From NCBI GenBank assembly GCA_029821875.1, contig JALGXW010000004.1:1-64000 (forward strand): DNA of 64,000 nt, in the 5' to 3' direction. Within the stretch, counting starts at the first letter, position 1; every line of letters starts with the position of its first letter. This DNA is from Candidatus Hebobacterum abditum. GTDB lineage: Bacteria; Armatimonadota; Hebobacteria; Hebobacterales; Hebobacteraceae. Shown here piece by piece: positions 1-64,000 of this stretch. Below the pieces are notes generated by a model. That model worked only from the letters and a program-made list of their open reading frames with translations, did not search any database and had not been told where the DNA came from. Both the position numbers and the translations under genes were made by a program.

Positions 1-522
1 GGTCCGCGTGTCCAAGTTCCCGGTCGGCTCATCGGCGAGGATGATCGCTGGGTCGTTGACGAGGGCACGGGCGATGGCGACGCGTTGCTGCTCGCCCCCC
101 GACATCTCTGCAGGACGGTGGCGCACCCTGTCGCCAAGGCCCACTGTTTCCAGCGCGCGCCGAGATCGCTCCCGCCGGCTGCGGATCCCTGCGTACAACA
201 GCGGGATCTCGACGTTGCCCAGCGCATTCATGCGCGGAAGGAGGTTAAACGTCTGGAAGACGAAGCCGATGCGCGCGTTCCGGACGTCTGCCAGCTGATC
301 ATCGGAGAGCGAAGACACCTCGACACCCTCCAGACGGTAGGACCCCGAGGTTGGCCGGTCCAGACACCCAAGCAGATTCATGAAGGTAGACTTGCCGGAC
401 CCCGAGGGACCCATGATGGCGACGAAGTCGCCTTCTGCCACCGTGAGCGATACGCCCCCGAGAGCATGCACGACCACGTCGCCGGTGCGGTACTCCTTGC
501 GGATGTCGCTGGCCTGGATCAC
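1..522 (-). CDS. ABC transporter ATP-binding protein, LolD/MacB type (3' end outside window)
   Basis: ATPase of a tripartite or lipoprotein-type ABC exporter working on the cytoplasmic face. The first 174 residues are present. Walker A (GPSGSGKST) is at about residues 38-46, the Q-loop near FVFQTFN (87-93), the signature [10 protein letters not shown] (140-149) and Walker B with ADEPTGNLD (163-171), all typical of the LolD/MacB/FtsE group. The GTG start is chosen because it overlaps the TGA of the upstream TolC-like gene in a GTGA junction, which implies translational coupling. It is the last visible gene of the marR efflux operon. The C-terminus lies beyond base 1. Confidence 0.93.
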
Positions 523-1853
523 AGCCCCACCCCCGAAGCCTCAGGAGCCTCCAGTGTCCCGGTCGCCTTCCTCAGCCCGACGAGTGCGACGTGGTAGTCG
601 TACATCGCCCTCACATAGTCGGTCTGAGCGCGCGTCAGGGTTTCCTGGGCATCGAGCACCTCGACGAAGATCCCGACCCCCTCCCGATACTTGACCTGGG
701 AGGCCGCGAGCCCGGACTCTGCACTGCTCACCGACTTCAGTGCGGCATCGATGCTCTTTCGCGCGGTCGCCGCTTCCAGCACCGCGCTCTCCACCTCGAG
801 CCCGATGTTGCTGGCGACCTGCTGCTCCTGCGCGCGCACGATCTCGAGGCCCGCGCGCGCTGCATCCACGTCAGCTTTGCGGCCCCCGCCGTCGAAGAGG
901 AACCCGGTCGCGCTCACAAACGCCGACCAGGCGTCTTCATCCTCCCTCGCGCCGCTGATGCCAATGCTGTACTGCGCGGAGAGGGATATCACGCCCGGCT
1001 CTACCGCCTTTGCCAAGTCGAGCGTCTCCTGCGCGGCCGCAACGGAGTGTCGGACCGCTTCCATCTCCGGTCGGCGCTCGAGGGCGACGGCAAGCGCCTC
1101 GCTGACCCAAGGTATCGCTTCGTCGGACTCCTCCATCTCGATGGGCGCCAGCGTCAGCCGGTAGTCCGGCGGGATACCCATGGCGCGCTTCAGCTGCGCC
1201 TTCGCGAGGTCGGCATTGTTCTCCATGCGGATGAGCGACAGTTCCGCCTGCGCCGCATTGGCCTCAGCCGAGATGACATCGACGGGCGGCGCCTCGCCCA
1301 CCTCGGCCGTCGCCCGAACCAGCTTCTCGTGGTCGCGGGCGGCGGCTAGCCTGGCCTCGCTCACTCGCACGAGCTGCTCAGCTGCCAGCGCCGCGTAGTA
1401 GGCCTGGCTGACCATGAGCACGAGGTTCTGAACGGCCGCCACCTCGCTGGCCTGGGACGCTTGCAGCGAGTTGCGGGCGCTGCGGATGGACTCTCTCCGG
1501 CCGGTCTGCCAGATGGTCTGGCTCATCAGCACCTCGGAATCACGTCGGGTGCCGGAGGTGGAGAAGGCCACGGGGCCGGCAGGAGTGTCGAGAAAGGAAG
1601 TGCCGCCCGTGCGTCCCCAAGTCCCAAGAAACAGCACTGACGGGTAGCTGGCCGACGCGGAGCGCAGCAGGCCTGCTTCCGAGGCCCGCACGCCCTGCTC
1701 GGCAATCACAAGCGACGGGTTGTGCTGCAGCGCGAGGACGACACAGTCGTCCAGAGTCAGGGCGCGATCGGGCAGCTCAGTCGCTGCATATCCAAACGAA
1801 GCCACTCCCACCACAGCGACAGCGACCACCAACCCGAACGAAGATCGAAGCAT
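519..1853 (-). CDS. TolC-family outer membrane efflux protein
   Basis: Outer membrane channel component of the efflux system, 444 residues. It starts with a signal peptide (hydrophobic run after MLRSSFG, ending near GYAATELP). Two alternating coiled-coil repeats follow, with the family phrase [17 protein letters not shown] near the mature N-terminus and its second-repeat counterpart around [22 protein letters not shown] chose the ATG at 1853 because a GGGAGGT ribosome site lies about six bases upstream; an earlier in-frame start would run into the permease gene and give no signal peptide. TolC placed between permease and ATPase genes is a less common order. Confidence 0.93.
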
Positions 1854-1866
1854 GTGAAGACCTCCC

Positions 1867-3075
1867 TTAGTCATGGCGAAGAGCCTGGATAGGATCGAGC
1901 CGCGCCGCGCGCCATGCCGGGTAAAGCCCGAAGAACACCCCGACCCCGCAGGCAAAGCAGAACCCGACTAAGGCCACCCAGATGGGAACGTGGGTCGGCA
2001 GATCGCCCTTGGAGGCCGCACCCACCGCCCAAGAGATGCCGGCCCCCAGAGCGACCCCCATGATGCCGCCGATCCCTGAGAGTGTCATGGACTCGGTTAA
2101 GAACTGGACCATGATGTGCCGCCGCTTTGCTCCGACAGCTTTGCGCAGCCCGATCTCGCGCGTGCGCTCTGTCACCGACACCAGCATGATGTTCATGATG
2201 CCGATGCCGCCCACCAGCAGCGCCAGGCCACCGATGCCGCCGAATACGATGCCGAAGATGGCGAGTATCTGCCCGATCGCCTGCAGCATCCGCTCTTGGG
2301 AGTCGACGGTGAAGTCCGGCTGGTTGCCGTGTCTGCGCATCAGGAGCGCCCAGATCTGGTCCGCCGCCTCCTCCGTCTGTTGGACATCCGCCGTCTGTGC
2401 CCACATGACCCACACGTGCTGGTCGCCCGTGATCCGTTTCTGGAGGGTGCTAAGCGGGGCACATACATCCTTGTCTGGATCCTGTCCCATCGCGCGGCCC
2501 TTGCGCTTGGCGACTCCGACCACCGTGAAGGTCACGCCGCGAGCGCGCAACGACTGGCCGATCGGGTCCTCGTCCGGCCACAGATCTTCTGCGACCGCGT
2601 GGCCGACAACGCAGACCTTGCTCCAGGAATCATAGTCCTTCTGGGAGAAGAATCGACCGGCCGCCAACTCGACGTTGTGCAGGCGAGCGTACTCGGGCTG
2701 AGAGCCCACCAACCTCCCCCTGAACTTCTCCCCGGCCACCTCGAACTCGGTGTCGTCCATTGGGAGTTCAGGCGAGACGTCAGTGACGAGCGGGCACTCA
2801 CGGCGGATGGCCTCAGCATCTGCGATGGTGAGGAACTCGACGTGAGACCAGCCCTCGCCTTTCTTGCGCTCATCCGGCGAGAAGAAGATGATGACCAGGC
2901 GCGAGCCCATCTCCTCGAACTGCTTGACGACCTGATGCCGGGCACCCTCGATGATGGAGACCATGGCGATGACCGAGGCCACGCCGATGATCACGCCCAA
3001 CATCGTCAGGATGGAGCGGAGCTTGTTGGCGGCAAGACAGGATAGGGCTATCCGCAGGCTCTGGAGGAATCCCAT
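1867..3075 (-). CDS. ABC transporter permease, MacB/FtsX family
   Basis: Inner membrane permease of the efflux operon, 402 residues, about the size of MacB permeases that lack the fused ATPase. There is one N-terminal membrane helix (LRSILTMLGVIIGVASVIAMV, roughly 19-39), a long periplasmic MacB_PCD-like domain, then three C-terminal helices of the FtsX domain with the conserved ERTREIGLRKAVGAKRR segment (about 306-322). The gene lies 7 bases after the adaptor gene and 13 before tolC. The FtsX fold and context support a macrolide/peptide/lipid exporter; the substrate cannot be told from sequence. Confidence 0.94.
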   Translation of the reverse strand: MGFLQSLRIALSCLAANKLRSILTMLGVIIGVASVIAMVSIIEGARHQVVKQFEEMGSRLVIIFFSPDERKKGEGWSHVEFLTIADAEAIRRECPLVTDVSPELPMDDTEFEVAGEKFRGRLVGSQPEYARLHNVELAAGRFFSQKDYDSWSKVCVVGHAVAEDLWPDEDPIGQSLRARGVTFTVVGVAKRKGRAMGQDPDKDVCAPLSTLQKRITGDQHVWVMWAQTADVQQTEEAADQIWALLMRRHGNQPDFTVDSQERMLQAIGQILAIFGIVFGGIGGLALLVGGIGIMNIMLVSVTERTREIGLRKAVGAKRRHIMVQFLTESMTLSGIGGIMGVALGAGISWAVGAASKGDLPTHVPIWVALVGFCFACGVGVFFGLYPAWRAARLDPIQALRHD

Positions 3076-3082
3076 GGGCGCC

Positions 3083-4489
3083 TCACTTCTCTTCTTCTCT
3101 CTCGGACTCGCGTCGGATGTCGATCTTCTTCCGCTCCGGAATCCCCTTGCCTAGTTCGACCTCCTCCTCCTCCTCGAGGCCGGAGGCAATCTCAGTCCGC
3201 GCATCATTGCTCAGGCCCGTGGTGACCTCCCGGTCCTCGGCCTTCTTCTCCCCCTTCTCCTCGCCCGTCACGACAGAGACGAACTCCTTGCCCTTTTCGT
3301 CTTCCTTCTCGAAGATCGCGTCGTTGGGCACCCAGAGCACATCCTCCGCGCGCTGGCAGATGATCTCTATGTTGGCCGTCATGCCAGGCCTCAGCGCAAC
3401 GTCGGGGTCCTCGACCGTTATCTCTACTGGGAAACGGACGATGGTTGATGCCCCCTGCTGTCCCCACGCCTGGCCGGCGGGCGCGATGCTGGCGCGCGCG
3501 ATGCGCGTCACTCTCCCCGTGTAGCTCGCGTCTGACAGCGCATCCACCGTGATCTCGGTCTGCAATCCAAGGCTCACCTTGTCCACATCCACTTCGTTCA
3601 GGTCCACCTTCACCAGCATCGTAGACAGATCGCCGAGGGTGACGATGGGTGCCCCTGCACCATAGTAAGAGACGGCCGTTATCAACTCGCCCTCCCGAAC
3701 ATGCCGGGCGATCACCACGCCTGACATGGGCGCCTCGATAACCGCGTCGGAGAGCCTCGTCTCGACCTCGGCCAGAGCGTCTTCTATCTGGCGAAGCGAG
3801 GCCTCCGCCTCGACGACGCGCGACTCGCTGACCTGGCACTCGGTGCGGCGTGCTACCGCGATAGCGACGGCGGCTTCCTGTTGCTGGATGTGCTCCTTGG
3901 CAGTTTCTTCCTGCTGGGCGGCGAGGCTGGCTGCCGCCTTTGCCGACTCCATATCGTTCTCGGAGACGTATCCGCCCATCTCGAAGAGACGGCGCTTGTC
4001 TTCGTAGATCCGCTCCGCGTCCTGCCTGCGGGTGGTCGCCTCCTGAAGCGCGAGGCGAGCCGCCCGAAGGGCGGCCTCGGCCTGTGCCACTTGCGATTCG
4101 ATCATCTTCCGGCCCAACTCGCACGCCAGCCTCGCCTGCTCCAGGCGAGCCCGCGCACCATCAACCTGGGCCTTCATCTGATCGCGCTGGGCCTCCACCT
4201 CCGGCACGTCGAGCCGAGCGATGAGCTGTCCCTCGCTGACGACGTCCCCTTCGTCCACGGCGAGCTCGACGACCTTTCCGGCCACCTTCGACTTCACCTC
4301 GACGCGCTTGATGGGCTCGACGTATCCCGTTTCCCGCACCGCAACCACCACGTCGCCGCGCTTCACCTCCGCCATCCGTGGCTTCTCGGGCTTCGGCCGC
4401 ACTTTGTACGCGATGGCCGCGCCGCATCCGCCGATAACGACCAGAGGCAGCACTATGGCGAACAGAATCAGCTTCCATCGTCTTCGCAT
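3083..4489 (-). CDS. HlyD/MacA-type periplasmic adaptor (membrane fusion protein)
   Basis: Links the permease to the TolC channel, 468 residues. A single N-terminal membrane anchor (about 6-27, ending in VVIGGCGAAIAY) is followed by a biotinyl-lipoyl half motif (VAGKVVELAVDEGDVVSEGQ), a long Ala/Glu/Gln-rich coiled-coil hairpin (about 95-235), the second lipoyl half (IEAPMSGVVIARHVREGE) and a beta-barrel domain. The last 70 residues are very acidic and basic (runs of Glu/Lys), longer than usual for MacA. A cysteine at the end of the hydrophobic stretch could be lipidated. Confidence 0.93.
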   Translation of the reverse strand: MRRRWKLILFAIVLPLVVIGGCGAAIAYKVRPKPEKPRMAEVKRGDVVVAVRETGYVEPIKRVEVKSKVAGKVVELAVDEGDVVSEGQLIARLDVPEVEAQRDQMKAQVDGARARLEQARLACELGRKMIESQVAQAEAALRAARLALQEATTRRQDAERIYEDKRRLFEMGGYVSENDMESAKAAASLAAQQEETAKEHIQQQEAAVAIAVARRTECQVSESRVVEAEASLRQIEDALAEVETRLSDAVIEAPMSGVVIARHVREGELITAVSYYGAGAPIVTLGDLSTMLVKVDLNEVDVDKVSLGLQTEITVDALSDASYTGRVTRIARASIAPAGQAWGQQGASTIVRFPVEITVEDPDVALRPGMTANIEIICQRAEDVLWVPNDAIFEKEDEKGKEFVSVVTGEEKGEKKAEDREVTTGLSNDARTEIASGLEEEEEVELGKGIPERKKIDIRRESEREEEK

Positions 4490-4529
4490 CGCGTAAACCT
4501 CTCCTTCTGACTTCTGCCAGTCTCTCCGC

Positions 4530-4565
4530 GCGCGTGGTCAATCCCTCGACGCGCCGAAGCGCTCC
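4530..4565. repeat. 36-bp direct repeat, copy A
   Basis: This stretch between marR and the adaptor gene matches 5088-5123 at 32 of 36 positions. The two copies bracket the marR gene. The shared part ends in CCGAAGCGCTCC. Copy A has no second arm for a hairpin, while copy B does. Confidence 0.6.
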
Positions 4566-4578
4566 GCCATCTACCTGT

Positions 4579-5037
4579 CTACTCTCCGGTTACGGCTCGA
4601 TGAAGAATCTGCGTTGCCTCCGCGACTCGGCGGATGTCTTCATCGGATAGCGTGCTCAGGGCCTTCCCCATGTGGAGTATCTGCGCCGCGTACCACTCCT
4701 GGGCGGCCCGGAGGCCCGCCGGCGACATCCGAACGCGGACGACCCTCCGGTCGGCCGGGTCGGACTCCCGTTCCAGCACGCCTCGCTCGACGAGTCTGTC
4801 GACCAGCCCGGTGGCCGCGCTCACCCCGATCCCGAGCCTGGACGCAAGCTCACTCATCGTGCAGCCAGATCCGTGGCCCACCACCATCAATACGCGGCCC
4901 TGTGCCATCGTGATATCCCCCCAATCGCCGGTTCGCATCGGATGGCGCGACATCAGTGCCCCCATCACCTGCGGCAGGAGCCCTGCGATCAGCGCAATGT
5001 CCTCATCCCGAGAGCGTCCCATGGCACAGTTCACCAT
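4579..5037 (-). CDS. MarR-family transcriptional regulator
   Basis: Winged-helix DNA-binding protein of 152 residues, first gene of the efflux operon and its likely autoregulator. The helix-turn-helix is TMSELASRLGIGVSAATGLVDRLVERG (starting near residue 60) and the wing contains ERESDPADRRVVRVRMSPAG, the standard MarR D-x-R-D/A-x-R pattern. The ATG at 5037 is the first start after the promoter at 5058-5086; MGRSRDED at 5022 is the alternative. About 90 bases separate it from the adaptor gene. Ligand unknown; MarR proteins beside efflux pumps usually sense small aromatic compounds. Confidence 0.93.
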   Translation of the reverse strand: MVNCAMGRSRDEDIALIAGLLPQVMGALMSRHPMRTGDWGDITMAQGRVLMVVGHGSGCTMSELASRLGIGVSAATGLVDRLVERGVLERESDPADRRVVRVRMSPAGLRAAQEWYAAQILHMGKALSTLSDEDIRRVAEATQILHRAVTGE

Positions 5038-5041
5038 CCAA

Positions 5042-5062
5042 ATAGTTCATAACACGAACTAT
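5042..5062 (-). promoter_or_regulatory. Inverted repeat, probable MarR operator
   Basis: ATAGTTC (5042-5048) and GAACTAT (5056-5062) form a perfect 7-bp inverted repeat with a 7-base spacer. It overlaps the -10 element and the expected transcription start of the marR operon. Size and position fit a MarR dimer site; that MarR binds it is inferred. Confidence 0.75.
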
Positions 5063-5086
5063 ACAGCAAGCGGAATATCTTGTCAA
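5058..5086 (-). promoter_or_regulatory. Sigma70-type promoter of the marR efflux operon
   Basis: On the minus strand TTGACA (5086-5081) and TATAGT (5063-5058) are separated by 17 bp. It lies about 20 bases upstream of the marR ATG, giving a very short leader, and overlaps the inverted repeat at 5042-5062. Confidence 0.8.
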
Positions 5087-5087
5087 G

Positions 5088-5123
5088 GCGCGTGGTCGGC
5101 CCCTTGACGCGCCGAAGCGCTCC
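5088..5123. repeat. 36-bp direct repeat, copy B
   Basis: Second copy of the repeat at 4530-4565, starting two bases beyond the -35 hexamer of the marR promoter. Confidence 0.6.
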
Positions 5124-5156
5124 TCTTCTCTCTCTACGTGGAAGGGAGCGCTTCGG
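5112..5156. other. 12-bp perfect inverted repeat (hairpin)
   Basis: CCGAAGCGCTCC (5112-5123) pairs perfectly with GGAGCGCTTCGG (5145-5156) around a 21-base loop. It lies between the methyltransferase gene (ends 5321) and the marR promoter, so it may end transcription from the upstream genes, but no T-run follows on the minus strand. I see no gene in the rest of 5090-5320. Confidence 0.45.
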
Positions 5157-5320
5157 TTTCAGCGTGGCGACGGTGAGCGGCTCATTTCACCGCGGTAGTC
5201 CATGGCTCCCAGGCGCCAGGGGCCGAGGAGCCGGGAACTGCCGCGGGCGGAGCTTCCATCGTGACTACGACCTCCACCAGCGGCCGCAGCATTTCGTCCA
5301 CCAACGCTATCTCTAGGGGC

Positions 5321-6097
5321 TCAGCGCTCCTTCCGCGCCCAGTACGTGGCGCGGTCAGGCGTTTCCTCGGCGGACACTACCAGCAGCCCGTGGCCGGCGA
5401 GCCACGCTCGCATCTCGGCTAGACTTGGCGGGTGTTTCTGAATGACGAAATCGATGGTCTCTGATGACCCATCGGGTCTCGTGACAGTCGTGTACCTGCG
5501 TGAGCGGTGCAGCCTGCGAGGCGCGTCATACCAGATCGTCTCGCTTTCGAACTCCAGCACAGTTCCGTCCTCAGAGGTGAACGGCTCCAGATGGCCGTGC
5601 CTCCGTGGCTTCCGCCATGTCTCGGCCAGTTCCCCCTCCATGTGGTCATTGTCCAGAAAGAGGTATCCGCCGGGTTTGAGCGAGGCCGCCGCGGAGGCGA
5701 TGCACTGCTCTTGCTCCTGCGGACTGGCGAGCTCGTAGAGGCAGTTGCCCCCCATAAACACGAGGTCAAAGCCCGTGGGCCAGGCGGTCGCGAGCACATC
5801 CCTCTCAAGCAGAGCCGCGCGCTGCTGGGTCTCCTCGGGAAGCCGCACGAGCTGCTCGCGAAGCCGGCCGAGAAGCACTGCGGACCGGTCCATGCCCACC
5901 AGTTCGTGACCGTCCTCAAGGAGAGGGAGCAGAATGCGCCCGGTGCCGCAGAAGGGCTCAAGGATACGCAGCGTTCCCTGTCCCGCGATGAACTCGCGTA
6001 TCACCTCCACATCATCTGTGTCCGTCTCCCAGTCACTGTCGTACGCCTCCGCAATGTGCGCGTCGACGTCGTACATGCTGACCTTGTTGATGCTCAC
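5321..6097 (-). CDS. Class I SAM-dependent methyltransferase
   Basis: Protein of 258 residues with a Rossmann methyltransferase fold. Motif I is RILEPFCGTGRIL (about 44-56), the acidic end of strand 2 is in LVGMDRS (D70), and the post-motif region has DLVFMGGNCLYEL. The second half is beta-rich (ETIWYDAPRRLHRSRRYTT), as in small-molecule methyltransferases of the Methyltransf_25/11 type. The GTG start at 6097 follows an AGAGGGCGA purine stretch. It is the last gene of the minus-strand transferase cluster before the hairpin at 5112. Substrate not identifiable. Confidence 0.85.
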   Translation of the reverse strand: MSINKVSMYDVDAHIAEAYDSDWETDTDDVEVIREFIAGQGTLRILEPFCGTGRILLPLLEDGHELVGMDRSAVLLGRLREQLVRLPEETQQRAALLERDVLATAWPTGFDLVFMGGNCLYELASPQEQEQCIASAAASLKPGGYLFLDNDHMEGELAETWRKPRRHGHLEPFTSEDGTVLEFESETIWYDAPRRLHRSRRYTTVTRPDGSSETIDFVIQKHPPSLAEMRAWLAGHGLLVVSAEETPDRATYWARKER

Positions 6098-6104
6098 TCG
6101 CCCT

Positions 6105-6212
6105 CTACCCTTCTGCAGGTGATCCGCTCAAGTCACGCAGCTCGACGTGCTCGCGAATCCACTCAATCGCGTTTCGGATCGCGTCTCCTTCGTTCTGATC
6201 TGAAATGCCCAT
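6105..6212 (-). CDS. Possible 35-residue protein or leftover of a duplicated GNAT start
   Basis: A short frame with an excellent ribosome site (AAAGGAG, five bases before the ATG). Its first residues, MGISDQNEGD, match the first residues of the neighbouring GNAT (MGISDRDEGD), and the upstream DNA is also duplicated. After that it diverges into AIRNAIEWIREHVELRD and stops. It could be the stump of a third GNAT copy or a real small protein. The start codon sits inside the stem at 6210-6267. Confidence 0.4.
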   Translation of the reverse strand: MGISDQNEGDAIRNAIEWIREHVELRDLSGSPAEG

Positions 6213-6267
6213 AGGGCTCCTTTCTCGTTCCTTGCATGTGGTCACATCTGAGTGGGTTAGCCCTATG
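6210..6267 (-). promoter_or_regulatory. RNA stem joining GNAT stop and next start (copy 1)
   Basis: On the minus strand CATAGGGCT (6267-6259) can pair perfectly with AGCCCTATG (6218-6210), with a 40-base loop. The first arm contains the TAG stop of the GNAT at 6263; the second contains the ATG of the next small frame and abuts its ribosome site. A terminating ribosome would open the stem. The same arms recur at 6899-6956 while the loop has diverged. Confidence 0.5.
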
Positions 6268-6901
6268 TCTGTGTTTCATGATGCACCTCCCTTCGCTTGC
6301 TCACGGCCTCCTGATTCAGGATGAAGTCGAGCCCGTCATACCGCTCTCCGCGCACTTCCGAACTTCCGCGGCGCACCTTGTCCACCACGAACCCGCACTT
6401 CTCCGCGCAGCGAACCATGCGGTGATTGCCCGACCACGTCGCCGTCCGCACGCACGTCAGGTCCAGCTCCTTGACGAGGTGATCGATCCACAGCAGAAGC
6501 GCTTCCGTCCCCAGGCCCTGGTTCCAGTAGGCGGACTCGCAGATGGCGACGCCGACATGGATGACTCGTGCCTCTGGGTCATAGTGATACTGGTTCACCG
6601 AGCCGAGCAGCGGGCCGCCGATGCGCTCGACCCAGAGCCGTTTCCTCGGACTCGGTAGTGGCTGTGCGATGCTGGCCGCTATGCTCGCAGCCCACCAGGC
6701 TCGCGCCTCCGTCAGCGCTTCGCCCGTCATCGGCGGGGGCCCCTCACAGGGCCAATCCCACTTCTGCCATTCGATTTCGACAGTCTCCCACCGCACCCGC
6801 GCGTCGACATCCTCCGGCCGCGGATCGCGGAGCACGACCCGCTCCCCCTCGACCCGCACCTCATCTGTCATGTCTCCTTCGTCCCGATCTGAAATGCCCA
6901 T
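6263..6901 (-). CDS. GNAT-family N-acetyltransferase (RimJ/RimL-like), tandem copy 1
   Basis: Protein of 212 residues resembling acetyltransferases of the RimJ/RimL branch (Acetyltransf_3). The opening VVLRDPRPEDVDARVRW is the usual first strand, and YWNQGLGTEALLLWIDHLV is the acetyl-CoA pyrophosphate-binding loop and helix. It is a close paralogue of the gene at 6952-7554, sharing long identical stretches in the centre and the same C-terminal ending (REVHHETQT against REVHDETRT). The ATG at 6901 is preferred over an earlier start because AAAGGAG lies five bases before it. Confidence 0.85.
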   Translation of the reverse strand: MGISDRDEGDMTDEVRVEGERVVLRDPRPEDVDARVRWETVEIEWQKWDWPCEGPPPMTGEALTEARAWWAASIAASIAQPLPSPRKRLWVERIGGPLLGSVNQYHYDPEARVIHVGVAICESAYWNQGLGTEALLLWIDHLVKELDLTCVRTATWSGNHRMVRCAEKCGFVVDKVRRGSSEVRGERYDGLDFILNQEAVSKRREVHHETQT

Positions 6902-6956
6902 AGGGCTCCTTTCTGCTTCCTTTGACCAGGTCACATCTGGATGGAACAGCCCTATG
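6899..6956 (-). promoter_or_regulatory. RNA stem joining GNAT stop and next start (copy 2)
   Basis: CATAGGGCT (6956-6948, minus strand) pairs with AGCCCTATG (6907-6899), again around a 40-base loop. It includes the TAG of the GNAT at 6952 and the ATG at 6901 of the next GNAT. Arms are identical to copy 1; the loop differs at many positions. Confidence 0.55.
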
Positions 6957-7554
6957 TCCGTGTTTCATCATGCACCTCCCTTCGCTCGCTCACGGCTTCC
7001 TGATTGAGTATGAACTCGAGCCCGTCATACCGCTCGCCGCGAACTTCCCGGCCTTCGCGGTTCACCGTGTCCAGCACGAAGCCACACTTCTGCGCGCAGC
7101 GAACCATGCGATGGTTGCCAGACCACGTCGCCGTCCGGACGCAGGTCAGGTTCAGCTCCTTGACAAGGTAATCGATCCACAGCAGGAGCGCCTCCGTTCC
7201 GAGTCCCTGGTTCCAGTAGGCGGATTCGCAGATGTCGATGCCGACATGGGTGATCCGTGCCTCTGGGTCATAGTGATACTGGTTCACCCAGCCGAGCAGC
7301 GGGCCGCCGATGCGCTCGACCCAGAGCTGCCTCCTCGGACTCGGCAGTGGCTGCGCGATGCTGGCCGCGATGTTCGCGGCGTACTTGCTCACTCGCGCCT
7401 CCACCAGCTCTTCGACCGGCCCCTCCCATGGAGCATCCCAGTTCTGCCATTCGGTTTCGACAGTCGCCCACCGCAGCCGCGCCTCGACGTCCTCCGGCCG
7501 CGGATCGCGGAGCAGCACGCGCCGCCCCTGTATCTCCACATGATCGCACATCAT
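6952..7554 (-). CDS. GNAT-family N-acetyltransferase (RimJ/RimL-like), tandem copy 2
   Basis: Paralogue of the downstream gene, 200 residues. VLLRDPRPEDVEARLRW marks the first strand and NQGLGTEALLLWIDYLV the acetyl-CoA loop. Its ATG overlaps the TGA of the kinase-like gene upstream (ATGA), so the two are probably translationally coupled. The two GNAT copies agree in almost every residue between PSPR and the C-terminus and differ mainly at the N-terminal 45 residues, which points to a tandem duplication with a diverged front part. Confidence 0.86.
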   Translation of the reverse strand: MMCDHVEIQGRRVLLRDPRPEDVEARLRWATVETEWQNWDAPWEGPVEELVEARVSKYAANIAASIAQPLPSPRRQLWVERIGGPLLGWVNQYHYDPEARITHVGIDICESAYWNQGLGTEALLLWIDYLVKELNLTCVRTATWSGNHRMVRCAQKCGFVLDTVNREGREVRGERYDGLEFILNQEAVSERREVHDETRT

Positions 7555-8531
7555 CTCGCACTCTCCCTGTCAGCCCCGCTGCGGACCCGCGTCGCGCCCA
7601 GCCGCGACACGATGTCCTGCAACAGCATCTGATGGTGGCGCCCTCGCTCGGAGCCGGGATCGACATAGGTGAGCATCGTGACCAGTGCGAGGGCGACGTA
7701 GAAGAGGCGGAGCGCACCATCTGCGTCGGCCTCGTCGCCATAGGCCAGGCGGAACCGCGCGAGGTCAAAGCCGCGGCCGAAGTAGCCATGCGCGCCGAAG
7801 TAGAGGTCGACCCAGGCGAGCTCGAGACGCGGGTCGCCCACGATGGCATCGGAGAAGTCTACGACCGCGAGGATCCTCCGGCTCGGCGGATCGACGATCA
7901 TGTTTCCGTTGTGCATGATGTCGCCATAGTGCAGCAGCGCGGGAGGGGCAGCTCGCAGGCCATCGGCAAAACGGGCCGGCAGGGCCAGAAGGCTCTCGGC
8001 AAGCTGCGGTCGAAGCGCGCGACGCGTGACGCAGGCGGAGACGCTCCGTTCCACACCGTCTGCGACCCAGTCGATCCATCCGCGGTGCGATGTGGCCCCG
8101 TGGTCGTCGAGCCTGCCAAAGCCCCGCGCGTGGCGGAGGCCATGGATGGTACGGAGCACCCGACCGAATTCGGTCTCACCATACGGAGGGCATTCGTGGG
8201 AGTCGAACTCGGCCGGGATGCCCTCCACCCACTCGAAGATGCCGCAGGCAGCTCCGGAAGGGCCGGCATCCGCAGAGAAAGAGACCAGCTCGGGTACGGG
8301 CACGCTCGCCTGCCTCAGTCGCGCGTGGAAATACACTCCCACCGGACTCCCTGGACGCAGCATGACCTTGAGCAGCAGCGGGCGACCTCCGGCCCACAGC
8401 CGGAAACTCCGCGAATCATCGCCACCTGCGCGCGGGTAGAGTGGGTCCAGCCGCTCGGGGCGGGTCCCGAGGAGCCCTGCTGCAATGTCCAACGCGCCCT
8501 CGGCTCCGAGGGCGTTCAGGCCGCCTGACAC
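7551..8531 (-). CDS. APH-family phosphotransferase (aminoglycoside/homoserine kinase-like)
   Basis: Kinase-fold protein of about 326 residues. The Brenner-type motif LLHYGDIMHNGNMIVD carries the catalytic Asp and metal-binding Asn, and VVDFSDAIVGDP is the DFG-equivalent of APH enzymes. The N-lobe has RLWAGGRPLLLKVML with the ATP-binding Lys. The GTG at 8531 gives the usual length and a 16-base overlap with the upstream methyltransferase; a longer start at 8612 would add a non-homologous-looking basic stretch. Such proteins phosphorylate antibiotics or metabolites; the substrate is unknown. Confidence 0.82.
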   Translation of the reverse strand: MSGGLNALGAEGALDIAAGLLGTRPERLDPLYPRAGGDDSRSFRLWAGGRPLLLKVMLRPGSPVGVYFHARLRQASVPVPELVSFSADAGPSGAACGIFEWVEGIPAEFDSHECPPYGETEFGRVLRTIHGLRHARGFGRLDDHGATSHRGWIDWVADGVERSVSACVTRRALRPQLAESLLALPARFADGLRAAPPALLHYGDIMHNGNMIVDPPSRRILAVVDFSDAIVGDPRLELAWVDLYFGAHGYFGRGFDLARFRLAYGDEADADGALRLFYVALALVTMLTYVDPGSERGRHHQMLLQDIVSRLGATRVRSGADRESAR

Positions 8532-9328
8532 AGGAGGATCCTCTTGGCGGCCTGCTCGGCGAAGCCGTCGGGGGAGTACGGATAGGGGTCGCCGCGTTCG
8601 AACGAGTCCCAATCCACCTTCGCGGGATCATCGCCGTAGATGTCGAGGATGGTCAGACCTGCGTCGTGTAGAAGTCGCTCTAGTTCTGGTAAGAGGTAGA
8701 GCCGCCAGGAGAACGGCATGGTGTGTCGCTTGCCTGTGGCCAGATCGATGGCGATGCAGTCGAACCCGAAACGGCCCTCGTGCACGTCCTTCGTGCCCTC
8801 TGTCAGGAAGAGCAGGTTCTTCTTCTCCTCGTGGAAGTGCCAGCTCTTCGTGAGTTCCGGCGGAAGGCCGGTGTAGTTCTGCGTGTCGATGAGCGCGTGC
8901 CCGCCGCCTTTCAGCGCTCGGCCCATCCCCTCGAGGGTCCGCAGGTTCTCTTCATGGCTCAACATGCCGAACGTGTTGCCCCACAGGATGACCGCGTCGA
9001 ACTCTCCCTCATAGGTGAGCTTGGTCATGTCGCCCTGGACGAACTCCACCGCCACGCCCGCCTCGGCGGCGTTGCCCCGTGCCACTTCGAGGAACTGCTC
9101 GGACCACTCAAGTGCAGTGACTTCATATCCGCGGCGCGCCAGTTCTGCTGCGTGAAGTCCCAGGCCGCAGCCCAGATCCAAGATCTTCGCTGCCTCGGGG
9201 AGCTTCATCTCGCGCTCCATGAACCCGACACTCGAGCGCACCGACTCGGATGACGGCACTCCATCGAAATCCCAGTGGACCATGTCGCCGAACGTCTGCT
9301 CCCAGGACCGCTGCTCAGACGTGCTCAT
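8516..9328 (-). CDS. Class I SAM-dependent methyltransferase
   Basis: Protein of 270 residues. Motif I is ILDLGCGLGLHA (49-60), the acidic residue of strand 2 is E74 in VTALEWSE, motif II/post I is EFVQGDMTKL and strand 4 is FDAVILWGNTFGML. The overall pattern is a Methyltransf_25-type enzyme with a C-terminal beta region (YLLPELERLLHDAGLTI). It is the first gene of the set 9328 to 5321, which are all on the minus strand with overlaps or small gaps. Substrate unknown. Confidence 0.87.
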   Translation of the reverse strand: MSTSEQRSWEQTFGDMVHWDFDGVPSSESVRSSVGFMEREMKLPEAAKILDLGCGLGLHAAELARRGYEVTALEWSEQFLEVARGNAAEAGVAVEFVQGDMTKLTYEGEFDAVILWGNTFGMLSHEENLRTLEGMGRALKGGGHALIDTQNYTGLPPELTKSWHFHEEKKNLLFLTEGTKDVHEGRFGFDCIAIDLATGKRHTMPFSWRLYLLPELERLLHDAGLTILDIYGDDPAKVDWDSFERGDPYPYSPDGFAEQAAKRILLCQAA

Positions 9329-9352
9329 CTCTCACCTTCCCTCGTGATGGCC

Positions 9353-10258
9353 TCATCGCACCCTCATCTGGCCGTGGCTTCTGGCCCTTCGCGCGTCGAG
9401 GTCGCCGTCCGCCACTGCCCGCTTCACCGCGCACCCTGGCTCATCTCCATGCCCGCAGTCGCTGAAGTTGCAGCTTTGCGCAAACCGCATGACATCTGGG
9501 AACGCGGCCGCAACATGCTCTGGTTCGACCTCCCAGAATCCGAACTGCCTAAGTCCTGCCGTGTCCGCGACCCACCCGCCGAAGGGCAGCTCCAGCAACT
9601 TGATGGAGGTGGTGGCATGCCGCCCCTTGTGAGTCACATGACCAATCTCGGCCGTCTTCAGCTTCAGCCCCGGCGCCACCGCGTTGATCAGTGACGACTT
9701 GCCGACACCCGACGGGCCGCAGAGCACCGAACGCCGATCCTTCAGCGCGGCCCTCAACTCCTCCAGACCATCGCCGGCCTCCGCGGAGGTAAGCAACACG
9801 CGGAAGCCACATTGGCGGTAGACAGCGAACCGTGCATGCGGCGGTCCGCCGTCCACCAGATCTGTCTTGTTGATGCACACCAGCGGGTCCAACTGACTCG
9901 CCACCGCTGCCACCAGGAAGCGGTCGAGCATGAACAGGTCCGCCCGCGGCTCGGCCGCGGCAAACACGATCACCGCCTGATCGATGTTCGCTACCAGTGT
10001 GTGCTGGAGGGGCCGGCTGCCGGCGGCCCGGCGCGAGAGGCCGGATTCCCGCGGCAGCACCTGCTCGATGACGCCGCGGCCTGGTTCGAGAGGGGCGATC
10101 CTCACGCGGTCACCGGCAGCGACCGGTGAGACCGCCCGCTGCTTGTCCTTCTTTAGCTTGCCTCGCAGGAGGCACTTGACGACACGTCCCTCCACGAGCA
10201 CATCGAACAGCGCACCGCGGTTCTCCACAACTGTGCCTTCGAGCAGAGAGCCCTTCAT
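9353..10258 (-). CDS. rsgA: Ribosome small subunit-dependent GTPase A
   Basis: Late 30S ribosome assembly GTPase, 301 residues. It has the circularly permuted GTPase order: NKTD (130-133) precedes the P-loop GPSGVGKS (181-188) and DTAG (232-235). An N-terminal OB-fold precedes the GTPase part and a C-terminal zinc site is seen as C263, C268, H270 and C276. The ATG at 10258 follows AGGAGGAG. It is transcribed from the promoter at 10583-10612 after a leader of more than 300 bases, which is unusually long for this gene. Confidence 0.96.
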   Translation of the reverse strand: MKGSLLEGTVVENRGALFDVLVEGRVVKCLLRGKLKKDKQRAVSPVAAGDRVRIAPLEPGRGVIEQVLPRESGLSRRAAGSRPLQHTLVANIDQAVIVFAAAEPRADLFMLDRFLVAAVASQLDPLVCINKTDLVDGGPPHARFAVYRQCGFRVLLTSAEAGDGLEELRAALKDRRSVLCGPSGVGKSSLINAVAPGLKLKTAEIGHVTHKGRHATTSIKLLELPFGGWVADTAGLRQFGFWEVEPEHVAAAFPDVMRFAQSCNFSDCGHGDEPGCAVKRAVADGDLDARRARSHGQMRVR

Positions 10259-10464
10259 GCGATAAGCTCCTCCTGCACGCGAAGGCGCACATCCGTCTGA
10301 CTTCGTGCTGGCCCGCTTTTCGGGCCGATGATGTGAAATAGCACCGTTTGCTCTCCGTTGTTGGTGGAATATGGCGCCGTGACCCCGGCGCCCGGGGAAA
10401 TGCAGAACGCCACGAGCCTCGTCGGCCCGTGGCGTATCAGTTGGAGAGCGCGGTGACTATCGTG
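10259..10464 (-). other. Structured leader upstream of rsgA
   Basis: This noncoding stretch has several strong stems when read on the minus strand. GGAGAGC/GCTCTCC (10443-10449 with 10350-10356) encloses a 12-bp hairpin at 10407-10435 and a CCCCGG/CCGGGG hairpin near 10384-10398. A further GGCCCG/CGGGCC hairpin lies near 10312-10326. There is no T-run, so it is not a standard terminator. It matches no riboswitch consensus that I recall. The G+C content makes chance stems likely, so the case rests on nesting and position. Confidence 0.4.
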
Positions 10465-10539
10465 TCAGACGCTTACCCAGCACCCAGGCGTGAGAGGCAG
10501 TGACGGACTATTCGGTTTGCCATGCTCAGTGTTCATCAT
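10465..10539 (-). CDS. Possible 24-residue leader peptide
   Basis: The frame encodes MMNTEHGKPNSPSLPLTPGC followed by WVSV. It has one of the best ribosome sites in the window (AAGGAGG, seven bases before the ATG) and is about 40 bases after the start of a near-consensus promoter. It sits just before the stem set at 10350-10449 and upstream of rsgA. It could be a regulatory leader peptide or a microprotein. No homologue is recognised. Confidence 0.4.
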   Translation of the reverse strand: MMNTEHGKPNSPSLPLTPGCWVSV

Positions 10540-10582
10540 GTCGCTGCCTCCTTTCCCTTGGATCGCTTAGTGAATGGCGGCC

Positions 10583-10612
10583 AGTATACCCTAGGCCTCC
10601 GCTGTGTGTCAA
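10583..10612 (-). promoter_or_regulatory. Sigma70-type promoter for the rsgA leader transcript
   Basis: TTGACA (10612-10607) and TATACT (10588-10583) with an 18-bp spacer, just after the stop codon of the gene at 10628. The start of transcription is expected near 10576. Confidence 0.8.
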
Positions 10613-10627
10613 GCTCCCATAGGAGGA

Positions 10628-11470
10628 TCACTCGATGCCGGATTCTCGCTTCACCTCTTGCCACTCACGATCGCTGATCCGACCCGCGTGCCCGTCCAGA
10701 AACGCCACCCCGCGCGTCGCATCGGATGAGGCCACCTGCTCGTAGAACACCGCCGTCGCGACGACGTCAGCCACCTCGACAAGCCTCTTCTCGGACATGG
10801 CCGTGTTCACGCCATACGGCTCTCCGGTGCGCGGGTCGGTGAACACATCGTCGTTGCGCACGTATTCTGTCAGCGCGCTGTGCATCGCCTCCGTCGTCGA
10901 TAGATCGGGCATGACATCGTTGTTATCCGCCAGGAACATCTGCACCGCGAGTGCGAGGTTCTTGAGGTTACTGAGCGACTGCATCCTGACGGCCCGCTCC
11001 GCGACCTCTGCCTGCGTGGCCACTTCCTCCGCGAGATCGAATGGTCGAACATCGGTCAGGCTGCCGAGCGTCCGCAGGTGGAGGAGCGAGAGGGTGAGCT
11101 CCGTGTCGGCCGTCAGCGGCTCCGGTGGGGCTGCTGCAGGACCCCCGCCTATCAAGGCGGCCCTGGACGAGACTCCGGGGGGACGGCTGTAGGCAATGAG
11201 GTAGGTCTCGCCTCCAGCAACCACGGTCACGCCCTTCGTATAGCAGACAATCCCTTGCTGTGAGGACATCATCGCGTAGATCTCGGCCCACGGAGAGTCC
11301 GATGGACCCACGGGCGTGAACCTCGTCCACGTCTCATCCAGGTCGCCCGCCTTCTTCGTCAGCGGAGCGACGCGACCCAATAGCAGGTCGCCCAGGTCGG
11401 CTGCCTGACACGGCAGGGCGAGTCCGACAGCGAGCGCAACAATCGTCGCCAAGATCACTGTCATTCGCAT
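10628..11470 (-). CDS. Secreted protein with H-X9-DG-like C-terminal module
   Basis: Exported protein of 280 residues with a clear signal peptide (MRMTVILATIVALAVGLALP, cleavage near CQA-AD). The C-terminal 120 residues contain LSNLKNLALAVQMFLADNND, then DPRTGEPYGVN, and end with VAFLDGHAGRISDREWQEVK. This arrangement resembles the C-terminal part of DUF1559/H-X9-DG proteins common in Planctomycetota and Armatimonadota, but without the type IV pilin N-terminus. It is a paralogue of 11609-12109. Function unknown. Confidence 0.8.
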   Translation of the reverse strand: MRMTVILATIVALAVGLALPCQAADLGDLLLGRVAPLTKKAGDLDETWTRFTPVGPSDSPWAEIYAMMSSQQGIVCYTKGVTVVAGGETYLIAYSRPPGVSSRAALIGGGPAAAPPEPLTADTELTLSLLHLRTLGSLTDVRPFDLAEEVATQAEVAERAVRMQSLSNLKNLALAVQMFLADNNDVMPDLSTTEAMHSALTEYVRNDDVFTDPRTGEPYGVNTAMSEKRLVEVADVVATAVFYEQVASSDATRGVAFLDGHAGRISDREWQEVKRESGIE

Positions 11471-11501
11471 AGTCTTGTCCTCTCCCCCTCCGTTCGGGAT
11501 A

Positions 11502-11527
11502 GTGCGCGTCCAGCGTTAAGGACGCAC
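11502..11527 (-). other. Intergenic hairpin between the two H-X9-DG-like genes
   Basis: GTGCGTCC (11527-11520, minus strand) pairs with GGACGCGCAC (11511-11502) with a two-base bulge and an 8-base loop. No T-run follows. It might be a weak terminator or processing site. Confidence 0.3.
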
Positions 11528-11608
11528 TTCCCTTTCAGTGACTCCCCTCCTGCCGGCCTGGCGCCTCTGGCGCGTCAAGCGATCGAGCCCTGCGTTTCAG
11601 CCGGGTCG

Positions 11609-12109
11609 CTACCGGATTCCTGATATCCGCTTCACCTCATCCCACTCAGATCCCCTCACCGAGGCGGTATGGCCGTCGAGGAAGGCGACGGTACGGGCCC
11701 CGCTTGCGCGCGCATGCCTCTCGTAGAAGACGGCTATCGTGCGAGGGTCCGCGACCTGGAACAGGCTTCTGCCGGATAGTGATGAGTTGACCCCGTACGG
11801 CTCGTTGCTCCTGGGATCGATGAAGACGGCGTCATCGCTGACGTACCCGGAGAGGCCCCTCCTGACTGCGTCCATGTCCGTGAGGTCGGGCAGCGTATCG
11901 TTGTGGTCGGCAAGGAATTTCTGCAGTCCGAGGGCGAGGCCATTGAGCCGCTGCGCAGACTGGCCCGCATCCGGCCGCGACGCGCCGCGCTGGCGGCCTG
12001 TCTCAGGCCCTTGGGCGCTCGGTGCTGTTCCTGAGGGTGCGCAGCCACACAGCGGCAGCGCCGCAAGGGCGGCTACCGCAGCCAAGGCACTTACCACGAG
12101 TCGTCGCAT
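11609..12109 (-). CDS. Lipoprotein with H-X9-DG-like module
   Basis: Protein of 166 residues with a lipoprotein signal (ALAALPLCGC, lipidated Cys about 23). After a short linker it repeats the module of the gene downstream: LNGLALGLQKFLADHNDTLPD, DPRSNEPYGVN, and a C-terminus TVAFLDGHTASVRGSEWDEVKR. Residue order and the endings EWDEVKRISGIR and EWQEVKRESGIE show common descent with 10628-11470. The pair looks like a tandem duplication in which one copy gained or lost the 150-residue N-terminal domain. Function unknown. Confidence 0.78.
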   Translation of the reverse strand: MRRLVVSALAAVAALAALPLCGCAPSGTAPSAQGPETGRQRGASRPDAGQSAQRLNGLALGLQKFLADHNDTLPDLTDMDAVRRGLSGYVSDDAVFIDPRSNEPYGVNSSLSGRSLFQVADPRTIAVFYERHARASGARTVAFLDGHTASVRGSEWDEVKRISGIR

Positions 12110-12203
12110 CTCCAGTTCCCCCCTTAGCCTGTCTTCTCTCCTGAGGAGCCATACGCCAACTGCAGGCGCCTTCCTCCGGGAGTCGATGGGGCAACAGACT
12201 CCC

Positions 12204-12809
12204 TCAGGCGGATGCGTCGTCCGTCACCCGCCGAAATGCGTCCCAATCCGGCTCCTCCCATGGACCTCCCAACCCACTTGTGAACAGGGGCACGCCCGCC
12301 CCCTCCCGCCCCGCCGCCAGGTCACACGCAAGCGCCTTCAGCTCTGTCGGGAAGATGGGCTCCTCGTGCACGTCCTCGAAGCGCACCCACTTGCACGCGC
12401 CCTCGATCACATCCGCGCGGTCAGGGTCAGCCGCCGCATCGTCAACGAGGTCGGCCCACACCCATACCTCAAGCGCGTAGGCGTAGTCCGACCGTTCCGT
12501 CTCCTCGCGCGGTACTCCATGGGCCATTAGCATCTCGCGCGTCGTCTCAACCGGCCAGTGCTTCAGCACGATCCACTGCCGCAGGAAGGCCACCGACTTC
12601 GCCTTTACCCGGAGGCCGCTCTCCTCGAACACCTCCCGCTCGGCCGCCTCGAACATGGTCTCGTTCGGCCGCAGACCTCCCCCAGGCGCGGCCCCCGGCT
12701 GCGGCGGATTCCCGCCGATCACGTCCGGCCTTGGCAGGATCAGCACCTTGCCGTCGTGGACCACGAGGGTCCGGACTCTCAAGCTTCGGAAGATGTTGTG
12801 GGTGAACAT
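12204..12809 (-). CDS. NUDIX hydrolase
   Basis: Pyrophosphohydrolase-fold protein of 201 residues. A complete Nudix box G-x5-E-x7-RE-x2-EE-x-G-L spans residues 44-66 (RE at 58-59, EE at 62-63), so the metal site looks intact. The N-terminus (RVRTLVVHDGKVLIL) is the usual first strands of the fold. It lies two bases from the AAC(3)-like gene and begins with ATG. Possible substrates are nucleotide derivatives; the large insertion after the box (WVWADLVDDAAADPDRAD) does not identify a subfamily. Confidence 0.92.
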   Translation of the reverse strand: MFTHNIFRSLRVRTLVVHDGKVLILPRPDVIGGNPPQPGAAPGGGLRPNETMFEAAEREVFEESGLRVKAKSVAFLRQWIVLKHWPVETTREMLMAHGVPREETERSDYAYALEVWVWADLVDDAAADPDRADVIEGACKWVRFEDVHEEPIFPTELKALACDLAAGREGAGVPLFTSGLGGPWEEPDWDAFRRVTDDASA

Positions 12810-12811
12810 GG

Positions 12812-13657
12812 CTACCGGCTCCCAGCCTTCTGGTTATCCCGCCCCTCGAGAACCGGGCCACCGGCCGCGGCGTCACGGCACCGCCCGCATCCCGGATGAC
12901 GGCAGTGTGTGATCATCGGGTCCTGGCGGATCGCCCGCGCGGCGGCGTCAATCGTGGCCTGCGCGGGGAAGACGCGCCACAGACTTGCCCCCACCGTTTC
13001 CTTCGTCTCCAGCGGCGCCAAGACTGGCTCGAAGTTGCCGAAACCTCCCGAGCACCCGCCCGCCTCAACCTCCATGGTGTTCCCGTCGGGCCCGTTTGCC
13101 CATCGGCGGAATGGATTCCGCCCGGCCCTCTGCTCCGCCAGATGGAGAAGGGACATCGTCCCCAGCCCAACACCCATCAGCACGACCACTCCGTCATGCT
13201 CGCACAGCGCCTCCAGGGCGCCCCACACGCGAAGGGGTTGCTGCTTGCCTATCAGCTCATCGGCCAGAGGGCCAGCCGCGGTGAACGAGCACAGGGGGTG
13301 GTTCCCTCGAACGCGTCCCGCCTTCGCGAGGACAGCGGTAGGGATCGCGCCCATATCTTCGTCGATCTCATCCGTGTCTGGGGTGTAGACGCGGTGCGTC
13401 CCCGCGGTCTCACTCTCTGGACTACTGTAGTCCCATGCGTTCCGCGGCGGCCGCGCCCCTGGTGGCGGCACCGCGAACGCCCTCCAGGAGAAAGACGGGA
13501 CAACGACCGTACGCCCCTCCGCGAGCAATCCATCCACTACCGTGGTCGCGCCCCCCTCGACCCGGCCGAACGACCTGAGCGAGGCGTGCACGCAGACGGG
13601 CCGCCCCGATAGGCCCAGGTGCCTCATAGCAGCCGTGACGGCCTCGCCCGTTACCAT
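12812..13657 (-). CDS. Aminoglycoside N(3)-acetyltransferase-family protein (AAC(3)/YokD type)
   Basis: CoA-dependent acetyltransferase of the Antibiotic_NAT family, 281 residues. Family signatures are VHASLRSFGRVEGGA (23-37), VVPSFSW (about 59-65) and VLMGVGLGTMSLLHLAEQRAG (about 171-191) with the catalytic-region His. The ATG at 13657 has GAGGAG nine bases upstream; a longer start to 14041 would run across the methyltransferase gene. Whether it acts on aminoglycosides is unknown. Chromosomal members of this family often have other, undetermined substrates. Confidence 0.9.
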   Translation of the reverse strand: MVTGEAVTAAMRHLGLSGRPVCVHASLRSFGRVEGGATTVVDGLLAEGRTVVVPSFSWRAFAVPPPGARPPRNAWDYSSPESETAGTHRVYTPDTDEIDEDMGAIPTAVLAKAGRVRGNHPLCSFTAAGPLADELIGKQQPLRVWGALEALCEHDGVVVLMGVGLGTMSLLHLAEQRAGRNPFRRWANGPDGNTMEVEAGGCSGGFGNFEPVLAPLETKETVGASLWRVFPAQATIDAAARAIRQDPMITHCRHPGCGRCRDAAAGGPVLEGRDNQKAGSR

Positions 13658-13712
13658 GACACAGCTCCTCGTCCCCCTGGAGGCGTTGTGTCCGGCGTTC
13701 CTCCGCCGGGCA

Positions 13713-14480
13713 TCATCCCTGTGCTCCCGGCCTCTGCGCTTTCCAGATGATCGTCGCCGGGACCATCTTCTGCCGGTCGGGTGAGTAGTACGCGCCCCAG
13801 TCCTGGCCGCTGCCCTCGGCCACCGGCTTGGGCTCGATGATGTGCAGCACCTCGAGGCCTGCCCCGCGCAGGAGACGGTAGTACTCGCCCACGGTGCGCT
13901 GATACTGCCTGACCTGAGGTCGCGCCTCCAGCCCTTTCTGCCCCCACTCATAGGAGTACTCGCCGTCGAAGTAGCTGAACTCGATCCGCAGCTCCTTCTC
14001 GGCCAGGCAGTACCAGAACGGGTGGTCGAGGCTGAAGACAAACAGACCGCCTGGTTTCAGCACGCGATGGACCTCTGCAAAGCAGCTGTCCAGGCGCCTC
14101 ACGAAGATGAGAGCGTAGGCCGAGAAGACGACGTCTTGGCTATCGCTTGCGATGCGGGTCAGCCGCTCGACGTTGCCGCGGTAGAACGTCGCCTTGACGC
14201 GCCGCTTCTTTGCCAGCTCGCGCGCGAACTTCACCTGCTCGTCCGACAGGTCGATACCCGTTGCTATCGCGCCCCTCTTGGCGAAGGCGATGCTGCACTG
14301 CCCGCCCCCGCAGCCAATCTCTAGCACGTGCTTCCCGCGGACGTCGCCGATGAGCTGAAGCTGATCCTCGTTCGGGCAGTGCGGACCATAGTGCACGAAG
14401 TCACTGGGAATCTTGTGCTCTTCCTGGTAGTACGGGGCGATGAGGTTCCACGCTTTCCGGATGTCAACCGAATCGGTCAT
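13713..14480 (-). CDS. Class I SAM-dependent methyltransferase (UbiE/COQ5-like)
   Basis: Protein of 255 residues. Motif I is VLEIGCGGGQCS (52-63), the acidic residue is D77 in ATGIDLSD, and strand 4 reads QDVVFSAYALIFV. HRVLKPGGLFVFSLDHPFWY is the post-III signature seen in Methyltransf_11 proteins. The ATG at 14480 has AAGGAG eight bases upstream and overlaps the stop of the radical SAM gene (ATGA). Translational coupling suggests the two act together. Substrate unknown. Confidence 0.88.
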   Translation of the reverse strand: MTDSVDIRKAWNLIAPYYQEEHKIPSDFVHYGPHCPNEDQLQLIGDVRGKHVLEIGCGGGQCSIAFAKRGAIATGIDLSDEQVKFARELAKKRRVKATFYRGNVERLTRIASDSQDVVFSAYALIFVRRLDSCFAEVHRVLKPGGLFVFSLDHPFWYCLAEKELRIEFSYFDGEYSYEWGQKGLEARPQVRQYQRTVGEYYRLLRGAGLEVLHIIEPKPVAEGSGQDWGAYYSPDRQKMVPATIIWKAQRPGAQG

Positions 14481-15595
14481 CGTGCCACTCCTTGAAGTTC
14501 GCCGCGTCGTTCCGTCGCCCACATCCTCGCCCATCGGAGCTTCAGATCGCCCGCGTCGTACAGGCGGCGTCCATGTGGGCGGCCGAAGCGGCGGGCCAGC
14601 TCGGAGACAGGTATGCGAAACAAGCCATGGAGCCCGGGATTGGCGTCGTTCTCCAGCACGTCGATACACCGGGCCAAGCCCTCCGCCTTCAGGTTCCCGA
14701 GCCGATAGGCCGGGCTGATCTCCGAGTAGCTCATGTAGAGGTCGAAGTTGGGCATCACTGCGAACCAGGGCCCGTGCGGCGCCATCGATTCCAGGTCTGG
14801 CACGGCCGGCCCCTCTTCGCCGGCAAGCTCTCGGACGAGCTTGTGCTCCGGCACCCCGATCGGGCCTCCGATCCGCTCCTCGCTCTGTTCGAGGAACTCG
14901 CGCGGGAGCCCCTCCACATCGGCCGTCGTCGGGCGCAGGTACTCGATGGTGAATGCCTCGCCATCAGGCGACGGCAAGTGCATCCAGAAGACGAACGGCC
15001 CGCCGAGCGCCTCGCACCGCTCGCGAAGACGCATATCATCGGCCAGCGAGATCAGCTCCGGCAGATCCGGGAGGAGCCGCTTGGTGAAGAAGACCTGACA
15101 GCGCGGCCGAATACCGGCCGCCAGCAGCCGCTCTGTCGCGATGAGCAGATCCTCGAACGCGCCCCGGCGGCGGAAGGCCCAGTCGGTCACCTTCTCCGTC
15201 CCGAAGAAGGAGAGCTGCGCGACTCGCACGTCGGTGCCATAGGCCCACTCCGCGTACTCGGCGTCGCGCGCGAGCCGCCACACGCTCAGCAGCTCGTTCT
15301 GGGGCCTCAGGGAGGGCAAGTTCGAGAGCTCCTGCTCCAACTCGTACAGCCGCCGATAGTCCCGCGAGTAGTCGGGCTCTCGGACCCACGTGGAGACGCG
15401 CAGCCGCTCCCAAGCCGCGCGCTGCTCCCCGACCCTCCTGAACTCGCGGAACTGCTCGACGACCCAGCGCAGGTCGTCCTCCGTCATACGCCGGTTCGAC
15501 ACCACCTCATGGCTGAGCCAGCAGTGCCGACACCGGTTCGGACAGCCGTGCATGTCCAGCGCGACGCCGATTGTGTCAGTGTCGATTGCAGGCAC
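14477..15595 (-). CDS. Radical SAM protein of unknown function
   Basis: Protein of 372 residues. The radical SAM cluster motif CPNRCRHC gives C18, C22 and C25. Strand features such as VRVAQLSFFG and QVFFTKRLLPDLPELISLADD fit a partial TIM barrel. Near the C-terminus MPNFDLYMSYSEISPAYRLGNLKAEGLARCIDVL resembles the region that carries the SPASM/twitch motif in related proteins, but the extra cysteines are missing. It overlaps the methyltransferase downstream by 4 bases and lies 3 bases after another methyltransferase. Possibly a small-molecule or peptide-modifying enzyme. Confidence 0.8.
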   Translation of the reverse strand: MPAIDTDTIGVALDMHGCPNRCRHCWLSHEVVSNRRMTEDDLRWVVEQFREFRRVGEQRAAWERLRVSTWVREPDYSRDYRRLYELEQELSNLPSLRPQNELLSVWRLARDAEYAEWAYGTDVRVAQLSFFGTEKVTDWAFRRRGAFEDLLIATERLLAAGIRPRCQVFFTKRLLPDLPELISLADDMRLRERCEALGGPFVFWMHLPSPDGEAFTIEYLRPTTADVEGLPREFLEQSEERIGGPIGVPEHKLVRELAGEEGPAVPDLESMAPHGPWFAVMPNFDLYMSYSEISPAYRLGNLKAEGLARCIDVLENDANPGLHGLFRIPVSELARRFGRPHGRRLYDAGDLKLRWARMWATERRGELQGVAR

Positions 15596-15598
15596 AGC

Positions 15599-16411
15599 CT
15601 ACTCCTTGACCGCAACCACGCGTCCGTTCCCCATGCGAGCCTCGCGCCATGTCATTATGTCGGTCTCGATACTCGCCCCTGCCTTGCGGACCCAATCGCT
15701 CCCCATCAGCTCGCGATAGTGTGCCTCGTTCGCTCGCAGCTTGGCGAGCGCCGGCAGCCAGCCGTGCTCCAGGTCCATGTCCGAGATGTCCTCCGCGCCG
15801 ACCACGCGGAAACCCATGACCTCGACCTTCTGGCTGATCTCGTCCAGTGACAGCAGAGCTGGATCGTCGCATGCGGCCCGCCGGATCAGTCCGGTGAAGG
15901 CCAGCCTGCCACCTGGCTTCAGCAATCTGTCCGTCTCCTTCAGCCAGCTCAGGTCGCCTGGGAAGGGGCACTGCGACCAGACGACGGTGAAGGACTCGCC
16001 GGGCAGCGGCAGTGCGTCTGCCGACTCGCACATGAAGGTGACCCTTTCCTGAAGGCCCACCAGCTCGGTCAGCTTCTCAGCAAGAGCAATGTGCACTTGG
16101 GAGATGTCCACCCCGACGACTTCGCACTGGCATTCCCGCGCGAGCTGTCGCGCCGGGCCACCGATGTAGCAGGCCAGATCGACGACCCGGTCCGCGGCGG
16201 TGATTCCCGCGAGCCGCGCCATCCGCCGCGTGTCCTCGGCCCCGCCCAGATGGTACTGCTCACCCAGCAGGATCGCGCTGGTCGACTCATGCCCATCTGG
16301 CAGCACACCTCGCGCGCAGAGCGGCGCCAGCAGCGCGTCGATCTGCGCGCCGGAATCACTTCCCGGGCACAGATGCCAGCTCTGCATCATCTCACTGAGG
16401 CTCTTGCTCAT
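15599..16411 (-). CDS. Class I SAM-dependent methyltransferase
   Basis: Protein of 270 residues. Motif I is VVDLACYIGGPARQLA (76-91), the acidic residue is D102 in VVGVDISQ, and DRLLKPGGRLAFTGLIRR is the post-III block. The GGPAR form of motif I is common in glycine/sarcosine and other small-molecule methyltransferases. I chose the ATG at 16411, which leaves 28 bases after the upstream GNAT and has a GGAAGA purine tract; an in-frame start at 16456 would overlap it. Substrate unknown. Confidence 0.86.
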   Translation of the reverse strand: MSKSLSEMMQSWHLCPGSDSGAQIDALLAPLCARGVLPDGHESTSAILLGEQYHLGGAEDTRRMARLAGITAADRVVDLACYIGGPARQLARECQCEVVGVDISQVHIALAEKLTELVGLQERVTFMCESADALPLPGESFTVVWSQCPFPGDLSWLKETDRLLKPGGRLAFTGLIRRAACDDPALLSLDEISQKVEVMGFRVVGAEDISDMDLEHGWLPALAKLRANEAHYRELMGSDWVRKAGASIETDIMTWREARMGNGRVVAVKE

Positions 16412-16439
16412 CGCGTTCTTCCCGGCTCTGCGCGGCGAG

Positions 16440-17042
16440 TCATTCTGCACAGGCAAGCGAAAGATCGACCTCGCGTCCCAGGCGAGCGAAGATGCTCCGC
16501 CAACGCGGTATCATGTCCTCTCGGTAGACATAGGGCCGCCATCCAAGCTTGAGGTAGATGGAGGCCGCTGCGATCCTGAAGTCTTCCGTCCCCAGACAGG
16601 GGCGCTGGTAACCTTCGGCTGCCAGCCGATTCGTGGCCGATACGGCCACGATAGTGCCGAGGCCCTTCCTCGTATGTGAAGGGTCGGTCACCAGCCAACC
16701 CATCTGCCCTGCATCGGGATGACGAGGCATGGTGCTGCCTCGCCAGGCGACACAGGAAGCCACCAGCTCACCCGAGGCCAAGTGCTCCATGACAAAGAAC
16801 CCTCCCTCCAATGCCCGTTCCAGGTTCTCCGGGAACCTGCCCTCATCGGCGAAGGCCAGATGAAACAAGTCATCGTATTCCGCGTCATCACCAGCCCGGA
16901 GCTGTCGAAGGAGATAGCCTTCCGGGATGGGAGGCACGTCCACAGGCGCAGTCGAGGGCCTCACCATTTCCAACTGGTGCTCGTATTCTTCCTCGAAGAA
17001 CGGATGCGCGGGCCGACCGGGCAAGCTGCGGAGCGGACTCAT
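16440..17042 (-). CDS. GNAT-family N-acetyltransferase
   Basis: Protein of 200 residues. GYLLRQLRAGDDAEYDDLFHLAF is the N-terminal strand and helix, GWLVTDPSHTRKGLGTIVAVSATNRL contains the acetyl-CoA loop (RKGLGT), and SIYLKLGWRPY is the final motif. It is spaced 3 bases from the next GNAT upstream. The N-terminal 37 residues are an extension without obvious similarity. Substrate unknown. Confidence 0.84.
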   Translation of the reverse strand: MSPLRSLPGRPAHPFFEEEYEHQLEMVRPSTAPVDVPPIPEGYLLRQLRAGDDAEYDDLFHLAFADEGRFPENLERALEGGFFVMEHLASGELVASCVAWRGSTMPRHPDAGQMGWLVTDPSHTRKGLGTIVAVSATNRLAAEGYQRPCLGTEDFRIAAASIYLKLGWRPYVYREDMIPRWRSIFARLGREVDLSLACAE

Positions 17043-17045
17043 AGC

Positions 17046-17513
17046 TCAATCCCCTGCTCGCACTGAACCTGACTCATTGCCTGGCTCTGAGCTAAGTTCG
17101 ATCTCGAACTGCACCCCCACCATTCCTGCTCCCATGCCGACGTACAGCCGCTTTGCCGCCTCGTTGTCCGGTTCGGTGTTGATGTGCAGCTCGCCGATGC
17201 CCCGCTTTGTCGCGAGGCGGATGATCTCCCGCAGAAGGGCGGTGCCGATCCCTTGCCGCCTCCTATCCTCGCGGACGACGAGGCCGAGCAGATCGGCAGC
17301 GAGCGCGCCGTGTGTCACGTCGTCATAGGTCAGCAAATGCGCAAAGCCCAGGAGATCGCCCTCCATCTCCGCGACGATCAGATCGTGATCCGGGCCCCGC
17401 AAGGCCGCATCGAATGCGGCCTCACGATCCGCCTGGAAGCCCACCAGCTGAGTCGCCAGATCTGTTATCGCCGCGTAGTCGGTTGGCTTAGCCTCCCGAA
17501 CGAGGGCCCGCAT
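17046..17513 (-). CDS. GNAT-family N-acetyltransferase (single domain)
   Basis: Protein of 155 residues, a minimal GNAT. VREAKPTDYAAITDLATQLVG starts the fold, LVVREDRRRQGIGTALLREIIRLA holds the acetyl-CoA loop (RRQGIG), and NEAAKRLYVGMGA is the last conserved helix. The ATG at 17513 is preceded by AAGGAG and overlaps the upstream gene by 26 bases. This overlap within a run of co-directional transferase genes supports one transcript. Confidence 0.88.
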   Translation of the reverse strand: MRALVREAKPTDYAAITDLATQLVGFQADREAAFDAALRGPDHDLIVAEMEGDLLGFAHLLTYDDVTHGALAADLLGLVVREDRRRQGIGTALLREIIRLATKRGIGELHINTEPDNEAAKRLYVGMGAGMVGVQFEIELSSEPGNESGSVRAGD

Positions 17514-18396
17514 GCTGCAGCTCCTTCCGGAAGACCATCGTATTGTCCGTGAAGCAGTAGCCCAGGTTCGTGTACATGAGCTGCGCCCGGTGGTTGTTGT
17601 GTCCTGTGCTGATGGCGGCATGCGTGCAGCCGCGCTCGCGCATCTCGGTCAGTGCAGTGCACAGGAGGAACATGCCAACGCGCTTCCCCTGAAGCTCATC
17701 CCTGACCCAGAGCTCATCACAGAAACACCAGTCCGTCGCGCTCGGACGCGAGTGCTGTCCGAGGTCCATATCGCAGCGGCCGACTTCCTTGTCGTCCTGC
17801 ATCGCACACACCGACAGCCGGCGTCCGATCGTGCCTTCGCGCCATTCGAGCTTCAGCTCGACGTCGAGCGGCGGCCTGACGGGCTCAGGCGGCGTGTAGT
17901 CGTTCCACGTGAGATAGACCTCTCCGCCCAGCTCCTTGCAGCCGTTCATCCCAAGCAGCGCGTGTACGTGGGCAATGCGCTCCGAGAGGTGAGCATAGCC
18001 GAAGTGGTAGAACGGATATCGAAGCTCGGCCTCGAACGCGACGATGGCGCCTCGCCGCCGCTCCCGCGCCCACTCTTCGGCCCATTCGAACAGCGCCTGG
18101 CCCACTCGCCGTTGCCCCGGCCGATAGGACAGGAATCGGATCACGGCCGGGTCGCCCTTCGGCTCTTCATCGCCTTTCGCCGGGAGCGCCACTCCGACGT
18201 GCACGAACCCGGCGACATCCCCACCCGCCAGCGCCACCGCGATCTCCTCGTCTCGGACTCGCCTGTGCGCCAGCGCCTCCACGCTCGCGAATCGGTCCGC
18301 CGAAACCGGATAGCACTCAGGCACCGGCTCGATCAGCTCGTTGTAGCGGCGAGCCATGTCTTCGGCCATCGATGGCTCGAAGGGCACGATCTCCAT
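17488..18396 (-). CDS. Double-domain GNAT acetyltransferase, paralogue 1
   Basis: Protein of 302 residues with two GNAT folds. The N-terminal one has FLSYRPGQRRVGQALFEWAEEWA and the C-terminal one has ELWVRDELQGKRVGMFLLCTALTEM. The start MEIVPFEPSMAEDMARRYNEL closely resembles that of the next gene upstream (MEIVGFQPQMAEGVARCYSDV), so the two are tandem paralogues. Its ATG overlaps the TAA of that gene (TAATG). Substrate unknown. Confidence 0.83.
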   Translation of the reverse strand: MEIVPFEPSMAEDMARRYNELIEPVPECYPVSADRFASVEALAHRRVRDEEIAVALAGGDVAGFVHVGVALPAKGDEEPKGDPAVIRFLSYRPGQRRVGQALFEWAEEWARERRRGAIVAFEAELRYPFYHFGYAHLSERIAHVHALLGMNGCKELGGEVYLTWNDYTPPEPVRPPLDVELKLEWREGTIGRRLSVCAMQDDKEVGRCDMDLGQHSRPSATDWCFCDELWVRDELQGKRVGMFLLCTALTEMRERGCTHAAISTGHNNHRAQLMYTNLGYCFTDNTMVFRKELQHAGPRSGG

Positions 18397-19316
18397 TACG
18401 CCTGTCTCCTGTCTTGAGCTCCGTCGAGGTCCTTGCGGAAGCTGAACGTCCGATCCAGGAACTTGAACCCGAAGTTCGTGTAGAAGAGATACGCTCGGTA
18501 GTTGTCCCAGTCAGTGCTGATCATCGCGTGGCGCAGGCCCCTCTTGCTGGCCTCTCGCAGCCCCAGGGAAAGCATGTGCTTTCCTAGCCCTTTGCCCTGG
18601 AGCGGTTCGTCAATGTGCAAGCTCGTGCAAAAGCACCACTCCTTCAGCGCCGGCCGCCACTCATCCGATCCCATCGTGACGATCTTGCACTCACCCTTCG
18701 TCTTGCCCTCATCCTTGGGAAGCACCACAACTCCCGGGCCAAAGGTATCGACGCGCTCGCGCCACTCCGATACCACATCAACAGGCAGGTCCGGCCTCGA
18801 GACCCGCGGCGGCTCGAAGCTCTCCCACGCGAAGAACACCTCGCTCCACTGCACCGCGTAGCCCGCCATCCCAAACAGCGGCGGCAGATGTGAGATCCGT
18901 TCCGAGATGTGCCCGAAGGGCAGGTGATAGAAGGGATAGAGGAAGTTGCACTGGCCGGCTACAATCTGCTTGCGATCTCGCTCTCGAGCCCATCGTTCGG
19001 CCGCCTCCAGCAAGGCGGCCCCGACCGGCCTCTGGCCCTGCCGGTAGGCGAGGAAGCGTATCACCCCCGGCTCGCCCTTGCACTGCCAGTCTTCAGAGGC
19101 GGGTGCCGCCACCCCAACGTGGGCGAAGCCAACGACCTGGCTGCCATGCCGGGCGACGAGAATCTCCTCCTCTGTGAGAGGCTGCCTCTCCAGCCGCGTC
19201 AGGTCCGCGAACCACTCTCCGTCCACCGGCTCGCAGTAGGGCGCTGGCGCCACCACGTCGCTATAGCAGCGCGCCACCCCCTCCGCCATCTGTGGTTGGA
19301 AGCCAACGATCTCCAT
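18396..19316 (-). CDS. Double-domain GNAT acetyltransferase, paralogue 2
   Basis: Protein of 306 residues and the first gene of the minus-strand run. The N-terminal domain has FLAYRQGQRPVGAALLEAAERWA and the C-terminal one LHIDEPLQGKGLGKHMLSLGLREA. The ATG at 19316 was chosen because it aligns with the start of the downstream paralogue; longer frames to 19943 would run into the divergent sugar gene. It is preceded by GGATGGGATGAG and by a promoter at 19457-19486. Substrate unknown. Confidence 0.83.
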   Translation of the reverse strand: MEIVGFQPQMAEGVARCYSDVVAPAPYCEPVDGEWFADLTRLERQPLTEEEILVARHGSQVVGFAHVGVAAPASEDWQCKGEPGVIRFLAYRQGQRPVGAALLEAAERWARERDRKQIVAGQCNFLYPFYHLPFGHISERISHLPPLFGMAGYAVQWSEVFFAWESFEPPRVSRPDLPVDVVSEWRERVDTFGPGVVVLPKDEGKTKGECKIVTMGSDEWRPALKEWCFCTSLHIDEPLQGKGLGKHMLSLGLREASKRGLRHAMISTDWDNYRAYLFYTNFGFKFLDRTFSFRKDLDGAQDRRQA

Positions 19317-19456
19317 CTCATCCCATCCTTCATAAGTGAGGCGCGCCTGCCTCTCACTACCCGGGGATGTAGGTGGCGGGAAGCAGGCGCGTCGAGGGCT
19401 GAAGTCGCGTTGATCCTGCGCTGTGATTCTCGTTCTGTCGCTGGTCAGCCGTCTAT

Positions 19457-19486
19457 AGAGTAGTGCACAGCTCCTCCCGCTGTCAA
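19457..19486 (-). promoter_or_regulatory. Probable sigma70-type promoter of the GNAT/methyltransferase run
   Basis: TTGACA (19486-19481) and TACTCT (19462-19457) with an 18-bp spacer, about 140 bases upstream of the first gene. The -10 is imperfect. It lies in the divergent region shared with the plus-strand sugar operon. Confidence 0.5.
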
Positions 19487-19560
19487 CAGCCGCACGGCAG
19501 GACCTCGCGCCCACGAACCGGAATCCCCTCCGCCGGAGCATAGACAGGAGACCGCGCGAG

Positions 19561-20760
19561 ATGAATCCGCTCCAGCGCTTGCTGTCACTCAGCGATAAGG
19601 AGAAAGCTCGCCTCGGCATCCAAGCCACGCCGGCCGAGATCGCGCAGCAGCCGGAGATGTGGCGAGACACGGCGCGCCGCTTTGCCGACGCCGCGCCGAA
19701 GGTGCGCGGGCTCCTTGCACAGATAGGACTGCCTGGCGGCCCCGCCGAGGTCGTCTTCAGCGGCGCCGGCACCTCCGACTTCGTCGGAAAGTGCGTGCAG
19801 GGACGAGTCAGCACGGCCCTCGGCACGCGCGCTCTGGCGATCCCGACGACCGACATCGTGACCCATCCGGACTTCGCCCTCCCAAGCGACCGGCCGGCCT
19901 TGATGGTCTCCTTTGCACGCTCCGGCAATAGCCCAGAGAGCATCGCCGCCGTCGACGCGGCCGAGACGGTTAACGCTCAACTCCGGCATCTTGCCGTCAC
20001 CTGCAACGAAGAAGGCGAGCTGGCGAGGCGAATGGGCAGTCTCGGCGATCGCGCCCACGCGCTCGTCCTCCATCCGAAGACGAACGACCGGAGCCTGGCC
20101 ATGACGAGCAGCTTCAGCTCCATGGTGGTAGCCGGGCTCGGGCTGGCATATGCCGACAGAGCGGAGGAGTACGCTGAGCTTGTCGACAAGATGGCGGCCG
20201 CTGGCGAGACCATGCTCGAAGCGATGCCTGCGGTGGCTGAGAAAATGGCGAAGCGCGGGCCACAGCGCGGCTGTTTCCTCGGATCGGGAGCAGCATACGG
20301 CGCGGCCGTCGAGTCCCACCTGAAGCTCCAGGAGCTGACCGACGGCGGCATCATGTGCCTCTGCGAAACCTTCCTCGGCATTCGCCACGGGCCACGGGCT
20401 GCGATCCACGACGACACGCTCGTCGTCTACTTCGTGTCGAGTGAGCCGTATGTCCGGCAGTACGAACTCGATCTCATCCGCAGCAATCGCGAGCAGGGCG
20501 TGGGGCTCGCCCACGTTATCATCGCGGACAAGGCCGACGGGCTCAGTGGCCTGGCCGACGAAGTAGTGGAGTTCGACCCCAAGGGGAAGCTGGACCTGCC
20601 CGACCACATGCTGTCCCCCGTCTACACCATCGCCGGGCAGCTTCTCGGGCTGTTCGCCTCCCTCGAGCGCGGCTTGAAGCCCGATGCGCCCAGCGCGACG
20701 GGCATCATCCACAGAGTCGTCCAGGGAGTCACCATCTATCGGCGCGAGCAGAGCGAGTGA
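19561..20760 (+). CDS. SIS-domain sugar isomerase/aldolase-like protein (AgaS type)
   Basis: Ketose/aldose isomerase-like protein of 399 residues with two SIS domains. VVFSGAGTSDFVGKCVQ (about 64-80) and SFARSGNSPESIAA are sugar-phosphate binding loops of the first domain; CFLGSGAAYGAAVESHLKLQELT begins the second. AgaS proteins deaminate and isomerise amino-sugar phosphates or tagatose phosphates. Its TGA overlaps the GTG of the HAD gene (GTGA), and the next gene is a PfkB kinase, so the three look like one sugar-phosphate pathway. Confidence 0.88.
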   Translation: MNPLQRLLSLSDKEKARLGIQATPAEIAQQPEMWRDTARRFADAAPKVRGLLAQIGLPGGPAEVVFSGAGTSDFVGKCVQGRVSTALGTRALAIPTTDIVTHPDFALPSDRPALMVSFARSGNSPESIAAVDAAETVNAQLRHLAVTCNEEGELARRMGSLGDRAHALVLHPKTNDRSLAMTSSFSSMVVAGLGLAYADRAEEYAELVDKMAAAGETMLEAMPAVAEKMAKRGPQRGCFLGSGAAYGAAVESHLKLQELTDGGIMCLCETFLGIRHGPRAAIHDDTLVVYFVSSEPYVRQYELDLIRSNREQGVGLAHVIIADKADGLSGLADEVVEFDPKGKLDLPDHMLSPVYTIAGQLLGLFASLERGLKPDAPSATGIIHRVVQGVTIYRREQSE

Positions 20761-21446
20761 CCGACTCGGTTTCCTTCGACCAGATTCGCGCTGTCCTCTA
20801 CGACATGGACGGTCTTATCGTCGATACGGAGCCGATCCACTTCCAGGCTTTCCGCACATACATGCGGGAACTCGACGTCGACCTACCGGAGTCGGTGATG
20901 CCTGACTTCATCGGCTACACCGAATTCGACAACCTCCGCGATCTCAAGCGGAGGTACGAGGTGGATACACCGCTTGAGGACATGGTGGCGGACCGTCGAG
21001 CCATCTATCTCAAGCTGATCCGGACCTCCTCGATCGAGGCCTTCCCCGGGTTCTGGGAGTTCAGCGCGGACGCGAGGCAGCGCGGGCTGAAGGAGGCCGT
21101 CGTTTCGTCCGCGGCAGCCGATCAGGTAGAGGCCGTCCTCGGCCGCCTCTTCGAGGGCCGCCCCGATGGCCCGGCCGACAGCTACTTCGATGCCATCGTC
21201 ACGGGCGATGACATCGAGCGAAACAAGCCGGCCCCGGACATCTACCTTGAAGGGGCAAGGCGACTCGACGTGCCGCCGGCGCTCTGCCTTGCCTTGGAGG
21301 ACTCGCCGCCGGGAGCCGAGTCGGCCGCCTCGGCTGGTATGATGGTCGTTGCCGTTCCCAACGAGTACACGCGCGGGCTCGCCTTCCCCGGGGCGATGGC
21401 AGTGGTCGAGTCCCTGCATTCCGCTCGGCGCTACCTGAGCGGGTGA
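20757..21446 (+). CDS. HAD-superfamily hydrolase (beta-phosphoglucomutase-like)
   Basis: Protein of 229 residues. Motif I is LYDMDGLIVDTEP with the nucleophile D16 and acid/base D18, motif II is VSSAAADQ, and motif IV is LALEDSPPGAESA. The helical cap follows motif I, as in subfamily I phosphatases and mutases. The GTG start at 20757 overlaps the preceding stop. Likely a sugar-phosphate phosphatase or mutase acting with the SIS and PfkB proteins. Confidence 0.9.
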   Translation: MTDSVSFDQIRAVLYDMDGLIVDTEPIHFQAFRTYMRELDVDLPESVMPDFIGYTEFDNLRDLKRRYEVDTPLEDMVADRRAIYLKLIRTSSIEAFPGFWEFSADARQRGLKEAVVSSAAADQVEAVLGRLFEGRPDGPADSYFDAIVTGDDIERNKPAPDIYLEGARRLDVPPALCLALEDSPPGAESAASAGMMVVAVPNEYTRGLAFPGAMAVVESLHSARRYLSG

Positions 21447-21459
21447 GGACGAAGCGAGA

Positions 21460-22398
21460 ATGGCGTCGGTCGTCGTCATAGGCGAACTCAACCTCGATCT
21501 AATAGTCACGGGCGCCCAGCGCATGCCGCGGCCTGGCGAGGAGCTCATCGTCGATCGCATGGAACTGACGCTGGGCTCGTCCTCTGCGATCACGGCCTGT
21601 CAGCTCGCCAAGCTGGGCAACGACGTCCTCTTCGTCAGCAAGGTCGGTGACGACGACTTCGGGCGGCGGGCGCTCGAGTTCCTCCGCGAGAAGGGAGTGT
21701 CGACCGAGTCTATCATCGTGGCGAAGTCCCTGGCGACCGGCCTCACGATATCCACGACGCTTGGCACTGAGCGAGCGATGCTGACCGTGATGGGGTGCAT
21801 CCAGGAGCTTCGCTACGAGGACATCGACTTCGGGCTGCTGCGGAGCCGACAGCATGTTCACGCCAGCTCGTTCTACCTCCAGCGTAAGCTAAGGCCAGAC
21901 GTGGCCCGCATCTTCGCTGAGGCGAAGGAGATGGGGTTGAGTACATCGCTCGACACCGGCTGGCCCCACGAGGGCGAGAGCATCCACGATCCCGATCCCG
22001 TGTGGCCTGTGCTGGACGTCTTCCTGCCAAACGAAGAGGAGGCAGAGCTTCTCTCCGAGAGGGCGGACCTCGACGGCGCGCTGAACTACTTCACCGAGCG
22101 CGTGCCCACCGTTGTGGTCAAGCTGGGTCCCGAAGGCGCGATCGCGGGGAAGGGGGACGAGACCGTGCGGCGCGCGGGATTTGAGGCCGACGTGGTCGAT
22201 ACCACCGGCGCGGGCGATTCCTTCAACGCCGGCTTCCTGCACGGCTGCCTGGCCGGCATGAACCTGGCCGAATGCGTTGACCTCGGCAATGCCTGCGGGG
22301 CACTGTCGACTCGGGCGCCCGGAGGCACGACGTCTCAGCCAACCTTCGAAGAGGCACAGGAGTTCATGCGGCGCGCGCGCCGGCGCGACACCGCCTGA
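21460..22398 (+). CDS. PfkB-family carbohydrate kinase
   Basis: Ribokinase-like sugar kinase of 312 residues. Early signature VVVIGELNLDLIVTG and GSSSAITACQLAKLG (substrate and lid region), then DTTGAGDSFNAGFLHG near residue 247 with the catalytic Asp and anion hole. No sequence feature tells which sugar is used. It lies 13 bases after the HAD gene and completes the three-gene sugar operon. Confidence 0.92.
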   Translation: MASVVVIGELNLDLIVTGAQRMPRPGEELIVDRMELTLGSSSAITACQLAKLGNDVLFVSKVGDDDFGRRALEFLREKGVSTESIIVAKSLATGLTISTTLGTERAMLTVMGCIQELRYEDIDFGLLRSRQHVHASSFYLQRKLRPDVARIFAEAKEMGLSTSLDTGWPHEGESIHDPDPVWPVLDVFLPNEEEAELLSERADLDGALNYFTERVPTVVVKLGPEGAIAGKGDETVRRAGFEADVVDTTGAGDSFNAGFLHGCLAGMNLAECVDLGNACGALSTRAPGGTTSQPTFEEAQEFMRRARRRDTA

Positions 22399-22410
22399 CC
22401 CCGGTCAGCG

Positions 22411-23232
22411 TTACAGCGCAACAGCAACCGTCCCTGCCAGTATCAGCAGCGCGCCGCCCAGCTTCCACTGCCAGTCCGACTTCTCCCGCAGCATCAGATA
22501 GCTGAAGAGGAAGCCGAAGATCAGGTTCGTCCGCACCACCGCCGTCACCCGCGTTGCCGTGTCGAGCGAGAGCGCGTACATGAACGCCATCCCGGCCAAC
22601 GCCGACAAGACGGCCAACGGCGCGATTCGTAGTGCCTCCCCCCGCTGGATCTTCACCGGGCCCGACCACCTGTCGCCGGCCACTAGGAATGCAATCCCGA
22701 GCACAACCGCCGACGATCCCTGCATGAGGAAGATGAACGCCGCCGGGTGCATCTCGTTCAGCCCCTGCTTGCTCAGGATGTTGACGAACGCCGTCATCAC
22801 TGCCCCGACCAGCCCGTAGAGCGAGACCTGCGACGTCCGATAGAACATCGCCCCGCCCGCGATGATCGCCAGCACGCCCAGCCACACGGCCGGCCCAAAC
22901 CGCTCCGGCAGCATGGTCGGCGCCAGGATCAGGGTGAACAACGGCGCCGTGTTGTACATGGCATAGGTCGAGAAGTAATCGTGCTTCACGCCGTGCATGA
23001 TGATCAGCCAGCGCGCGCTGTGCAGTACCCCTATCGCCGCCACGATCAACCAGAACGTCACGTTCGCAGGCAGCTGCCCGAAGATGACGAACGGCACTAC
23101 CAAGAGCAGTGCCACTAGCACGCGGAAGATCGCCATCATCCGCAGTGGTGGCAGATCCTGGACGATGGGCTTGGTCAGAGCTGTCCAGAGCGCGTTTCCG
23201 AACGCGCACGTGGTGGCGAAGGCTATCCACAT
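22411..23232 (-). CDS. EamA/DMT-family membrane transporter
   Basis: Integral membrane protein of 273 residues with about ten predicted helices in two EamA halves (for example VALLLVVPFVIFG in the first and LAVLSALAGMAFMYALSL in the second). Similar proteins export metabolites or move nucleotide sugars. It converges with the PfkB gene 12 bases away. A promoter is seen at 23305-23334. Substrate unknown. Confidence 0.85.
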   Translation of the reverse strand: MWIAFATTCAFGNALWTALTKPIVQDLPPLRMMAIFRVLVALLLVVPFVIFGQLPANVTFWLIVAAIGVLHSARWLIIMHGVKHDYFSTYAMYNTAPLFTLILAPTMLPERFGPAVWLGVLAIIAGGAMFYRTSQVSLYGLVGAVMTAFVNILSKQGLNEMHPAAFIFLMQGSSAVVLGIAFLVAGDRWSGPVKIQRGEALRIAPLAVLSALAGMAFMYALSLDTATRVTAVVRTNLIFGFLFSYLMLREKSDWQWKLGGALLILAGTVAVAL

Positions 23233-23304
23233 GAAATCTCTGCGCTCACGGCAATAAAGGGTGCCTCTTCTCGGCGCCGCTTCCGAGGCGGTTGGGCAGG
23301 CAGC

Positions 23305-23334
23305 ACTCTACCTGAACACATCGTCCCGCGTCAA
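23305..23334 (-). promoter_or_regulatory. Probable promoter of the EamA transporter gene
   Basis: TTGACG (23334-23329) and TAGAGT (23310-23305), 18-bp spacer, about 70 bases upstream of the ATG at 23232. Confidence 0.45.
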
Positions 23335-23364
23335 AGACAGCCCCTTGGGCGGGCCGCATTCCGG

Positions 23365-23393
23365 TTGCCTCCGCGCCGTTTGTGGGCTAGAAT
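23365..23393 (+). promoter_or_regulatory. Sigma70-type promoter of rmuC
   Basis: TTGCCT (23365-23370) and TAGAAT (23388-23393) with a 17-bp spacer, leading to a 20-base leader and the GGGGGAGAG ribosome site of rmuC. Confidence 0.65.
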
Positions 23394-23421
23394 CACCTAT
23401 CCTGGAAGCTGGGGGAGAGCG

Positions 23422-24642
23422 ATGATTGAGGTGTTGCTCCTGATAATCGGTCTCGCCGTGGGCGGCGCCCTTGGCTGGTTCCTGGCCGCGCACCGCATTT
23501 CCCGCCGCCTCCAGGAGGAGCGGGAAGGGCGAGTGGCCGCGGAGACACGTCTGCAGGAGAACGAGAAGCAACTGGAATCCCAGCGGGCGCTAGTGGATGA
23601 AGCCACGAGCAAGCTGGGCGATACATTCAAGGCGCTGTCCTCAGACGCCCTTCGCAGCAACGCGCAGGCCTTCGTCGATTCGGCGAAGCAGACACTGGAG
23701 CCCCTGCGGGAGGCGCTCACTCGATATGAGGATCATCTGCGCGAGATCGAGGGCCAGCGTCGAGAGGCCTATGGGAGCTTGCAGGAGCAGCTCAAAGCTC
23801 TAGCCGCCAACGAGCAGCTACTCCAGCGGGAGACGAGCAATCTCGTGAACGCCTTGCGCCGCCCCCAGGTGCGGGGCCGATGGGGCGAGCTGACGCTGCG
23901 TCGCGCGGTCGAACTGGCAGGCATGACGGAGCACGTCGACTACGTCGAGCAGGTCTCGGTCGAGGGCGACGCCGGCCGACTTCGGCCAGACATGGTAGTC
24001 CGCCTCCCTGGCGCGCGTCAGGTCGTGGTGGACGCGAAGGTATCGCTGGAGGGCTACCTCAACGCCTTGGACTGCACAGACGAAGAGTCCAGGGACACAT
24101 GCCTCGCCGAGCACTGCCGCCAGATGAAGGACCACATCCGACAGCTCTCGGCCAAGTCGTACTGGGACCAGTTCGATGCGACGCCGGAGTTCGTCGTCAT
24201 GTTCGTCCCAGGCGAATCCTTTCTTCACGCCGCATGCTCCGTCGACGCGAAGCTCATCGACGAGGCGATGGAGAACCGAGTCGTCGTGGCCAGCCCCACC
24301 ACTCTCGTTGCGCTCCTGCGCGCGGTCGAATACGGATGGCGTCAGGAGCAGATCGCGAAGAGTGCCGAGCAGGTCAGCGGCCTCGGCCGAGAGCTGTACG
24401 AGCGCCTCCGCACCTTCCTGGGACACTTCGAAGCAGTCGGCAGAAACCTGGAGCGCGCCACCACGACCTTCAACCAGGCCCTCGGCTCTCTGGAGAGCCG
24501 CGTGCTGCCCTCCGCCCGCCGCTTCCGCGAGCTCGGCGCGGCCGGCGGCGATGAGCTTCCCGAGATCGAGCCGCTGGAGGCCCAACCCAGGCGACTCACC
24601 GCGCCCGAGGCCGTGGACCCGGGCGACGACCCAGCGCTGTAG
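23422..24642 (+). CDS. rmuC: DNA recombination protein RmuC
   Basis: Membrane-anchored nuclease-like protein of 406 residues. One N-terminal helix (VLLLIIGLAVGGALGWFLA) is followed by a coiled coil (about 25-130) and the RmuC domain with RRPQVRGRWGELTLRRAVELAGM and a PD-(D/E)xK-like strand VVVDAKVSLEGYLNAL. The start at 23422 follows GGGGGAGAG. RmuC is thought to limit rearrangements of DNA; the exact activity is not established. The end converges with the TIM-barrel gene 5 bases away. Confidence 0.93.
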   Translation: MIEVLLLIIGLAVGGALGWFLAAHRISRRLQEEREGRVAAETRLQENEKQLESQRALVDEATSKLGDTFKALSSDALRSNAQAFVDSAKQTLEPLREALTRYEDHLREIEGQRREAYGSLQEQLKALAANEQLLQRETSNLVNALRRPQVRGRWGELTLRRAVELAGMTEHVDYVEQVSVEGDAGRLRPDMVVRLPGARQVVVDAKVSLEGYLNALDCTDEESRDTCLAEHCRQMKDHIRQLSAKSYWDQFDATPEFVVMFVPGESFLHAACSVDAKLIDEAMENRVVVASPTTLVALLRAVEYGWRQEQIAKSAEQVSGLGRELYERLRTFLGHFEAVGRNLERATTTFNQALGSLESRVLPSARRFRELGAAGGDELPEIEPLEAQPRRLTAPEAVDPGDDPAL

Positions 24643-24647
24643 CCCGC

Positions 24648-25496
24648 CTACTTCTCGAAGTCGACGCCGACCTGCTCGGCCACCGCCATCACGTGCGCCC
24701 GCGCCTGGTCGTACTCCCCGGCCGTCTTCAGGTGCTCCAGCAAGACGGGTGGCTGATGCGGCAGGCGCGCGATCTCGCTCACGTAGGTGGCGATATCGAA
24801 GACGCCCGTCCCCGGCAGAACTTCGTCCAGGTGCACGGTCAGCTTGCTTTCGTCCATCGTGATGTCTTTGAGATGACACGACACGACATGCGAACCAAGC
24901 TTCTCGAAGCACTCCTTGATGACAGCTGTTATGTTGACGTAGCGATCCGTGCCGTTGATCACGTTCACCGCGTCCATGTGAACGCCGAACTCCGGCCGGT
25001 CGATGGCCTCGATCAGCCTGACGTAGGAATCGGCGCTGTCCGGCAGACAGAACGGCATCATCTCGTAGGTGAACTTCGCCCGCTTTGGCTTGACCTCGTC
25101 GATGACCTCGCGCGCGTTGGCGACGACCAGGTCGAAGGCCTCCTGCGAGAGGTTGTCGATGTGAGGGCCCGCCCAGTTGGTGGTGCTCAAAGAGCCGGCT
25201 ATGTTCACGGCGCACAGCGCGCCGAGCTCCTCCGCCAGGGCCATCCCCTCTTTCATCGCCGCAAGGTTCGCCTTGCGCTTCCCCTCATCCGGGTCCATCA
25301 GGTTGTTCCAGACGCCGACTTCGGCGATCACCACATCGTGCTTCGCGTAGGCTTCTCGTATCGCCTTGATGCGGCTCGTCTCGTCCGGCTTGAGGCCCCA
25401 GGGCGCGGAGGCCGCTCGGTAGCCGAGCTCTCGGCATGCCTTTGCCGTCACCTCGGGATCATCAGACTCAACAAAGATCGGCCCGCCAAGTCGCAT
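24648..25496 (-). CDS. Sugar phosphate isomerase/epimerase-like TIM-barrel protein
   Basis: Protein of 282 residues with the xylose isomerase-like (AP_endonuc_2) barrel. Metal-binding region signatures include FTYEMMPFCLPDS, FGVHMDAVNVING, VVSCHLKDITMDES and the late GTGVFDIATYVSEI. The ATG at 25496 has AGGAGGT upstream, so longer starts are rejected. Such proteins act on sugars or inositols in catabolic clusters; there is no close neighbour to suggest the substrate. Confidence 0.87.
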   Translation of the reverse strand: MRLGGPIFVESDDPEVTAKACRELGYRAASAPWGLKPDETSRIKAIREAYAKHDVVIAEVGVWNNLMDPDEGKRKANLAAMKEGMALAEELGALCAVNIAGSLSTTNWAGPHIDNLSQEAFDLVVANAREVIDEVKPKRAKFTYEMMPFCLPDSADSYVRLIEAIDRPEFGVHMDAVNVINGTDRYVNITAVIKECFEKLGSHVVSCHLKDITMDESKLTVHLDEVLPGTGVFDIATYVSEIARLPHQPPVLLEHLKTAGEYDQARAHVMAVAEQVGVDFEK

Positions 25497-25536
25497 CTCG
25501 TTACCTCCTGGCGTGCCGTCTTCCCCTTGGCCGATC

Positions 25537-25908
25537 CTATTCCCTTCCGCCGCGCTCGCGCAGGAGATCGGCCAGCCTCGTGTACTCATTCTTCATCGCA
25601 AGCTTCAACGGAGTCTCCCCGTTCTCTGCCCGCGCATCGACATCAGCACCTGCGGCAAGCAGGCACTCTACGACTCTCCGGTACTTAGGTCCGGTTGAGT
25701 CCGGATAGTCGACGACCGTGTGCAGTGGCGTCCACCCCTTTTCGTCACGAGCGTCTACCTGTGCCCCCTGCCCGATTAGGCAGGCCACGAGTTCTGGGTT
25801 CCCGATCCAGGCTGCGTCGTACACTGGCGCAGTCTCCGATGTCGATGCCCGCACGCTCAGCACACTGATCAGGAGCATCGCACCGGCAGCTACGATCAAG
25901 TAGGTCAC
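25537..25908 (-). CDS. Membrane-anchored ankyrin-repeat protein
   Basis: Small protein of about 123 residues with an N-terminal hydrophobic segment (YLIVAAGAMLLISVLSV) and about three ankyrin repeats: the ends are GNPELVACLIGQGAQVDARD, KGWTPLHTVV and CLLAAGADVDARAENGETPLK. The start is uncertain. The GTG at 25908 places the hydrophobic segment first; a TTG at 25968 would add 20 very basic residues. Function is protein binding in the envelope, not further known. Confidence 0.72.
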   Translation of the reverse strand: MTYLIVAAGAMLLISVLSVRASTSETAPVYDAAWIGNPELVACLIGQGAQVDARDEKGWTPLHTVVDYPDSTGPKYRRVVECLLAAGADVDARAENGETPLKLAMKNEYTRLADLLRERGGRE

Positions 25909-26064
25909 CCGGAACGCTCTCCCGCGACGGGCGCGCCGGCCCTCGCGCCCACGTGCAGATTCCAGCAACCGTTCATCTCTCGGTGCGCTCCGCTTCCACC
26001 GGCTCCTTGCCGCTTAGCCGTGCCCCGTGTTGAACCGAGTGAACACAATCCCTGTGCGTGGCAC

Positions 26065-26093
26065 TTGACAAGGCCCAAGGGGATGGCTAGAAT
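26065..26093 (+). promoter_or_regulatory. Sigma70-type promoter of the MerR-like gene
   Basis: TTGACA (26065-26070) and TAGAAT (26088-26093) with a 17-bp spacer. The leader to the ATG at 26209 is about 110 bases and contains no evident gene. Confidence 0.75.
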
Positions 26094-26208
26094 GGCGAAC
26101 ACCACGCCCATGAACATGCCCGCGAAGCACCAGACTGTGTACGTCCTGGGCACAATTGAGGGGTCGCACTGACTCATTCGCAACACAGAACGGCGGGGAA
26201 GGCGATAC

Positions 26209-26847
26209 ATGGCTGAAGACTCGTCCACCGAGAAGGAGTTGCTCCAACCCATTGAGGCATCGGAGCTGCTGAGAGGGCTGAAGCTCACGACCGGCAAGGC
26301 GGCGCAGTTCGCCGGCGTGTCTCGCCGCCAGTTGTGCTACTGGACAGATACCGGCATCGTCAGTTCCGTTGAGGGTGACGACGAGGAGGAGAACGGCGAC
26401 AGCTCGGGCCGACGCACGTACGACTTCGACGCGCTCCACAAGGTGCTGTTGATCAAGCAGGCCCTCGAGCAGTCCTCCGGCCTCCGGCGGGCAGCGCGGG
26501 AAGTGGAACGACATCTGGCGGAGCGCCGCCGCAACGGGGAGGAGCTCGCTGCCTCGATCGAGCAGAAGCGGGAGGAGTTCCTCACCGAGCAGGCAGATCG
26601 CCTGGACACGTTGGTGGCCCAGATCCAGCAGCTGTTGCCCAAGCTGAAGGACAGAGATCGGGTGCTTGAGCTTCACAGCGCACTTGACTGGCTGGATCGG
26701 ATCGCGGATCGCGTGCAAGCCGGCCACGTCCTGCTGGAGGAGGATGCGGAGGCGTGTCTCAGGCTGGCCTCGCTCGTCGAGCAGGCCGAGGCCAAGCTCG
26801 AATCGATGGGATCGCCCCGCGCATCTGGCAACGCGGGGCCGACGTAG
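26209..26847 (+). CDS. MerR-family-like transcriptional regulator
   Basis: Protein of 212 residues. TTGKAAQFAGVSRRQLCYWTDTGIV (27-51) is a MerR-type helix-turn-helix, followed by an acidic insertion and RRTYDFDALHKVLLIKQAL, the usual wing and second helix. The rest is charged and helical (about 95-205), probably a coiled coil for dimerisation or effector interaction, with no cysteines that would bind a metal. Its own promoter is at 26065-26093. It lies upstream of ychF, but the gap and start suggest separate roles. Confidence 0.82.
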   Translation: MAEDSSTEKELLQPIEASELLRGLKLTTGKAAQFAGVSRRQLCYWTDTGIVSSVEGDDEEENGDSSGRRTYDFDALHKVLLIKQALEQSSGLRRAAREVERHLAERRRNGEELAASIEQKREEFLTEQADRLDTLVAQIQQLLPKLKDRDRVLELHSALDWLDRIADRVQAGHVLLEEDAEACLRLASLVEQAEAKLESMGSPRASGNAGPT

Positions 26848-26970
26848 CCCCAGGCGAGCTGTCAGGCGCATTGTCCGGCCGGCAGCGGGCGAGCTGCCGG
26901 CTTGTCCATAGAGGAGACCGACCGCGCAACAGTGGCCGCCGTTCGCGGCCGGGGGTCAAGTCGAACCGCC

Positions 26971-28047
26971 ATGCTGAGCGTTGGCATAGTAGGGCTACCC
27001 AATGTCGGCAAGTCGACTGTTTTCAACGCCCTGTGTGCAGGCGGCGCGAAGGTATCGAACTACGCCTTTTGCACCATCGAGCCGAATCGTGCCGTCGTGG
27101 GCGTCCCCGAACCGCGCCTCGAGGCCGTAGCGCGCATCTTCGACCAGGCGCAGATGGTCCCGGCTGCAATACAGTTCGTCGACATCGCCGGACTGGTGAG
27201 AGGGGCCAGCAAGGGAGAGGGCCTGGGGAATCAGTTCTTGGCGGCCATCCGCGAAGTGGATGCCGTCCTTCACGTGGTCCGCTGCTTTGAGGACGACAGA
27301 ATCTCGCATGTTGAGGACGGCATCGACCCCGTTCGCGACGTTGAGATCGTCGAGGCGGAACTCGTGCTGGCCGATCTCGCCGCCGTCGAACGACGAGCGG
27401 AGAAGATTGCATCCGCGGTGAAGGGCAAGCGCAAAGAGGCCGCGCGCGAGGCGGAGGCATTGGCCGCCCTTGCCGCCCATCTGGGTTCCGGCCTCCCCGC
27501 CCGGACGATTGCCAATCACGAAGAGACACTGGCCGCCTGCGATCTCTTCCTGCTGACCAGCAAGCCTGAGGTCTATCTGGTCAACGTCGGGGAGGAAGAG
27601 GCACGATCCGCGTCCTGTGTGGCACAACTCTCTGCCGGCGTCTCCGGACCGGTCGTGTCCTTGAGCGGGAAGCTCGAGGCCGATCTCGCGGAATTGGACG
27701 ACGCCGAACGTGCAGACTTCGTGTCCGAGCTCGGACTTGAGGCCTCCGGGCTCGAGCGTGTCATCCGGGCCTGCTACCAGGCCCTGGACTTGGTCACGTT
27801 CTTCACCGGAGTCGGCGCAGAGGCGCGGGCGTGGGCGGTGCCCAGGGGAACGACGGCCGTGCAGGCAGCGGGTGGGATCCACACCGACATGGAAAGCGGC
27901 TTCGTCAAGGCCGAGGTGATAGCGTGCGACGCGCTTGCCGAGCTGGGTTCGTGGCAGCAGGCGCATAGAGCCGGGAGGGTCCGCATCGAGGGCAGAGACT
28001 ACGTTGTTCAGGAAGGCGATGTCCTCCTCGTGCGGTTCAGTACCTGA
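26971..28047 (+). CDS. ychF: Redox-regulated ATPase/GTPase YchF (OLA1 family)
   Basis: Obg-superfamily P-loop protein of 358 residues. GLPNVGKST (8-16) is Walker A, NYAFCTIEPN the switch I region, and VDIAGLVRGASKGEGLGNQFL covers Walker B and switch II. The NxxE motif (NVGEEE) in place of NKxD explains ATP preference in this family. A C-terminal TGS-like domain ends with EGDVLLVRF. The ATG at 26971 gives the conserved N-terminus; the earlier in-frame start adds unrelated residues. Confidence 0.95.
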   Translation: MLSVGIVGLPNVGKSTVFNALCAGGAKVSNYAFCTIEPNRAVVGVPEPRLEAVARIFDQAQMVPAAIQFVDIAGLVRGASKGEGLGNQFLAAIREVDAVLHVVRCFEDDRISHVEDGIDPVRDVEIVEAELVLADLAAVERRAEKIASAVKGKRKEAAREAEALAALAAHLGSGLPARTIANHEETLAACDLFLLTSKPEVYLVNVGEEEARSASCVAQLSAGVSGPVVSLSGKLEADLAELDDAERADFVSELGLEASGLERVIRACYQALDLVTFFTGVGAEARAWAVPRGTTAVQAAGGIHTDMESGFVKAEVIACDALAELGSWQQAHRAGRVRIEGRDYVVQEGDVLLVRFST

Positions 28048-28116
28048 CGAAAGAGTTGTCTCGCCTTGCCCGCGGACTGGCGAGGCGCCAGGCCGCGCCC
28101 TCCGGGCGCACGCTGG

Positions 28117-28146
28117 TTGACAGGGGAAATACGCCTGGTATAGAAT
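28117..28146 (+). promoter_or_regulatory. Sigma70-type promoter of a noncoding transcript
   Basis: TTGACA (28117-28122) is followed by TATAGA (28139-28144, 16-bp spacer) or TAGAAT (28141-28146, 18-bp). Transcription would start near 28152, almost 470 bases before galT. Confidence 0.7.
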
Positions 28147-28150
28147 ACGT

Positions 28151-28490
28151 CCCAGTCGTGGTAGGGTGTAGGACGGGCCGTCGTCGGGGTATGCATAGGA
28201 GCGAAGGCCGCGGCCGAGGCAGCGAGGTCCGATCTTCAGACCGGACAGTTCGCCTGGGTCGGCGACCTACCCGATGGTGCTGCGTAGGGATGGTCGGGGC
28301 CGGACTCAGAGCGCACGCATCTCGCCTCCGGCGGGCGCGCCTTTGGGTATGCCTGGACTCGTCACTCACGTCCTGTGTGGGAAAGCAGGGGCTGAAGGCA
28401 TGGCGGGCCCCGGGTGCAAGGCGGCCGACGGAGCCCGGGGGAACCGCCTCCGTGGGACCGGTCACGTGTTGGATGCGTGCGAGAACGCTG
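28151..28490 (+). ncRNA. Candidate structured noncoding RNA or long galT leader
   Basis: The region between ychF and galT has no convincing coding frame but follows a good promoter and folds into nested stems. CGTCCC (28148-28153) can pair with GGGATG near 28284. Inside it GGGTGTAGG pairs with CCTACCC, then AGGAGCGAA with TTCGCCT, then GTCCG with CGGAC, making a rod of about 140 bases. A second part has CCCCGGG/CCCGGGG and ACGGAG/CTCCGT stems near 28411-28471. I looked for tmRNA, RNase P, SRP and 6S signatures and did not find them. The 3' end is uncertain. Confidence 0.4.
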
Positions 28491-28621
28491 TTTGAGGTAC
28501 ATTTATCCTAAAGAGGGAGCTCCAGAGGGCCGGAGCGGACATCGCCAGATATCGGACACTAAGCGCGGCTCCAGGCGGCGCAGCTCGACCCGGCCGGACC
28601 GCGGCCCCGTAAGGATCGTAC

Positions 28622-29686
28622 ATGCCAGAGTTACGACGTGACCCCATCACAGGCGACTGGGTAGTCGTCGCCAGTGAGCGGGCCAGGCGCCCGAGCGACT
28701 TCAGTTCGCATTCTCCGGGCAGGGAGGACCAGAGTGAGGCCACCTGCCCCTTCTGCCCGGGCAACGAGGCGATGACGCCGCCGGAGATCATGGCCTTTCG
28801 CCACCCCGGGAGCCAGCGAAACGGGCCCGGCTGGTGGGTGAGGGTGGTTCCCAACAAGTATCCTGCTCTTGGCATCGAGGGCGATCTCAACAAGACCGGC
28901 CTTGGGATGTATGACTGGATGAACGGGGTCGGCGCGCACGAAGTCATCGTGGAAACGCCCGAGCACGACAAGCAGCTCGCGTTCCTCGATAACCGCCAGA
29001 TTGAGGATCTTCTCTGGGCTTACCGCGCTCGCTATCTGGATCTCAAGAAGGACCCTCGCCTGAAGTACATACTCATCTTCCGCAACTACGGCCGAGTGGC
29101 CGGCGCCTCCCTGAGCCATCCGCACTCACAGCTCGTGGCGACCCCGGTCATACCGGGGGCCGTCGCAGGCGAACTCCAGGGAGCGCGCCGCTACGCGGAG
29201 TACCGCGATCGCTGCGTGTTCTGTGACATAGTCCGACAGGAGCTCGACGAAGGCAAACGAGTTGTCGCCGAGGACGAGCACTTTGTCGTCGTGGAGCCCT
29301 ACGCAGCCCGATCGCCCTTCGAGACCTGGCTTCTGCCCAAACGCCATTCCCCATCGTTCGCCTCAGTCCCAGCCGAAGAGCAGACTAGCTTCGCGATCGT
29401 GCTGGGCGAGACGCTGAGGCGCCTCCACTTCTGCCTGGACGATCCTCCCTACAACTACAACATCCACACCGCTCCGTGTGATGCAGACGACGACGAGCAA
29501 TTCCACTGGCATCTATCGATTTCGCCGCGCCTGACCATTGCGGCGGGATTCGAGATGGGCACCGGCATTTACATAAACGTCACACCGCCAGAGGTTGCGG
29601 CGGAGCACCTGCGGGCGACTGACCCGAATGGGGCCGCCGTGGCGGCGGGAGAGGCGAGCGTCGGCAGCGGGAAGGGACAGGCGTAG
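28622..29686 (+). CDS. galT: Galactose-1-phosphate uridylyltransferase
   Basis: Leloir-pathway enzyme exchanging UMP between UDP-glucose and galactose-1-phosphate, 354 residues. Zinc ligands CPFC (42-45), the active-site HPHSQ (166-170) with the UMP-accepting His, the NKYPAL strand (78-83) and CVFCDIV in the second half are all present. The ATG at 28622 begins MPELRRDPITGDWVVVAS, the standard start. It follows the long noncoding stretch and precedes the sensor kinase by 71 bases. Galactose use or UDP-sugar supply is implied; other Leloir genes are not in the window. Confidence 0.95.
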   Translation: MPELRRDPITGDWVVVASERARRPSDFSSHSPGREDQSEATCPFCPGNEAMTPPEIMAFRHPGSQRNGPGWWVRVVPNKYPALGIEGDLNKTGLGMYDWMNGVGAHEVIVETPEHDKQLAFLDNRQIEDLLWAYRARYLDLKKDPRLKYILIFRNYGRVAGASLSHPHSQLVATPVIPGAVAGELQGARRYAEYRDRCVFCDIVRQELDEGKRVVAEDEHFVVVEPYAARSPFETWLLPKRHSPSFASVPAEEQTSFAIVLGETLRRLHFCLDDPPYNYNIHTAPCDADDDEQFHWHLSISPRLTIAAGFEMGTGIYINVTPPEVAAEHLRATDPNGAAVAAGEASVGSGKGQA

Positions 29687-29757
29687 TCCACCAGCACAGC
29701 CGCCCGCGGCCAGTCGTCGCCAGGGCGGACGGACAGCATGACGACTGAGGTTTGGAG

Positions 29758-31476
29758 TTGACGGAACAGACTGGTCAAGTGCGGCAGGATGAGGAGATTC
29801 GCGCCGAGCTCGAACGGCTGCGCGCGAGGATAGCGGAGCTCCAGGAATCGAAGAAACAGCTCGAGGCTGAGCTGCGGGAATCATCGGCTAGCGCGCAGGC
29901 TCCCATCACGACCTCGGCCGAGCTCGAATCTACGCTGCGGTGGTTCCTGCGACGGGTGGGGATGATCCTGCAGGCCGAAAAAGCGGCCCTGATGCTTTAC
30001 GAGCCCGACCAAGGAGAGCTCGCGGCGCAGTGGCCGTCGCTCGGCCTCAGCAGGGACGACGTCGATGCGTTTCGCGTCCACGCCAGCCAGGGGGTCTCCG
30101 GACAGGTGTTCCGCGAGGGCAGGCCCATCATCACCGACGACGCGATGAGCGACCCGCGCACGATCAAGGAGAACGTCGCGCTACTCAATATCCGTAACGT
30201 CCTGACGGTGCCGCTCGTGGTCGAGCGGAAGGACGCAGAGGGACAGGTCGTCGAGAAGAACGTCATCGGGGTCTTCAATGTCTTCAACAAGCGCGGGGGG
30301 GGACGCTTCGCCGAAGAGGATGTCACTCTCCTGACAGCCTTGGCGAAGAGCGCGGCCTCGGTCATATCGAGCGCCAAGCTGTACATCGCCGTAGCAGACG
30401 AGAAGCGGGAACTGGAGCAGACACTCCAGGGGATGTTGGCCGGCGTGCTCGTGGTCGACGAGGAGAACCGCGTGCGGCTGATGAACTCGGCCGCGAAGCA
30501 CATATTCGGCGTCTCCTCCGACGATGGAACTGGCAAGCTGCTGAGCCAGGTCATCCGTGACGAAGAGGTCCACGACCTCGTTCGGTCGTGTCTCGACGGA
30601 AACTCGGAGGCAACGGCCGAGGTCTCGATATACTCCCCGGAGGAGCGGATCTACCAGGTCCAGACAGCGCTGCTTCGGGGCGAGAACGGCGATGTCTCGG
30701 GCGTCGTCGCGACCTTCAATGACATCACGGAGCTGCGCGGTGTCGAGCGCATGAAGAGCGAGTTCGTGTCCACCGTGTCGCACGAGCTTCGCACTCCGCT
30801 CACCTCCATCAAGGGTTTCATCCGCACCCTCCTGGACGACACGGAGGGATACTACGACCGCGAAACTCAGATGGAGTTCTACCGGATCATCGACACGGAA
30901 TGCGACCGCCTGGTGCGACTGATCAACGACCTGCTTAACCTCTCTCGCATAGAGTCCGGGCGCGCGCTAGAACTGGTGCTGGACAAGGTCGACCTCGGCG
31001 AGCTGATCAGCCGGGTCGTGGACAGCCAGAGATCGTACACCGACCGGCACGAATTCGACATCCTGGTCCCGAATGACCTCCCCCGCATCAATGCAGACCG
31101 GGACAAGATCGACCAGGTCCTGACGAACCTCCTCTCCAACGCCATCAAGTACAGCCCGGACGGCGGCACGATTTCCGTGCACGCGCGAGAGATCGAAGGA
31201 AACAAGGTCAGCGTGAGTATCTCGGACCAGGGCATCGGGATCCCCGAGGACCAGATCAGCAAGCTGTTCACCCGCTTTCATCGCGTGGACTCGCGCGATT
31301 CGCGCAAGCAGTACGGCACCGGCATCGGACTCTACCTTGTGAAGCACCTCGTCGAGGCGCACGAGGGAGAGGTGTCGGTGACCAGTGATCAAGGCGAGGG
31401 CTCGACCTTCACGTTCGTCCTGCCCACAGCCCTGTCTGCGGGCGAAGGCGAGGAGAATGGGGCCGAGTCCTCCTAG
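29758..31476 (+). CDS. Sensor histidine kinase with GAF and PAS domains
   Basis: Soluble kinase of about 572 residues without membrane segments. A short coiled coil comes first, then a GAF domain (about 50-210), a PAS domain (about 222-330, LVVDEENRVRLMNSAAKHIFG), HisKA with FVSTVSHELRTPLTSIKGFI (His about 342) and HATPase_c with NLLTN-like NLLSNAIKYSPDGG (N457, N461) and DQGIGIPEDQ. The start is a TTG; 29758 is chosen because GAGG lies seven bases upstream, and 29752 is in frame. No response regulator is adjacent, so it is an orphan kinase. Confidence 0.93.
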   Translation: MTEQTGQVRQDEEIRAELERLRARIAELQESKKQLEAELRESSASAQAPITTSAELESTLRWFLRRVGMILQAEKAALMLYEPDQGELAAQWPSLGLSRDDVDAFRVHASQGVSGQVFREGRPIITDDAMSDPRTIKENVALLNIRNVLTVPLVVERKDAEGQVVEKNVIGVFNVFNKRGGGRFAEEDVTLLTALAKSAASVISSAKLYIAVADEKRELEQTLQGMLAGVLVVDEENRVRLMNSAAKHIFGVSSDDGTGKLLSQVIRDEEVHDLVRSCLDGNSEATAEVSIYSPEERIYQVQTALLRGENGDVSGVVATFNDITELRGVERMKSEFVSTVSHELRTPLTSIKGFIRTLLDDTEGYYDRETQMEFYRIIDTECDRLVRLINDLLNLSRIESGRALELVLDKVDLGELISRVVDSQRSYTDRHEFDILVPNDLPRINADRDKIDQVLTNLLSNAIKYSPDGGTISVHAREIEGNKVSVSISDQGIGIPEDQISKLFTRFHRVDSRDSRKQYGTGIGLYLVKHLVEAHEGEVSVTSDQGEGSTFTFVLPTALSAGEGEENGAESS

Positions 31477-31516
31477 CGTCTGGCTTCGTCCGCGGGCCAT
31501 GAACCGACAGTGACTC

Positions 31517-31543
31517 GAGGTCCCTGACAGGGGGCCTCTTTTT
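31517..31543 (+). terminator. Rho-independent terminator after the sensor kinase gene
   Basis: GAGGTCCC pairs with GGGGCCTC across a short loop, followed directly by TTTTT. It lies 40 bases after the kinase stop codon and ahead of rpiB. Confidence 0.8.
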
Positions 31544-31575
31544 CGGCCGGCCATGAATCTCATAGAGGATGCCCC

Positions 31576-32040
31576 ATGCGCGTTGCCATTGGAGCAGACC
31601 ACGCTGGCTACACTCTGAAGGAGCTTGTCCGGGAATGGCTGGCTGAGCGCGGGATCGAGGCAGTGGACGTAGGAGCTTCCTCCCTGGATCCGACCGACGA
31701 CTACCCAGACTTCGCCAGCCTCGTTGCACGGTCAGTTCTGGAGGGCCAAACAGACCTCGGGATCATGATCTGCTCCACGGGTGTCGGGAGCTGCATCGCC
31801 GCCAACAAGATCCGGGGCGTGCGGGCGGCCCTCTGCCACGATACGTTCTGCGCCGAGATGAGCCGACGCCACAACGACGCGACCGTCCTTTGCCTCGGAG
31901 CGAACGTGATCGCGCAGGGATTGGCCCGAGAGATCGTGGAAACGTGGGTGGCCGAGACGTTCAGCGGAGAGGAACGACATCGCCGGCGGTTGGCGAAGGT
32001 CGCTGCCATCGAGTGCGAAGGCAAGGAGCAGTCGACATGA
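31576..32040 (+). CDS. rpiB: Ribose-5-phosphate isomerase B
   Basis: RpiB/LacAB-type isomerase of 154 residues for the pentose phosphate pathway. [10 protein letters not shown] (substrate binding), [22 protein letters not shown] with the catalytic Cys, and [16 protein letters not shown] are typical. The gene ends with an ATGA overlap into the deaminase gene. Known active-site residues appear intact. Confidence 0.94.
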
Positions 32041-32519
32041 ATGCGCGCCCGAGCTGGGATGAGTACTTCCTCAAGATGGCACGGGTCATCGCCAGCCGTT
32101 CAACCTGTCTGCGCCGCCACGTCGGAGCCCTCCTGGTTCGTGACAGGAGGGTCCTCGCCACGGGGTACAACGGCCCTCCCGCGGGCCTCCCACACTGCGA
32201 GGAGGTCGGTTGCCGCCGAGCCGAACTCGAGGTAGCTTCCGGGACTGGTTGGGAGCTGTGCCGAGGGCTCCACGGCGAGCAGAACGCAATCATCCAAGGT
32301 GCGCTCCACGGCGTGAGCGTTCGCGGCGCGACGCTCTACTGCACAACGCAGCCCTGCGTCATCTGCGCGAAGATGCTCATCAACGCCGGCGTGAAGCGAA
32401 TCGTATACGAGGGCGAGTATGCGGACGAGCTTTCGCTCGAGATGCTCCAGCAGGCAGGAGTGGAGCTCGCGCGGTTCGCTTCTGCCGACTCCCAGTCCGA
32501 GGGAGAGGCAGCGGGATGA
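32037..32519 (+). CDS. Deoxycytidylate deaminase (ComE/DCD-like)
   Basis: Zinc-dependent deaminase of 160 residues making dUMP from dCMP. The HGE motif (GLHGEQNAI) and PCVIC supply the zinc ligands and catalytic Glu. [27 protein letters not shown] is the N-terminal family block. It overlaps rpiB (ATGA) and the WecA-like gene (ATGA), so these three genes are translationally linked. Confidence 0.92.
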
Positions 32520-33478
32520 ACTTCCACGGCAATGAGGTTGTCCTCATTGCTTACGTGGCGGCCGCGGGCACCGTCTGCGCTCTCACGCCGCTCGTCCGCC
32601 GGATCGCGCTGACCAGCGGCGCCCTCGACCACCCGACAGAGCGCAAGGTACACCGGCGCCCTCTGCCGACTTGGGGCGGCGTCGCCCTGGTGGCCGGCTT
32701 CTTCACAGGCGCCCTCGCGGCCGGCGCTCTGCACCAGGTGCCGTTCCGGACTCTCGTCGGCATCTCGTCAGGCGCGATCCTCGTGGCGCTGATGGGCTTC
32801 GTAGATGACCGTCTCGACCTTCCCCCCAAGCTCAAGCTGCTGCTCCAGGTCGTCTCTGTGGGCCCTCTCCTCCTGTGCGGCATCACCATTAGCATGCTAT
32901 CCCATCCGCTGGCCCGGCAGGAGCAGATCATGCTCCCGGTATGGCTGTCCTGGATCGTGACCACGGTCTGGGTAGTGGCCGTCACCAACGCCATCAACCT
33001 CATCGATGGACTCGACGGCCTCGCCGCGGGCGTCACCGCGATCGCAACCGTGGCGCTGGCCTTCATCGCGCTGGGGTGGGGGCAGCTCCCCGTCGCTCTT
33101 CTGTGCGCCGGTCTCGCAGGTGCAGCTGCAGGCTTCCTGCCCTGGAACTGGCATCCCGCCAAGATCCTCATGGGCGACACCGGGGCCTATTTTCTTGGCT
33201 ACGTCATTGCGGGGGTCACCATTCAGGGTGCGTTCAAGATGGCGGCGGCCATCGCGATCTTCGTCCCACTGCTGGTGCTGGCCGTGCCGCTGCTCGACAC
33301 GGCGTTGTCCCCCTTGAGACGATTCCTGAGCGGCCGCCCGCCCTTTGCCGCCGACCGGGAGCACGTCCACCATCGGCTCGTCGCCATGGGGCTGTCTGAG
33401 CAGAAGGTCGTGCTCCTCACCTACGCCGTCACCGCGCTCTGCGGGGGGATCGCCATCTGGATTTCCCGGACCGGTTGA
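32516..33478 (+). CDS. MraY/WecA/TagO-family UDP-sugar:undecaprenyl-phosphate sugar-1-phosphate transferase
   Basis: Integral membrane glycosyl-phosphate transferase of 320 residues with about ten helices. [17 protein letters not shown] contains the catalytic [17 protein letters not shown] the second Asp motif and HVHHRL near the C-terminus the HIHH-like motif. It starts envelope polysaccharide or teichoic/O-antigen-type synthesis in most relatives. The ATG at 32516 gives the usual start ([13 protein letters not shown]). It is the last gene of its operon. Confidence 0.92.
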
Positions 33479-33527
33479 GGCGGCACAGCCGGGTCCGAGG
33501 CCAGACTCTCTCTGTCCCCGACGGGCA

Positions 33528-33556
33528 TTGCCTTGAGCCCAGCAGGCTGCTATACT
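33528..33556 (+). promoter_or_regulatory. Sigma70-type promoter for the TrkA-type gene pair
   Basis: TTGCCT (33528-33533) and TATACT (33551-33556) with a 17-bp spacer. Confidence 0.7.
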
Positions 33557-33570
33557 GGGCGCTGCGTAGC

Positions 33571-33598
33571 CCGGGGGCCGCAGGTTGCCTGCCCCCGG
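33571..33598 (+). other. 5' leader hairpin before the first TrkA gene
   Basis: CCGGGGGC (33571-33578) pairs perfectly with GCCCCCGG (33591-33598) at the 5' end of the expected transcript. It ends about 12 bases before the AGGAG ribosome site. No T-run, so it is likelier a stabilising or regulatory stem than a terminator. Confidence 0.4.
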
Positions 33599-33621
33599 TT
33601 ATGTTCGGCAGGAGCGCAGAC

Positions 33622-34098
33622 TTGCGCGTCGTCATTTTGGGATGCGGAAGGGTCGGATCGACTCTGGCGGCGATCCTTACTCGAGAAGGCCACCATGTGA
33701 GCGTGATCGACCGAGACCAGTCGGCCTTTGACAAGGCGGCACAGCGTCTCGGTCCGGCCTTCACCCAGGAGACCGTGAGAGGGATCGGCATTGACGAGGA
33801 CGTCCTGAAACAGGCCGGCATTGAGGCGGCCGACGCCTTCATCAGTGTGACGAGCGGGGATAACACCAACATCGTGGCCGCTCAGATCGCCCAGCAGCGC
33901 TTCGAGGTGCCGAAGGTCCTTGCCAGAGTATACGATCCCATTCGCGCCGATGCCTACCGAGGGGCTGGCATCGAGACGATATGCACGACGACAATCAGTG
34001 CTGGGCTATTCCACGACCTCGTCCTCGGGCGATCGCTGCGGACCATTCAGGAGTACATCGGAACGGCCTCGCCGCGGTCGAACGGCGGCCCGGGCTGA
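33622..34098 (+). CDS. TrkA-N (RCK) domain protein
   Basis: Protein of about 158 residues with a Rossmann NAD-binding fold: VVILGCGRVGSTLAAIL, then HVSVIDRDQSAF with the Asp that binds the ribose, ISVTSGDNTNI, and VPKVLARVYDP. Such proteins gate potassium uptake with TrkH/Ktr. A TTG at 33622 has AGGAG seven bases upstream; an ATG at 33601 without a clear ribosome site is the alternative. It forms a pair with the gene at 34125. No potassium channel gene is in the window. Confidence 0.83.
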   Translation: MRVVILGCGRVGSTLAAILTREGHHVSVIDRDQSAFDKAAQRLGPAFTQETVRGIGIDEDVLKQAGIEAADAFISVTSGDNTNIVAAQIAQQRFEVPKVLARVYDPIRADAYRGAGIETICTTTISAGLFHDLVLGRSLRTIQEYIGTASPRSNGGPG

Positions 34099-34124
34099 AG
34101 GGCTCAGGTGCTGGAGCTCGGCAG

Positions 34125-34811
34125 ATGTATGTGATAGTCGTGGGCGGAGGCAAAGTTGGCTACTATCTGACGCGGACCTTGGTGTCCGAAGGGCACGAGG
34201 TCACGCTCGTGGAGCAGGATGAGCGCCGAGTCGAACGGCTCATCGCTGAGTTCGGCGAAGCCGTCGTCGTGGGCGATGGCTGTGAGGTCCGGGTGATGGA
34301 GGACGCGGGAATGGGCCGCGCCGACTGCGCCGTCGCAGTCACGGGCCACGACGAGGACAACCTCATCATCTGCCAGATGGCCCAGCGACACTTCGGCGTC
34401 CCGCGGCAGATAGCTCGCGTCAACAACCCGGAGAACGAGGAGATCTTTCACCTCCTCGGCGTCAGCGAGACGGTCGCGAGCACGCGGATCATCTACAGCC
34501 TCATCGACCAGGAGGTCGAGACCGGGGAGTCGCTCCTGCTGGCCGCCCTCAAGCGCGGGAAGATCGTCATCGTAAGCGCCGATCTCACGGCCGGCTCCGC
34601 CGCTGCGGGCAAGATGGTCAAGGACATCTACCTGCCCGGCGAATGCGTGCTCGCGGCGATCATCCGGGAGGAACACATCTTGCTCCCGAGCGGCACGACC
34701 GAGCTCCTTCCGGGCGACACCGTGATTGGTGTTGCCGACCCGGAATCTCAGCACGTCCTGCGGGACGCCCTGGTGGGGACGCGCCCCTCCGGCGCTCGCC
34801 GCAATGACTGA
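34125..34811 (+). CDS. TrkA family protein, N and C domains
   Basis: Potassium uptake regulator-like protein of 228 residues. YVIVVGGGKVGYYLTRTL is the nucleotide-binding loop, VTLVEQDERRVERL contains the acidic residue, and DNLIICQMAQRHFGVPRQIARVNNP follows. A TrkA-C domain ends the protein (VLAAIIREEHILLPSGTTELLPGDTVIGVA). Together with the shorter TrkA-N protein it looks like a split KtrA/TrkA pair that forms a gating ring. Confidence 0.88.
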   Translation: MYVIVVGGGKVGYYLTRTLVSEGHEVTLVEQDERRVERLIAEFGEAVVVGDGCEVRVMEDAGMGRADCAVAVTGHDEDNLIICQMAQRHFGVPRQIARVNNPENEEIFHLLGVSETVASTRIIYSLIDQEVETGESLLLAALKRGKIVIVSADLTAGSAAAGKMVKDIYLPGECVLAAIIREEHILLPSGTTELLPGDTVIGVADPESQHVLRDALVGTRPSGARRND

Positions 34812-34844
34812 CAGACGCAAGCGAACCACAAGGAGACGGATGTC

Positions 34845-35873
34845 GTGAAGATCGGAGTGCTGACCGGAGGCGGAGACTGCCCGGGACTGAACCCGGCGAT
34901 TCGCGCCATCGTGATGCGGGCGCTGGGGTACGGCGACGAATTGGTCGGGCTGCGTCAGGGCTGGCAGGGCCTGCGCGAAGAGCTGACGACGCCGCTCACC
35001 CTGGCGGCCGTCGAGCCCATCATCAACCAGGGGGGCACGGTTCTCGGATCTTCGCGGACAAACCCAACGAAGGACGAGGAATCCATCGCGCAGTGTCTGG
35101 CGACAGCGAAGAAGCTCGGGCTCGACGTCCTCATCGCGCTGGGAGGGGAGGACACGCTCGGCGGCGCGCACGCCATGTGCGGCCGGGGCCTAGACTGTGT
35201 GGGCGTCCCGAAGACGATGGACAACGACCTCAGCGCGACCGATTACACCTTCGGGTTCGACAGCGCTGTCTCGGTTGCGGTTGATGCCGCCGACCGACTC
35301 AAGGACACAGCCAAATCCCACCGACGCGTGATCGTGCTAGAGGTAATGGGTCGCCATGCCGGTTGGGTCGCACTTCACACCGGCGTCAACGCTGGAGCGG
35401 ACTACATACTCATCCCCGAAGTGCCATTCGACCGCTCTGAGCTCGTGAGTCACATCAAGGACATCAAGGGCCGAGGTAAGGAATGGGGTCTCATCGTCGC
35501 CTCCGAGGGTGTCAAGCTGGCCGAGGCCGGCGATGAGGGCGACCAGCACGCGCGCGATGAGTTCGGGCACGAGAAGCTCGGAGGGGTCGGCGCCTACCTC
35601 GCGGCCATCATCGAGAAGGATACGGGGATAGACACCAGGTACGTGTCGCTCGGCCACATCGTGCGCGGCGGTTCACCCAGCCCCTTCGACCGGTGGCTCG
35701 CCACTCGGGTCGGCCTGAAGGCGGTGGAGTTGGCGCACGAGGGAAAGTTCGACCACATGGCCGCTCTTCAGGGGACTGAGATCGTGGGAGTGCCGCTGGA
35801 GGCGGCCGTCGGAGAACTGAAGACCGTTCCGCGCGAGCTCTACGAAGAGGTGAAGCTCCTCTTCAGCCAGTAG
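34845..35873 (+). CDS. pfp: 6-phosphofructokinase, pyrophosphate-dependent type
   Basis: Phosphofructokinase family protein of 342 residues. GGGDCPGLN (8-16) is the phosphate loop. The donor-selecting residues are visible: GGEDT (100-104, Asp where ATP enzymes have Gly) and PKTMDND (122-128, Lys where ATP enzymes have Gly). In this family that pair marks PPi use. Other blocks, EVMGRHAGWVA and SLGHIVRGGSPSPFDR, are intact. The GTG start at 34845 is near AAGGAGA. It sits just before aldolase and H+-pyrophosphatase genes. Confidence 0.92.
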   Translation: MKIGVLTGGGDCPGLNPAIRAIVMRALGYGDELVGLRQGWQGLREELTTPLTLAAVEPIINQGGTVLGSSRTNPTKDEESIAQCLATAKKLGLDVLIALGGEDTLGGAHAMCGRGLDCVGVPKTMDNDLSATDYTFGFDSAVSVAVDAADRLKDTAKSHRRVIVLEVMGRHAGWVALHTGVNAGADYILIPEVPFDRSELVSHIKDIKGRGKEWGLIVASEGVKLAEAGDEGDQHARDEFGHEKLGGVGAYLAAIIEKDTGIDTRYVSLGHIVRGGSPSPFDRWLATRVGLKAVELAHEGKFDHMAALQGTEIVGVPLEAAVGELKTVPRELYEEVKLLFSQ

Positions 35874-35971
35874 ATGAAGTCCGGTCGCGCCACGCAGGGC
35901 GGCACGGCTGGCGTAAGGATGCCGGCCGCCTTCGCGCGGCAGATGGGCCCCCAAGACAGGAGGAATCGCGG

Positions 35972-36988
35972 ATGCCGTTGGTCACATCTAACGAGCTCTT
36001 GCTCGAGGCGCAGAGAGAAGGCTACGCCATCGGGGCCTTCAATGCCAATAACATGGAGTGCGTGAAGGCCGTCATCGAGGCGGCTGAGGAGGAGCGCGCG
36101 CCCGTCATACTCCAGGTGAGCCAGGGGGCCATCAAGTATGCCGGCCTCCAGATGGCGACCGAAATGGTCAAGACGGTGGCGGAGGAGGCGAGCGTACCAG
36201 TCGTGCTGCACCTCGACCATGGGACGAGCTTCCTCCAGAACGTGCAGTGCCTCCACGCCGGCTTCACCTCGCTCATGTACGATGGCTCGGCCGAGCCACT
36301 CGGCAAGAACATGGAGGTGTCGGCCAAGATCTGTGAGATCGCCCACGCCGTCGGGCTGCCAGTCGAGGCGGAGCTGGGTAAGATACCGAAGATAGAGGAC
36401 TACGTGACCGCCGAGGAGGCGGACGATCTGCGCGCTCGGCCCGAGCCGGAGCAGGTGCGGATCCTGCGTGAGAAGGCGGGGCCGAACGTCGAGGAGCTGA
36501 TGGCCGACCCGAGCCAGGCACAGCGCTTCGTCGAGGGCACCGGCATCGATTCGCTCGCGGCCGCGGTCGGCTCGATCCACGGCATGTGGGCCGACAGCTG
36601 GCCGCTTCGCCGCGACCGGATAGAGGAGCTGCGGAAGGCCACGAATCTCCCGCTGGTATGCCATGGCAGCAGCGGCGTCATCCGCACGCGCGCTGACGCC
36701 GAGGAGAAGGGCATCGAACTGAAGCCGAACGAGTGCACGCTGGAGGAAGCCGTCCAGATCGGCATCTGCAAGGTGAACGTCGCGACCGCCGTGAGCATGG
36801 CCTTCCTGAAGGGCGCCTGGGACGCGTGGCAGGAGCGGCTCAACGAGAAAGACCTGCGCAAGATCCTCCTTCCGGGTCTGCAGTCGGCGAAGGAGCTCGT
36901 CCGCGGCTACATGCGACTCTTCAGCTGCTCCGGAAGGGTATCCGGCACATCGGCCGTCGCCGCGAGTGAGGTAAAGCACGCAGAGTAA
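35972..36988 (+). CDS. fba: Class II fructose-bisphosphate aldolase family protein
   Basis: Zinc aldolase of 338 residues splitting fructose-1,6-bisphosphate. YAIGAFNANNMECVKAVI starts the barrel; VVLHLDHGTSF has the catalytic Asp and zinc His, SLMYDGSAEPLGKN follows, and AAVGSIHGMW and LVCHGSSGV give the remaining metal His residues. An insertion of about 40 residues between VEAELGKIP and the later GTGIDSLAAAVGS (about 130-190) is longer than in E. coli FbaA. Ribosome site is AGGAGGAAT. It follows the PPi-PFK gene by about 98 bases. Confidence 0.93.
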   Translation: MPLVTSNELLLEAQREGYAIGAFNANNMECVKAVIEAAEEERAPVILQVSQGAIKYAGLQMATEMVKTVAEEASVPVVLHLDHGTSFLQNVQCLHAGFTSLMYDGSAEPLGKNMEVSAKICEIAHAVGLPVEAELGKIPKIEDYVTAEEADDLRARPEPEQVRILREKAGPNVEELMADPSQAQRFVEGTGIDSLAAAVGSIHGMWADSWPLRRDRIEELRKATNLPLVCHGSSGVIRTRADAEEKGIELKPNECTLEEAVQIGICKVNVATAVSMAFLKGAWDAWQERLNEKDLRKILLPGLQSAKELVRGYMRLFSCSGRVSGTSAVAASEVKHAE

Positions 36989-37019
36989 GTTCGCACGAGA
37001 GATGGAGGAGGTCGAGACG

Positions 37020-39374
37020 TTGAAGATCAGACTGATATGGGCATGGCTCTTCGCCCTGATGGCAGTGCCCGGGCTGGCGTTCGCGCAAGCACACGGCGCA
37101 GCCGAGACGAGCCACGCTATTGAGCTGCCACCGTTCACCACCGCGGACTGGATCCTGATCTACGTGGTGCTAGCATCTGCCCTGGTCTCGCTGGCATACG
37201 GCGCGTACCTCGCCCGCAAGACGACCCGACACGACCCCGGCTCCCAGTCGATGCAGGAGGTCAGCGCCGCCATCCAGGAAGGCGCGATGGCCTACCTGGG
37301 CCGGCAGTTCCGGACCATGATCTTGTTCGTGGCCTTGATCACGATAGGGCTATTCTTCCTCTACAACCCGATCTACGGCAGCAAGCTTGCCGCGGGGATT
37401 GCCCTCGCCTTTCTGATGGGGGTCTTCGCCTCGTACGGCGCGGGCTACGTCGGCATGGGCCTGGCAGTGCGCGCCAACGCGCGCGTCGCCAACGCAGCTC
37501 TGACGAGCTTCAAGAAGGCGCTGGAGATCGCCTTCCAGGCGGGCACTGTCTCGGGGATGTTCACGACCGGGCTGGGGCTTCTCGGCGCCACGCTCATCTT
37601 CATCATGTTCAGGCAGGACGCGATGAAGGTGCTCATCGGCTTTGGCTTCGGCGGCTGCCTGGCGGCGCTCTTCATGCGTATTGGCGGGGGCATCTACACC
37701 AAAGCGGCCGACGTCGGCGCCGACCTCGTCGGTAAGCTGGAGGCCGGCATCCCGGAGGACGATCCCCGCAATGCCGCGACCATCGCCGACAACGTCGGCG
37801 ACAATGTCGGCGACTGCGCCGGAATGGCCGCCGACGTCTTCGAGTCGTACGAGGTAACACTCGTGGCGGCCATCATCCTCGGCGTTGCCGCCTCCATGAC
37901 GCCCTACGGCTCTCAGTTCGGGATCAAGCTGGTACTCTATCCGCTGCTCGTGCGCGCCATCGGCGTCTACGCCTCGATCATCGGGACCTGGTTCGTCAAG
38001 GGCCGAGATGACGAGTCGATGGACCCGATGCAGCCGATCAATGTAGGGTTCTGGACGTCCGCGATCATCGCCTCAATCGGCTTCGGCATCGTGGTGTGGG
38101 TCTACCTGGGCGACCCGCGCTTCTTCTACGCCACCTTCATGGGCATCTTGCTCGTGCTGGTGATCGGCCGCCTGACCGAGTACTTCACCTCCGTGGAGAA
38201 GGAACCGGTCAAGGAGATCGCCAATGCCACGCGCACCGGGACGGCAACGATGCTGCTGACGGGCCTGGCCGAAGGGCTGGAGTCCAGCGTCTGGGCCATC
38301 GTCGCAATCGCCCTGACCATCTTCGGGTCTTTCGCCATCTTCAACGACCCGATCATGGCCTTCTACGGCATCTCGCTCGCCGGACTCGGGCTCCTCACGA
38401 CCACGGCCTACATCCTCGCCATGGACACGTTCGGGCCGATCACCGACAACGCGAACGGGATTTTCGAGATGTCGGGCGCGCTGAAGGACGGCGATGCCTC
38501 GAGCGAGTCAGCACACAGGATCGTCGCCCGCCTGGACGCCGTCGGCAACACGACGAAAGCTCTCACGAAGGGCTTCGCCATCGCCACCGCGGTGCTTGCC
38601 GCGACGTCACTCTTCGGCTCGTTCATCGAGGACACAGGGCTCGCCAGGATCGGCATCCAGGTCAACCTGCCGCTGGTGTTCGTCGGCATGTTGATTGGCG
38701 GCGCCGTGCCGTTCCTCTTCTCGTCGTTCGCGATCCGCGCTGTCAGCCGCGCGGCAGGCCTTCTCGTCGAGGAGGTGCGCCGGCAGTTCCGTGAGATCCC
38801 CGGCATCATGGAGGGCACGGCCAAGCCCGACTACAGCCGATGCGTCATGATCAGCACGGCCGCCGCCCAGAAGGAGCTACTGGGGCCTGGCCTGTTGGCG
38901 ATCTTCACTCCGCTCTTGGTTGGGTTCGGCCTGGGGTATGCCGATCCTAAGACAGGCGCGGCCGCGCTCGGCGGCTATCTGGCGGGCGCGATCCTGACCG
39001 GCCAGCTGATGGCGGTCTTCCAGGCGAACACCGGCGGCGCCTGGGACAACGCGAAGAAGAAGATCGAGGACGGCCTCTTCGGCGGCAAGGGGACGGAATT
39101 CCACAAGTCGGCCGTGATCGGCGACACTGTCGGCGATCCGCTGAAGGACACGGCCGGCCCGGCGCTGAACCCGCTCATCAAAGTCATGAATCTCGTGGCG
39201 ATCCTGGCCGCCCCGGTGGCTGTGGCGTCCATCACCACGGGCACTAGGCTGGCGGTAGTCGGCGTGTCGCTGATCCTGCTGATTGCCGCTGTAGCCTTCA
39301 GCAAACGGAAGGCAGCCCATGAGATAGCCTCGTCCCGGGACGCCGAGGCGAAGGCGGGCGCCGAGGGATCGTAG
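37020..39374 (+). CDS. hppA: Membrane-bound H+-translocating pyrophosphatase, K+-independent type
   Basis: Proton pump driven by PPi, 784 residues with about 16 membrane helices. The signature GGGIYTKAADVGADLVGKLE and the DNVGDNVGDCAGMAADVFESY region are complete. GNTTKALTK places Lys513 and Thr516 at the positions that distinguish K+-independent H+-pumps from the K+-dependent type, which has Ala there. An N-terminal signal-like segment precedes the first helix. The TTG at 37020 is preferred because GGAGGAGGT lies just upstream; an ATG at 37002 is in frame. It follows aldolase. Confidence 0.95.
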   Translation: MKIRLIWAWLFALMAVPGLAFAQAHGAAETSHAIELPPFTTADWILIYVVLASALVSLAYGAYLARKTTRHDPGSQSMQEVSAAIQEGAMAYLGRQFRTMILFVALITIGLFFLYNPIYGSKLAAGIALAFLMGVFASYGAGYVGMGLAVRANARVANAALTSFKKALEIAFQAGTVSGMFTTGLGLLGATLIFIMFRQDAMKVLIGFGFGGCLAALFMRIGGGIYTKAADVGADLVGKLEAGIPEDDPRNAATIADNVGDNVGDCAGMAADVFESYEVTLVAAIILGVAASMTPYGSQFGIKLVLYPLLVRAIGVYASIIGTWFVKGRDDESMDPMQPINVGFWTSAIIASIGFGIVVWVYLGDPRFFYATFMGILLVLVIGRLTEYFTSVEKEPVKEIANATRTGTATMLLTGLAEGLESSVWAIVAIALTIFGSFAIFNDPIMAFYGISLAGLGLLTTTAYILAMDTFGPITDNANGIFEMSGALKDGDASSESAHRIVARLDAVGNTTKALTKGFAIATAVLAATSLFGSFIEDTGLARIGIQVNLPLVFVGMLIGGAVPFLFSSFAIRAVSRAAGLLVEEVRRQFREIPGIMEGTAKPDYSRCVMISTAAAQKELLGPGLLAIFTPLLVGFGLGYADPKTGAAALGGYLAGAILTGQLMAVFQANTGGAWDNAKKKIEDGLFGGKGTEFHKSAVIGDTVGDPLKDTAGPALNPLIKVMNLVAILAAPVAVASITTGTRLAVVGVSLILLIAAVAFSKRKAAHEIASSRDAEAKAGAEGS

Positions 39375-39460
39375 CGACGCCGGCCGGCGTGGGCGCCGCG
39401 CAAAGGTGTGCGTGCCGCCCCGCGGCTGTGGCGCCAGGATCTCAGAAGGGAGGCGGCTGC

Positions 39461-39733
39461 ATGGCCCACGGCAATGCCAAGTCTGGAAGGGGCGTAGAGG
39501 CATTCGTCCTGCTCGAGGCTCAGGCGGGGAAGGCATTGACCCTGACGCGCCAGCTGGCCAAGATCAAGGGTGTGCGGGCCAGCTACGCAGTTACCGGGCC
39601 CTACGACGTGATCGTCCACGCCGAGGCCCCCGACTTCAAGTCCATCGCCCAACTGGTTGTGGCGAAGATCCAGGGGCTGGGCAGCGTTGCCCGCACGATC
39701 ACCTGCACGGTGATCGAGAGCGGACAAGGCTAG
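39461..39733 (+). CDS. Stand-alone RAM/Lrp_AsnC ligand-binding-domain protein
   Basis: Protein of 90 residues with a ferredoxin-like RAM fold and no helix-turn-helix. VEAFVLLEAQAGKALTLTRQL, GVRASYAVTGPYDVIVHAEAP and VARTITCTVIESG are the usual strands. The ATG at 39461 follows GAAGGGAGG. Stand-alone RAM proteins bind small ligands such as amino acids and can join with Lrp proteins. It lies between hppA and rlmN, followed by a strong hairpin. Confidence 0.83.
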   Translation: MAHGNAKSGRGVEAFVLLEAQAGKALTLTRQLAKIKGVRASYAVTGPYDVIVHAEAPDFKSIAQLVVAKIQGLGSVARTITCTVIESGQG

Positions 39734-39760
39734 CAGGGGTTCACAAGACACCGAGATGCC

Positions 39761-39784
39761 AGGGGCCCGCCGCAGCGGGCCCCT
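39761..39784 (+). terminator. Strong GC hairpin, possible terminator
   Basis: AGGGGCCCGC (39761-39770), loop CGCA and GCGGGCCCCT (39775-39784) form a perfect 10-bp stem. There is no T-run after it, so termination is a guess; it ends 17 bases before the rlmN ATG. Confidence 0.4.
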
Positions 39785-39801
39785 GCGGCTTCGTGGGGAC
39801 A

Positions 39802-40875
39802 ATGAGCACTCTCGCACCGAAAGTCGACCTGCTCGGCCTGTCGCGCGACGAACTCGTCGCCTTCCTCCAGGAACTGGGGCAGCCGAGCTACCGCGCGACG
39901 CAGATCCTCTCGTGGCTGCGCCGCGGCGTATCGTTTCAGGAGATGACGAACCTGCCCGGCGAGCTGCGCGCACGGCTGGCCGAAGTCGCGACCGTGGGGT
40001 CGCTGATGCTGTGTTCCCATCAGGAGGCACCCGACGGGACGGTCAAGTTCGGCTACCAGACGAGCGACGGGCACTCGGTGGAGAGCGTCCTCATACCCCA
40101 TCACAATCGGACCACGATCTGCGTGTCGAGCCAGGTCGGCTGTGCCTTCGGCTGTACGTTCTGCGCCACCGGTCAGGACGGCCTCACTCGCGATCTCGCG
40201 GCGGGAGAGATCGTCGAGCAAGTCGTGCGAGTGCAGCAGGTCGCGGCGCCGCGCCGCATCAGGAACGTCGTCTTCATGGGCATGGGAGAGCCGTTGGCCA
40301 ACTACGAGGCTGTCGTCAAGGCCGTGAGACTGCTCAACTCGCGGGAAGGCATGGGGATCGGTGCGCGCCACATCGCCATCTCAACCTGCGGGCTGCCCGA
40401 CGCAATCCGGCGACTGGCCGGTGAGGGGCTGCAAGTGGGGCTGGCGATCTCCTTGCACGCCGGGACAAACGAAGTGAGAGATCAGATTGTCCCGCTCAAC
40501 CGGCGACATCCGGTGGACGAGGTGATGGCGGCCGCCCGGTTCTTCTTCGAGAAGGCGGGCCGCAAGGTGGCTCTGCAGTACGTCATCGTCCCAGGGTTGA
40601 ACGACACTCAGCGGCAGGCAGAGAAGCTGGCCGAGTTCACCCGCGGCCTGCCGTCAATGGTGAACGTCGTGCCGCGCAACCCACTGGAGGAGATCGGCGC
40701 GGCAGACGCGGCTCCCGCGCGCCGATTCGCCGGCCTGCTCAGACGGCGTGGGATGGAGGCCGTCGTCCGCAGGTCCCGCGGCTCGGAGGTGCTCGGCGCA
40801 TGTGGGCAACTGCGGCCGCGGCAAGGCCAGCAGAAGCCAGGCGAGAGTGCTCCCGCCCGGCCAACGAATCTCTGA
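39802..40875 (+). CDS. rlmN: 23S rRNA (adenine(2503)-C2)-methyltransferase RlmN
   Basis: Radical SAM enzyme that methylates A2503 of 23S rRNA and A37 of some tRNAs, 357 residues. The cluster motif CAFGCTFC gives C114, C118 and C121. Late EVLGACGQL carries the Cys that forms the covalent intermediate with RNA. NVVFMGMGEPLANYEAVVKAV is the family block. ATG at 39802 fits the known start. The hairpin just before may be part of its 5' control. Confidence 0.95.
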   Translation: MSTLAPKVDLLGLSRDELVAFLQELGQPSYRATQILSWLRRGVSFQEMTNLPGELRARLAEVATVGSLMLCSHQEAPDGTVKFGYQTSDGHSVESVLIPHHNRTTICVSSQVGCAFGCTFCATGQDGLTRDLAAGEIVEQVVRVQQVAAPRRIRNVVFMGMGEPLANYEAVVKAVRLLNSREGMGIGARHIAISTCGLPDAIRRLAGEGLQVGLAISLHAGTNEVRDQIVPLNRRHPVDEVMAAARFFFEKAGRKVALQYVIVPGLNDTQRQAEKLAEFTRGLPSMVNVVPRNPLEEIGAADAAPARRFAGLLRRRGMEAVVRRSRGSEVLGACGQLRPRQGQQKPGESAPARPTNL

Positions 40876-40891
40876 ACCAGACTGGCGGGCC

Positions 40892-40978
40892 CTAGCACCG
40901 CACCGCCCAGGCGCAGGCGGCCAATACGAAGGCCAGAGCGATGACCATCGGGGCAGTGCTCCGCAGATGTGCGCTCAC
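40892..40978 (-). CDS. Possible 28-residue membrane peptide
   Basis: GTG start with AAGGAGGAG upstream (spacing about four to seven bases), encoding a short peptide with a central hydrophobic run (PMVIALAFVLAACAWAV) and a C-terminal Cys. It lies in the 240-base gap between rlmN and tsaE, on the opposite strand to both. Length and the single helix fit a small membrane peptide, but there is no homology support. Confidence 0.4.
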   Translation of the reverse strand: MSAHLRSTAPMVIALAFVLAACAWAVRC

Positions 40979-41019
40979 GATTCTCCTCCTTCGGGGCGGC
41001 CTCAACCGGGGCTCTACCT

Positions 41020-41049
41020 TTGACAGCCGGCGCTGAGCGGAAGTATAAT
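41020..41049 (+). promoter_or_regulatory. Consensus sigma70 promoter of the tsaE operon
   Basis: TTGACA (41020-41025) and TATAAT (41044-41049) with an 18-bp spacer, the best match in the window. Leader to the tsaE ATG at 41118 is about 60 bases. Confidence 0.85.
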
Positions 41050-41117
41050 CCCGCCTAACGGGAGAAGCTGAGGCCCCGCTGCCCCCACAGCTCGGCCCCG
41101 GCCGCCGGTTCCTAGTA

Positions 41118-41666
41118 GTGCATGCTGTCAAATCGCTACCTGTCCTGGCGGGCGTCTTCGTGCTGGAAAACCGACCTGACAATCAGTTCGTGCGGATTTC
41201 TCGCTCTCCAGAGGAGACTCGGACCCTTGCCAGCAGGTTGGCCACCCTTCTGACCCCAGGCGACCTCCTCTGCCTCTACGGAGAGCTAGGCGCGGGCAAG
41301 ACGACCTTCATCCAGGGGCTCGCCTCCGGGCTTGGCGTGTCGGACCCCGTCACCAGCCCAAGCTTCACGCTCATCCATGAGCACAAAGGTGACGTGCCGC
41401 TCTACCATCTGGACCTCTATCGGCTGGAGCCGGACGATCTGGCGGAAGCCGGGATCGAGGCGGCACTGCGATCCGATGCAGTGGTAGCCGTTGAGTGGGC
41501 GGAGCGGCTCCCTCGCGCGCTGCGCTCCGGCGCGCTTGGAATCGAGATCGCCTTCGCAGACGAAGCAGTCGACGCCCGACTACTCAGCTTCCGCTCGTCC
41601 GGCGGCAGAAGCGACACCATACTGAGAGGGCTCGCGGAGGAGCTTGGTGCTGGTTCTCGCGCTTGA
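41118..41666 (+). CDS. tsaE: tRNA threonylcarbamoyladenosine biosynthesis ATPase TsaE
   Basis: ATPase subunit of the t6A tRNA-modification complex (TsaB-TsaD-TsaE), about 182 residues. LCLYGELGAGKTTFIQGLA is Walker A, SPSFTLIHEH and PLYHLDLYRLEP are family blocks, and VVAVEWAERLP ends Walker B. The ATG at 41118 is used; a GTG at 41160 is an alternative giving a length closer to E. coli. It overlaps tsaB. Confidence 0.93.
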   Translation: MHAVKSLPVLAGVFVLENRPDNQFVRISRSPEETRTLASRLATLLTPGDLLCLYGELGAGKTTFIQGLASGLGVSDPVTSPSFTLIHEHKGDVPLYHLDLYRLEPDDLAEAGIEAALRSDAVVAVEWAERLPRALRSGALGIEIAFADEAVDARLLSFRSSGGRSDTILRGLAEELGAGSRA

Positions 41667-42354
41667 GACGGCAACCGAACGCGCGAGCGTGGCCCTCGTC
41701 GCAGGAAGCGAGGTCCGCGCAGCATGGCATGGCGAGACAGCGGGCGACCTCTGCCGCCAGTTCGCTCCCCGGATCGCCGAAGTGCTCGAGCGGGGCGGTG
41801 CTGGCTTCGGCGAGATCGAACTCGTAGCTGTCGGGCTCGGCCCTGGCTCGTTTACGTCGCTGCGAATCGGGCTTGCCACAGCCAAAGCCGTCGCTCTCTC
41901 GCGGGACGTGCCGCTCGTCGGGGTCCCCTCTCTCGCCGCCATGGCCTGGCAGGCGAGACACCGCTTCTCTGGTTTGCTGTGCCCCGTCTTGGATGCCAAG
42001 CGCGGCGATCTCTACGCTGCCGGTTATCGAGTGGCGGATGGCCAGACGCGTCAGCCCCAGCCAGAGATCGCAGCCAAGCCGGAGGCGGTAGCGGCCGTCA
42101 TGAAGGAGCACGGCGGTCCCGTCACTTTCCTCGGTCAGATGGCGCCCGAGCAGGCGCAGGCCCTAGAGGACCTCTGCCAGGGCGGCTGGAAGGTTGTGCG
42201 GGATCCGGTGCGTCCGGATGCCGCGTGCATTGCAGAGCTGGGCCGCGTTCGCTTCGAGTTACAGGGCAGCGACGACCTCGCCTCGCTGCGGCCAGTATAT
42301 GTCCGAATGTCGTACGCTGAGGAGCGCTTCGACATTGACCTCGGGCTGCGATGA
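41647..42354 (+). CDS. tsaB: tRNA threonylcarbamoyladenosine biosynthesis protein TsaB
   Basis: ASKHA-fold partner of TsaD, 235 residues. LALETATERASVALV is the first phosphate-binding strand, and AVGLGPGSFTSLRIGLATAKAVAL the second block. The GTG at 41647 has GGAGG six bases upstream and overlaps the tsaE stop; a TTG at 41644 is in frame. A fairly long C-terminal half follows. Confidence 0.92.
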   Translation: MLVLALETATERASVALVAGSEVRAAWHGETAGDLCRQFAPRIAEVLERGGAGFGEIELVAVGLGPGSFTSLRIGLATAKAVALSRDVPLVGVPSLAAMAWQARHRFSGLLCPVLDAKRGDLYAAGYRVADGQTRQPQPEIAAKPEAVAAVMKEHGGPVTFLGQMAPEQAQALEDLCQGGWKVVRDPVRPDAACIAELGRVRFELQGSDDLASLRPVYVRMSYAEERFDIDLGLR

Positions 42355-42838
42355 GCGAGCCTGGCTGAACGAGGTAGTGGTCGGGAACATGACCCAGTCC
42401 GACCTGGACGAGGTCCTGGCCATCGAGCACCAATCTTTCCCGTCGGCATGGAGCCGCTCCTCCTACGAGCGCGAGTTGCGGAATCGAAACTCGTACTACC
42501 TCACAGCACGTCACGGTGACGCCGTGATCGGGTACTTCGGTATGTGGGTCGTATTGGACGAGGCTCACATCACGACTCTCGCCGTCCATCCCTCGTACCG
42601 ACGTCGGGGGTTGGGCGCACACTTACTGGCTCATTTGATGGAGCTAGCGCGGCGGCGCGGTGCCAGCCGAGTGACGCTCGAGGTCAGGGAGGGGAACCAC
42701 GCCGCCATCGCCATGTACCGGAAGTTCGGCTTCGAGCCGAAGGGCGTGCTGCCGGGGTACTACGGCGACACGAAAGAGAACGGCGTGGTCATGTGGAAGG
42801 TCATCTCGTCCCGGGGGCAGACCGGTCATGTACATTGA
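42335..42838 (+). CDS. rimI: Ribosomal protein S18-alanine N-acetyltransferase-like (RimI)
   Basis: GNAT protein of about 167 residues. The core is DLDEVLAIEHQSFPSAWSRSSYEREL, THLAVHP-like ITTLAVHPSYRRRGLGAHLLAHLM (acetyl-CoA loop RRRGLG) and MYRKFGFEPKGVLPGYYGDTKENGVVMWK. These match RimI, commonly found with tsaB. The TTG at 42335 has GAGGAG about ten bases upstream and completes the first strand; an ATG at 42389 would cut it. The overlap with tsaB is 20 bases. Confidence 0.87.
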   Translation: MTSGCDERAWLNEVVVGNMTQSDLDEVLAIEHQSFPSAWSRSSYERELRNRNSYYLTARHGDAVIGYFGMWVVLDEAHITTLAVHPSYRRRGLGAHLLAHLMELARRRGASRVTLEVREGNHAAIAMYRKFGFEPKGVLPGYYGDTKENGVVMWKVISSRGQTGHVH

Positions 42839-42907
42839 GGCCGTGTCGCCCGAACGGCGCGTCCAAGCCATGTCATCTGCCGACGACATCGGCATGGTGC
42901 GGTTCGG

Positions 42908-42934
42908 TTGACGTCCCAACTGGTGCGCTATAGA
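42908..42934 (+). promoter_or_regulatory. Probable promoter of the ftrB operon with very short leader
   Basis: TTGACG (42908-42913) and TATAGA (42929-42934, spacer 15) or TAGAGT (42931-42936, spacer 17). Transcription would begin about four bases before the ATG at 42946, suggesting nearly leaderless mRNA. Confidence 0.4.
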
Positions 42935-42945
42935 GTGAGCATCTG

Positions 42946-43296
42946 ATGCCGGCCGAGCAGCAAGACGAAGAGCAGCAACTGCGGGAGGCGCGCGAGCGCG
43001 TGGAGCGGATGGTCGGTCGCTATGTCGAGCGCGGACGCTATGTTCTGAATCCCGACCCAGTCACCGTCGAGCACGTGACGGCCGGCCTCACGCGCAATCT
43101 CGTGACGCACGGCCGCTGGTACTGTCCCTGCCGCGAGGTGCTCGGGGACCCTGGTAAGGACCGCAAGAACATATGCCCGTGTCCGCAGCACCACGCGGAC
43201 ATTGCGCGGGACGGAGTCTGCGAGTGCGGTATCTTCGTCAGCGAGGAGTACGCCGAGGCACACCCGGCAGCGGCGCAAGACCCAACAATTAGGTAA
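42946..43296 (+). CDS. Ferredoxin:thioredoxin reductase catalytic beta subunit-like protein
   Basis: Iron-sulfur disulfide reductase of 116 residues. Six conserved cysteines are in CPC (60-62), CPC (77-79) and CEC (92-94), the pattern of the FTR catalytic subunit in which four bind a [4Fe-4S] cluster and two form the redox disulfide. QHHADI is the conserved His block. Spacing CEC is a little wider than in cyanobacterial FTR. It is followed six bases later by a thioredoxin-fold gene, so electrons may pass from ferredoxin to that protein. Confidence 0.9.
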   Translation: MPAEQQDEEQQLREARERVERMVGRYVERGRYVLNPDPVTVEHVTAGLTRNLVTHGRWYCPCREVLGDPGKDRKNICPCPQHHADIARDGVCECGIFVSEEYAEAHPAAAQDPTIR

Positions 43297-43302
43297 GGAG
43301 GC

Positions 43303-43875
43303 ATGATGGGCTGGAAAATGGAGCTAGGTGCAAAGGCGCCCGACTTCAACCTCAAGGGCGTCGACGGCGAGATGCATAGCCTTTCGGAGTACGCCGATAA
43401 GAAAGCGCTTGCAGTGATTGCGAGCTGCAATCACTGCCCGACAGTGATCCAATACGAGGACCGGATGGTCGACATCCAGCGCGACTACGCAGACAAGGGC
43501 GTGCTGCTCATAGCGATCAACGGGAACGAGACCGACGGCCACCCGACCGATTCCTTCGATCACATGGTGCAGCGGGCCAAGGACAAGGGATTCAACTTCC
43601 CCTATCTGCGGGATGATACACAGGATGTCTTGAAGGCGCTGGGGGCGGTCCGCACCCCTGAGGTGTTCGTCTTCGGGCCGGACAGGACGTTGATCTTCCA
43701 CGGCCGCATAGACGACAACGCAGACAATCCCTCAAAGGTGAAGCGTCACGACCTGCGGGAGGCGCTCGACGAGGTGCTCGCCGGGAAGCCCGTGAGTGTC
43801 CCCGACACGCCGCCGGTGGGCTGCACCGTGAAGTGGTGGGGCAAGGACGCCCACTGGATGCCGGGCCAGGACTAG
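43303..43875 (+). CDS. Thioredoxin-fold protein of the AhpC/TSA-like type
   Basis: Protein of 190 residues with a redox CNHC motif (C42, C45) in IASCNHCPTVIQYEDRM. GAKAPDFNLKGVDGEMHSL is the peroxiredoxin-type start, and VRTPEVFVFGPDRTLIFHGRIDDN is the cis-Pro region and late strand. No signal peptide, so it is cytoplasmic. The ribosome site is AAGGAGG. Its position right after the FTR-like gene suggests a ferredoxin-driven disulfide system. Confidence 0.9.
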   Translation: MMGWKMELGAKAPDFNLKGVDGEMHSLSEYADKKALAVIASCNHCPTVIQYEDRMVDIQRDYADKGVLLIAINGNETDGHPTDSFDHMVQRAKDKGFNFPYLRDDTQDVLKALGAVRTPEVFVFGPDRTLIFHGRIDDNADNPSKVKRHDLREALDEVLAGKPVSVPDTPPVGCTVKWWGKDAHWMPGQD

Positions 43876-43899
43876 TATTCAGGACAACTCACTGCACGA

Positions 43900-43933
43900 G
43901 CCAGCGCGGCGGGCCGACGCCCGCCGCGCTGGC
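43900..43933. terminator. 15-bp perfect hairpin between converging operons
   Basis: GCCAGCGCGGCGGGC, loop CGAC and its exact complement form a hairpin that can fold from either strand. It sits between the end of the plus-strand FTR operon and the end of the minus-strand YHS gene. No clear T-run, so termination is likely but unproven. Confidence 0.55.
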
Positions 43934-43968
43934 AATTCCGAGGGCCCGCGGTAGCTCCCGAGTCCGGG

Positions 43969-44253
43969 CTACCGCACGGTCTTCTGTCGGTACTTCTCCG
44001 GGTTGGCTCTCACCTTGGCCGCGCAGGCCTCGGTGCAGGCGTAGATCGGCAGCTGGTCCGGAGCTGCCCCAATGGACTCCGCCGGGACCACCATCATCTC
44101 GTCTCGGGGCAGTTCGGTCCCGCACACGGCGCACTGCACGAGGTCCTCGTCGCCCGGCGTCCCTCCCCGGTAGGCGTAGGCCACGACCAGGTACACGACG
44201 ATAAGCAGGACCACGGCAACTACGACGATTCGGACCGCAGAGGAGCCCTTCAT
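43969..44253 (-). CDS. Small membrane protein with YHS/TRASH-like metal site
   Basis: Protein of 94 residues. One N-terminal helix (AVRIVVVAVVLLIVVYLVVAYAY) is followed by a soluble metal-binding-like segment: CAVC, then YACTEAC and an ending VRANPEKYRQ that matches YHS domains. The ATG at 44253 has GAGG eight bases upstream. The neighbouring gene is a polyferredoxin-like membrane protein 124 bases upstream on the same strand. YHS proteins often handle copper or other metals; the ligand is unknown. Confidence 0.75.
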   Translation of the reverse strand: MKGSSAVRIVVVAVVLLIVVYLVVAYAYRGGTPGDEDLVQCAVCGTELPRDEMMVVPAESIGAAPDQLPIYACTEACAAKVRANPEKYRQKTVR

Positions 44254-44377
44254 GACCATGGCCTCACGGATATCAGTATCCCGTGGTTGGGCCCTTCTGC
44301 CACACCCCCTACGCGCCTGTAGCGATCTTCCCCCCAATGGAAGGCCACCGCGACAAGGAACAAAGCCCTCATCTCGC

Positions 44378-45064
44378 TCAGAAGTGGAGGAGCTTCTTTG
44401 GACAGGCGAGCTGGCATTCCGAGCACTTGAGGCAGTCGGGCAGCCTCAGTTCCCCCTTCTCTGCCTTGCCCACAATCGCCAGGTGCATGGGGCAGGCCTG
44501 CTCGCAGGCGCGGCACTCCAGGCAGCCCTCGTCGATCTTGAGGGGCGCCCTGCTCCCCCCAACCGCGCTCTGCATCGTCCCCATCGGACAGAAGGAGCAC
44601 CAAGTGCGGGGACTCATGAAGAGGGCAAGCACCACGCCGATGGCCGTGGTGATGATGCAGATCCGCACGAACACGGTCCCCCAATGGTAGACATCCCCGG
44701 GATTCAGGCTGATCTGCCAGACCATGAAGCCCATCAGCAGTGCGAAGATCACCCACCGGAACACGCGCCCGCGCAACCACGCTGGAATCTCCCGCCCCGG
44801 GCTCACCGGCCGCAGGATCCTGTCAAGGAACGCGCCCCGCGGGCAAAGCCAGCCACACACATACCTTCCCTTGAAGAACCCGCCGATGATACCAGTGAGC
44901 ATCACCACCGGCACGACGAAGCCGAGAAGTGGGTAGAACAGCCCCCCGATGATCGTGATCACCACGATCACCCACAGGGCAAGCTGTATCTTGCGCCGGA
45001 GCGCGGCCAGCCGCTGCCACTCGGCATCCCGCTCAGTGTCTTTCCCATCAGCGCTCGACGTCAT
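44378..45064 (-). CDS. NapH/RsxB-like membrane-bound 4Fe-4S protein
   Basis: Protein of 228 residues with five hydrophobic stretches and iron-sulfur motifs. CGWLCPRGAFLDRI and CSFCPMGTM are the cysteine pairs of NapH/CcoG-like proteins. Two ferredoxin clusters lie at the C-terminus, CLECRACEQACP and CLKCSECQLACP. The ATG at 45064 leaves out a non-homologous N-terminus. Related proteins pass electrons across the membrane to periplasmic or maturation enzymes. Confidence 0.85.
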   Translation of the reverse strand: MTSSADGKDTERDAEWQRLAALRRKIQLALWVIVVITIIGGLFYPLLGFVVPVVMLTGIIGGFFKGRYVCGWLCPRGAFLDRILRPVSPGREIPAWLRGRVFRWVIFALLMGFMVWQISLNPGDVYHWGTVFVRICIITTAIGVVLALFMSPRTWCSFCPMGTMQSAVGGSRAPLKIDEGCLECRACEQACPMHLAIVGKAEKGELRLPDCLKCSECQLACPKKLLHF

Positions 45065-45124
45065 GCCCACATGTCCCCCAAAACGATGTCGAGCCGCGGC
45101 CGAAGCCAACGACTCGACCTGCTG

Positions 45125-45153
45125 TCATTGTAGCCGACTGGGCTATGGTCCGA
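45125..45153 (-). promoter_or_regulatory. Possible promoter of the NapH-like gene
   Basis: On the minus strand TTTCGG (45153-45148) and TACAAT (45130-45125) with a 17-bp spacer, about 60 bases upstream of the ATG. The -35 is weak. Confidence 0.35.
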
Positions 45154-45181
45154 AACACCCCGCGGCCGAGCGCTCGTCTCT

Positions 45182-46060
45182 TCAGTCGGACAGCTCGCGC
45201 CACACCGCCAGCGCCACCTCTCCTCGCCACTCAAGGGGCGCCTTCCCGAATCCCGCCTTCTTGAATGCCCACTGGCTGCGGAGGTTCTTGGAGCTCACCA
45301 GTGTGAAGATGCCGTCGGCGCCGTCCTGCTCGAAGCCGAACTTCACCAGCGCCTTGATGGCATCCGACCCGAGGCCCTGTCCCCACAGGTCCTTGCGGCC
45401 GATCATGATGTCGATGCGGCGCAGGTCCTTGCCTGGGAACTTCTCGATGATCTCAGGCAGGTTCATCTTCTGGAGCCAGCACTCGCCGATGGGATCGCCT
45501 TCGTACTCGATGATGAACACGAACGCGAACCGAGACACGCTCCGATAGATGTCCTTCGTGTCCTCCTCCGGCCGTATCTCGGTCGTATCGTCCGACCACA
45601 CGAGCACCTCCGGGTCGGCGTTCCAGGCCAGCACGTGCTCCCAGTCGTTCTCTGTCATCGGGCGGAGAGCGATCCGCTCGCCGCGGAGGTGGAGGTCGTG
45701 GGTGCGGATCTCGTCGGGCAGGACGTGCTCCGCCGCCGGATCGAAGGCGGGCACGTGCACCAGCAGCGCCTTCGCCGGCTCCTGCGAGTCATTCCAGTAG
45801 CAGAAGACCGTGTTCCGGGAGACGATCACCAGGTCGCCGTCGTTGGCATCATACCGGACGCCGTCTACTTGGAACCGCAGATTCGCCTCCAGCATATAGT
45901 AGATCTTCTCGCACCGCGACGAATACGCGAACGGATGCCGTCCGCCCGCAGGAACCTCCACTATTGCCAGCGACGCCGTGTTCTCGGCCGTCGCGCCGTA
46001 GTCGGCGACTTTCAGGCCGTGGAAGTCGAATTCCGTTCTCTCATCGTGCCGGACTAGCAT
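45182..46060 (-). CDS. Cupin-GNAT fusion protein
   Basis: Protein of 292 residues with two fused domains. Residues about 20-115 form a cupin barrel (EVPAGGRHPFAYSSRCEKIYYMLEANL-type first motif and DGDLVIVSRNTVFCYWN second). From about 125, a RimJ/RimL-type GNAT follows: IALRPMTENDWEHVLAW, GRKDLWGQGLGSDAIKALVKFGF and LRSQWAFKKAGF. Single-chain fusion of an N-terminal cupin to acetyltransferase is unusual; the cupin may bind the substrate or metal. No convincing metal-His pair is seen. Confidence 0.82.
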   Translation of the reverse strand: MLVRHDERTEFDFHGLKVADYGATAENTASLAIVEVPAGGRHPFAYSSRCEKIYYMLEANLRFQVDGVRYDANDGDLVIVSRNTVFCYWNDSQEPAKALLVHVPAFDPAAEHVLPDEIRTHDLHLRGERIALRPMTENDWEHVLAWNADPEVLVWSDDTTEIRPEEDTKDIYRSVSRFAFVFIIEYEGDPIGECWLQKMNLPEIIEKFPGKDLRRIDIMIGRKDLWGQGLGSDAIKALVKFGFEQDGADGIFTLVSSKNLRSQWAFKKAGFGKAPLEWRGEVALAVWRELSD

Positions 46061-46089
46061 GGGTCATCCCGCGCCACGGTAACCCTCCC

Positions 46090-47289
46090 TCACAGCAATC
46101 CGAAGAGTTCAGCCAGAACTACCATCAACACACCGAACCCAAACACGATGGCAGGCACCGCGACCAAGCCGAACAGCGTTCCCTTCAACGTCCCGAACCA
46201 TCGGTACCGTTCCCGCCATACGACCCTCCGGTCCGGCTCGACCCACAGCGACCCCCACCAGAATCCTCCCTTGAAGATCCAGGCGAAGATGGTGTACACA
46301 GCTATCGCCGCCAGCCATCCTGGCGGATCAGAGTCCCGCCCAAATGCGGCCACAACACACGGGATTCCCAGCCACAACGCCAAGTGCAGCCCGGAAAGCT
46401 CGACTCGCCACCACGGCGGCCCGTGCTCACGCGGTACGACGGCTTCGATGTCTCCCGTCGATACTCCGGCCCCGCGCATGACCCGACGCACATACCGATC
46501 TCGGGACGCCTCCATCGCCCGGAGAAAAAACGCGGCACCCAATAGGGCAGCAATGGCGACGCCGGACACTAGCACGAAGGGCGGACTAGGCTCAGGAGCC
46601 GTACCCGTTCCGCGCACTCGTTCGTAGATCCACGTCAACACCCGCCAGAGCACCCATGCCGCGACCCCTATACGCGCCACGCGCCATACCCAGGTAACCG
46701 TTTCCACCGTCTTGTCCCAGCGCTGGAGGGCACGCTCGCCCTGACCCTTGAGCTGTCTCCGCAGTCGCTCCATGCGCTCCCGTTCCTCTGCCGACGGTGG
46801 CTCCAACTCGGGATAGACCTCCTTCGCCTCCTCCGGTTTGCCGAGCTCGTGGTACAAGGCGGCCAAGCTCTCCCGTACCTCCTGATCCACGGGAGCGAGT
46901 TCCACGGCCCGGCGGCAGTGCCCGAGCGCCAACTCGTGGTCCCCCCTCCGGCAATGCGCCCAGCCCAGCGCGTGCTCGATGTCGGCCTCGGCCGCCTCGG
47001 GTGCCCACCGCTGGCACTCCCTCAGGTGCTCAATGGCTCCATCGTAGTCGTCCCGCTCCCACGCTACGCCCGCCAGCTTGTAGTGGGCCTCGGGATTCTG
47101 ATGGTCGAGCCGGATGGCCTCTCGGTAGTGCTCTGCGGCGGAGTCGAAGTCGCCCCGTGTGTAAGCTGTGTCCCCAGCGCGCAGATAGTCCCGCGGCGTC
47201 GCCAGCCGCGCTCGCCGTCGCTGGATCACGACTTCCACGAGCACTGCTGCCGCAAGGGCGATCACCAGCAGCACGATCCCAGCAGTCAC
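46090..47289 (-). CDS. TPR-repeat membrane protein
   Basis: Protein of 399 residues. One N-terminal helix (IVLLVIALAAAVLVEVVI) leads to about four TPR repeats (33-165), with AGDTAYTRGDFDSAAEHYREAIRLD and AHYKLAGVAWERDDYDGAIEHL as clear examples. After a linker there are four to five further hydrophobic stretches. TPRs probably mediate protein assembly at the membrane. Function unknown. It is divergent from the aldo/keto reductase 99 bases away. Confidence 0.78.
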   Translation of the reverse strand: MTAGIVLLVIALAAAVLVEVVIQRRRARLATPRDYLRAGDTAYTRGDFDSAAEHYREAIRLDHQNPEAHYKLAGVAWERDDYDGAIEHLRECQRWAPEAAEADIEHALGWAHCRRGDHELALGHCRRAVELAPVDQEVRESLAALYHELGKPEEAKEVYPELEPPSAEERERMERLRRQLKGQGERALQRWDKTVETVTWVWRVARIGVAAWVLWRVLTWIYERVRGTGTAPEPSPPFVLVSGVAIAALLGAAFFLRAMEASRDRYVRRVMRGAGVSTGDIEAVVPREHGPPWWRVELSGLHLALWLGIPCVVAAFGRDSDPPGWLAAIAVYTIFAWIFKGGFWWGSLWVEPDRRVVWRERYRWFGTLKGTLFGLVAVPAIVFGFGVLMVVLAELFGLL

Positions 47290-47388
47290 GGCCCCCTCCA
47301 GACCACTCGCATTCAGAGAAAGGGGAAGCCCCCTCTGCGCGTCTAACTATCAGCCCAACTCCACCTAAGTATCACGAAAGGCCCGGCA

Positions 47389-48258
47389 ATGCAATACCGC
47401 ACCCTCGGCCGCACGAACTTGAGAGTCTCCGAGATTGGCTTCGGCGGCGCGCAGGTCGGCATTCCCAACTACATGGAGACCTGGGACCCGCACGGCCAAC
47501 GCGAGCAGCGGACCGTGACCGAGGCGCTCAACCGGGCCCTCGACCTGGGCCTCAACTACGTCGACACCGCCCCCGGCTACGGTGACGGTGTCAGCGAGGA
47601 GGTCCTCGGCCGAGTGATCGGCAAGCGGCGCGAGGAGTGTGTGGTGGCGACGAAGCTGAGCACCTACGATCGCGAGAGCGTGATGGCGAGCGCCGAGGCC
47701 AGCTTGCGTCGTCTCCGGACCGACGTCATCGACATCTTGCAGTTCCACGGCGGGATCTATCCAAGGGAAGACGTCGATCTGATACTCAACGGGGGTGGCC
47801 TCGACGCGCTTCGGAAGCTGCGCGAACAGGGGAAGGTTCGCTTTCTCGGGTTCACAGCCGAGCTGCCGTCCGGTGGGGTGTCGAAGCTGATCGCGACGGG
47901 CGAATTCGATGTCATGCAGATACGCTACAACTTCACATATCAGGATAGCTGCGACTTCATCAACGAACGCGGCGTGATGCGCGAGGCCGAGGCGCAGAAC
48001 ATGGGCATGGTCATCATGCGCCCCATGACCTCCGGCATCTTCCAGCGTCTCATGCCACAGGTCTTCCCCCAACTCGCCGACGCGGACCTCAGTGGCTTCC
48101 TGCTGAACTACGTCCTATCGAACCCGCTGGTCGATGTGGCGATCATCGGTATGCGGCGGGCAGAGGAGGTCGAGCGCAACAACGCGCTCTCCGACGACAT
48201 GGCAGCGCGGCTCGATCTGGAGGAGATCCACAACAGGTTCTTCCCCTCAGCCGCGTAA
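47389..48258 (+). CDS. Aldo/keto reductase
   Basis: NAD(P)H-dependent oxidoreductase of 289 residues. The active site includes D/Y of NYVDTAPGYGDGVSEEVLG, the lysine VVATKLSTYD and HGGIYPRED, which takes the place of the usual catalytic His block. AIIGMRRAEEVERNNA is the nucleotide-binding end. The N-terminus MQYRTLGRTNLRVSEIGFGG is standard. Proteins of this short type often act on sugars or aldehydes. Substrate unknown. Confidence 0.9.
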   Translation: MQYRTLGRTNLRVSEIGFGGAQVGIPNYMETWDPHGQREQRTVTEALNRALDLGLNYVDTAPGYGDGVSEEVLGRVIGKRREECVVATKLSTYDRESVMASAEASLRRLRTDVIDILQFHGGIYPREDVDLILNGGGLDALRKLREQGKVRFLGFTAELPSGGVSKLIATGEFDVMQIRYNFTYQDSCDFINERGVMREAEAQNMGMVIMRPMTSGIFQRLMPQVFPQLADADLSGFLLNYVLSNPLVDVAIIGMRRAEEVERNNALSDDMAARLDLEEIHNRFFPSAA

Positions 48259-48327
48259 GACGGAGGGCGGCAGAGGCCGGAATACCGCTCTGCGTCTGCA
48301 GCCAGCGACCCGATCGCCCGGTGCCCG

Positions 48328-48798
48328 CTACTTCTTGCGACCAGCCCGGCCTCGTCCGAGGCTCATGCCCTTCGCTGCGAGCAGTCGCTCAATGTCGCGC
48401 TGGCTCGCCTTGCGCAATGCCACCAGGACTCGACGGTTCTCCTCGCTCGGCTCGCTGGTGCCGGTTTCCCACTGAGCAACGGCGGGGCCCGTCACGCCGA
48501 TTATGGCCGCCAACTGCGCCTGGGTGATGCCCTGTCGCGCGCGCAGCTTCTTGATCGTGGCGGGGGTAACGCGAGACCGGCGCAGTTCCTTGTCTGAGAC
48601 CTGGAGGCGCGGCAAACGGCCTCCATAGGCCGGGGCCCGCGCCACGGCTGTCTCGAGCGAGGCGACCCTCTTCTCGAGCGCGCTCAGGGACCGGCGAAGC
48701 TCCCGAACTTCCTTCGACAGGGACGACATGGTTTCTCGTACCTCCCGACGCACCGTTGCAGCGACCATCGAACGGATGGCCTCCTCAGCTTTTCCCAC
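48328..48798 (-). CDS. Coiled-coil XRE-type helix-turn-helix protein
   Basis: Protein of 156 residues. The N-terminal 60 residues are a coiled coil (EVRELRRSLSALEKRVASLETAV). The C-terminal half carries an XRE-type helix-turn-helix: IKKLRARQGITQAQLAAIIGVTGPAVAQWETGTSEPSEENRRVLVAL. The GTG at 48798 has AAGGAG seven bases upstream. The layout is close to the plasmid-type or XRE regulators described as Zn- or DNA-structure-linked proteins in other phyla. Target not known. Confidence 0.82.
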   Translation of the reverse strand: MGKAEEAIRSMVAATVRREVRETMSSLSKEVRELRRSLSALEKRVASLETAVARAPAYGGRLPRLQVSDKELRRSRVTPATIKKLRARQGITQAQLAAIIGVTGPAVAQWETGTSEPSEENRRVLVALRKASQRDIERLLAAKGMSLGRGRAGRKK

Positions 48799-48943
48799 AG
48801 ATATCTCCTTTCGGCGCGGTGAGAGAGCCATAACACGTGCTGCTACAGTACTAGTTTCTCCCGCGACGGCTCCTGTCCTCCCCGGATGGGCCGCCGATTG
48901 GGGTCATTGTCCGCGCCCCACGGCGCGCTGTTCTTTGGGCGCG

Positions 48944-49156
48944 CTAATGCCCTGTGGCTGGCATGTCCTTGCGTGCTCGCTCCAATTCCTCGTTGGACTG
49001 ACGTATCGCTCTGCTGGCGGCCTCTACGTGACCGGCGATGGAGTCGAATCCCTCTGCCCGGGCCTGGCTCGCGTATTCCTCAAACTGCTCGGCATGAGAC
49101 ATGTTATGCTCAATCCAGTGTGGCAGCAAGTGGGCCAGCCTATTCAGCAGCTCCAT
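48944..49156 (-). CDS. Small conserved-looking protein next to hypA
   Basis: Protein of 70 residues, all-helical and rich in His, Glu and Ala: HLLPHWIEHNMSHAEQFEEYA and HVEAASRAIRQSNEELERA. It overlaps hypA by 17 bases, so it is likely co-translated with the hydrogenase maturation genes. The His-rich WIEHNMSHAE stretch might bind metal; this is a guess. I do not recognise a named family with certainty. Confidence 0.68.
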   Translation of the reverse strand: MELLNRLAHLLPHWIEHNMSHAEQFEEYASQARAEGFDSIAGHVEAASRAIRQSNEELERARKDMPATGH

Positions 49157-49538
49157 GCTCGTCCCCCCTATCGATCTCAGCGCTTACGACTCGAAGTTCC
49201 CGCCCACCCAGCACCCGGACGTCTCTGGAGCCGCAGCGAGGACAGGTAACGACGGGCGGCACGAAATGGCTCAGTTCATCCGCAGGAAGAGCCGGCTGTG
49301 TTTCGGCGCCGCAGTGCCCACACTTGATGCGCGCCGGGGTGCGGCTGATCTTCAAGTGGAGATCGGGCGAACCATTCTGGTCCGCAAGGGCCTTCAGCCA
49401 AAAGGAAAGCTGCTCCTCCTCAATGAGGTTGAGCGCGCCTATCTCCACCTTGATCGACCGGACCGCGCCGCCGCCGTGCTTCCGAGCGGCGGCCTTCACG
49501 GCATCCCATATCTCGGAGGCAACTGAGTACTCGTGCAC
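49140..49538 (-). CDS. hypA: Hydrogenase nickel incorporation protein HypA
   Basis: Nickel insertion accessory protein for [NiFe]-hydrogenase (or urease), 132 residues. MHEYS at the N-terminus carries the His2 nickel ligand. Zinc cysteines are C73, C76, C99 and C102 (IKCGHCGA and VTCPRCGS). It is followed by the small helical gene and preceded by hypB 22 bases upstream. Hydrogenase structural genes are not in this window. Confidence 0.94.
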   Translation of the reverse strand: MHEYSVASEIWDAVKAAARKHGGGAVRSIKVEIGALNLIEEEQLSFWLKALADQNGSPDLHLKISRTPARIKCGHCGAETQPALPADELSHFVPPVVTCPRCGSRDVRVLGGRELRVVSAEIDRGDEHGAAE

Positions 49539-49559
49539 GGCTGTCCTCCTGGCAGCGCC

Positions 49560-50234
49560 TCAGGCCAGCCCCAAGGCCCGCAGCACACCGTCCACACCCT
49601 CCCCCGCGAGGCAGTTCGTCTTGATTACCTCAATCCCGGGCCGCATCGCCTGGAGGTCGGCGACCGGCCGGGCCAGGTCAACGTGCACCGCTTCCGCAAT
49701 GTCGATCTTGTTCAGGACGACGAGATTGGCGGACTCGAACATGGCCGGATGCTTCTCGATGACGTGCGCGCCTTCGCTCGCCGAAACGACTGCGATTCGC
49801 GCCTCTACGCCAAGGGAGAAGAAGGATGGACAGATGAGATTCCCAACGTTCTCTATGAACAGCACGTCCAGGCCGGTCTCGGGGAGCTGGTCGAGCGCCC
49901 GATAGATGAGTCCCGCGTCCAGGTGACACATGCCGCCGGTGTTGACCTGCAGCACCTTCTTCGCACCCTTGCCGGCGACGCGCTCCGCGTCATGGGTCGT
50001 GGCAACATCGCCCGCGATGACGGCGACCCCGTGCGTGCCGCTCAGGCGCTGCACCATCTCGGCGATGAGAGATGTCTTGCCCGCGCCAACCGACCCCGTG
50101 ATGTCGAACGCCCGAATGCCGCGCTGCGTGAAGAGCTGCCGATTCCGCTCCGCCAGCTCCTCGTGACGCGCCTGAATGTCCTCGTCAATCTGTATCTCGA
50201 CGGTTCCGGTTTCTGTCGTCTCGAACAGCCGCAT
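49560..50234 (-). CDS. hypB: Hydrogenase nickel incorporation GTPase HypB
   Basis: SIMIBI-class GTPase of 224 residues that delivers nickel with HypA. Walker A is GSVGAGKTS (47-55); the metal site is seen in NTGGMCHLDAG and the ENVGNLICPS block; VVLNKIDIAEAV gives the G4 motif. There is no N-terminal His-rich stretch, so it does not store nickel. ATG at 50234 is the standard start. Confidence 0.94.
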   Translation of the reverse strand: MRLFETTETGTVEIQIDEDIQARHEELAERNRQLFTQRGIRAFDITGSVGAGKTSLIAEMVQRLSGTHGVAVIAGDVATTHDAERVAGKGAKKVLQVNTGGMCHLDAGLIYRALDQLPETGLDVLFIENVGNLICPSFFSLGVEARIAVVSASEGAHVIEKHPAMFESANLVVLNKIDIAEAVHVDLARPVADLQAMRPGIEVIKTNCLAGEGVDGVLRALGLA

Positions 50235-50313
50235 CTTGTTGCCTCCGACTACACATGGCTACTTTCGGCGACTCTCCTTCCCTTCCTGGCTGAAGGCGTC
50301 GCGCGCGCCAGCC

Positions 50314-50342
50314 TTGACACGCCCCTAGAAACAGCCTAGCAT
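50314..50342 (+). promoter_or_regulatory. Sigma70-type promoter of the lipoprotein gene at 50394
   Basis: TTGACA (50314-50319) and TAGCAT (50337-50342) with a 17-bp spacer. Expected transcription start near 50349, inside a palindrome. Confidence 0.6.
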
Positions 50343-50344
50343 CC

Positions 50345-50358
50345 ACATTCGCGAATGT
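50345..50358 (+). promoter_or_regulatory. 14-bp perfect palindrome over the transcription start
   Basis: ACATTCGCGAATGT is exactly self-complementary and covers the expected start of the promoter at 50314-50342. It is well placed to act as an operator. Binding protein unknown. Confidence 0.5.
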
Positions 50359-50393
50359 ATGTGCGTGATTCCACCGTGGGAGGAGGTACCATT

Positions 50394-51362
50394 GTGGGGC
50401 ATCGGCTTCACGGGCGCGCCGTCTGCGCGCTGATTGTGGCCAGCGCTCCCATGGTGGCTCTTGCCGCCGGAGGCTGCCGCTCGGAGCGCCCCAAGACCGC
50501 TGTCGGCGGCCCGCCGACGACCGATGGCTGCCAGATCTTCCCTGCCGACAATCCGTGGAACACCGACATCTCCGACCATCCTGTCCACCCGAACTCCGAC
50601 GCCTTCATCGAGAGCGTCGGCCTCGGGAAGAACCTGCACCCCGACTTCGGCACCGTCTGGCGGGGGGCGCCTATCGGCATCCCGTACATCGTCGTTCACA
50701 GCGATCAGCCGAGGGCACCCATCGAGATAGTGGCCTATGCCGATGAGAGCGACGCGGGCCCCTTTCCCATCCCCCTCGACGCGCCGGTCGAGGGCGGCCC
50801 CGACTCCGACGGCGACCGCCACGTCATCGCCCTGGATGTCGACGACTGCAAGCTCTACGAGCTTTTCCGTGCCTTCCGCGCCGACGATGGTTGGAAGTGC
50901 GACTCCGCCGCGGTCTTCGACCTCACATCCAACGACTTGCGCCCTATGGGCTGGACTTCGGCCGACGCGGCCGGGCTGCCGATCTTCCCTGGGCTGGCTC
51001 GCTACGAAGAAGTGGCTCAGGGCGAGATGAACCACGCGCTTCGCTTCACCGTCCGAAGGACCCAGCGCGGCTACATCCTGCCGGCCACCCACTTCGCCAG
51101 CCGCCACGACGACCCGAACCTCCCACCGATGGGGCTCCGGGTCCGCCTAAAGGCCGACCACGACATCTCCGGCTTCCCGCCCCAGGCCCAGGTCGTGCTT
51201 GAGACGCTCAAGAAGTACGGCATGATCCTGGCCGACAACGGCGGCGACTGGTTCATCTCCGGCGCTCCCGACAGCCGCTGGGATATGGAGCAGCTCGCCA
51301 CCATCAAGCGCGTGAAGGGCACGGACCTTGAGGTCGTGGATACCGGGCCGATCGTCAAGTAG
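50394..51362 (+). CDS. Conserved secreted lipoprotein of unknown function
   Basis: Protein of 322 residues. A lipobox ends in VALAAGGC, and the mature protein starts with acidic, Trp-containing segments: IFPADNPWNTDISDHPVHPNSDAFI, PDFGTVWRGAPIGIPYIVV and VEGGPDSDGDRHVIALD. The pattern recurs in many bacterial secreted proteins that I know only as hypothetical. The GTG at 50394 has GGAGGAGG eight bases upstream; an ATG at 50355 adds 13 residues. Repeated acidic Asp segments may bind calcium. Confidence 0.8.
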   Translation: MGHRLHGRAVCALIVASAPMVALAAGGCRSERPKTAVGGPPTTDGCQIFPADNPWNTDISDHPVHPNSDAFIESVGLGKNLHPDFGTVWRGAPIGIPYIVVHSDQPRAPIEIVAYADESDAGPFPIPLDAPVEGGPDSDGDRHVIALDVDDCKLYELFRAFRADDGWKCDSAAVFDLTSNDLRPMGWTSADAAGLPIFPGLARYEEVAQGEMNHALRFTVRRTQRGYILPATHFASRHDDPNLPPMGLRVRLKADHDISGFPPQAQVVLETLKKYGMILADNGGDWFISGAPDSRWDMEQLATIKRVKGTDLEVVDTGPIVK

Positions 51363-51439
51363 GGCCCCAGGGCAAGCTTGCGCCGGCAAACCGAGGGGAC
51401 CGGCGGGCCGGCACCGACCGCTCTCGGTCTCGGCCGCCC

Positions 51440-53800
51440 CTACGGCTCGGCCGGGCCCTTCCACACGCTTCCGCCGAAGGTGCAGACGTAGATGATGGAG
51501 TCGTCATCCGGGTCGAACGACACCCGCTGGATGTTCCGGAACGGAATGCCGATGAATGGCTCCCAGCTCTCGCCGCCATCCTTGCTCAGCCACAGCCCGT
51601 GACTGGGCGCACCCTCGCACAGGCACATGTAGACCCAGTCCGGCCGCTTCGGGTGCACCGTGGCTCCGAACACCTCATGGCTCTCTCGTGAGACCCGCTT
51701 CCAGGTCTCGCCGCCATCTGTCGTCTTGTAGAGGCCGCCCTCTCTGTTGTTGGCGTCGGCCGCGCCAAGGTAGATGACATTCGAGTCTCGGGGATCGATG
51801 TCGAAGTCCTTCGGCCACAGCAGCGGCTGCGAGGAGTTGATGCACTCCCAGCTCTCGCCCCCATCGCGGGAGCGGTACAGCCCCGGCCCTTCCCGTACGT
51901 AGCGGTCGTCCTTCCTCAGGGCCGTGACGAGGCAGAACAGCGTGCCGTCATCGTGCAGGATCAGACGGCACGCTCGCTCGTTCGTGTCGGGCGCGCCGAG
52001 GCCGTCCGACTTCTTGACCCACGTCTTCCCATCGTCCGTGGACTTGTAGACACCGGCCTCGAACAGGGAAGCGTAGAGGACGCGGGTGTCCTTCGGACTG
52101 CGCGGATCGAGTACGACCGATACGACTGGCTTGTTCGGCAAACCATCCGAGCTGTCGCGCCATGTCTTCCCGAAGTCTTCACTCAGGCCGACCCCGCCGC
52201 CCGCGCGCGGCCAGTAGTGCTTGCCGGAGATGACGTTGTTGTTCGGGATGTCGTGTAAGTCGGCGAAGGCGCCCCATATCTTCCCCGGGGTTTCGGAATC
52301 GAAGGCCAGCTCGTAGGTGGTGTTCCTGAGCGGCTTATCCCACTGCGAGTACCAGGTCTTGCCAGCGTCCTCGGAGCGAGCGAACTTGATGTCGGTATAG
52401 GCCATGTAGTGGCGGTTCTTCTCGAAGGGATCGATGTAGTAGTGCCAGACCGTCGTCACGACCAGGCCGGTGTTCTCCCATCGATGTCCCTTCGCGACTT
52501 CCGCCTGTCCCGCCGCGGGGCGCGTATGCAGCGTCTCCCAGTTCTTCCCGCCGTCCCGCGTTATCTGGCAGCACATCCAGTCGGTCGTGATGACCATCTC
52601 GGTGTCAGCCGGGTTGATACCCGCGCCGCTCAAGTTCATCTCGGAGCTGCCGAGCTCGGCCGTCAGATAGTTCGGCTCGAGGTTGAACTCGGCCGAATCG
52701 GTTTCGGAGAAGAAGGTCGGCCGCCAGGTCTCGCCGCCGTCGTCGCTGCGGTAGACCTGATTGGAGCGCGCGCGGCACGCGTACACTGTGAGCGGCTTCA
52801 CATTGGTGGTGAGCACGAACTGGTACTGTGGCGCGAACTTCCGCCCCCAGCGCTCGCGCGCCCGGGTGTCTATGTCCGCACCCATCGCCTGCTGCCAAGT
52901 GCGCCCGCGGTCGGTCGACCTGTAGATACCACCGACGTATTGCCCGTCGGCCGCCTCCCCCTCTGTCGTGCAGTAGAGAACGATGTCGTTGTTCTCCGCG
53001 TCCGATCCGCCCGCGAAGTCCAGCAACTCCTTGTCTGGCAAGCCCTCCCCGATCTGCTGCCAGTTCGCTCCCGCATCTTCGGACACGAACACGCCCTCCC
53101 TCGTGCCCGCGAAGCAGCGACGGCCGCCCGTCGAACTGGTCTGATCGATGTGGAAGCCGACGATCTCTCCATCAATGCCTGTGGAGCGCTGCCAGTTATC
53201 GCCGCCATCTGTCGAGAAGAACGTCCCCTCCCAGGCGCCAACAAGGAGGAAGCTGCCGTCGCTGGCATCGATCGCAAGCTCGTTGAGTCCGGCCGGCAGT
53301 CCCTCGCCCAACGGCTCCCAGGTAGCGCCTCGGTCTCTGCTGATGCGCAGCTCCCCTGGATAGCCATGCGCCGCGTAGACGACGTCGGGATCGATCGGAT
53401 GAAAGACTGGCCTGCACCTCGTGTTTCCCATGAGATACTGGTGGTGGAACATCTCCCATGTCTCTCCGCCGTCTGTGGAGCGGAAGGCGCAGCTCATATC
53501 GCAGTTCACGATGATGAGCTTGGGGTCATGGGGTGAGATGGCCGGCGTGAACATGCCCCCGCCGCCGCTGAGCCCGATGCTCTCCCACCTCGCCATCTCC
53601 TCGCGAAGCACATCGTCGGCAATCATGTGGTGCCTCCTCCAGGACTGGGCTGAAGCCCGACGGGACGAGCCGTGCACAAGCAGGCCTGAGGCCACACAGA
53701 GCATGACCAGAACTCCCAAGGCCAGCGCCAGCAGGCGCCGGGCCCTGGCGCAGCGGCCCGGCACACCCGCGTTCTGGCAGTCTGAGGGGAACTCAGGCAT
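51440..53800 (-). CDS. Secreted BNR/Asp-box beta-propeller protein (sortilin-like)
   Basis: Protein of 786 residues. It begins with a signal peptide (LLALALGVLVMLCVASGLLV, ending ASAQ). I count about thirteen Asp-box repeats (S/T-x-D-x-G-x-T/S-W), such as STDGGETW, SRDRGATW, SEDAGKTW and TTDGGETW, typical of beta-propeller sialidase, Vps10 or photosystem II assembly-like proteins. No catalytic residues for sialidase are identified. A second start at 53626 has an excellent ribosome site (GGAGGAGG) but would lose the signal peptide. Function unknown. Confidence 0.83.
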   Translation of the reverse strand: MPEFPSDCQNAGVPGRCARARRLLALALGVLVMLCVASGLLVHGSSRRASAQSWRRHHMIADDVLREEMARWESIGLSGGGGMFTPAISPHDPKLIIVNCDMSCAFRSTDGGETWEMFHHQYLMGNTRCRPVFHPIDPDVVYAAHGYPGELRISRDRGATWEPLGEGLPAGLNELAIDASDGSFLLVGAWEGTFFSTDGGDNWQRSTGIDGEIVGFHIDQTSSTGGRRCFAGTREGVFVSEDAGANWQQIGEGLPDKELLDFAGGSDAENNDIVLYCTTEGEAADGQYVGGIYRSTDRGRTWQQAMGADIDTRARERWGRKFAPQYQFVLTTNVKPLTVYACRARSNQVYRSDDGGETWRPTFFSETDSAEFNLEPNYLTAELGSSEMNLSGAGINPADTEMVITTDWMCCQITRDGGKNWETLHTRPAAGQAEVAKGHRWENTGLVVTTVWHYYIDPFEKNRHYMAYTDIKFARSEDAGKTWYSQWDKPLRNTTYELAFDSETPGKIWGAFADLHDIPNNNVISGKHYWPRAGGGVGLSEDFGKTWRDSSDGLPNKPVVSVVLDPRSPKDTRVLYASLFEAGVYKSTDDGKTWVKKSDGLGAPDTNERACRLILHDDGTLFCLVTALRKDDRYVREGPGLYRSRDGGESWECINSSQPLLWPKDFDIDPRDSNVIYLGAADANNREGGLYKTTDGGETWKRVSRESHEVFGATVHPKRPDWVYMCLCEGAPSHGLWLSKDGGESWEPFIGIPFRNIQRVSFDPDDDSIIYVCTFGGSVWKGPAEP

Positions 53801-54003
53801 GCTCGTACCGTCTCCCAGCCCCCTCCAGTTCGGCTGTCGGCTCCGGACACCTCTCCCGGCCCGCCAGAGCGCCAGGCGGGTCCGAGAACGCCGAAGACGC
53901 CTTCAGAGAGCCCCTGCGCAGATTCCATCTCAGAACCCTGAGAGCACTGTGGAACAACCACATTGGATGGCTTTGAGGCCATTCGCAGTTCTTTCACAAT
54001 CCG

Positions 54004-54099
54004 GCACTCCGAAACGGCAAACTTACCGAGAGGTGAGGACGCAAAGCTATGGGTCTCAGCTGCCGAAGCTGGCTGAGATCGCCAGGCTGCCGAAGGTGC
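54004..54099 (+). promoter_or_regulatory. Cyclic di-GMP-I (GEMM-I) riboswitch
   Basis: The aptamer hallmarks are all present in order. GGCAAAC leads into a CTTACC/GGTGAG stem capped by the GNRA tetraloop GAGA. Next comes GACGCAAAGCTATGGGTCT, the conserved core, then the second hairpin and GATCGCCAGGCTGCCGA, which fits the 3' half with its tetraloop-receptor-like segment. Outer stem is GCAC with GTGC (54004-54007, 54096-54099), plus CGG/CCG. It points toward the pilin operon on the plus strand, with a terminator-like hairpin after it. The G before GCAAA favours c-di-GMP over cyclic AMP-GMP, but alignment is needed to confirm this. Confidence 0.88.
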
Positions 54100-54167
54100 A
54101 ACCGAGCCACGTGAGCTCTGAGTTGCGGCGCTGACGCGTCGGCAGCCGGTATCTGATCGGACCCTCG

Positions 54168-54203
54168 ACCCGTCCTGCAGGGGAACCGACCGGCTGGACG
54201 GGT
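54168..54203 (+). terminator. Terminator-like hairpin downstream of the GEMM riboswitch
   Basis: ACCCGTCC (54168-54175) pairs with GGACGGGT (54196-54203) around a 20-base loop, followed by TTCCCGTTATTT. It is located between the aptamer (ends 54099) and the pilin ATG at 54265, where an expression platform would be. The T-run is interrupted. Confidence 0.6.
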
Positions 54204-54264
54204 TTCCCGTTATTTCGGCGCCCTCCGGAGCCCTCGCGGCCGGAATCTAGGAGGGTCGGATAAG

Positions 54265-54663
54265 ATGAAGATATACCGAAGCAGACGTGGTCTCACTCTT
54301 ATCGAGTGCCTCGTCACTACGGTCATCCTCGGGATCGGGGTGATCGGAGTCGCCGGGATGTTTGCCTGCGCGACGATCTCGGAGCAGAAGGCCAGTCACA
54401 TGGCGCAGGCCCGACACATCGCCGAGGAAGCCCTGGAAGGAGTCCGCGCGGGCGACTTTGCCGTATTCGACCAGAGTTCAGGCGTCACTTCCCTCGACAC
54501 CTCGAGCCTACCGCGCGCGACGGGCGCTATTGCCTGGGAGCCCTACGCGACAGGGGTGGGCGACCTCAAGCTCGTGGCGGTGAACCTCTCTTGGGACTGG
54601 GCAGCGTACAGTTCGGGCACATATAAAGTCGTCACGCTCGTGTCCGCCCCGGGAGGCAGCTAG
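54265..54663 (+). CDS. Type IV pilin-like protein, PilV class
   Basis: Minor pilin of 132 residues. The class III signal RRG-LTLIECLVTTVILGIGV shows a prepilin peptidase cut after Gly and the conserved Glu5. The C-terminal part is beta-rich with no cysteines. The AGGAGG site lies 10 bases upstream of the ATG. It is the first gene after the GEMM riboswitch and 2 bases from the next pilin. PilV proteins help form the pilus tip or bind cells. Confidence 0.86.
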   Translation: MKIYRSRRGLTLIECLVTTVILGIGVIGVAGMFACATISEQKASHMAQARHIAEEALEGVRAGDFAVFDQSSGVTSLDTSSLPRATGAIAWEPYATGVGDLKLVAVNLSWDWAAYSSGTYKVVTLVSAPGGS

Positions 54664-54665
54664 CC

Positions 54666-55424
54666 ATGGCGGTGAGGATGTCACGAACCAAGCGTTCACG
54701 GCTCGGGGCGACGCTGGCCGAGGGCATTGTGGCGATGCTTATCAGCACCCTCTTCCTGTCCGTGTTGCCAGCGTTCTACCACACGTCCGTGAGGATCTGG
54801 CAGCGCGAGACCGCCGAACTGCAGGTCAGCCAGACAGCGGACTTCGTTCTCAAGCGGATGGAGGAAGACGTTCGGAACGCTCGCTCCGTGTACGTGTCCT
54901 CCAGTGGCCTGGAGGTTGTCCTCACGCTCCCGCTGAAGGCGTACGATTCGGAGCTCGGCCGCGAGGTGAATGTGCTCTCGGGCGGATATTTGGTGAACGG
55001 CGACCAGGTCGAGTACTACTTCGTCCACAACACGGCGGAGTCTTCCGTTGAAGGCGCAATCTACCGACGTGTCGTCGATTCGGGTGGGACAGCAGGCACC
55101 GCGGCCATGATCGCCGATCACATCCAGCCAACCATCAACCCCCTGGACACTTCGACCTACGCGCCGCTGCCGGTGTTCAGCTTCGACTCAGTTCAGAGAA
55201 CGCTGACAGTGACGATCACGGCGGCCGAGCCGAAGTCGTCCAGCGGGACTTTCGCCCCCAAGGACGCACTTCTCACCTGCGCCAGGGACGGCGGGCAGCT
55301 CTACCGCGTCCCTCTGGACGAGCGCCCGGAGGGCGAGCTCCGCTGCAGCACATGCGGAGGGGAACTGGAGACGAGCGGCGAGATCGTGACGTACCAGACT
55401 CAGTTCCTGGTCCGGAATCAGTAG
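54666..55424 (+). CDS. Type IV pilin-like protein, PilW class, with a Cys-rich tail
   Basis: Minor pilin of 252 residues. The prepilin site is RLG-ATLAEGIVAMLISTLFL with Glu5 present, and QTADFVLKRMEEDVRNA matches PilW. The C-terminal 50 residues contain a zinc-ribbon-like element: TCARDGG, then about 20 residues later LRCSTCGGEL. One expected Cys of the first knuckle is replaced by Asp, so zinc binding is not assured. It follows PilV closely and precedes the PilX-like gene. Confidence 0.82.
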   Translation: MAVRMSRTKRSRLGATLAEGIVAMLISTLFLSVLPAFYHTSVRIWQRETAELQVSQTADFVLKRMEEDVRNARSVYVSSSGLEVVLTLPLKAYDSELGREVNVLSGGYLVNGDQVEYYFVHNTAESSVEGAIYRRVVDSGGTAGTAAMIADHIQPTINPLDTSTYAPLPVFSFDSVQRTLTVTITAAEPKSSSGTFAPKDALLTCARDGGQLYRVPLDERPEGELRCSTCGGELETSGEIVTYQTQFLVRNQ

Positions 55425-55515
55425 GCGGGCCATCTGGGCGTCACCGATGGGCGATGAGATGGGCCCTACTAGATATGCACCGAACTGAAGCGATGCAGTC
55501 AGAGCTGAGAAGCAA

Positions 55516-55580
55516 CCGGGCGGCCGCGCCTGAGGGCGAGGGAAACCGGCAATGCCGCCGACCGGGGCGCGGCCGCCCGG
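55516..55580 (+). other. Perfect 15-bp GC stem in the PilW-PilX intergenic region
   Basis: CCGGGCGGCCGCGCC (55516-55530) pairs exactly with GGCGCGGCCGCCCGG (55566-55580) around a 35-base loop. The intergenic region (55425-55684) has no coding potential I can see. A second hairpin CTCCGA/TCGGAG lies about 30 bases before the next ATG. It may control the balance of pilin expression or be a terminator. Confidence 0.5.
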
Positions 55581-55684
55581 CATCTTGCGGGATGCTCTCG
55601 CACACTGCTCAAGGGCGTGAGGATCTCGGCGGCGACTGCAGCATAGGAGGAGACTCCGATTCTCGGAGCAGCGAGGGATGAACC

Positions 55685-56878
55685 ATGGGTAGCACACGAA
55701 GAAGTGCATGCCGATATAGAGAGCGTGGCTCCATCTTCCTGCTGGCGATGGTGATACTGATCGTCCTCTTGATCTTGGGCGCCTCGCTCATAGAGCGCGC
55801 TCAGACGGCCGTGGACCGCGCGTCGGCCCGGAACCGCCAAGAGCGGGCCTTCCAGCTCGCCGAGGCGGGCATTGAGAAGGCGCTGTGGGATCTCAACCAG
55901 CCCAACGGCTGGATCACCTACGCCGGCGATTCTGATCTCGGACTCCAGGGCGGAACGGTTGACGTTGTCGTCTCCCCACCTCCGTCTGCGCGCGGGGAGT
56001 TCACGTCCACCGTGACCGTCATCTCGACCGGCGTCATCCCCAGCGCACAGGTCGGCCGGACTCACTCCTGCGCGATCCGGATGGTCACGCACAAGGATGT
56101 CAACTACTTCAAGTACGCCATCTTCGGATCAGAAGAGGTCAGCATCGGCAACGGCACGGTCGAGTTGATCACCGACAGCTACGCCTCCGATAGCGGGGAC
56201 TACGGCGGCACCAACATTGCCGCGGCCGGTGACATCGCCACCAACTCGACGAACGCCAACGCGATATACGTCCTCCCTCAGGGCGAGGTCAATGGTGACC
56301 TCTACGTCGGGGCCGGCGCTGCGGACCCGACGGCGTGTGTGGACAACAAGGGCACCGTCAGCGGCACCATCACCACGCTGGACGGCCCCCAGCCTCTGCC
56401 CAGCATCCCCTCCGTGCCTGTCGACGCGATAGAGCTGGGCGACATCTGGCTCGAAAACGATGAGCAACTCGTGCTCGACGCCGGCGTCTACCACGCGACC
56501 GACCTCGAGATCTTCGGCAGCGCCTCGCTCGTCTGCAACGGTGTGGTGACCATCTACATCGACCAGAGTACCGACGGCGGGAGCCCCGACGTCCGCATAG
56601 CCGGAAACGGGATCGCCAACACCTCGCAGATACCGGCCAACCTGACCGTGTTCTGTCTGGACGACGTCGTCTCCGTTGAATTCAGCGGCAACGCCGCCTT
56701 CTACGGCGGCCTCTACGCCCCTAACGCCGACATCGTGCTCAACGCCGGCCATGTCTACGGTTCCGTCGTCGGGAGGACCGTTACGCTCAATGGCTCGAAC
56801 GCCGGCCTGCACTATGACGAGGCGCTGTACGACATGACGGACCCCAACGCAGTGATGCGCTCCTGGGAGGTGCTCTAG
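55685..56878 (+). CDS. PilX-like N-terminus fused to a polymer-forming-like C-terminal domain
   Basis: Protein of 397 residues. GSIFLLAMVILIVLLILGASLIERA resembles PilX, with Gly at the expected cleavage site and a long helix. After about 110 residues comes a Gly/Asn/Val-rich repeating beta-helix-like domain (SIGNGTVELITDSYASDSGDYGG, IAAAGDIATNSTNA, VNGDLYVGAG, GSVVGRTVTLNG), as in proteins with a DUF7305-type domain. It ends with an acidic tail. Third gene of the riboswitch-controlled pilin set. Confidence 0.8.
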   Translation: MGSTRRSACRYRERGSIFLLAMVILIVLLILGASLIERAQTAVDRASARNRQERAFQLAEAGIEKALWDLNQPNGWITYAGDSDLGLQGGTVDVVVSPPPSARGEFTSTVTVISTGVIPSAQVGRTHSCAIRMVTHKDVNYFKYAIFGSEEVSIGNGTVELITDSYASDSGDYGGTNIAAAGDIATNSTNANAIYVLPQGEVNGDLYVGAGAADPTACVDNKGTVSGTITTLDGPQPLPSIPSVPVDAIELGDIWLENDEQLVLDAGVYHATDLEIFGSASLVCNGVVTIYIDQSTDGGSPDVRIAGNGIANTSQIPANLTVFCLDDVVSVEFSGNAAFYGGLYAPNADIVLNAGHVYGSVVGRTVTLNGSNAGLHYDEALYDMTDPNAVMRSWEVL

Positions 56879-56914
56879 CTTCTCTCTTGCATCTGCGTGT
56901 AGCACGCGCCGGCC

Positions 56915-56947
56915 AACGGCGGCCGCTTTGCACCGGCGGCCGCCGTT
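56915..56947 (+). terminator. Probable terminator hairpin after the pilin operon
   Basis: AACGGCGGCCG (56915-56925) and CGGCCGCCGTT (56937-56947) make an 11-bp perfect stem with an 11-base loop, 37 bases after the PilX-like stop codon. A T-run is missing. Confidence 0.55.
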
Positions 56948-57091
56948 CCGTGGCCTGCCTTCCCCAGACCCCGCCCCTGAATGGCTCGGGTGACACCAGC
57001 TCCCCACCCGAAGGGCAATCACGCACCAGCGGAGAAGCTCCATGTCGGGCGCGCCCCGAGGCGCGCCGTCCGCTTGTCACGGAGGAGGACA

Positions 57092-58234
57092 GTGGAGCCT
57101 ATCCGCATTGGTGTGATCGGTGTCGCCAGCCGCGGCGCCTACTTCGTCAGAGAGTTCCATGAGAACGTAGAGGGGGCCGAGGTCGTCGCCGGCATGGACG
57201 TCGTCGACAAGCACCTCGGCCGCTTCCGCGACACCGTCGGTTCCGACGCCTTCATCACGAAGGACTACCGGGAGCTGGTGGCGCGACCGGATGTCGATGC
57301 GGTCGTGGTCGCCAGCCCGGATAACTTCCACGAGGACCAGGGCCTGGCCGTGCTGGAGGCCGGGAAGCACCTTCTGCTCGAGAAGCCGATGGCGATCACG
57401 ATCGAGGGATGCGACAAGCTGCTGGCCGCGCACAAGAAGGCCGGCGTCGTCTTCGGCCTCGGTCTCAGCATGCGCTACATGCCAATGTTCGAGCTGATGA
57501 AGGACATCATCGACTCCGGCCAGATCGGCGACGTGAAGGCCTACTGGTGCAACCACTTCGTCGGCAGGGGAGGTGAGTTCTACTTCCACGACTGGCACGC
57601 CGTGAGGGACAACACCGCCGGGCTCCTCCTTCAGAAGGGGACCCACGACATCGATATCATGCACTACCTCGTGGGCAAGTTCGCCACCAAGGTCTCTGCC
57701 TTCGGCAGCCTGGACTACTACGGTGGAGACAAGCCCGACGATCTGCACTGCCCCGACTGCCCGGAAAAGGACACTTGCCCGGAGGCCCAGTTGGGCCACC
57801 CGCCACACTTCTCGCTCTGCGCCTTCCGACGAGAGGTCGACGTCGAGGACAACCACGTCCTCATCATGGAGCTGGAGGGTGGCATTAAGGCGGCCTATCA
57901 GGAGTGCCACTTCACGCCCGACTATCACCGCGACCACATCGTCATCGGCACCAAGGGCCGTGTATCCAACAACGAAGAGGACTGGACCGTCACCGTGAAG
58001 ACACGCGCCAAGCACGGCCTGTCCGACACCGTACACACAGTGCATCCGACCGAGGGCGCCCATGGTGGCGGCGATGTGCTGCTCTGCCGCGACTTCATCG
58101 ACGCCATCCGTGAGAACCGGCCGCTGCGCAACGACCCCTACTCGGCCAGAATGGCGGTTGCCGTCGGGGTCGCCGCGCACGAATCGCTGCGGGCCGGCGG
58201 GAAGCTGATCCCAGTCGAGCCACCGGCGACCTGA
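57092..58234 (+). CDS. Gfo/Idh/MocA-family oxidoreductase
   Basis: NAD(P)-dependent sugar oxidoreductase-like protein of 380 residues. RIGVIGVASRGAYFV is the dinucleotide-binding loop, DAVVVASPDNFHEDQGLAVLEAGKHLLLEKPMA includes the catalytic EKP motif, and GTHDIDIMHYLVG the later active-site block. An insertion CPDCPEKDTC has four Cys or three plus one and could be a metal site; it is known in some family members. The GTG at 57092 with GGAGGAGG is preferred over longer starts. Substrate unknown. Confidence 0.89.
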   Translation: MEPIRIGVIGVASRGAYFVREFHENVEGAEVVAGMDVVDKHLGRFRDTVGSDAFITKDYRELVARPDVDAVVVASPDNFHEDQGLAVLEAGKHLLLEKPMAITIEGCDKLLAAHKKAGVVFGLGLSMRYMPMFELMKDIIDSGQIGDVKAYWCNHFVGRGGEFYFHDWHAVRDNTAGLLLQKGTHDIDIMHYLVGKFATKVSAFGSLDYYGGDKPDDLHCPDCPEKDTCPEAQLGHPPHFSLCAFRREVDVEDNHVLIMELEGGIKAAYQECHFTPDYHRDHIVIGTKGRVSNNEEDWTVTVKTRAKHGLSDTVHTVHPTEGAHGGGDVLLCRDFIDAIRENRPLRNDPYSARMAVAVGVAAHESLRAGGKLIPVEPPAT

Positions 58235-58298
58235 GTTCGCGATTCAGCTCGGCCGGCGACAATGCGCCGCCCACTGACGCCGAAAGGAGCCGCGCGAG

Positions 58299-59384
58299 GT
58301 GACCTCCAGAGAGCGGCTGCTGTGCGCGCTCCACGGGGAGCGGCCCGACCGCCTGCCGTGGGCACCGGAGTTCAACGTCCGGTTCTGTGACCGGATACTC
58401 GCCGATATCCCCGGCCAGCCATACACCGCTGACACCCAGTACATCGAGGCCTGTCGCCGGATGCGAGCCGAGTGCCTGCTGCGCGTCGATGTCGTGGAGA
58501 TGGAGCGCCCCAATGTCCGCAAGCAGGAAGTCGAAGAGGACGAGCTCGTCGTCCGGACCTGGGAGACGCCCCACGGCACACTGACCTCCCGCGCGCGGAT
58601 GGTCGAGGACATCGGCGTCGAGATGGAGTCCGAGCACATGGTCAAGACGATTGACGATGTGCGCGCCTATCGCTTCGCCTACGAAGACGCCGTCTTCCGC
58701 CCGCGCCACGAGGCCGCGGAGAAGCAGATCGAGAACATGGGTGAGGACGGGCTGATCACCCTCTTCGGCCCGCCCACTCCGCTGCTCGACTTGATCATGT
58801 TCCAGATCCGCCTGCCGACCATCCACTATCTCATTGCCGATCACCCGGCGGAGATGGGGGGTCTGCTGGAGGCGATGCACCAGCGGAACTGCGAGTTCTA
58901 TGAGATCGTCGCCGGCGCGCCCGGCGAGGTCGTGCGGTCGTTCGAGGACACGTCCACGACACTCATCTCGCCCGCGCTCTACCGGGAGTGGTGTCTGAGG
59001 CAGCTTCAGGATTACCGCGACATCTGCCACGCGCGCGGCAAGCTGTTCGTGCCACACATGTGCGGTTACCTGCGAGGCGTGCTCGACGACCTGCGGGAGA
59101 CAGGACTCGACGGGATCGAGGCGATCACCCCTCCGCCGCTGGGGGACACGGGCCTCGCTCTGGCGCGGAAAGCGCTCGGGCCGGAGGTCACGCTGATCGG
59201 CGGCATCGATCCGACGCAGTTCGTCGGCGCGACGCCCGCGAAGACACGAGCCTTAGTGCAGGATGCCCTCTCCGGGCTCGATGATACGCGGCATACGATA
59301 CTCGGCCACGAAGAAGTCCACATCAAGGCCGACTTTGAGAGCGTTCGCGTGATACCCGATCTGCTGGAGGAGCTGACCGGCTAG
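58299..59384 (+). CDS. Uroporphyrinogen decarboxylase-like protein (URO-D/MtaA family)
   Basis: URO-D-fold protein of 361 residues. TSRERLLCALHGERPDRLPWAPEF resembles MtaA/CmuA-type methyltransferases and URO-D relatives rather than HemE. Late VPHMCGYLRGVLDDL and LIGGIDPTQFVG are family blocks. The lack of the full HemE substrate motif suggests it acts on a methylated or other substrate. It is next to Gfo/Idh, a common arrangement in related phyla. Its TAG shares the CTAG with the converging GH26 gene. Confidence 0.85.
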   Translation: MTSRERLLCALHGERPDRLPWAPEFNVRFCDRILADIPGQPYTADTQYIEACRRMRAECLLRVDVVEMERPNVRKQEVEEDELVVRTWETPHGTLTSRARMVEDIGVEMESEHMVKTIDDVRAYRFAYEDAVFRPRHEAAEKQIENMGEDGLITLFGPPTPLLDLIMFQIRLPTIHYLIADHPAEMGGLLEAMHQRNCEFYEIVAGAPGEVVRSFEDTSTTLISPALYREWCLRQLQDYRDICHARGKLFVPHMCGYLRGVLDDLRETGLDGIEAITPPPLGDTGLALARKALGPEVTLIGGIDPTQFVGATPAKTRALVQDALSGLDDTRHTILGHEEVHIKADFESVRVIPDLLEELTG

Positions 59385-60460
59385 CTCGCGCCCGGGACCG
59401 GCCGGCCGATGAGCCTATCTGCCGCGGCCCCCAGCTTCGCCCTGAAGGCCGCCGCCAGAGCCGGCGTATTCTCCACCTTCATGTCCGTGTCGTGTTCCGG
59501 ATCGTCGTCGTTCCGCCAGCGCTCGTTCCACCACGAGAACCCGATGACGCCCGGCCAGCGACCGACGAGGATGTCGTCCAGCGCCGCGCCGGCCCACACG
59601 TCTGGCGCAACCGCCGGGCTACCGGCCGTGCAGCCGAACTCGGCGATGATGATGGGCTTGTCCGGCGCCAGCCGCCGCAGGCGCTGGTAGCACGGATCCA
59701 TCTGCTCGCGGAAGCTCTCTGCCTTCCTCGCCGTCGGCCGCTGCGGCCCATAGGCGCTGGCGGCGACCCAGTCCACGGAGTCATCGCCGGGGTAGTAGTT
59801 CTCGAAGCGGTTCCATGCCTCCCGAGGCCAGTCGCTCGCGTTGACGTGGAAGACCCAGGTGATGTTGTGTGCGCCCTGCCCGCGCATGATGTCTACGGTG
59901 TGCCGGTAGGCGGCCGCGAAGCGCTCGGGCCCGTCGGGCTTTGTCGGATCGCCGAAGCCGTCGGTGCGGCCCGCACCGTGGTGCTTCCCGTTCCACGGAA
60001 ACCACTCGCCGTTCATCTCGGTGCCGAACTCCACGATCAGCGGGGTGCCGAAGTCGCGGGCGGCCTTGCCCCACGCTCGCAAGTCTTCGTCGAGCTTCCC
60101 GTCGAGGATCGCCTCGATGCTGAAGCGGTTGCGCGCCCGCCTGCTCTCCTCCCGCAGCATCAGGCGGACGTACGGAACGGCCCCCATCTCTCGAATCCAC
60201 TCGCGGGTCGCCAACGGGAACTCGGTCCCCTGGTACCAGTTGTGCGAGAAGTAGACCCACGCGACACGCTGGCCGACGGCCTGCTCGTAGGCGAGCACCT
60301 GCTCCCGAGTGATGTCATCCTCCATCCCCGAGAATCCGCCGGGGAAGACTCCATGGTAGAGCTTGTCCGCGGGCGGCGGGCCGAGCTTCGGCAGCGAATC
60401 GTCGGCCGCCGCGCATCCGAAGAGGGCGAGGAAGATCAAGGTGATTGCTCCAGTTCGCAT
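59381..60460 (-). CDS. GH26-like glycoside hydrolase lipoprotein
   Basis: Secreted lipoprotein (LALFGC lipobox, Cys about 16) of 359 residues with a (beta/alpha)8 fold similar to GH26 beta-mannanases. The acid/base Glu is in EFGTEMNGEWFPW and the nucleophile Glu in IIIAEFGCTA. Other signatures, GVIGFSWWNERW and VAWVYFSHNWYQG, are in agreement. It could cleave mannans or beta-1,3-1,4 glucans outside the cell. Stop codon overlaps that of the URO-D-like gene tail to tail. Confidence 0.85.
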   Translation of the reverse strand: MRTGAITLIFLALFGCAAADDSLPKLGPPPADKLYHGVFPGGFSGMEDDITREQVLAYEQAVGQRVAWVYFSHNWYQGTEFPLATREWIREMGAVPYVRLMLREESRRARNRFSIEAILDGKLDEDLRAWGKAARDFGTPLIVEFGTEMNGEWFPWNGKHHGAGRTDGFGDPTKPDGPERFAAAYRHTVDIMRGQGAHNITWVFHVNASDWPREAWNRFENYYPGDDSVDWVAASAYGPQRPTARKAESFREQMDPCYQRLRRLAPDKPIIIAEFGCTAGSPAVAPDVWAGAALDDILVGRWPGVIGFSWWNERWRNDDDPEHDTDMKVENTPALAAAFRAKLGAAADRLIGRPVPGAS

Positions 60461-60574
60461 CGTCTCGGATTCCAGCTAAGACAATTCGCTGGCGCACGCG
60501 CGAAGCCTCGAGGCTCAAACAGCAACGAGCCGGGGAGCTTTGGCTCAGTTACGAGCGTGAAGCTCTTCGACACC

Positions 60575-61390
60575 CTATTGCCTGTACTGGGCGACGAGTG
60601 CCCCCTTCTTGAACACCTCGAGCTGCGACTCGAAGGTCGGGCGGTCGTGTTTGTAGATGAGGCCGAGGGGGATTTCGTCGCCCCACCGGAAGGCGAGGTC
60701 GAGGGCCTGCTGCCGGTCGTAGGGGTCGTGCTCCTCCCCTATCTTCCGAACGCGGTCCCGGTACCATTTGAAGCTGTTCACGCGGTTGTAGGTGGGGCAG
60801 GGCTGGAGGATGTCGAGCAGGGCGAACCCGCCCTTGTGCTGGAGCGCGGCCACCATCATCTCCTGGAGATGCTTCGGATCACCCGCGAACGACCGCGCCA
60901 CGAACGAGCACTGCTCCGCAATGGCGATGGCGAGCGGGTTGAACGGCAGGCTCATGACCCCGTGCACTTGGAGCTTCGTCTTGAAGCCGATCTCCGAGGT
61001 CGGCGAGGCCTGGCCCTTCGTCAGCCCGTAGACCATGTTGTTGTGGACGAAGGCCTTGACCCCGACGTTGCGGCGGATGTTGTGGAGGAGGTGATTGCCG
61101 CCCTCGCCATACATGTCACCATCACCGCTCGTGATGACGACCTCCAGCTCGTGGTTCGCCAGCTTGATGCCGACCGCGGCCGGGACCGCGCGGCCGTGCA
61201 GGCCGTTGAAGACATTCGCTTGTGTATAGTGCGGCAGCTTGGCGGCCTGGCCGATGCCGGAGACGAGGACGAGCTGCTTGCGGTCGATACCCGCCTCCTC
61301 CACGGTCTTGTCCAAGGTGCGCAGGATGGAGAAGTTCCCGCAGCCGGGGCACCAAGCGATGTCGCTGTCGAAGAATGGCTTCTCGATCAT
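60575..61390 (-). CDS. korB: 2-oxoacid:acceptor (ferredoxin) oxidoreductase beta subunit
   Basis: TPP-binding subunit of KorAB/OorAB type, 271 residues. WCPGCGNFSILRTL starts the protein with two Cys, GDGDMYGEGGNHLLHNIRRN is the TPP/Mg motif, and the C-terminus has KGGFALLDILQPCPTYN. The ATG at 61390 overlaps the TGA of korA (ATGA), so the subunits are co-translated. It oxidises 2-oxoglutarate, pyruvate or branched-chain oxoacids with ferredoxin; substrate cannot be told. No ferredoxin subunit gene follows. Confidence 0.92.
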   Translation of the reverse strand: MIEKPFFDSDIAWCPGCGNFSILRTLDKTVEEAGIDRKQLVLVSGIGQAAKLPHYTQANVFNGLHGRAVPAAVGIKLANHELEVVITSGDGDMYGEGGNHLLHNIRRNVGVKAFVHNNMVYGLTKGQASPTSEIGFKTKLQVHGVMSLPFNPLAIAIAEQCSFVARSFAGDPKHLQEMMVAALQHKGGFALLDILQPCPTYNRVNSFKWYRDRVRKIGEEHDPYDRQQALDLAFRWGDEIPLGLIYKHDRPTFESQLEVFKKGALVAQYRQ

Positions 61391-63051
61391 GGGGCGATCC
61401 TCCGGGCGATCTCTTCGGCGGCAAACGGCATGCCATCGTATCTGGTCAGCAGCTCGCATTCGGATACAGCACCGACCATGCGAAGCAATGAGGCGAACTG
61501 GCCGGTCTGATTGCACTCGACTGCCGTGATTCGCTTCCGCCCGCCGAGCATCCGACGGATGCCATCGACGTTGAGCGGCCACACCTGTGAGAAGTGCAGC
61601 ATGGCCGCCGAGCCACCGCTGGCGTTGATGAGATCGACCGCCTCCCGGCACGGCCCGTAGGTGGATCCCCAGGCTATCAGCACGTGCTCCGCCTCGGTCG
61701 GACCGTACCAGTCGGGCGGGAGCACGTCCGAGAGGAGGCCCTGGAGCTTGCGCATGCGCTTGTCCTGAAGGCGGACGCGGACCTCGAGGTGGTCGGTGAT
61801 GTGGCCGTCTTCGGCGTGCTCGTCAGAGTCCACGACGACGAGAGCCTTCGAGCCAGGGATGGCGCGGGGCGACACGCCGGATTCGGTCACAGTGTAGCGC
61901 AGATAGTCCTCAGGCGGCTCCTGCACGATGTGACGGTCGATGGGACGATATGAGGTGTCAAGGCCGCGGCAGTTCTTCCGCACGTCGGCCAAGAACTGGT
62001 CGCTCATGAGAATCACTGGTGTCTGATACTCGTGCGCGATTTCTAGGGCGTGGCGGGTGAGGTCATAGCACTGCTGCGGCGTGCCAGGGGCGAAGACCGC
62101 TCGCGGAAACTCGCCGTGGCCGGCGTGGACAGCGAAGAGGAGATCTTGCTGCGCGGTGCGGGTGGGCAGCCCGGTTGCCGGGCCGGGGCGCTGGCCGAGG
62201 AAGATGTAGATGGGAAGTTCGAGCATGCCGGCGAGCGCGAGGCCCTCGACCATCAGCGCGAAGCCGCCGCCGGAGGTCGTCGTCATCGCAGGCACACCGG
62301 CGTAAGTGGCCCCGCAGATCATGTTGACCGCGGCGATTTCGTCCTCGGCCTGCTCGACCACAATGCCGTAACGGTCGGCAACGTTCGCGAGGAATGTGAT
62401 CACGCCGGTCGACGGCGTCATCGGGTAGCTCGTGACGAACTTCACCCCGGCCGTTGCCGCCGCGAGCCCGATGGCCTCGTTCCCGCTGCAAATGGCCGTC
62501 GGCGCGTCCGATGACTCCGGGCCTGTGAGCTTCCCGACATGGTCGGCGACGAGCTCGGCTCCCTTGCGCGCGCAGGCGATGTTCGCATCCACGACTTCGT
62601 CTCCCTTGCGGCCGAACCGTTCGCGAAGACCGGATTCGAGGCCGGTGAAGTCGTGGCCGAGGAGCGCGACGACCGCGCCGGCCGCGACGGTGTTGGCCAT
62701 GATAGCAGAGCCACCGACCTCCTTGGCGACGCTCTCGAACTCGATCGCAACCACGCCGTCGTTGTCCGCTCCATTGAACAGCACCAGGCCGCCATCGTTC
62801 ACATCAGCGCGCAGCCAGTTCAGAGTATCTTCATTGAGCGCGACGAGTAGGTCCGCTTTCCCGCGGCCGGAGAAGAGCTCGCGGTCGGCGATGCGGATGT
62901 CATACCAGTTCAGGCCGCCCCGTATACGAGACATGTAGGTCTGGGTGGAGAAACAGTGAACTGCCTGTCCGGCGAATGTCTCCACAAGCAGATCGCCAGT
63001 CGTCTCGACGCCTTGGCCGGCCGCTCCGGCGATGCGTATGTTCAGGTCCAT
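61387..63051 (-). CDS. korA: 2-oxoacid:acceptor oxidoreductase, fused gamma-alpha subunit
   Basis: Large subunit of 554 residues with gamma and alpha domains joined. The gamma domain (about 1-180) has IRIAGAAGQGVETTGDLL and TYMSRIRGGLNWY. The alpha part from about 187 starts CSGNEAIGLAAATAGVKFVTSYPMTPSTG and includes EQAEDEIAAVNMICGATYAGVPAMTTTSGGGFALM, with the conserved TPP/CoA blocks. Such fused forms are typical of KorA. It is followed by korB; the first gene of the pair. Confidence 0.93.
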   Translation of the reverse strand: MDLNIRIAGAAGQGVETTGDLLVETFAGQAVHCFSTQTYMSRIRGGLNWYDIRIADRELFSGRGKADLLVALNEDTLNWLRADVNDGGLVLFNGADNDGVVAIEFESVAKEVGGSAIMANTVAAGAVVALLGHDFTGLESGLRERFGRKGDEVVDANIACARKGAELVADHVGKLTGPESSDAPTAICSGNEAIGLAAATAGVKFVTSYPMTPSTGVITFLANVADRYGIVVEQAEDEIAAVNMICGATYAGVPAMTTTSGGGFALMVEGLALAGMLELPIYIFLGQRPGPATGLPTRTAQQDLLFAVHAGHGEFPRAVFAPGTPQQCYDLTRHALEIAHEYQTPVILMSDQFLADVRKNCRGLDTSYRPIDRHIVQEPPEDYLRYTVTESGVSPRAIPGSKALVVVDSDEHAEDGHITDHLEVRVRLQDKRMRKLQGLLSDVLPPDWYGPTEAEHVLIAWGSTYGPCREAVDLINASGGSAAMLHFSQVWPLNVDGIRRMLGGRKRITAVECNQTGQFASLLRMVGAVSECELLTRYDGMPFAAEEIARRIAP

Positions 63052-63195
63052 GCTTCGTCCCCCGTTGCGTTTACTCGGCGTGACGGCGATTCGCCTCCAG
63101 GCCGAGTTGTCCTGGGCGGCGCAGCCAAGCCTTGTCTCGATCAGCTCCCATCTCCGGTGGCAGGTTCGCCTTGCGGAATCCCGAAATCGCGAAGC

Positions 63196-64000
63196 GTGCT
63201 CACTCTCGGTATCGAGACAAGCTGTGACGAGACGGCGGCCGCAGTTGTGAGAGGCCCCGGCGAGGCCGGCGTGGAGCTGCTGTCGAGCGTGGTCGCGTCA
63301 CAGGACGACCTGCACGCGCACTTCGGAGGGATCGTGCCGGAGGTCGCCTCGCGGCGGCACATCGAGATGATCGTGCCGGTGGTGCGCGAGGCCCTGCAGA
63401 GGGCAGACGTCGGCTGGGCCGATCTGAGCGCGATCGCTGTGACGGTCGGGCCGGGCCTCATCGGGTCGCTGGTCGTAGGAGTGGCCGCGGCAAAGGGACT
63501 CGCTATCGCCCGCGACCTGCCCCTGGTGGGCGTACACCACCTCGAGGGACACATCTACAGCGCTACCGTAGAGGCGACGCTGCCATTCCCGTCGGTGGTC
63601 CTTATCGCCTCCGGCGGCCACTCTCATCTGGTGTTCATGCGCCACCACGGCGACTACGAGGTGCTCGGCCGGACGCTCGACGACGCGCCGGGCGAGGCCT
63701 TCGACAAGGGAGCGCGGCTGCTCGGCCTCCCCTACCCCGGAGGACCGGCTCTTGCGGAGCTGGCAGACTCCTACGACGGGCGCGCCGACCCCCTGCCCCG
63801 CGCGCGGCTCCCCGGATCCCTAGACTTCAGCTTCAGCGGCGTGAAGACCGCGCTTGCCCGGCTCGTAAAGGAGCAGGAACTCGATGCCGAAGGCAGAGCA
63901 CGCGCAGCAGCCGCCTACCAAGAGTCCATTGCGCTGTCGCTCTGCGAGCGCGCCATTGAGGCCGCTGAAGAGAGCGGGTACCTGCCGATTATCGCGGTTG
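63196..64000 (+). CDS. tsaD: tRNA N6-adenosine threonylcarbamoyltransferase (3' end outside window)
   Basis: Catalytic subunit of the t6A system, first 268 residues seen. LTLGIETSCDETAAAVV is the ATP-binding start, and HHLEGHIYS has the metal-binding H115 and H119. IASGGHSHLVFM and LDFSFSGVKTAL are conserved blocks. The GTG at 63196 fits the conserved N-terminus. It is about 20 kb away from tsaB/tsaE, so it is not in the same operon. Confidence 0.95.
   Translation, partial: MLTLGIETSCDETAAAVVRGPGEAGVELLSSVVASQDDLHAHFGGIVPEVASRRHIEMIVPVVREALQRADVGWADLSAIAVTVGPGLIGSLVVGVAAAKGLAIARDLPLVGVHHLEGHIYSATVEATLPFPSVVLIASGGHSHLVFMRHHGDYEVLGRTLDDAPGEAFDKGARLLGLPYPGGPALAELADSYDGRADPLPRARLPGSLDFSFSGVKTALARLVKEQELDAEGRARAAAAYQESIALSLCERAIEAAEESGYLPIIAV

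Follow-up and report, generated by a model that had tools for sequence, protein, structure and literature searches.

An operon of three minor-pilin-like genes in Candidatus Hebobacterum abditum probably has, in its 5' leader, a canonical c-di-GMP-I riboswitch that acts co-transcriptionally as an ON switch. The leader lies within a window of 64,000 nucleotides, which is the whole stretch of DNA analysed (Table 1). Aptamer identity, contact residues, synteny, conservation of the terminator, mutually exclusive helices and folding behaviour were established by computation. We infer c-di-GMP binding, the promoter, the kinetic control and the direction of switching in the cell.

Table 1. Features of the riboswitch leader and the operon, in window positions.
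Feature	Position	Strand	Basis
Promoter-like bipartite element TCTCA-N15-TGTGGAACAA (putative)	53928-53957	+	
Aptamer with extended P1 (GCAC 54004-54007 / GTGC 54096-54099)	54004-54099	+	sequence
c-di-GMP-I (GEMM-I) riboswitch aptamer	54007-54095	+	Rfam
Aptamer 3' half GGCTGCCGA, containing C92; target of the anti-aptamer strand	54085-54093	+	
Anti-aptamer strand TCGGCAGCC, pairing perfectly over 9 bp with 54085-54093	54139-54147	+	shuffle p=0.028
Antiterminator 5' strand CAGCCGGT, overlapping the anti-aptamer strand	54143-54150	+	joint shuffle p=0.002
Intrinsic-terminator hairpin GACCCGTCC...GGACGGGTT, then T-rich tail to 54216	54167-54204	+	
Antiterminator 3' strand ACCGGCTG, in the terminator loop	54189-54196	+	
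Shine-Dalgarno sequence GGAGGG	54250-54255	+	sequence
PilV-like prepilin, 132 aa	54265-54663	+	N_methyl PF07963 above cutoff
PilW-like prepilin, 252 aa	54666-55424	+	prepilin-like N-terminus by eye
PilX/GspK-like protein, 397 aa, with DUF7305 / ice-binding-like adhesive domain	55685-56878	+	

The Aptamer and Its Predicted Ligand

A preliminary description of this DNA had proposed a GEMM (c-di-GMP-I) aptamer, and the motifs it named are all found by inspection, in order, within 54004-54265. The proposal is borne out by an Rfam match at 54007-54095 on the forward strand. Against the covariance model RF01051 the aptamer scores 68.7 bits, with a gathering cutoff of 35, over positions 1-87. P2 is capped by a GNRA tetraloop (GAGA), and complementarity suggests that P1 is extended by the GCAC/GTGC pairing. 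From the aptamer to the ATG of the first pilin gene there are 170 nt on the same strand with a conserved terminator between, the layout of a 5' leader with an expression platform.

At the gathering threshold the whole window contains one Rfam RNA match, and its label is RF03167 (c-di-GMP-I-GGC; 67.7 bits, cutoff 59, E 7.5e-14), which is the outcome of the Rfam clan competition. The window's genome has six c-di-GMP-I aptamers, the window copy included. RF01051 scores higher than RF03167 in all six (68.7-91 versus 67.7-79.5 bits), and in all six the G of the GGC consensus at model position 37 is replaced by A (GACGC[A]AAGC). For both of these reasons the GGC variant is ruled out as the true class, and the aptamer is filed as canonical c-di-GMP-I. 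The name “GGC” would denote the bases at positions 20, 47 and 92, with G replacing A47, judging from the RF03167 consensus.

In Vc2 the ligand is contacted by G20, A47 and C92 (PMC4744006). The Rfam alignment places G54016, A54043 and C54090 at these positions, and the three columns are invariant across 13 aptamers of the class. Since all three contact residues are canonical, c-di-GMP is expected to be bound rather than cGAMP. It is very improbable that the aptamer senses cGAMP instead, or some other ligand that the GGC variant binds. The RF03167 label favours such a ligand, but the model scores and the A in all six copies oppose it. The 3',3'-cGAMP aptamer has A14 at the equivalent of position 20 and C15-G40 as its first P2 pair (PMC6274999), whereas the window has G54016, lacking the A that marks GEMM-Ib, and G54017-C54042.

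Four GGDEF matches are present in the genome, and the two strong ones have the canonical D of GHxxGD. In Hypr cGAMP synthases this D is replaced by Ser. The GGDEF domains examined, a part of the set, have either the canonical D or a degenerate version, not Ser.

The Pilin-Like Operon

The preliminary description named pilV-, pilW- and pilX-like genes behind the aptamer. Three pilin-like open reading frames are indeed present, and the N_methyl cutoff is reached; the names hold only as “like”, as not all of the curated cutoffs are reached. The first frame scores 40.1 bits against TIGR02523 (PilV), under the cutoff of 52.2, and the second has no family match in profile searches. The third exceeds the cutoffs for DUF7305 (PF23981) and pAdhesive_15 (PF20597), with PilX_N at 20.0 bits, under 25.5. 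The second and third genes are separated by a gap of 260 nt (55425-55684), which is also found in the genus relative G001 and is only about 40 nt long in G002.

Behind a c-di-GMP-I aptamer, the same three prepilin genes form an operon in the window's genome (G000) and in G001, G002, G003, G010 and G012. Gene order is kept in tblastn searches, at 45-82% identity in G001, G002 and G003, which belong to the same family, and at 25-33% in G010 and G012, which belong to another. Because the same three genes trail the aptamer in two families, their association is old. The genome also encodes pilus machinery, with nine strong T2SSE/PilB-like matches, seven weaker ones of PilT size and several PilM matches; the division into PilB-like and PilT-size proteins is our own reading.

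Terminator and Candidate Switching Strands

The hairpin that had been reported downstream of the aptamer is confirmed, and the terminator is kept at the same place before the operon in orthologous leaders of four genera. Its arms, GACCCGTCC (54167-54175) and GGACGGGTT (54196-54204), are followed by TTTCCCGTTATTT, and the U-tract is interrupted. A simple terminator scanner does not list the hairpin, whose 20-nt loop exceeds the limits of the scanner. One compensatory pair changes C-G to U-A on both sides. Across the four leaders 91% of cells are paired, versus 29-57% in slid controls, in an alignment whose four sequences are too few for a shuffle control to discriminate. Hairpins of a similar kind (ACCCGYYC...) lie 70-145 nt past many aptamers of the class.

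Between the aptamer and the terminator lies a strand, 54139-54150, with two possible partners, the aptamer 3' half and the terminator loop. The anti-aptamer strand TCGGCAGCC is identical in G001, and the overlapping CAGCCGGT is the perfect complement of ACCGGCTG. The antiterminator is mutually exclusive with both the anti-aptamer helix and the terminator, while the anti-aptamer helix is compatible with the terminator.

Both helices were scored together in a joint shuffle test in which the aptamer and the terminator were held fixed. The p value is 0.002 for the window and 0.001 for G001, whose leader is an ortholog and not independent. The unrelated leader G004a, before a different operon, likewise gives 0.001, and G000a and G001a give 0.03-0.05. 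In the leaders G002c, G003b, G003a, G006a, G010a and G012a p exceeds 0.3, and among them are the other four pilin-operon leaders, which come from outside the genus. As a class-wide rule the anti-aptamer strand alone was rejected, being significant in only part of the 29 leaders.

Nascent folding gives an antiterminator probability of 0.89 at +102 with the aptamer locked versus 0.11 with it free, and of 0.87-0.92 versus 0.00 at +105/+106. With the aptamer free, the anti-aptamer helix has a probability of 0.80-0.92. Similar behaviour is found in G001f, G000a, G001a and G004a, and no clear switch behaviour is seen in nascent folding of G002c, G003b, G002a and G003a.

At equilibrium the full-length RNA favours the terminator even when the aptamer is formed (-87.5 versus -81.3 kcal/mol), and the terminator wins whether the aptamer is locked or free. 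Because the full terminator is favoured in either state, the switch must be kinetic. Kinetic control has been modelled for the Geobacter pilM riboswitch (PMC9262584).

Proposed Mechanism

In the proposed mechanism, the aptamer 3' half would pair with the anti-aptamer strand when c-di-GMP is low. This pairing would tie up the antiterminator strand, so that the terminator could form and halt transcription. With c-di-GMP bound, the 3' half would stay in the aptamer and leave 54143-54150 free for ACCGGCTG. Since ACCGGCTG is made just ahead of the terminator 3' arm, its pairing would delay the terminator and polymerase could enter the pilin genes. The operon is thus predicted to be most likely on at high c-di-GMP, because the modelled antiterminator probability is about 0.9 when the aptamer is locked but does not exceed 0.11 when it is free.

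The opposite direction, with termination promoted by ligand binding as for C. difficile Cd1, is unlikely. Two facts speak in its favour: the terminator coexists with a formed aptamer at equilibrium, and every functional class I switch of C. difficile is an OFF switch (PMC6366702). However, the sole candidate antiterminator uses a strand that is sequestered without ligand, so that the ligand-free RNA would terminate too. An OFF switch is without anatomical support, because the anti-aptamer helix spares the terminator but occupies the strand that the antiterminator needs. Control at the level of translation is still less probable. The Shine-Dalgarno sequence could be hidden by CCCTCC (54221-54226) or GACCCTC (54160-54166), both perfectly complementary within the window, but the complement is lost in the genus ortholog (CACTCC) and in G002c and G003b, whereas the terminator is retained. 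Sequestration was rejected as the main mechanism because the complement is not conserved.

The Upstream Element

The leader is flanked by a divergent BNR/sortilin-like gene (51440-53800, minus strand) and the pilin operon. Upstream of the aptamer, TGTGGAACAA occurs in all 19 leaders of family f1, with 7-10 of 10 positions matching, 47-89 nt before the aptamer. TCTCA precedes it by about 15-17 nt in many leaders, and the bipartite element is also present ahead of the other aptamers of the class. The window has a single such site, and the genome has 10 exact copies, versus 5 of the reversed pattern. The element may be a promoter or an activator site; a sigma-70 promoter scan found none. TGTGGAACAA is found, too, where there is no riboswitch: about 200 nt upstream of a PilM-like gene, and ahead of a response regulator.

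Some other leaders carry a strong hairpin and a boxA-like GTTCTTTGAAAAC directly before the aptamer, at C22:28319-28331 and C71:8877-8889 in the window's genome, with variants before copies a and e. Allowing at most one mismatch, these two are the only sites of the 13-mer in the genome. It was rejected as a part of the window's leader, where only GTTCTTTC is present, and it is absent from the genus ortholog.

One can imagine a layered regulon for surface attachment across the class, although it is doubtful. In it, the TCTCA-N15-TGTGGAACAA promoter, with its own sigma factor or activator, would lead into a c-di-GMP-gated terminator whose loop mimics the aptamer 3' half, and the hairpin with boxA-like GTTCTTTGAAAAC would add an antitermination step in several paralogous leaders.

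Other Aptamers in the Genome and Class

Within the class, c-di-GMP-I aptamers are found in nine of 14 genomes, 29 in total. In the window's genome, other copies lie before a secreted-protein operon (CarboxypepD_reg; C63:27536), an open reading frame without a family match (C22:28343), an SLH-domain surface protein (C71:8778) and a response regulator (C82:85373). These copies likely constitute a c-di-GMP surface regulon. Reading the operon that follows copy G000a as a chaperone-usher system has no Pfam support and was dropped.

An arrangement suggestive of feedback is found at C56:2393-2480 of the window's genome (L015), and likewise in G001c, G002b and G006c, where the aptamer precedes a protein with HD-GYP, GAF and GGDEF domains. 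For these HD-GYP-linked aptamers the best anti-aptamer complement, of 10-12 bp, falls within the coding region, at its first codons, and not in the leader; p is 0.001-0.005 in three genomes. G001c has a similar complement at its first codons, though a better one exists.

The aptamers at G010:C97 (L064) and G012:C1:2373586 (L068), from another family of the class, have a DUF4388-like gene and a pilMNOPQ-like operon behind them, both named by eye. In other Armatimonadota families (L019, L038 and L042), a small FlgM-like gene comes after the aptamer, and ParA or ParB genes lie about 550-610 nt downstream.

Comparison with Known Systems

The preliminary description suggested that such control had perhaps not been described in this lineage. 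No paper on riboswitches in Armatimonadota (Armatimonadetes) was found in the open-licence literature searched, which agrees with the suggestion and is weak evidence for it, and neither pili nor riboswitches come up in the Hebobacteria paper. A GEMM-type switch in Armatimonadota (class Ca. Hebobacteria) has apparently not been described before. In a deep-branching, uncultured class of this phylum, RNA probably senses c-di-GMP directly and so controls pilus and surface genes. GEMM control of pili is thereby extended to one further phylum, which leaves the general picture unchanged, and the pilin-operon leader offers a concrete, testable design for an ON switch.

The fold, the tetraloop stem and G20/A47/C92 are shared with c-di-GMP-I (GEMM-I, RF01051) riboswitches such as Vc1 and Vc2 of Vibrio cholerae, from which the window's riboswitch differs in host lineage (Armatimonadota), expression platform and target operon. 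With c-di-GMP-I-GGC (RF03167) the window's aptamer scores above the gathering cutoff, but it is without the diagnostic G and scores lower than with RF01051. In C. difficile Cdi-2-4, as is predicted here, c-di-GMP turns type IV pilus genes on via a terminator (pilA1; PMC6366702), but through a class II aptamer of unrelated fold and before a major pilin.

Another comparison is with the pilM GEMM-I riboswitch of Geobacter metallireducens, a transcriptional ON switch before a pilus operon (PMC9262584), as is proposed for the leader described here. In both, the aptamer and the terminator fold compete via the aptamer 3' half. The Geobacter riboswitch senses cGAMP (PMC9262584), whereas the contacts in the window predict c-di-GMP. 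In Geobacter the strand of the aptamer also forms part of the terminator, whereas in the window a separate strand would shuttle between the aptamer and the terminator loop. GEMM ON switches on pilus genes were thus already known, and what is new here is the lineage, the target operon and the proposed shuttle-strand expression platform.
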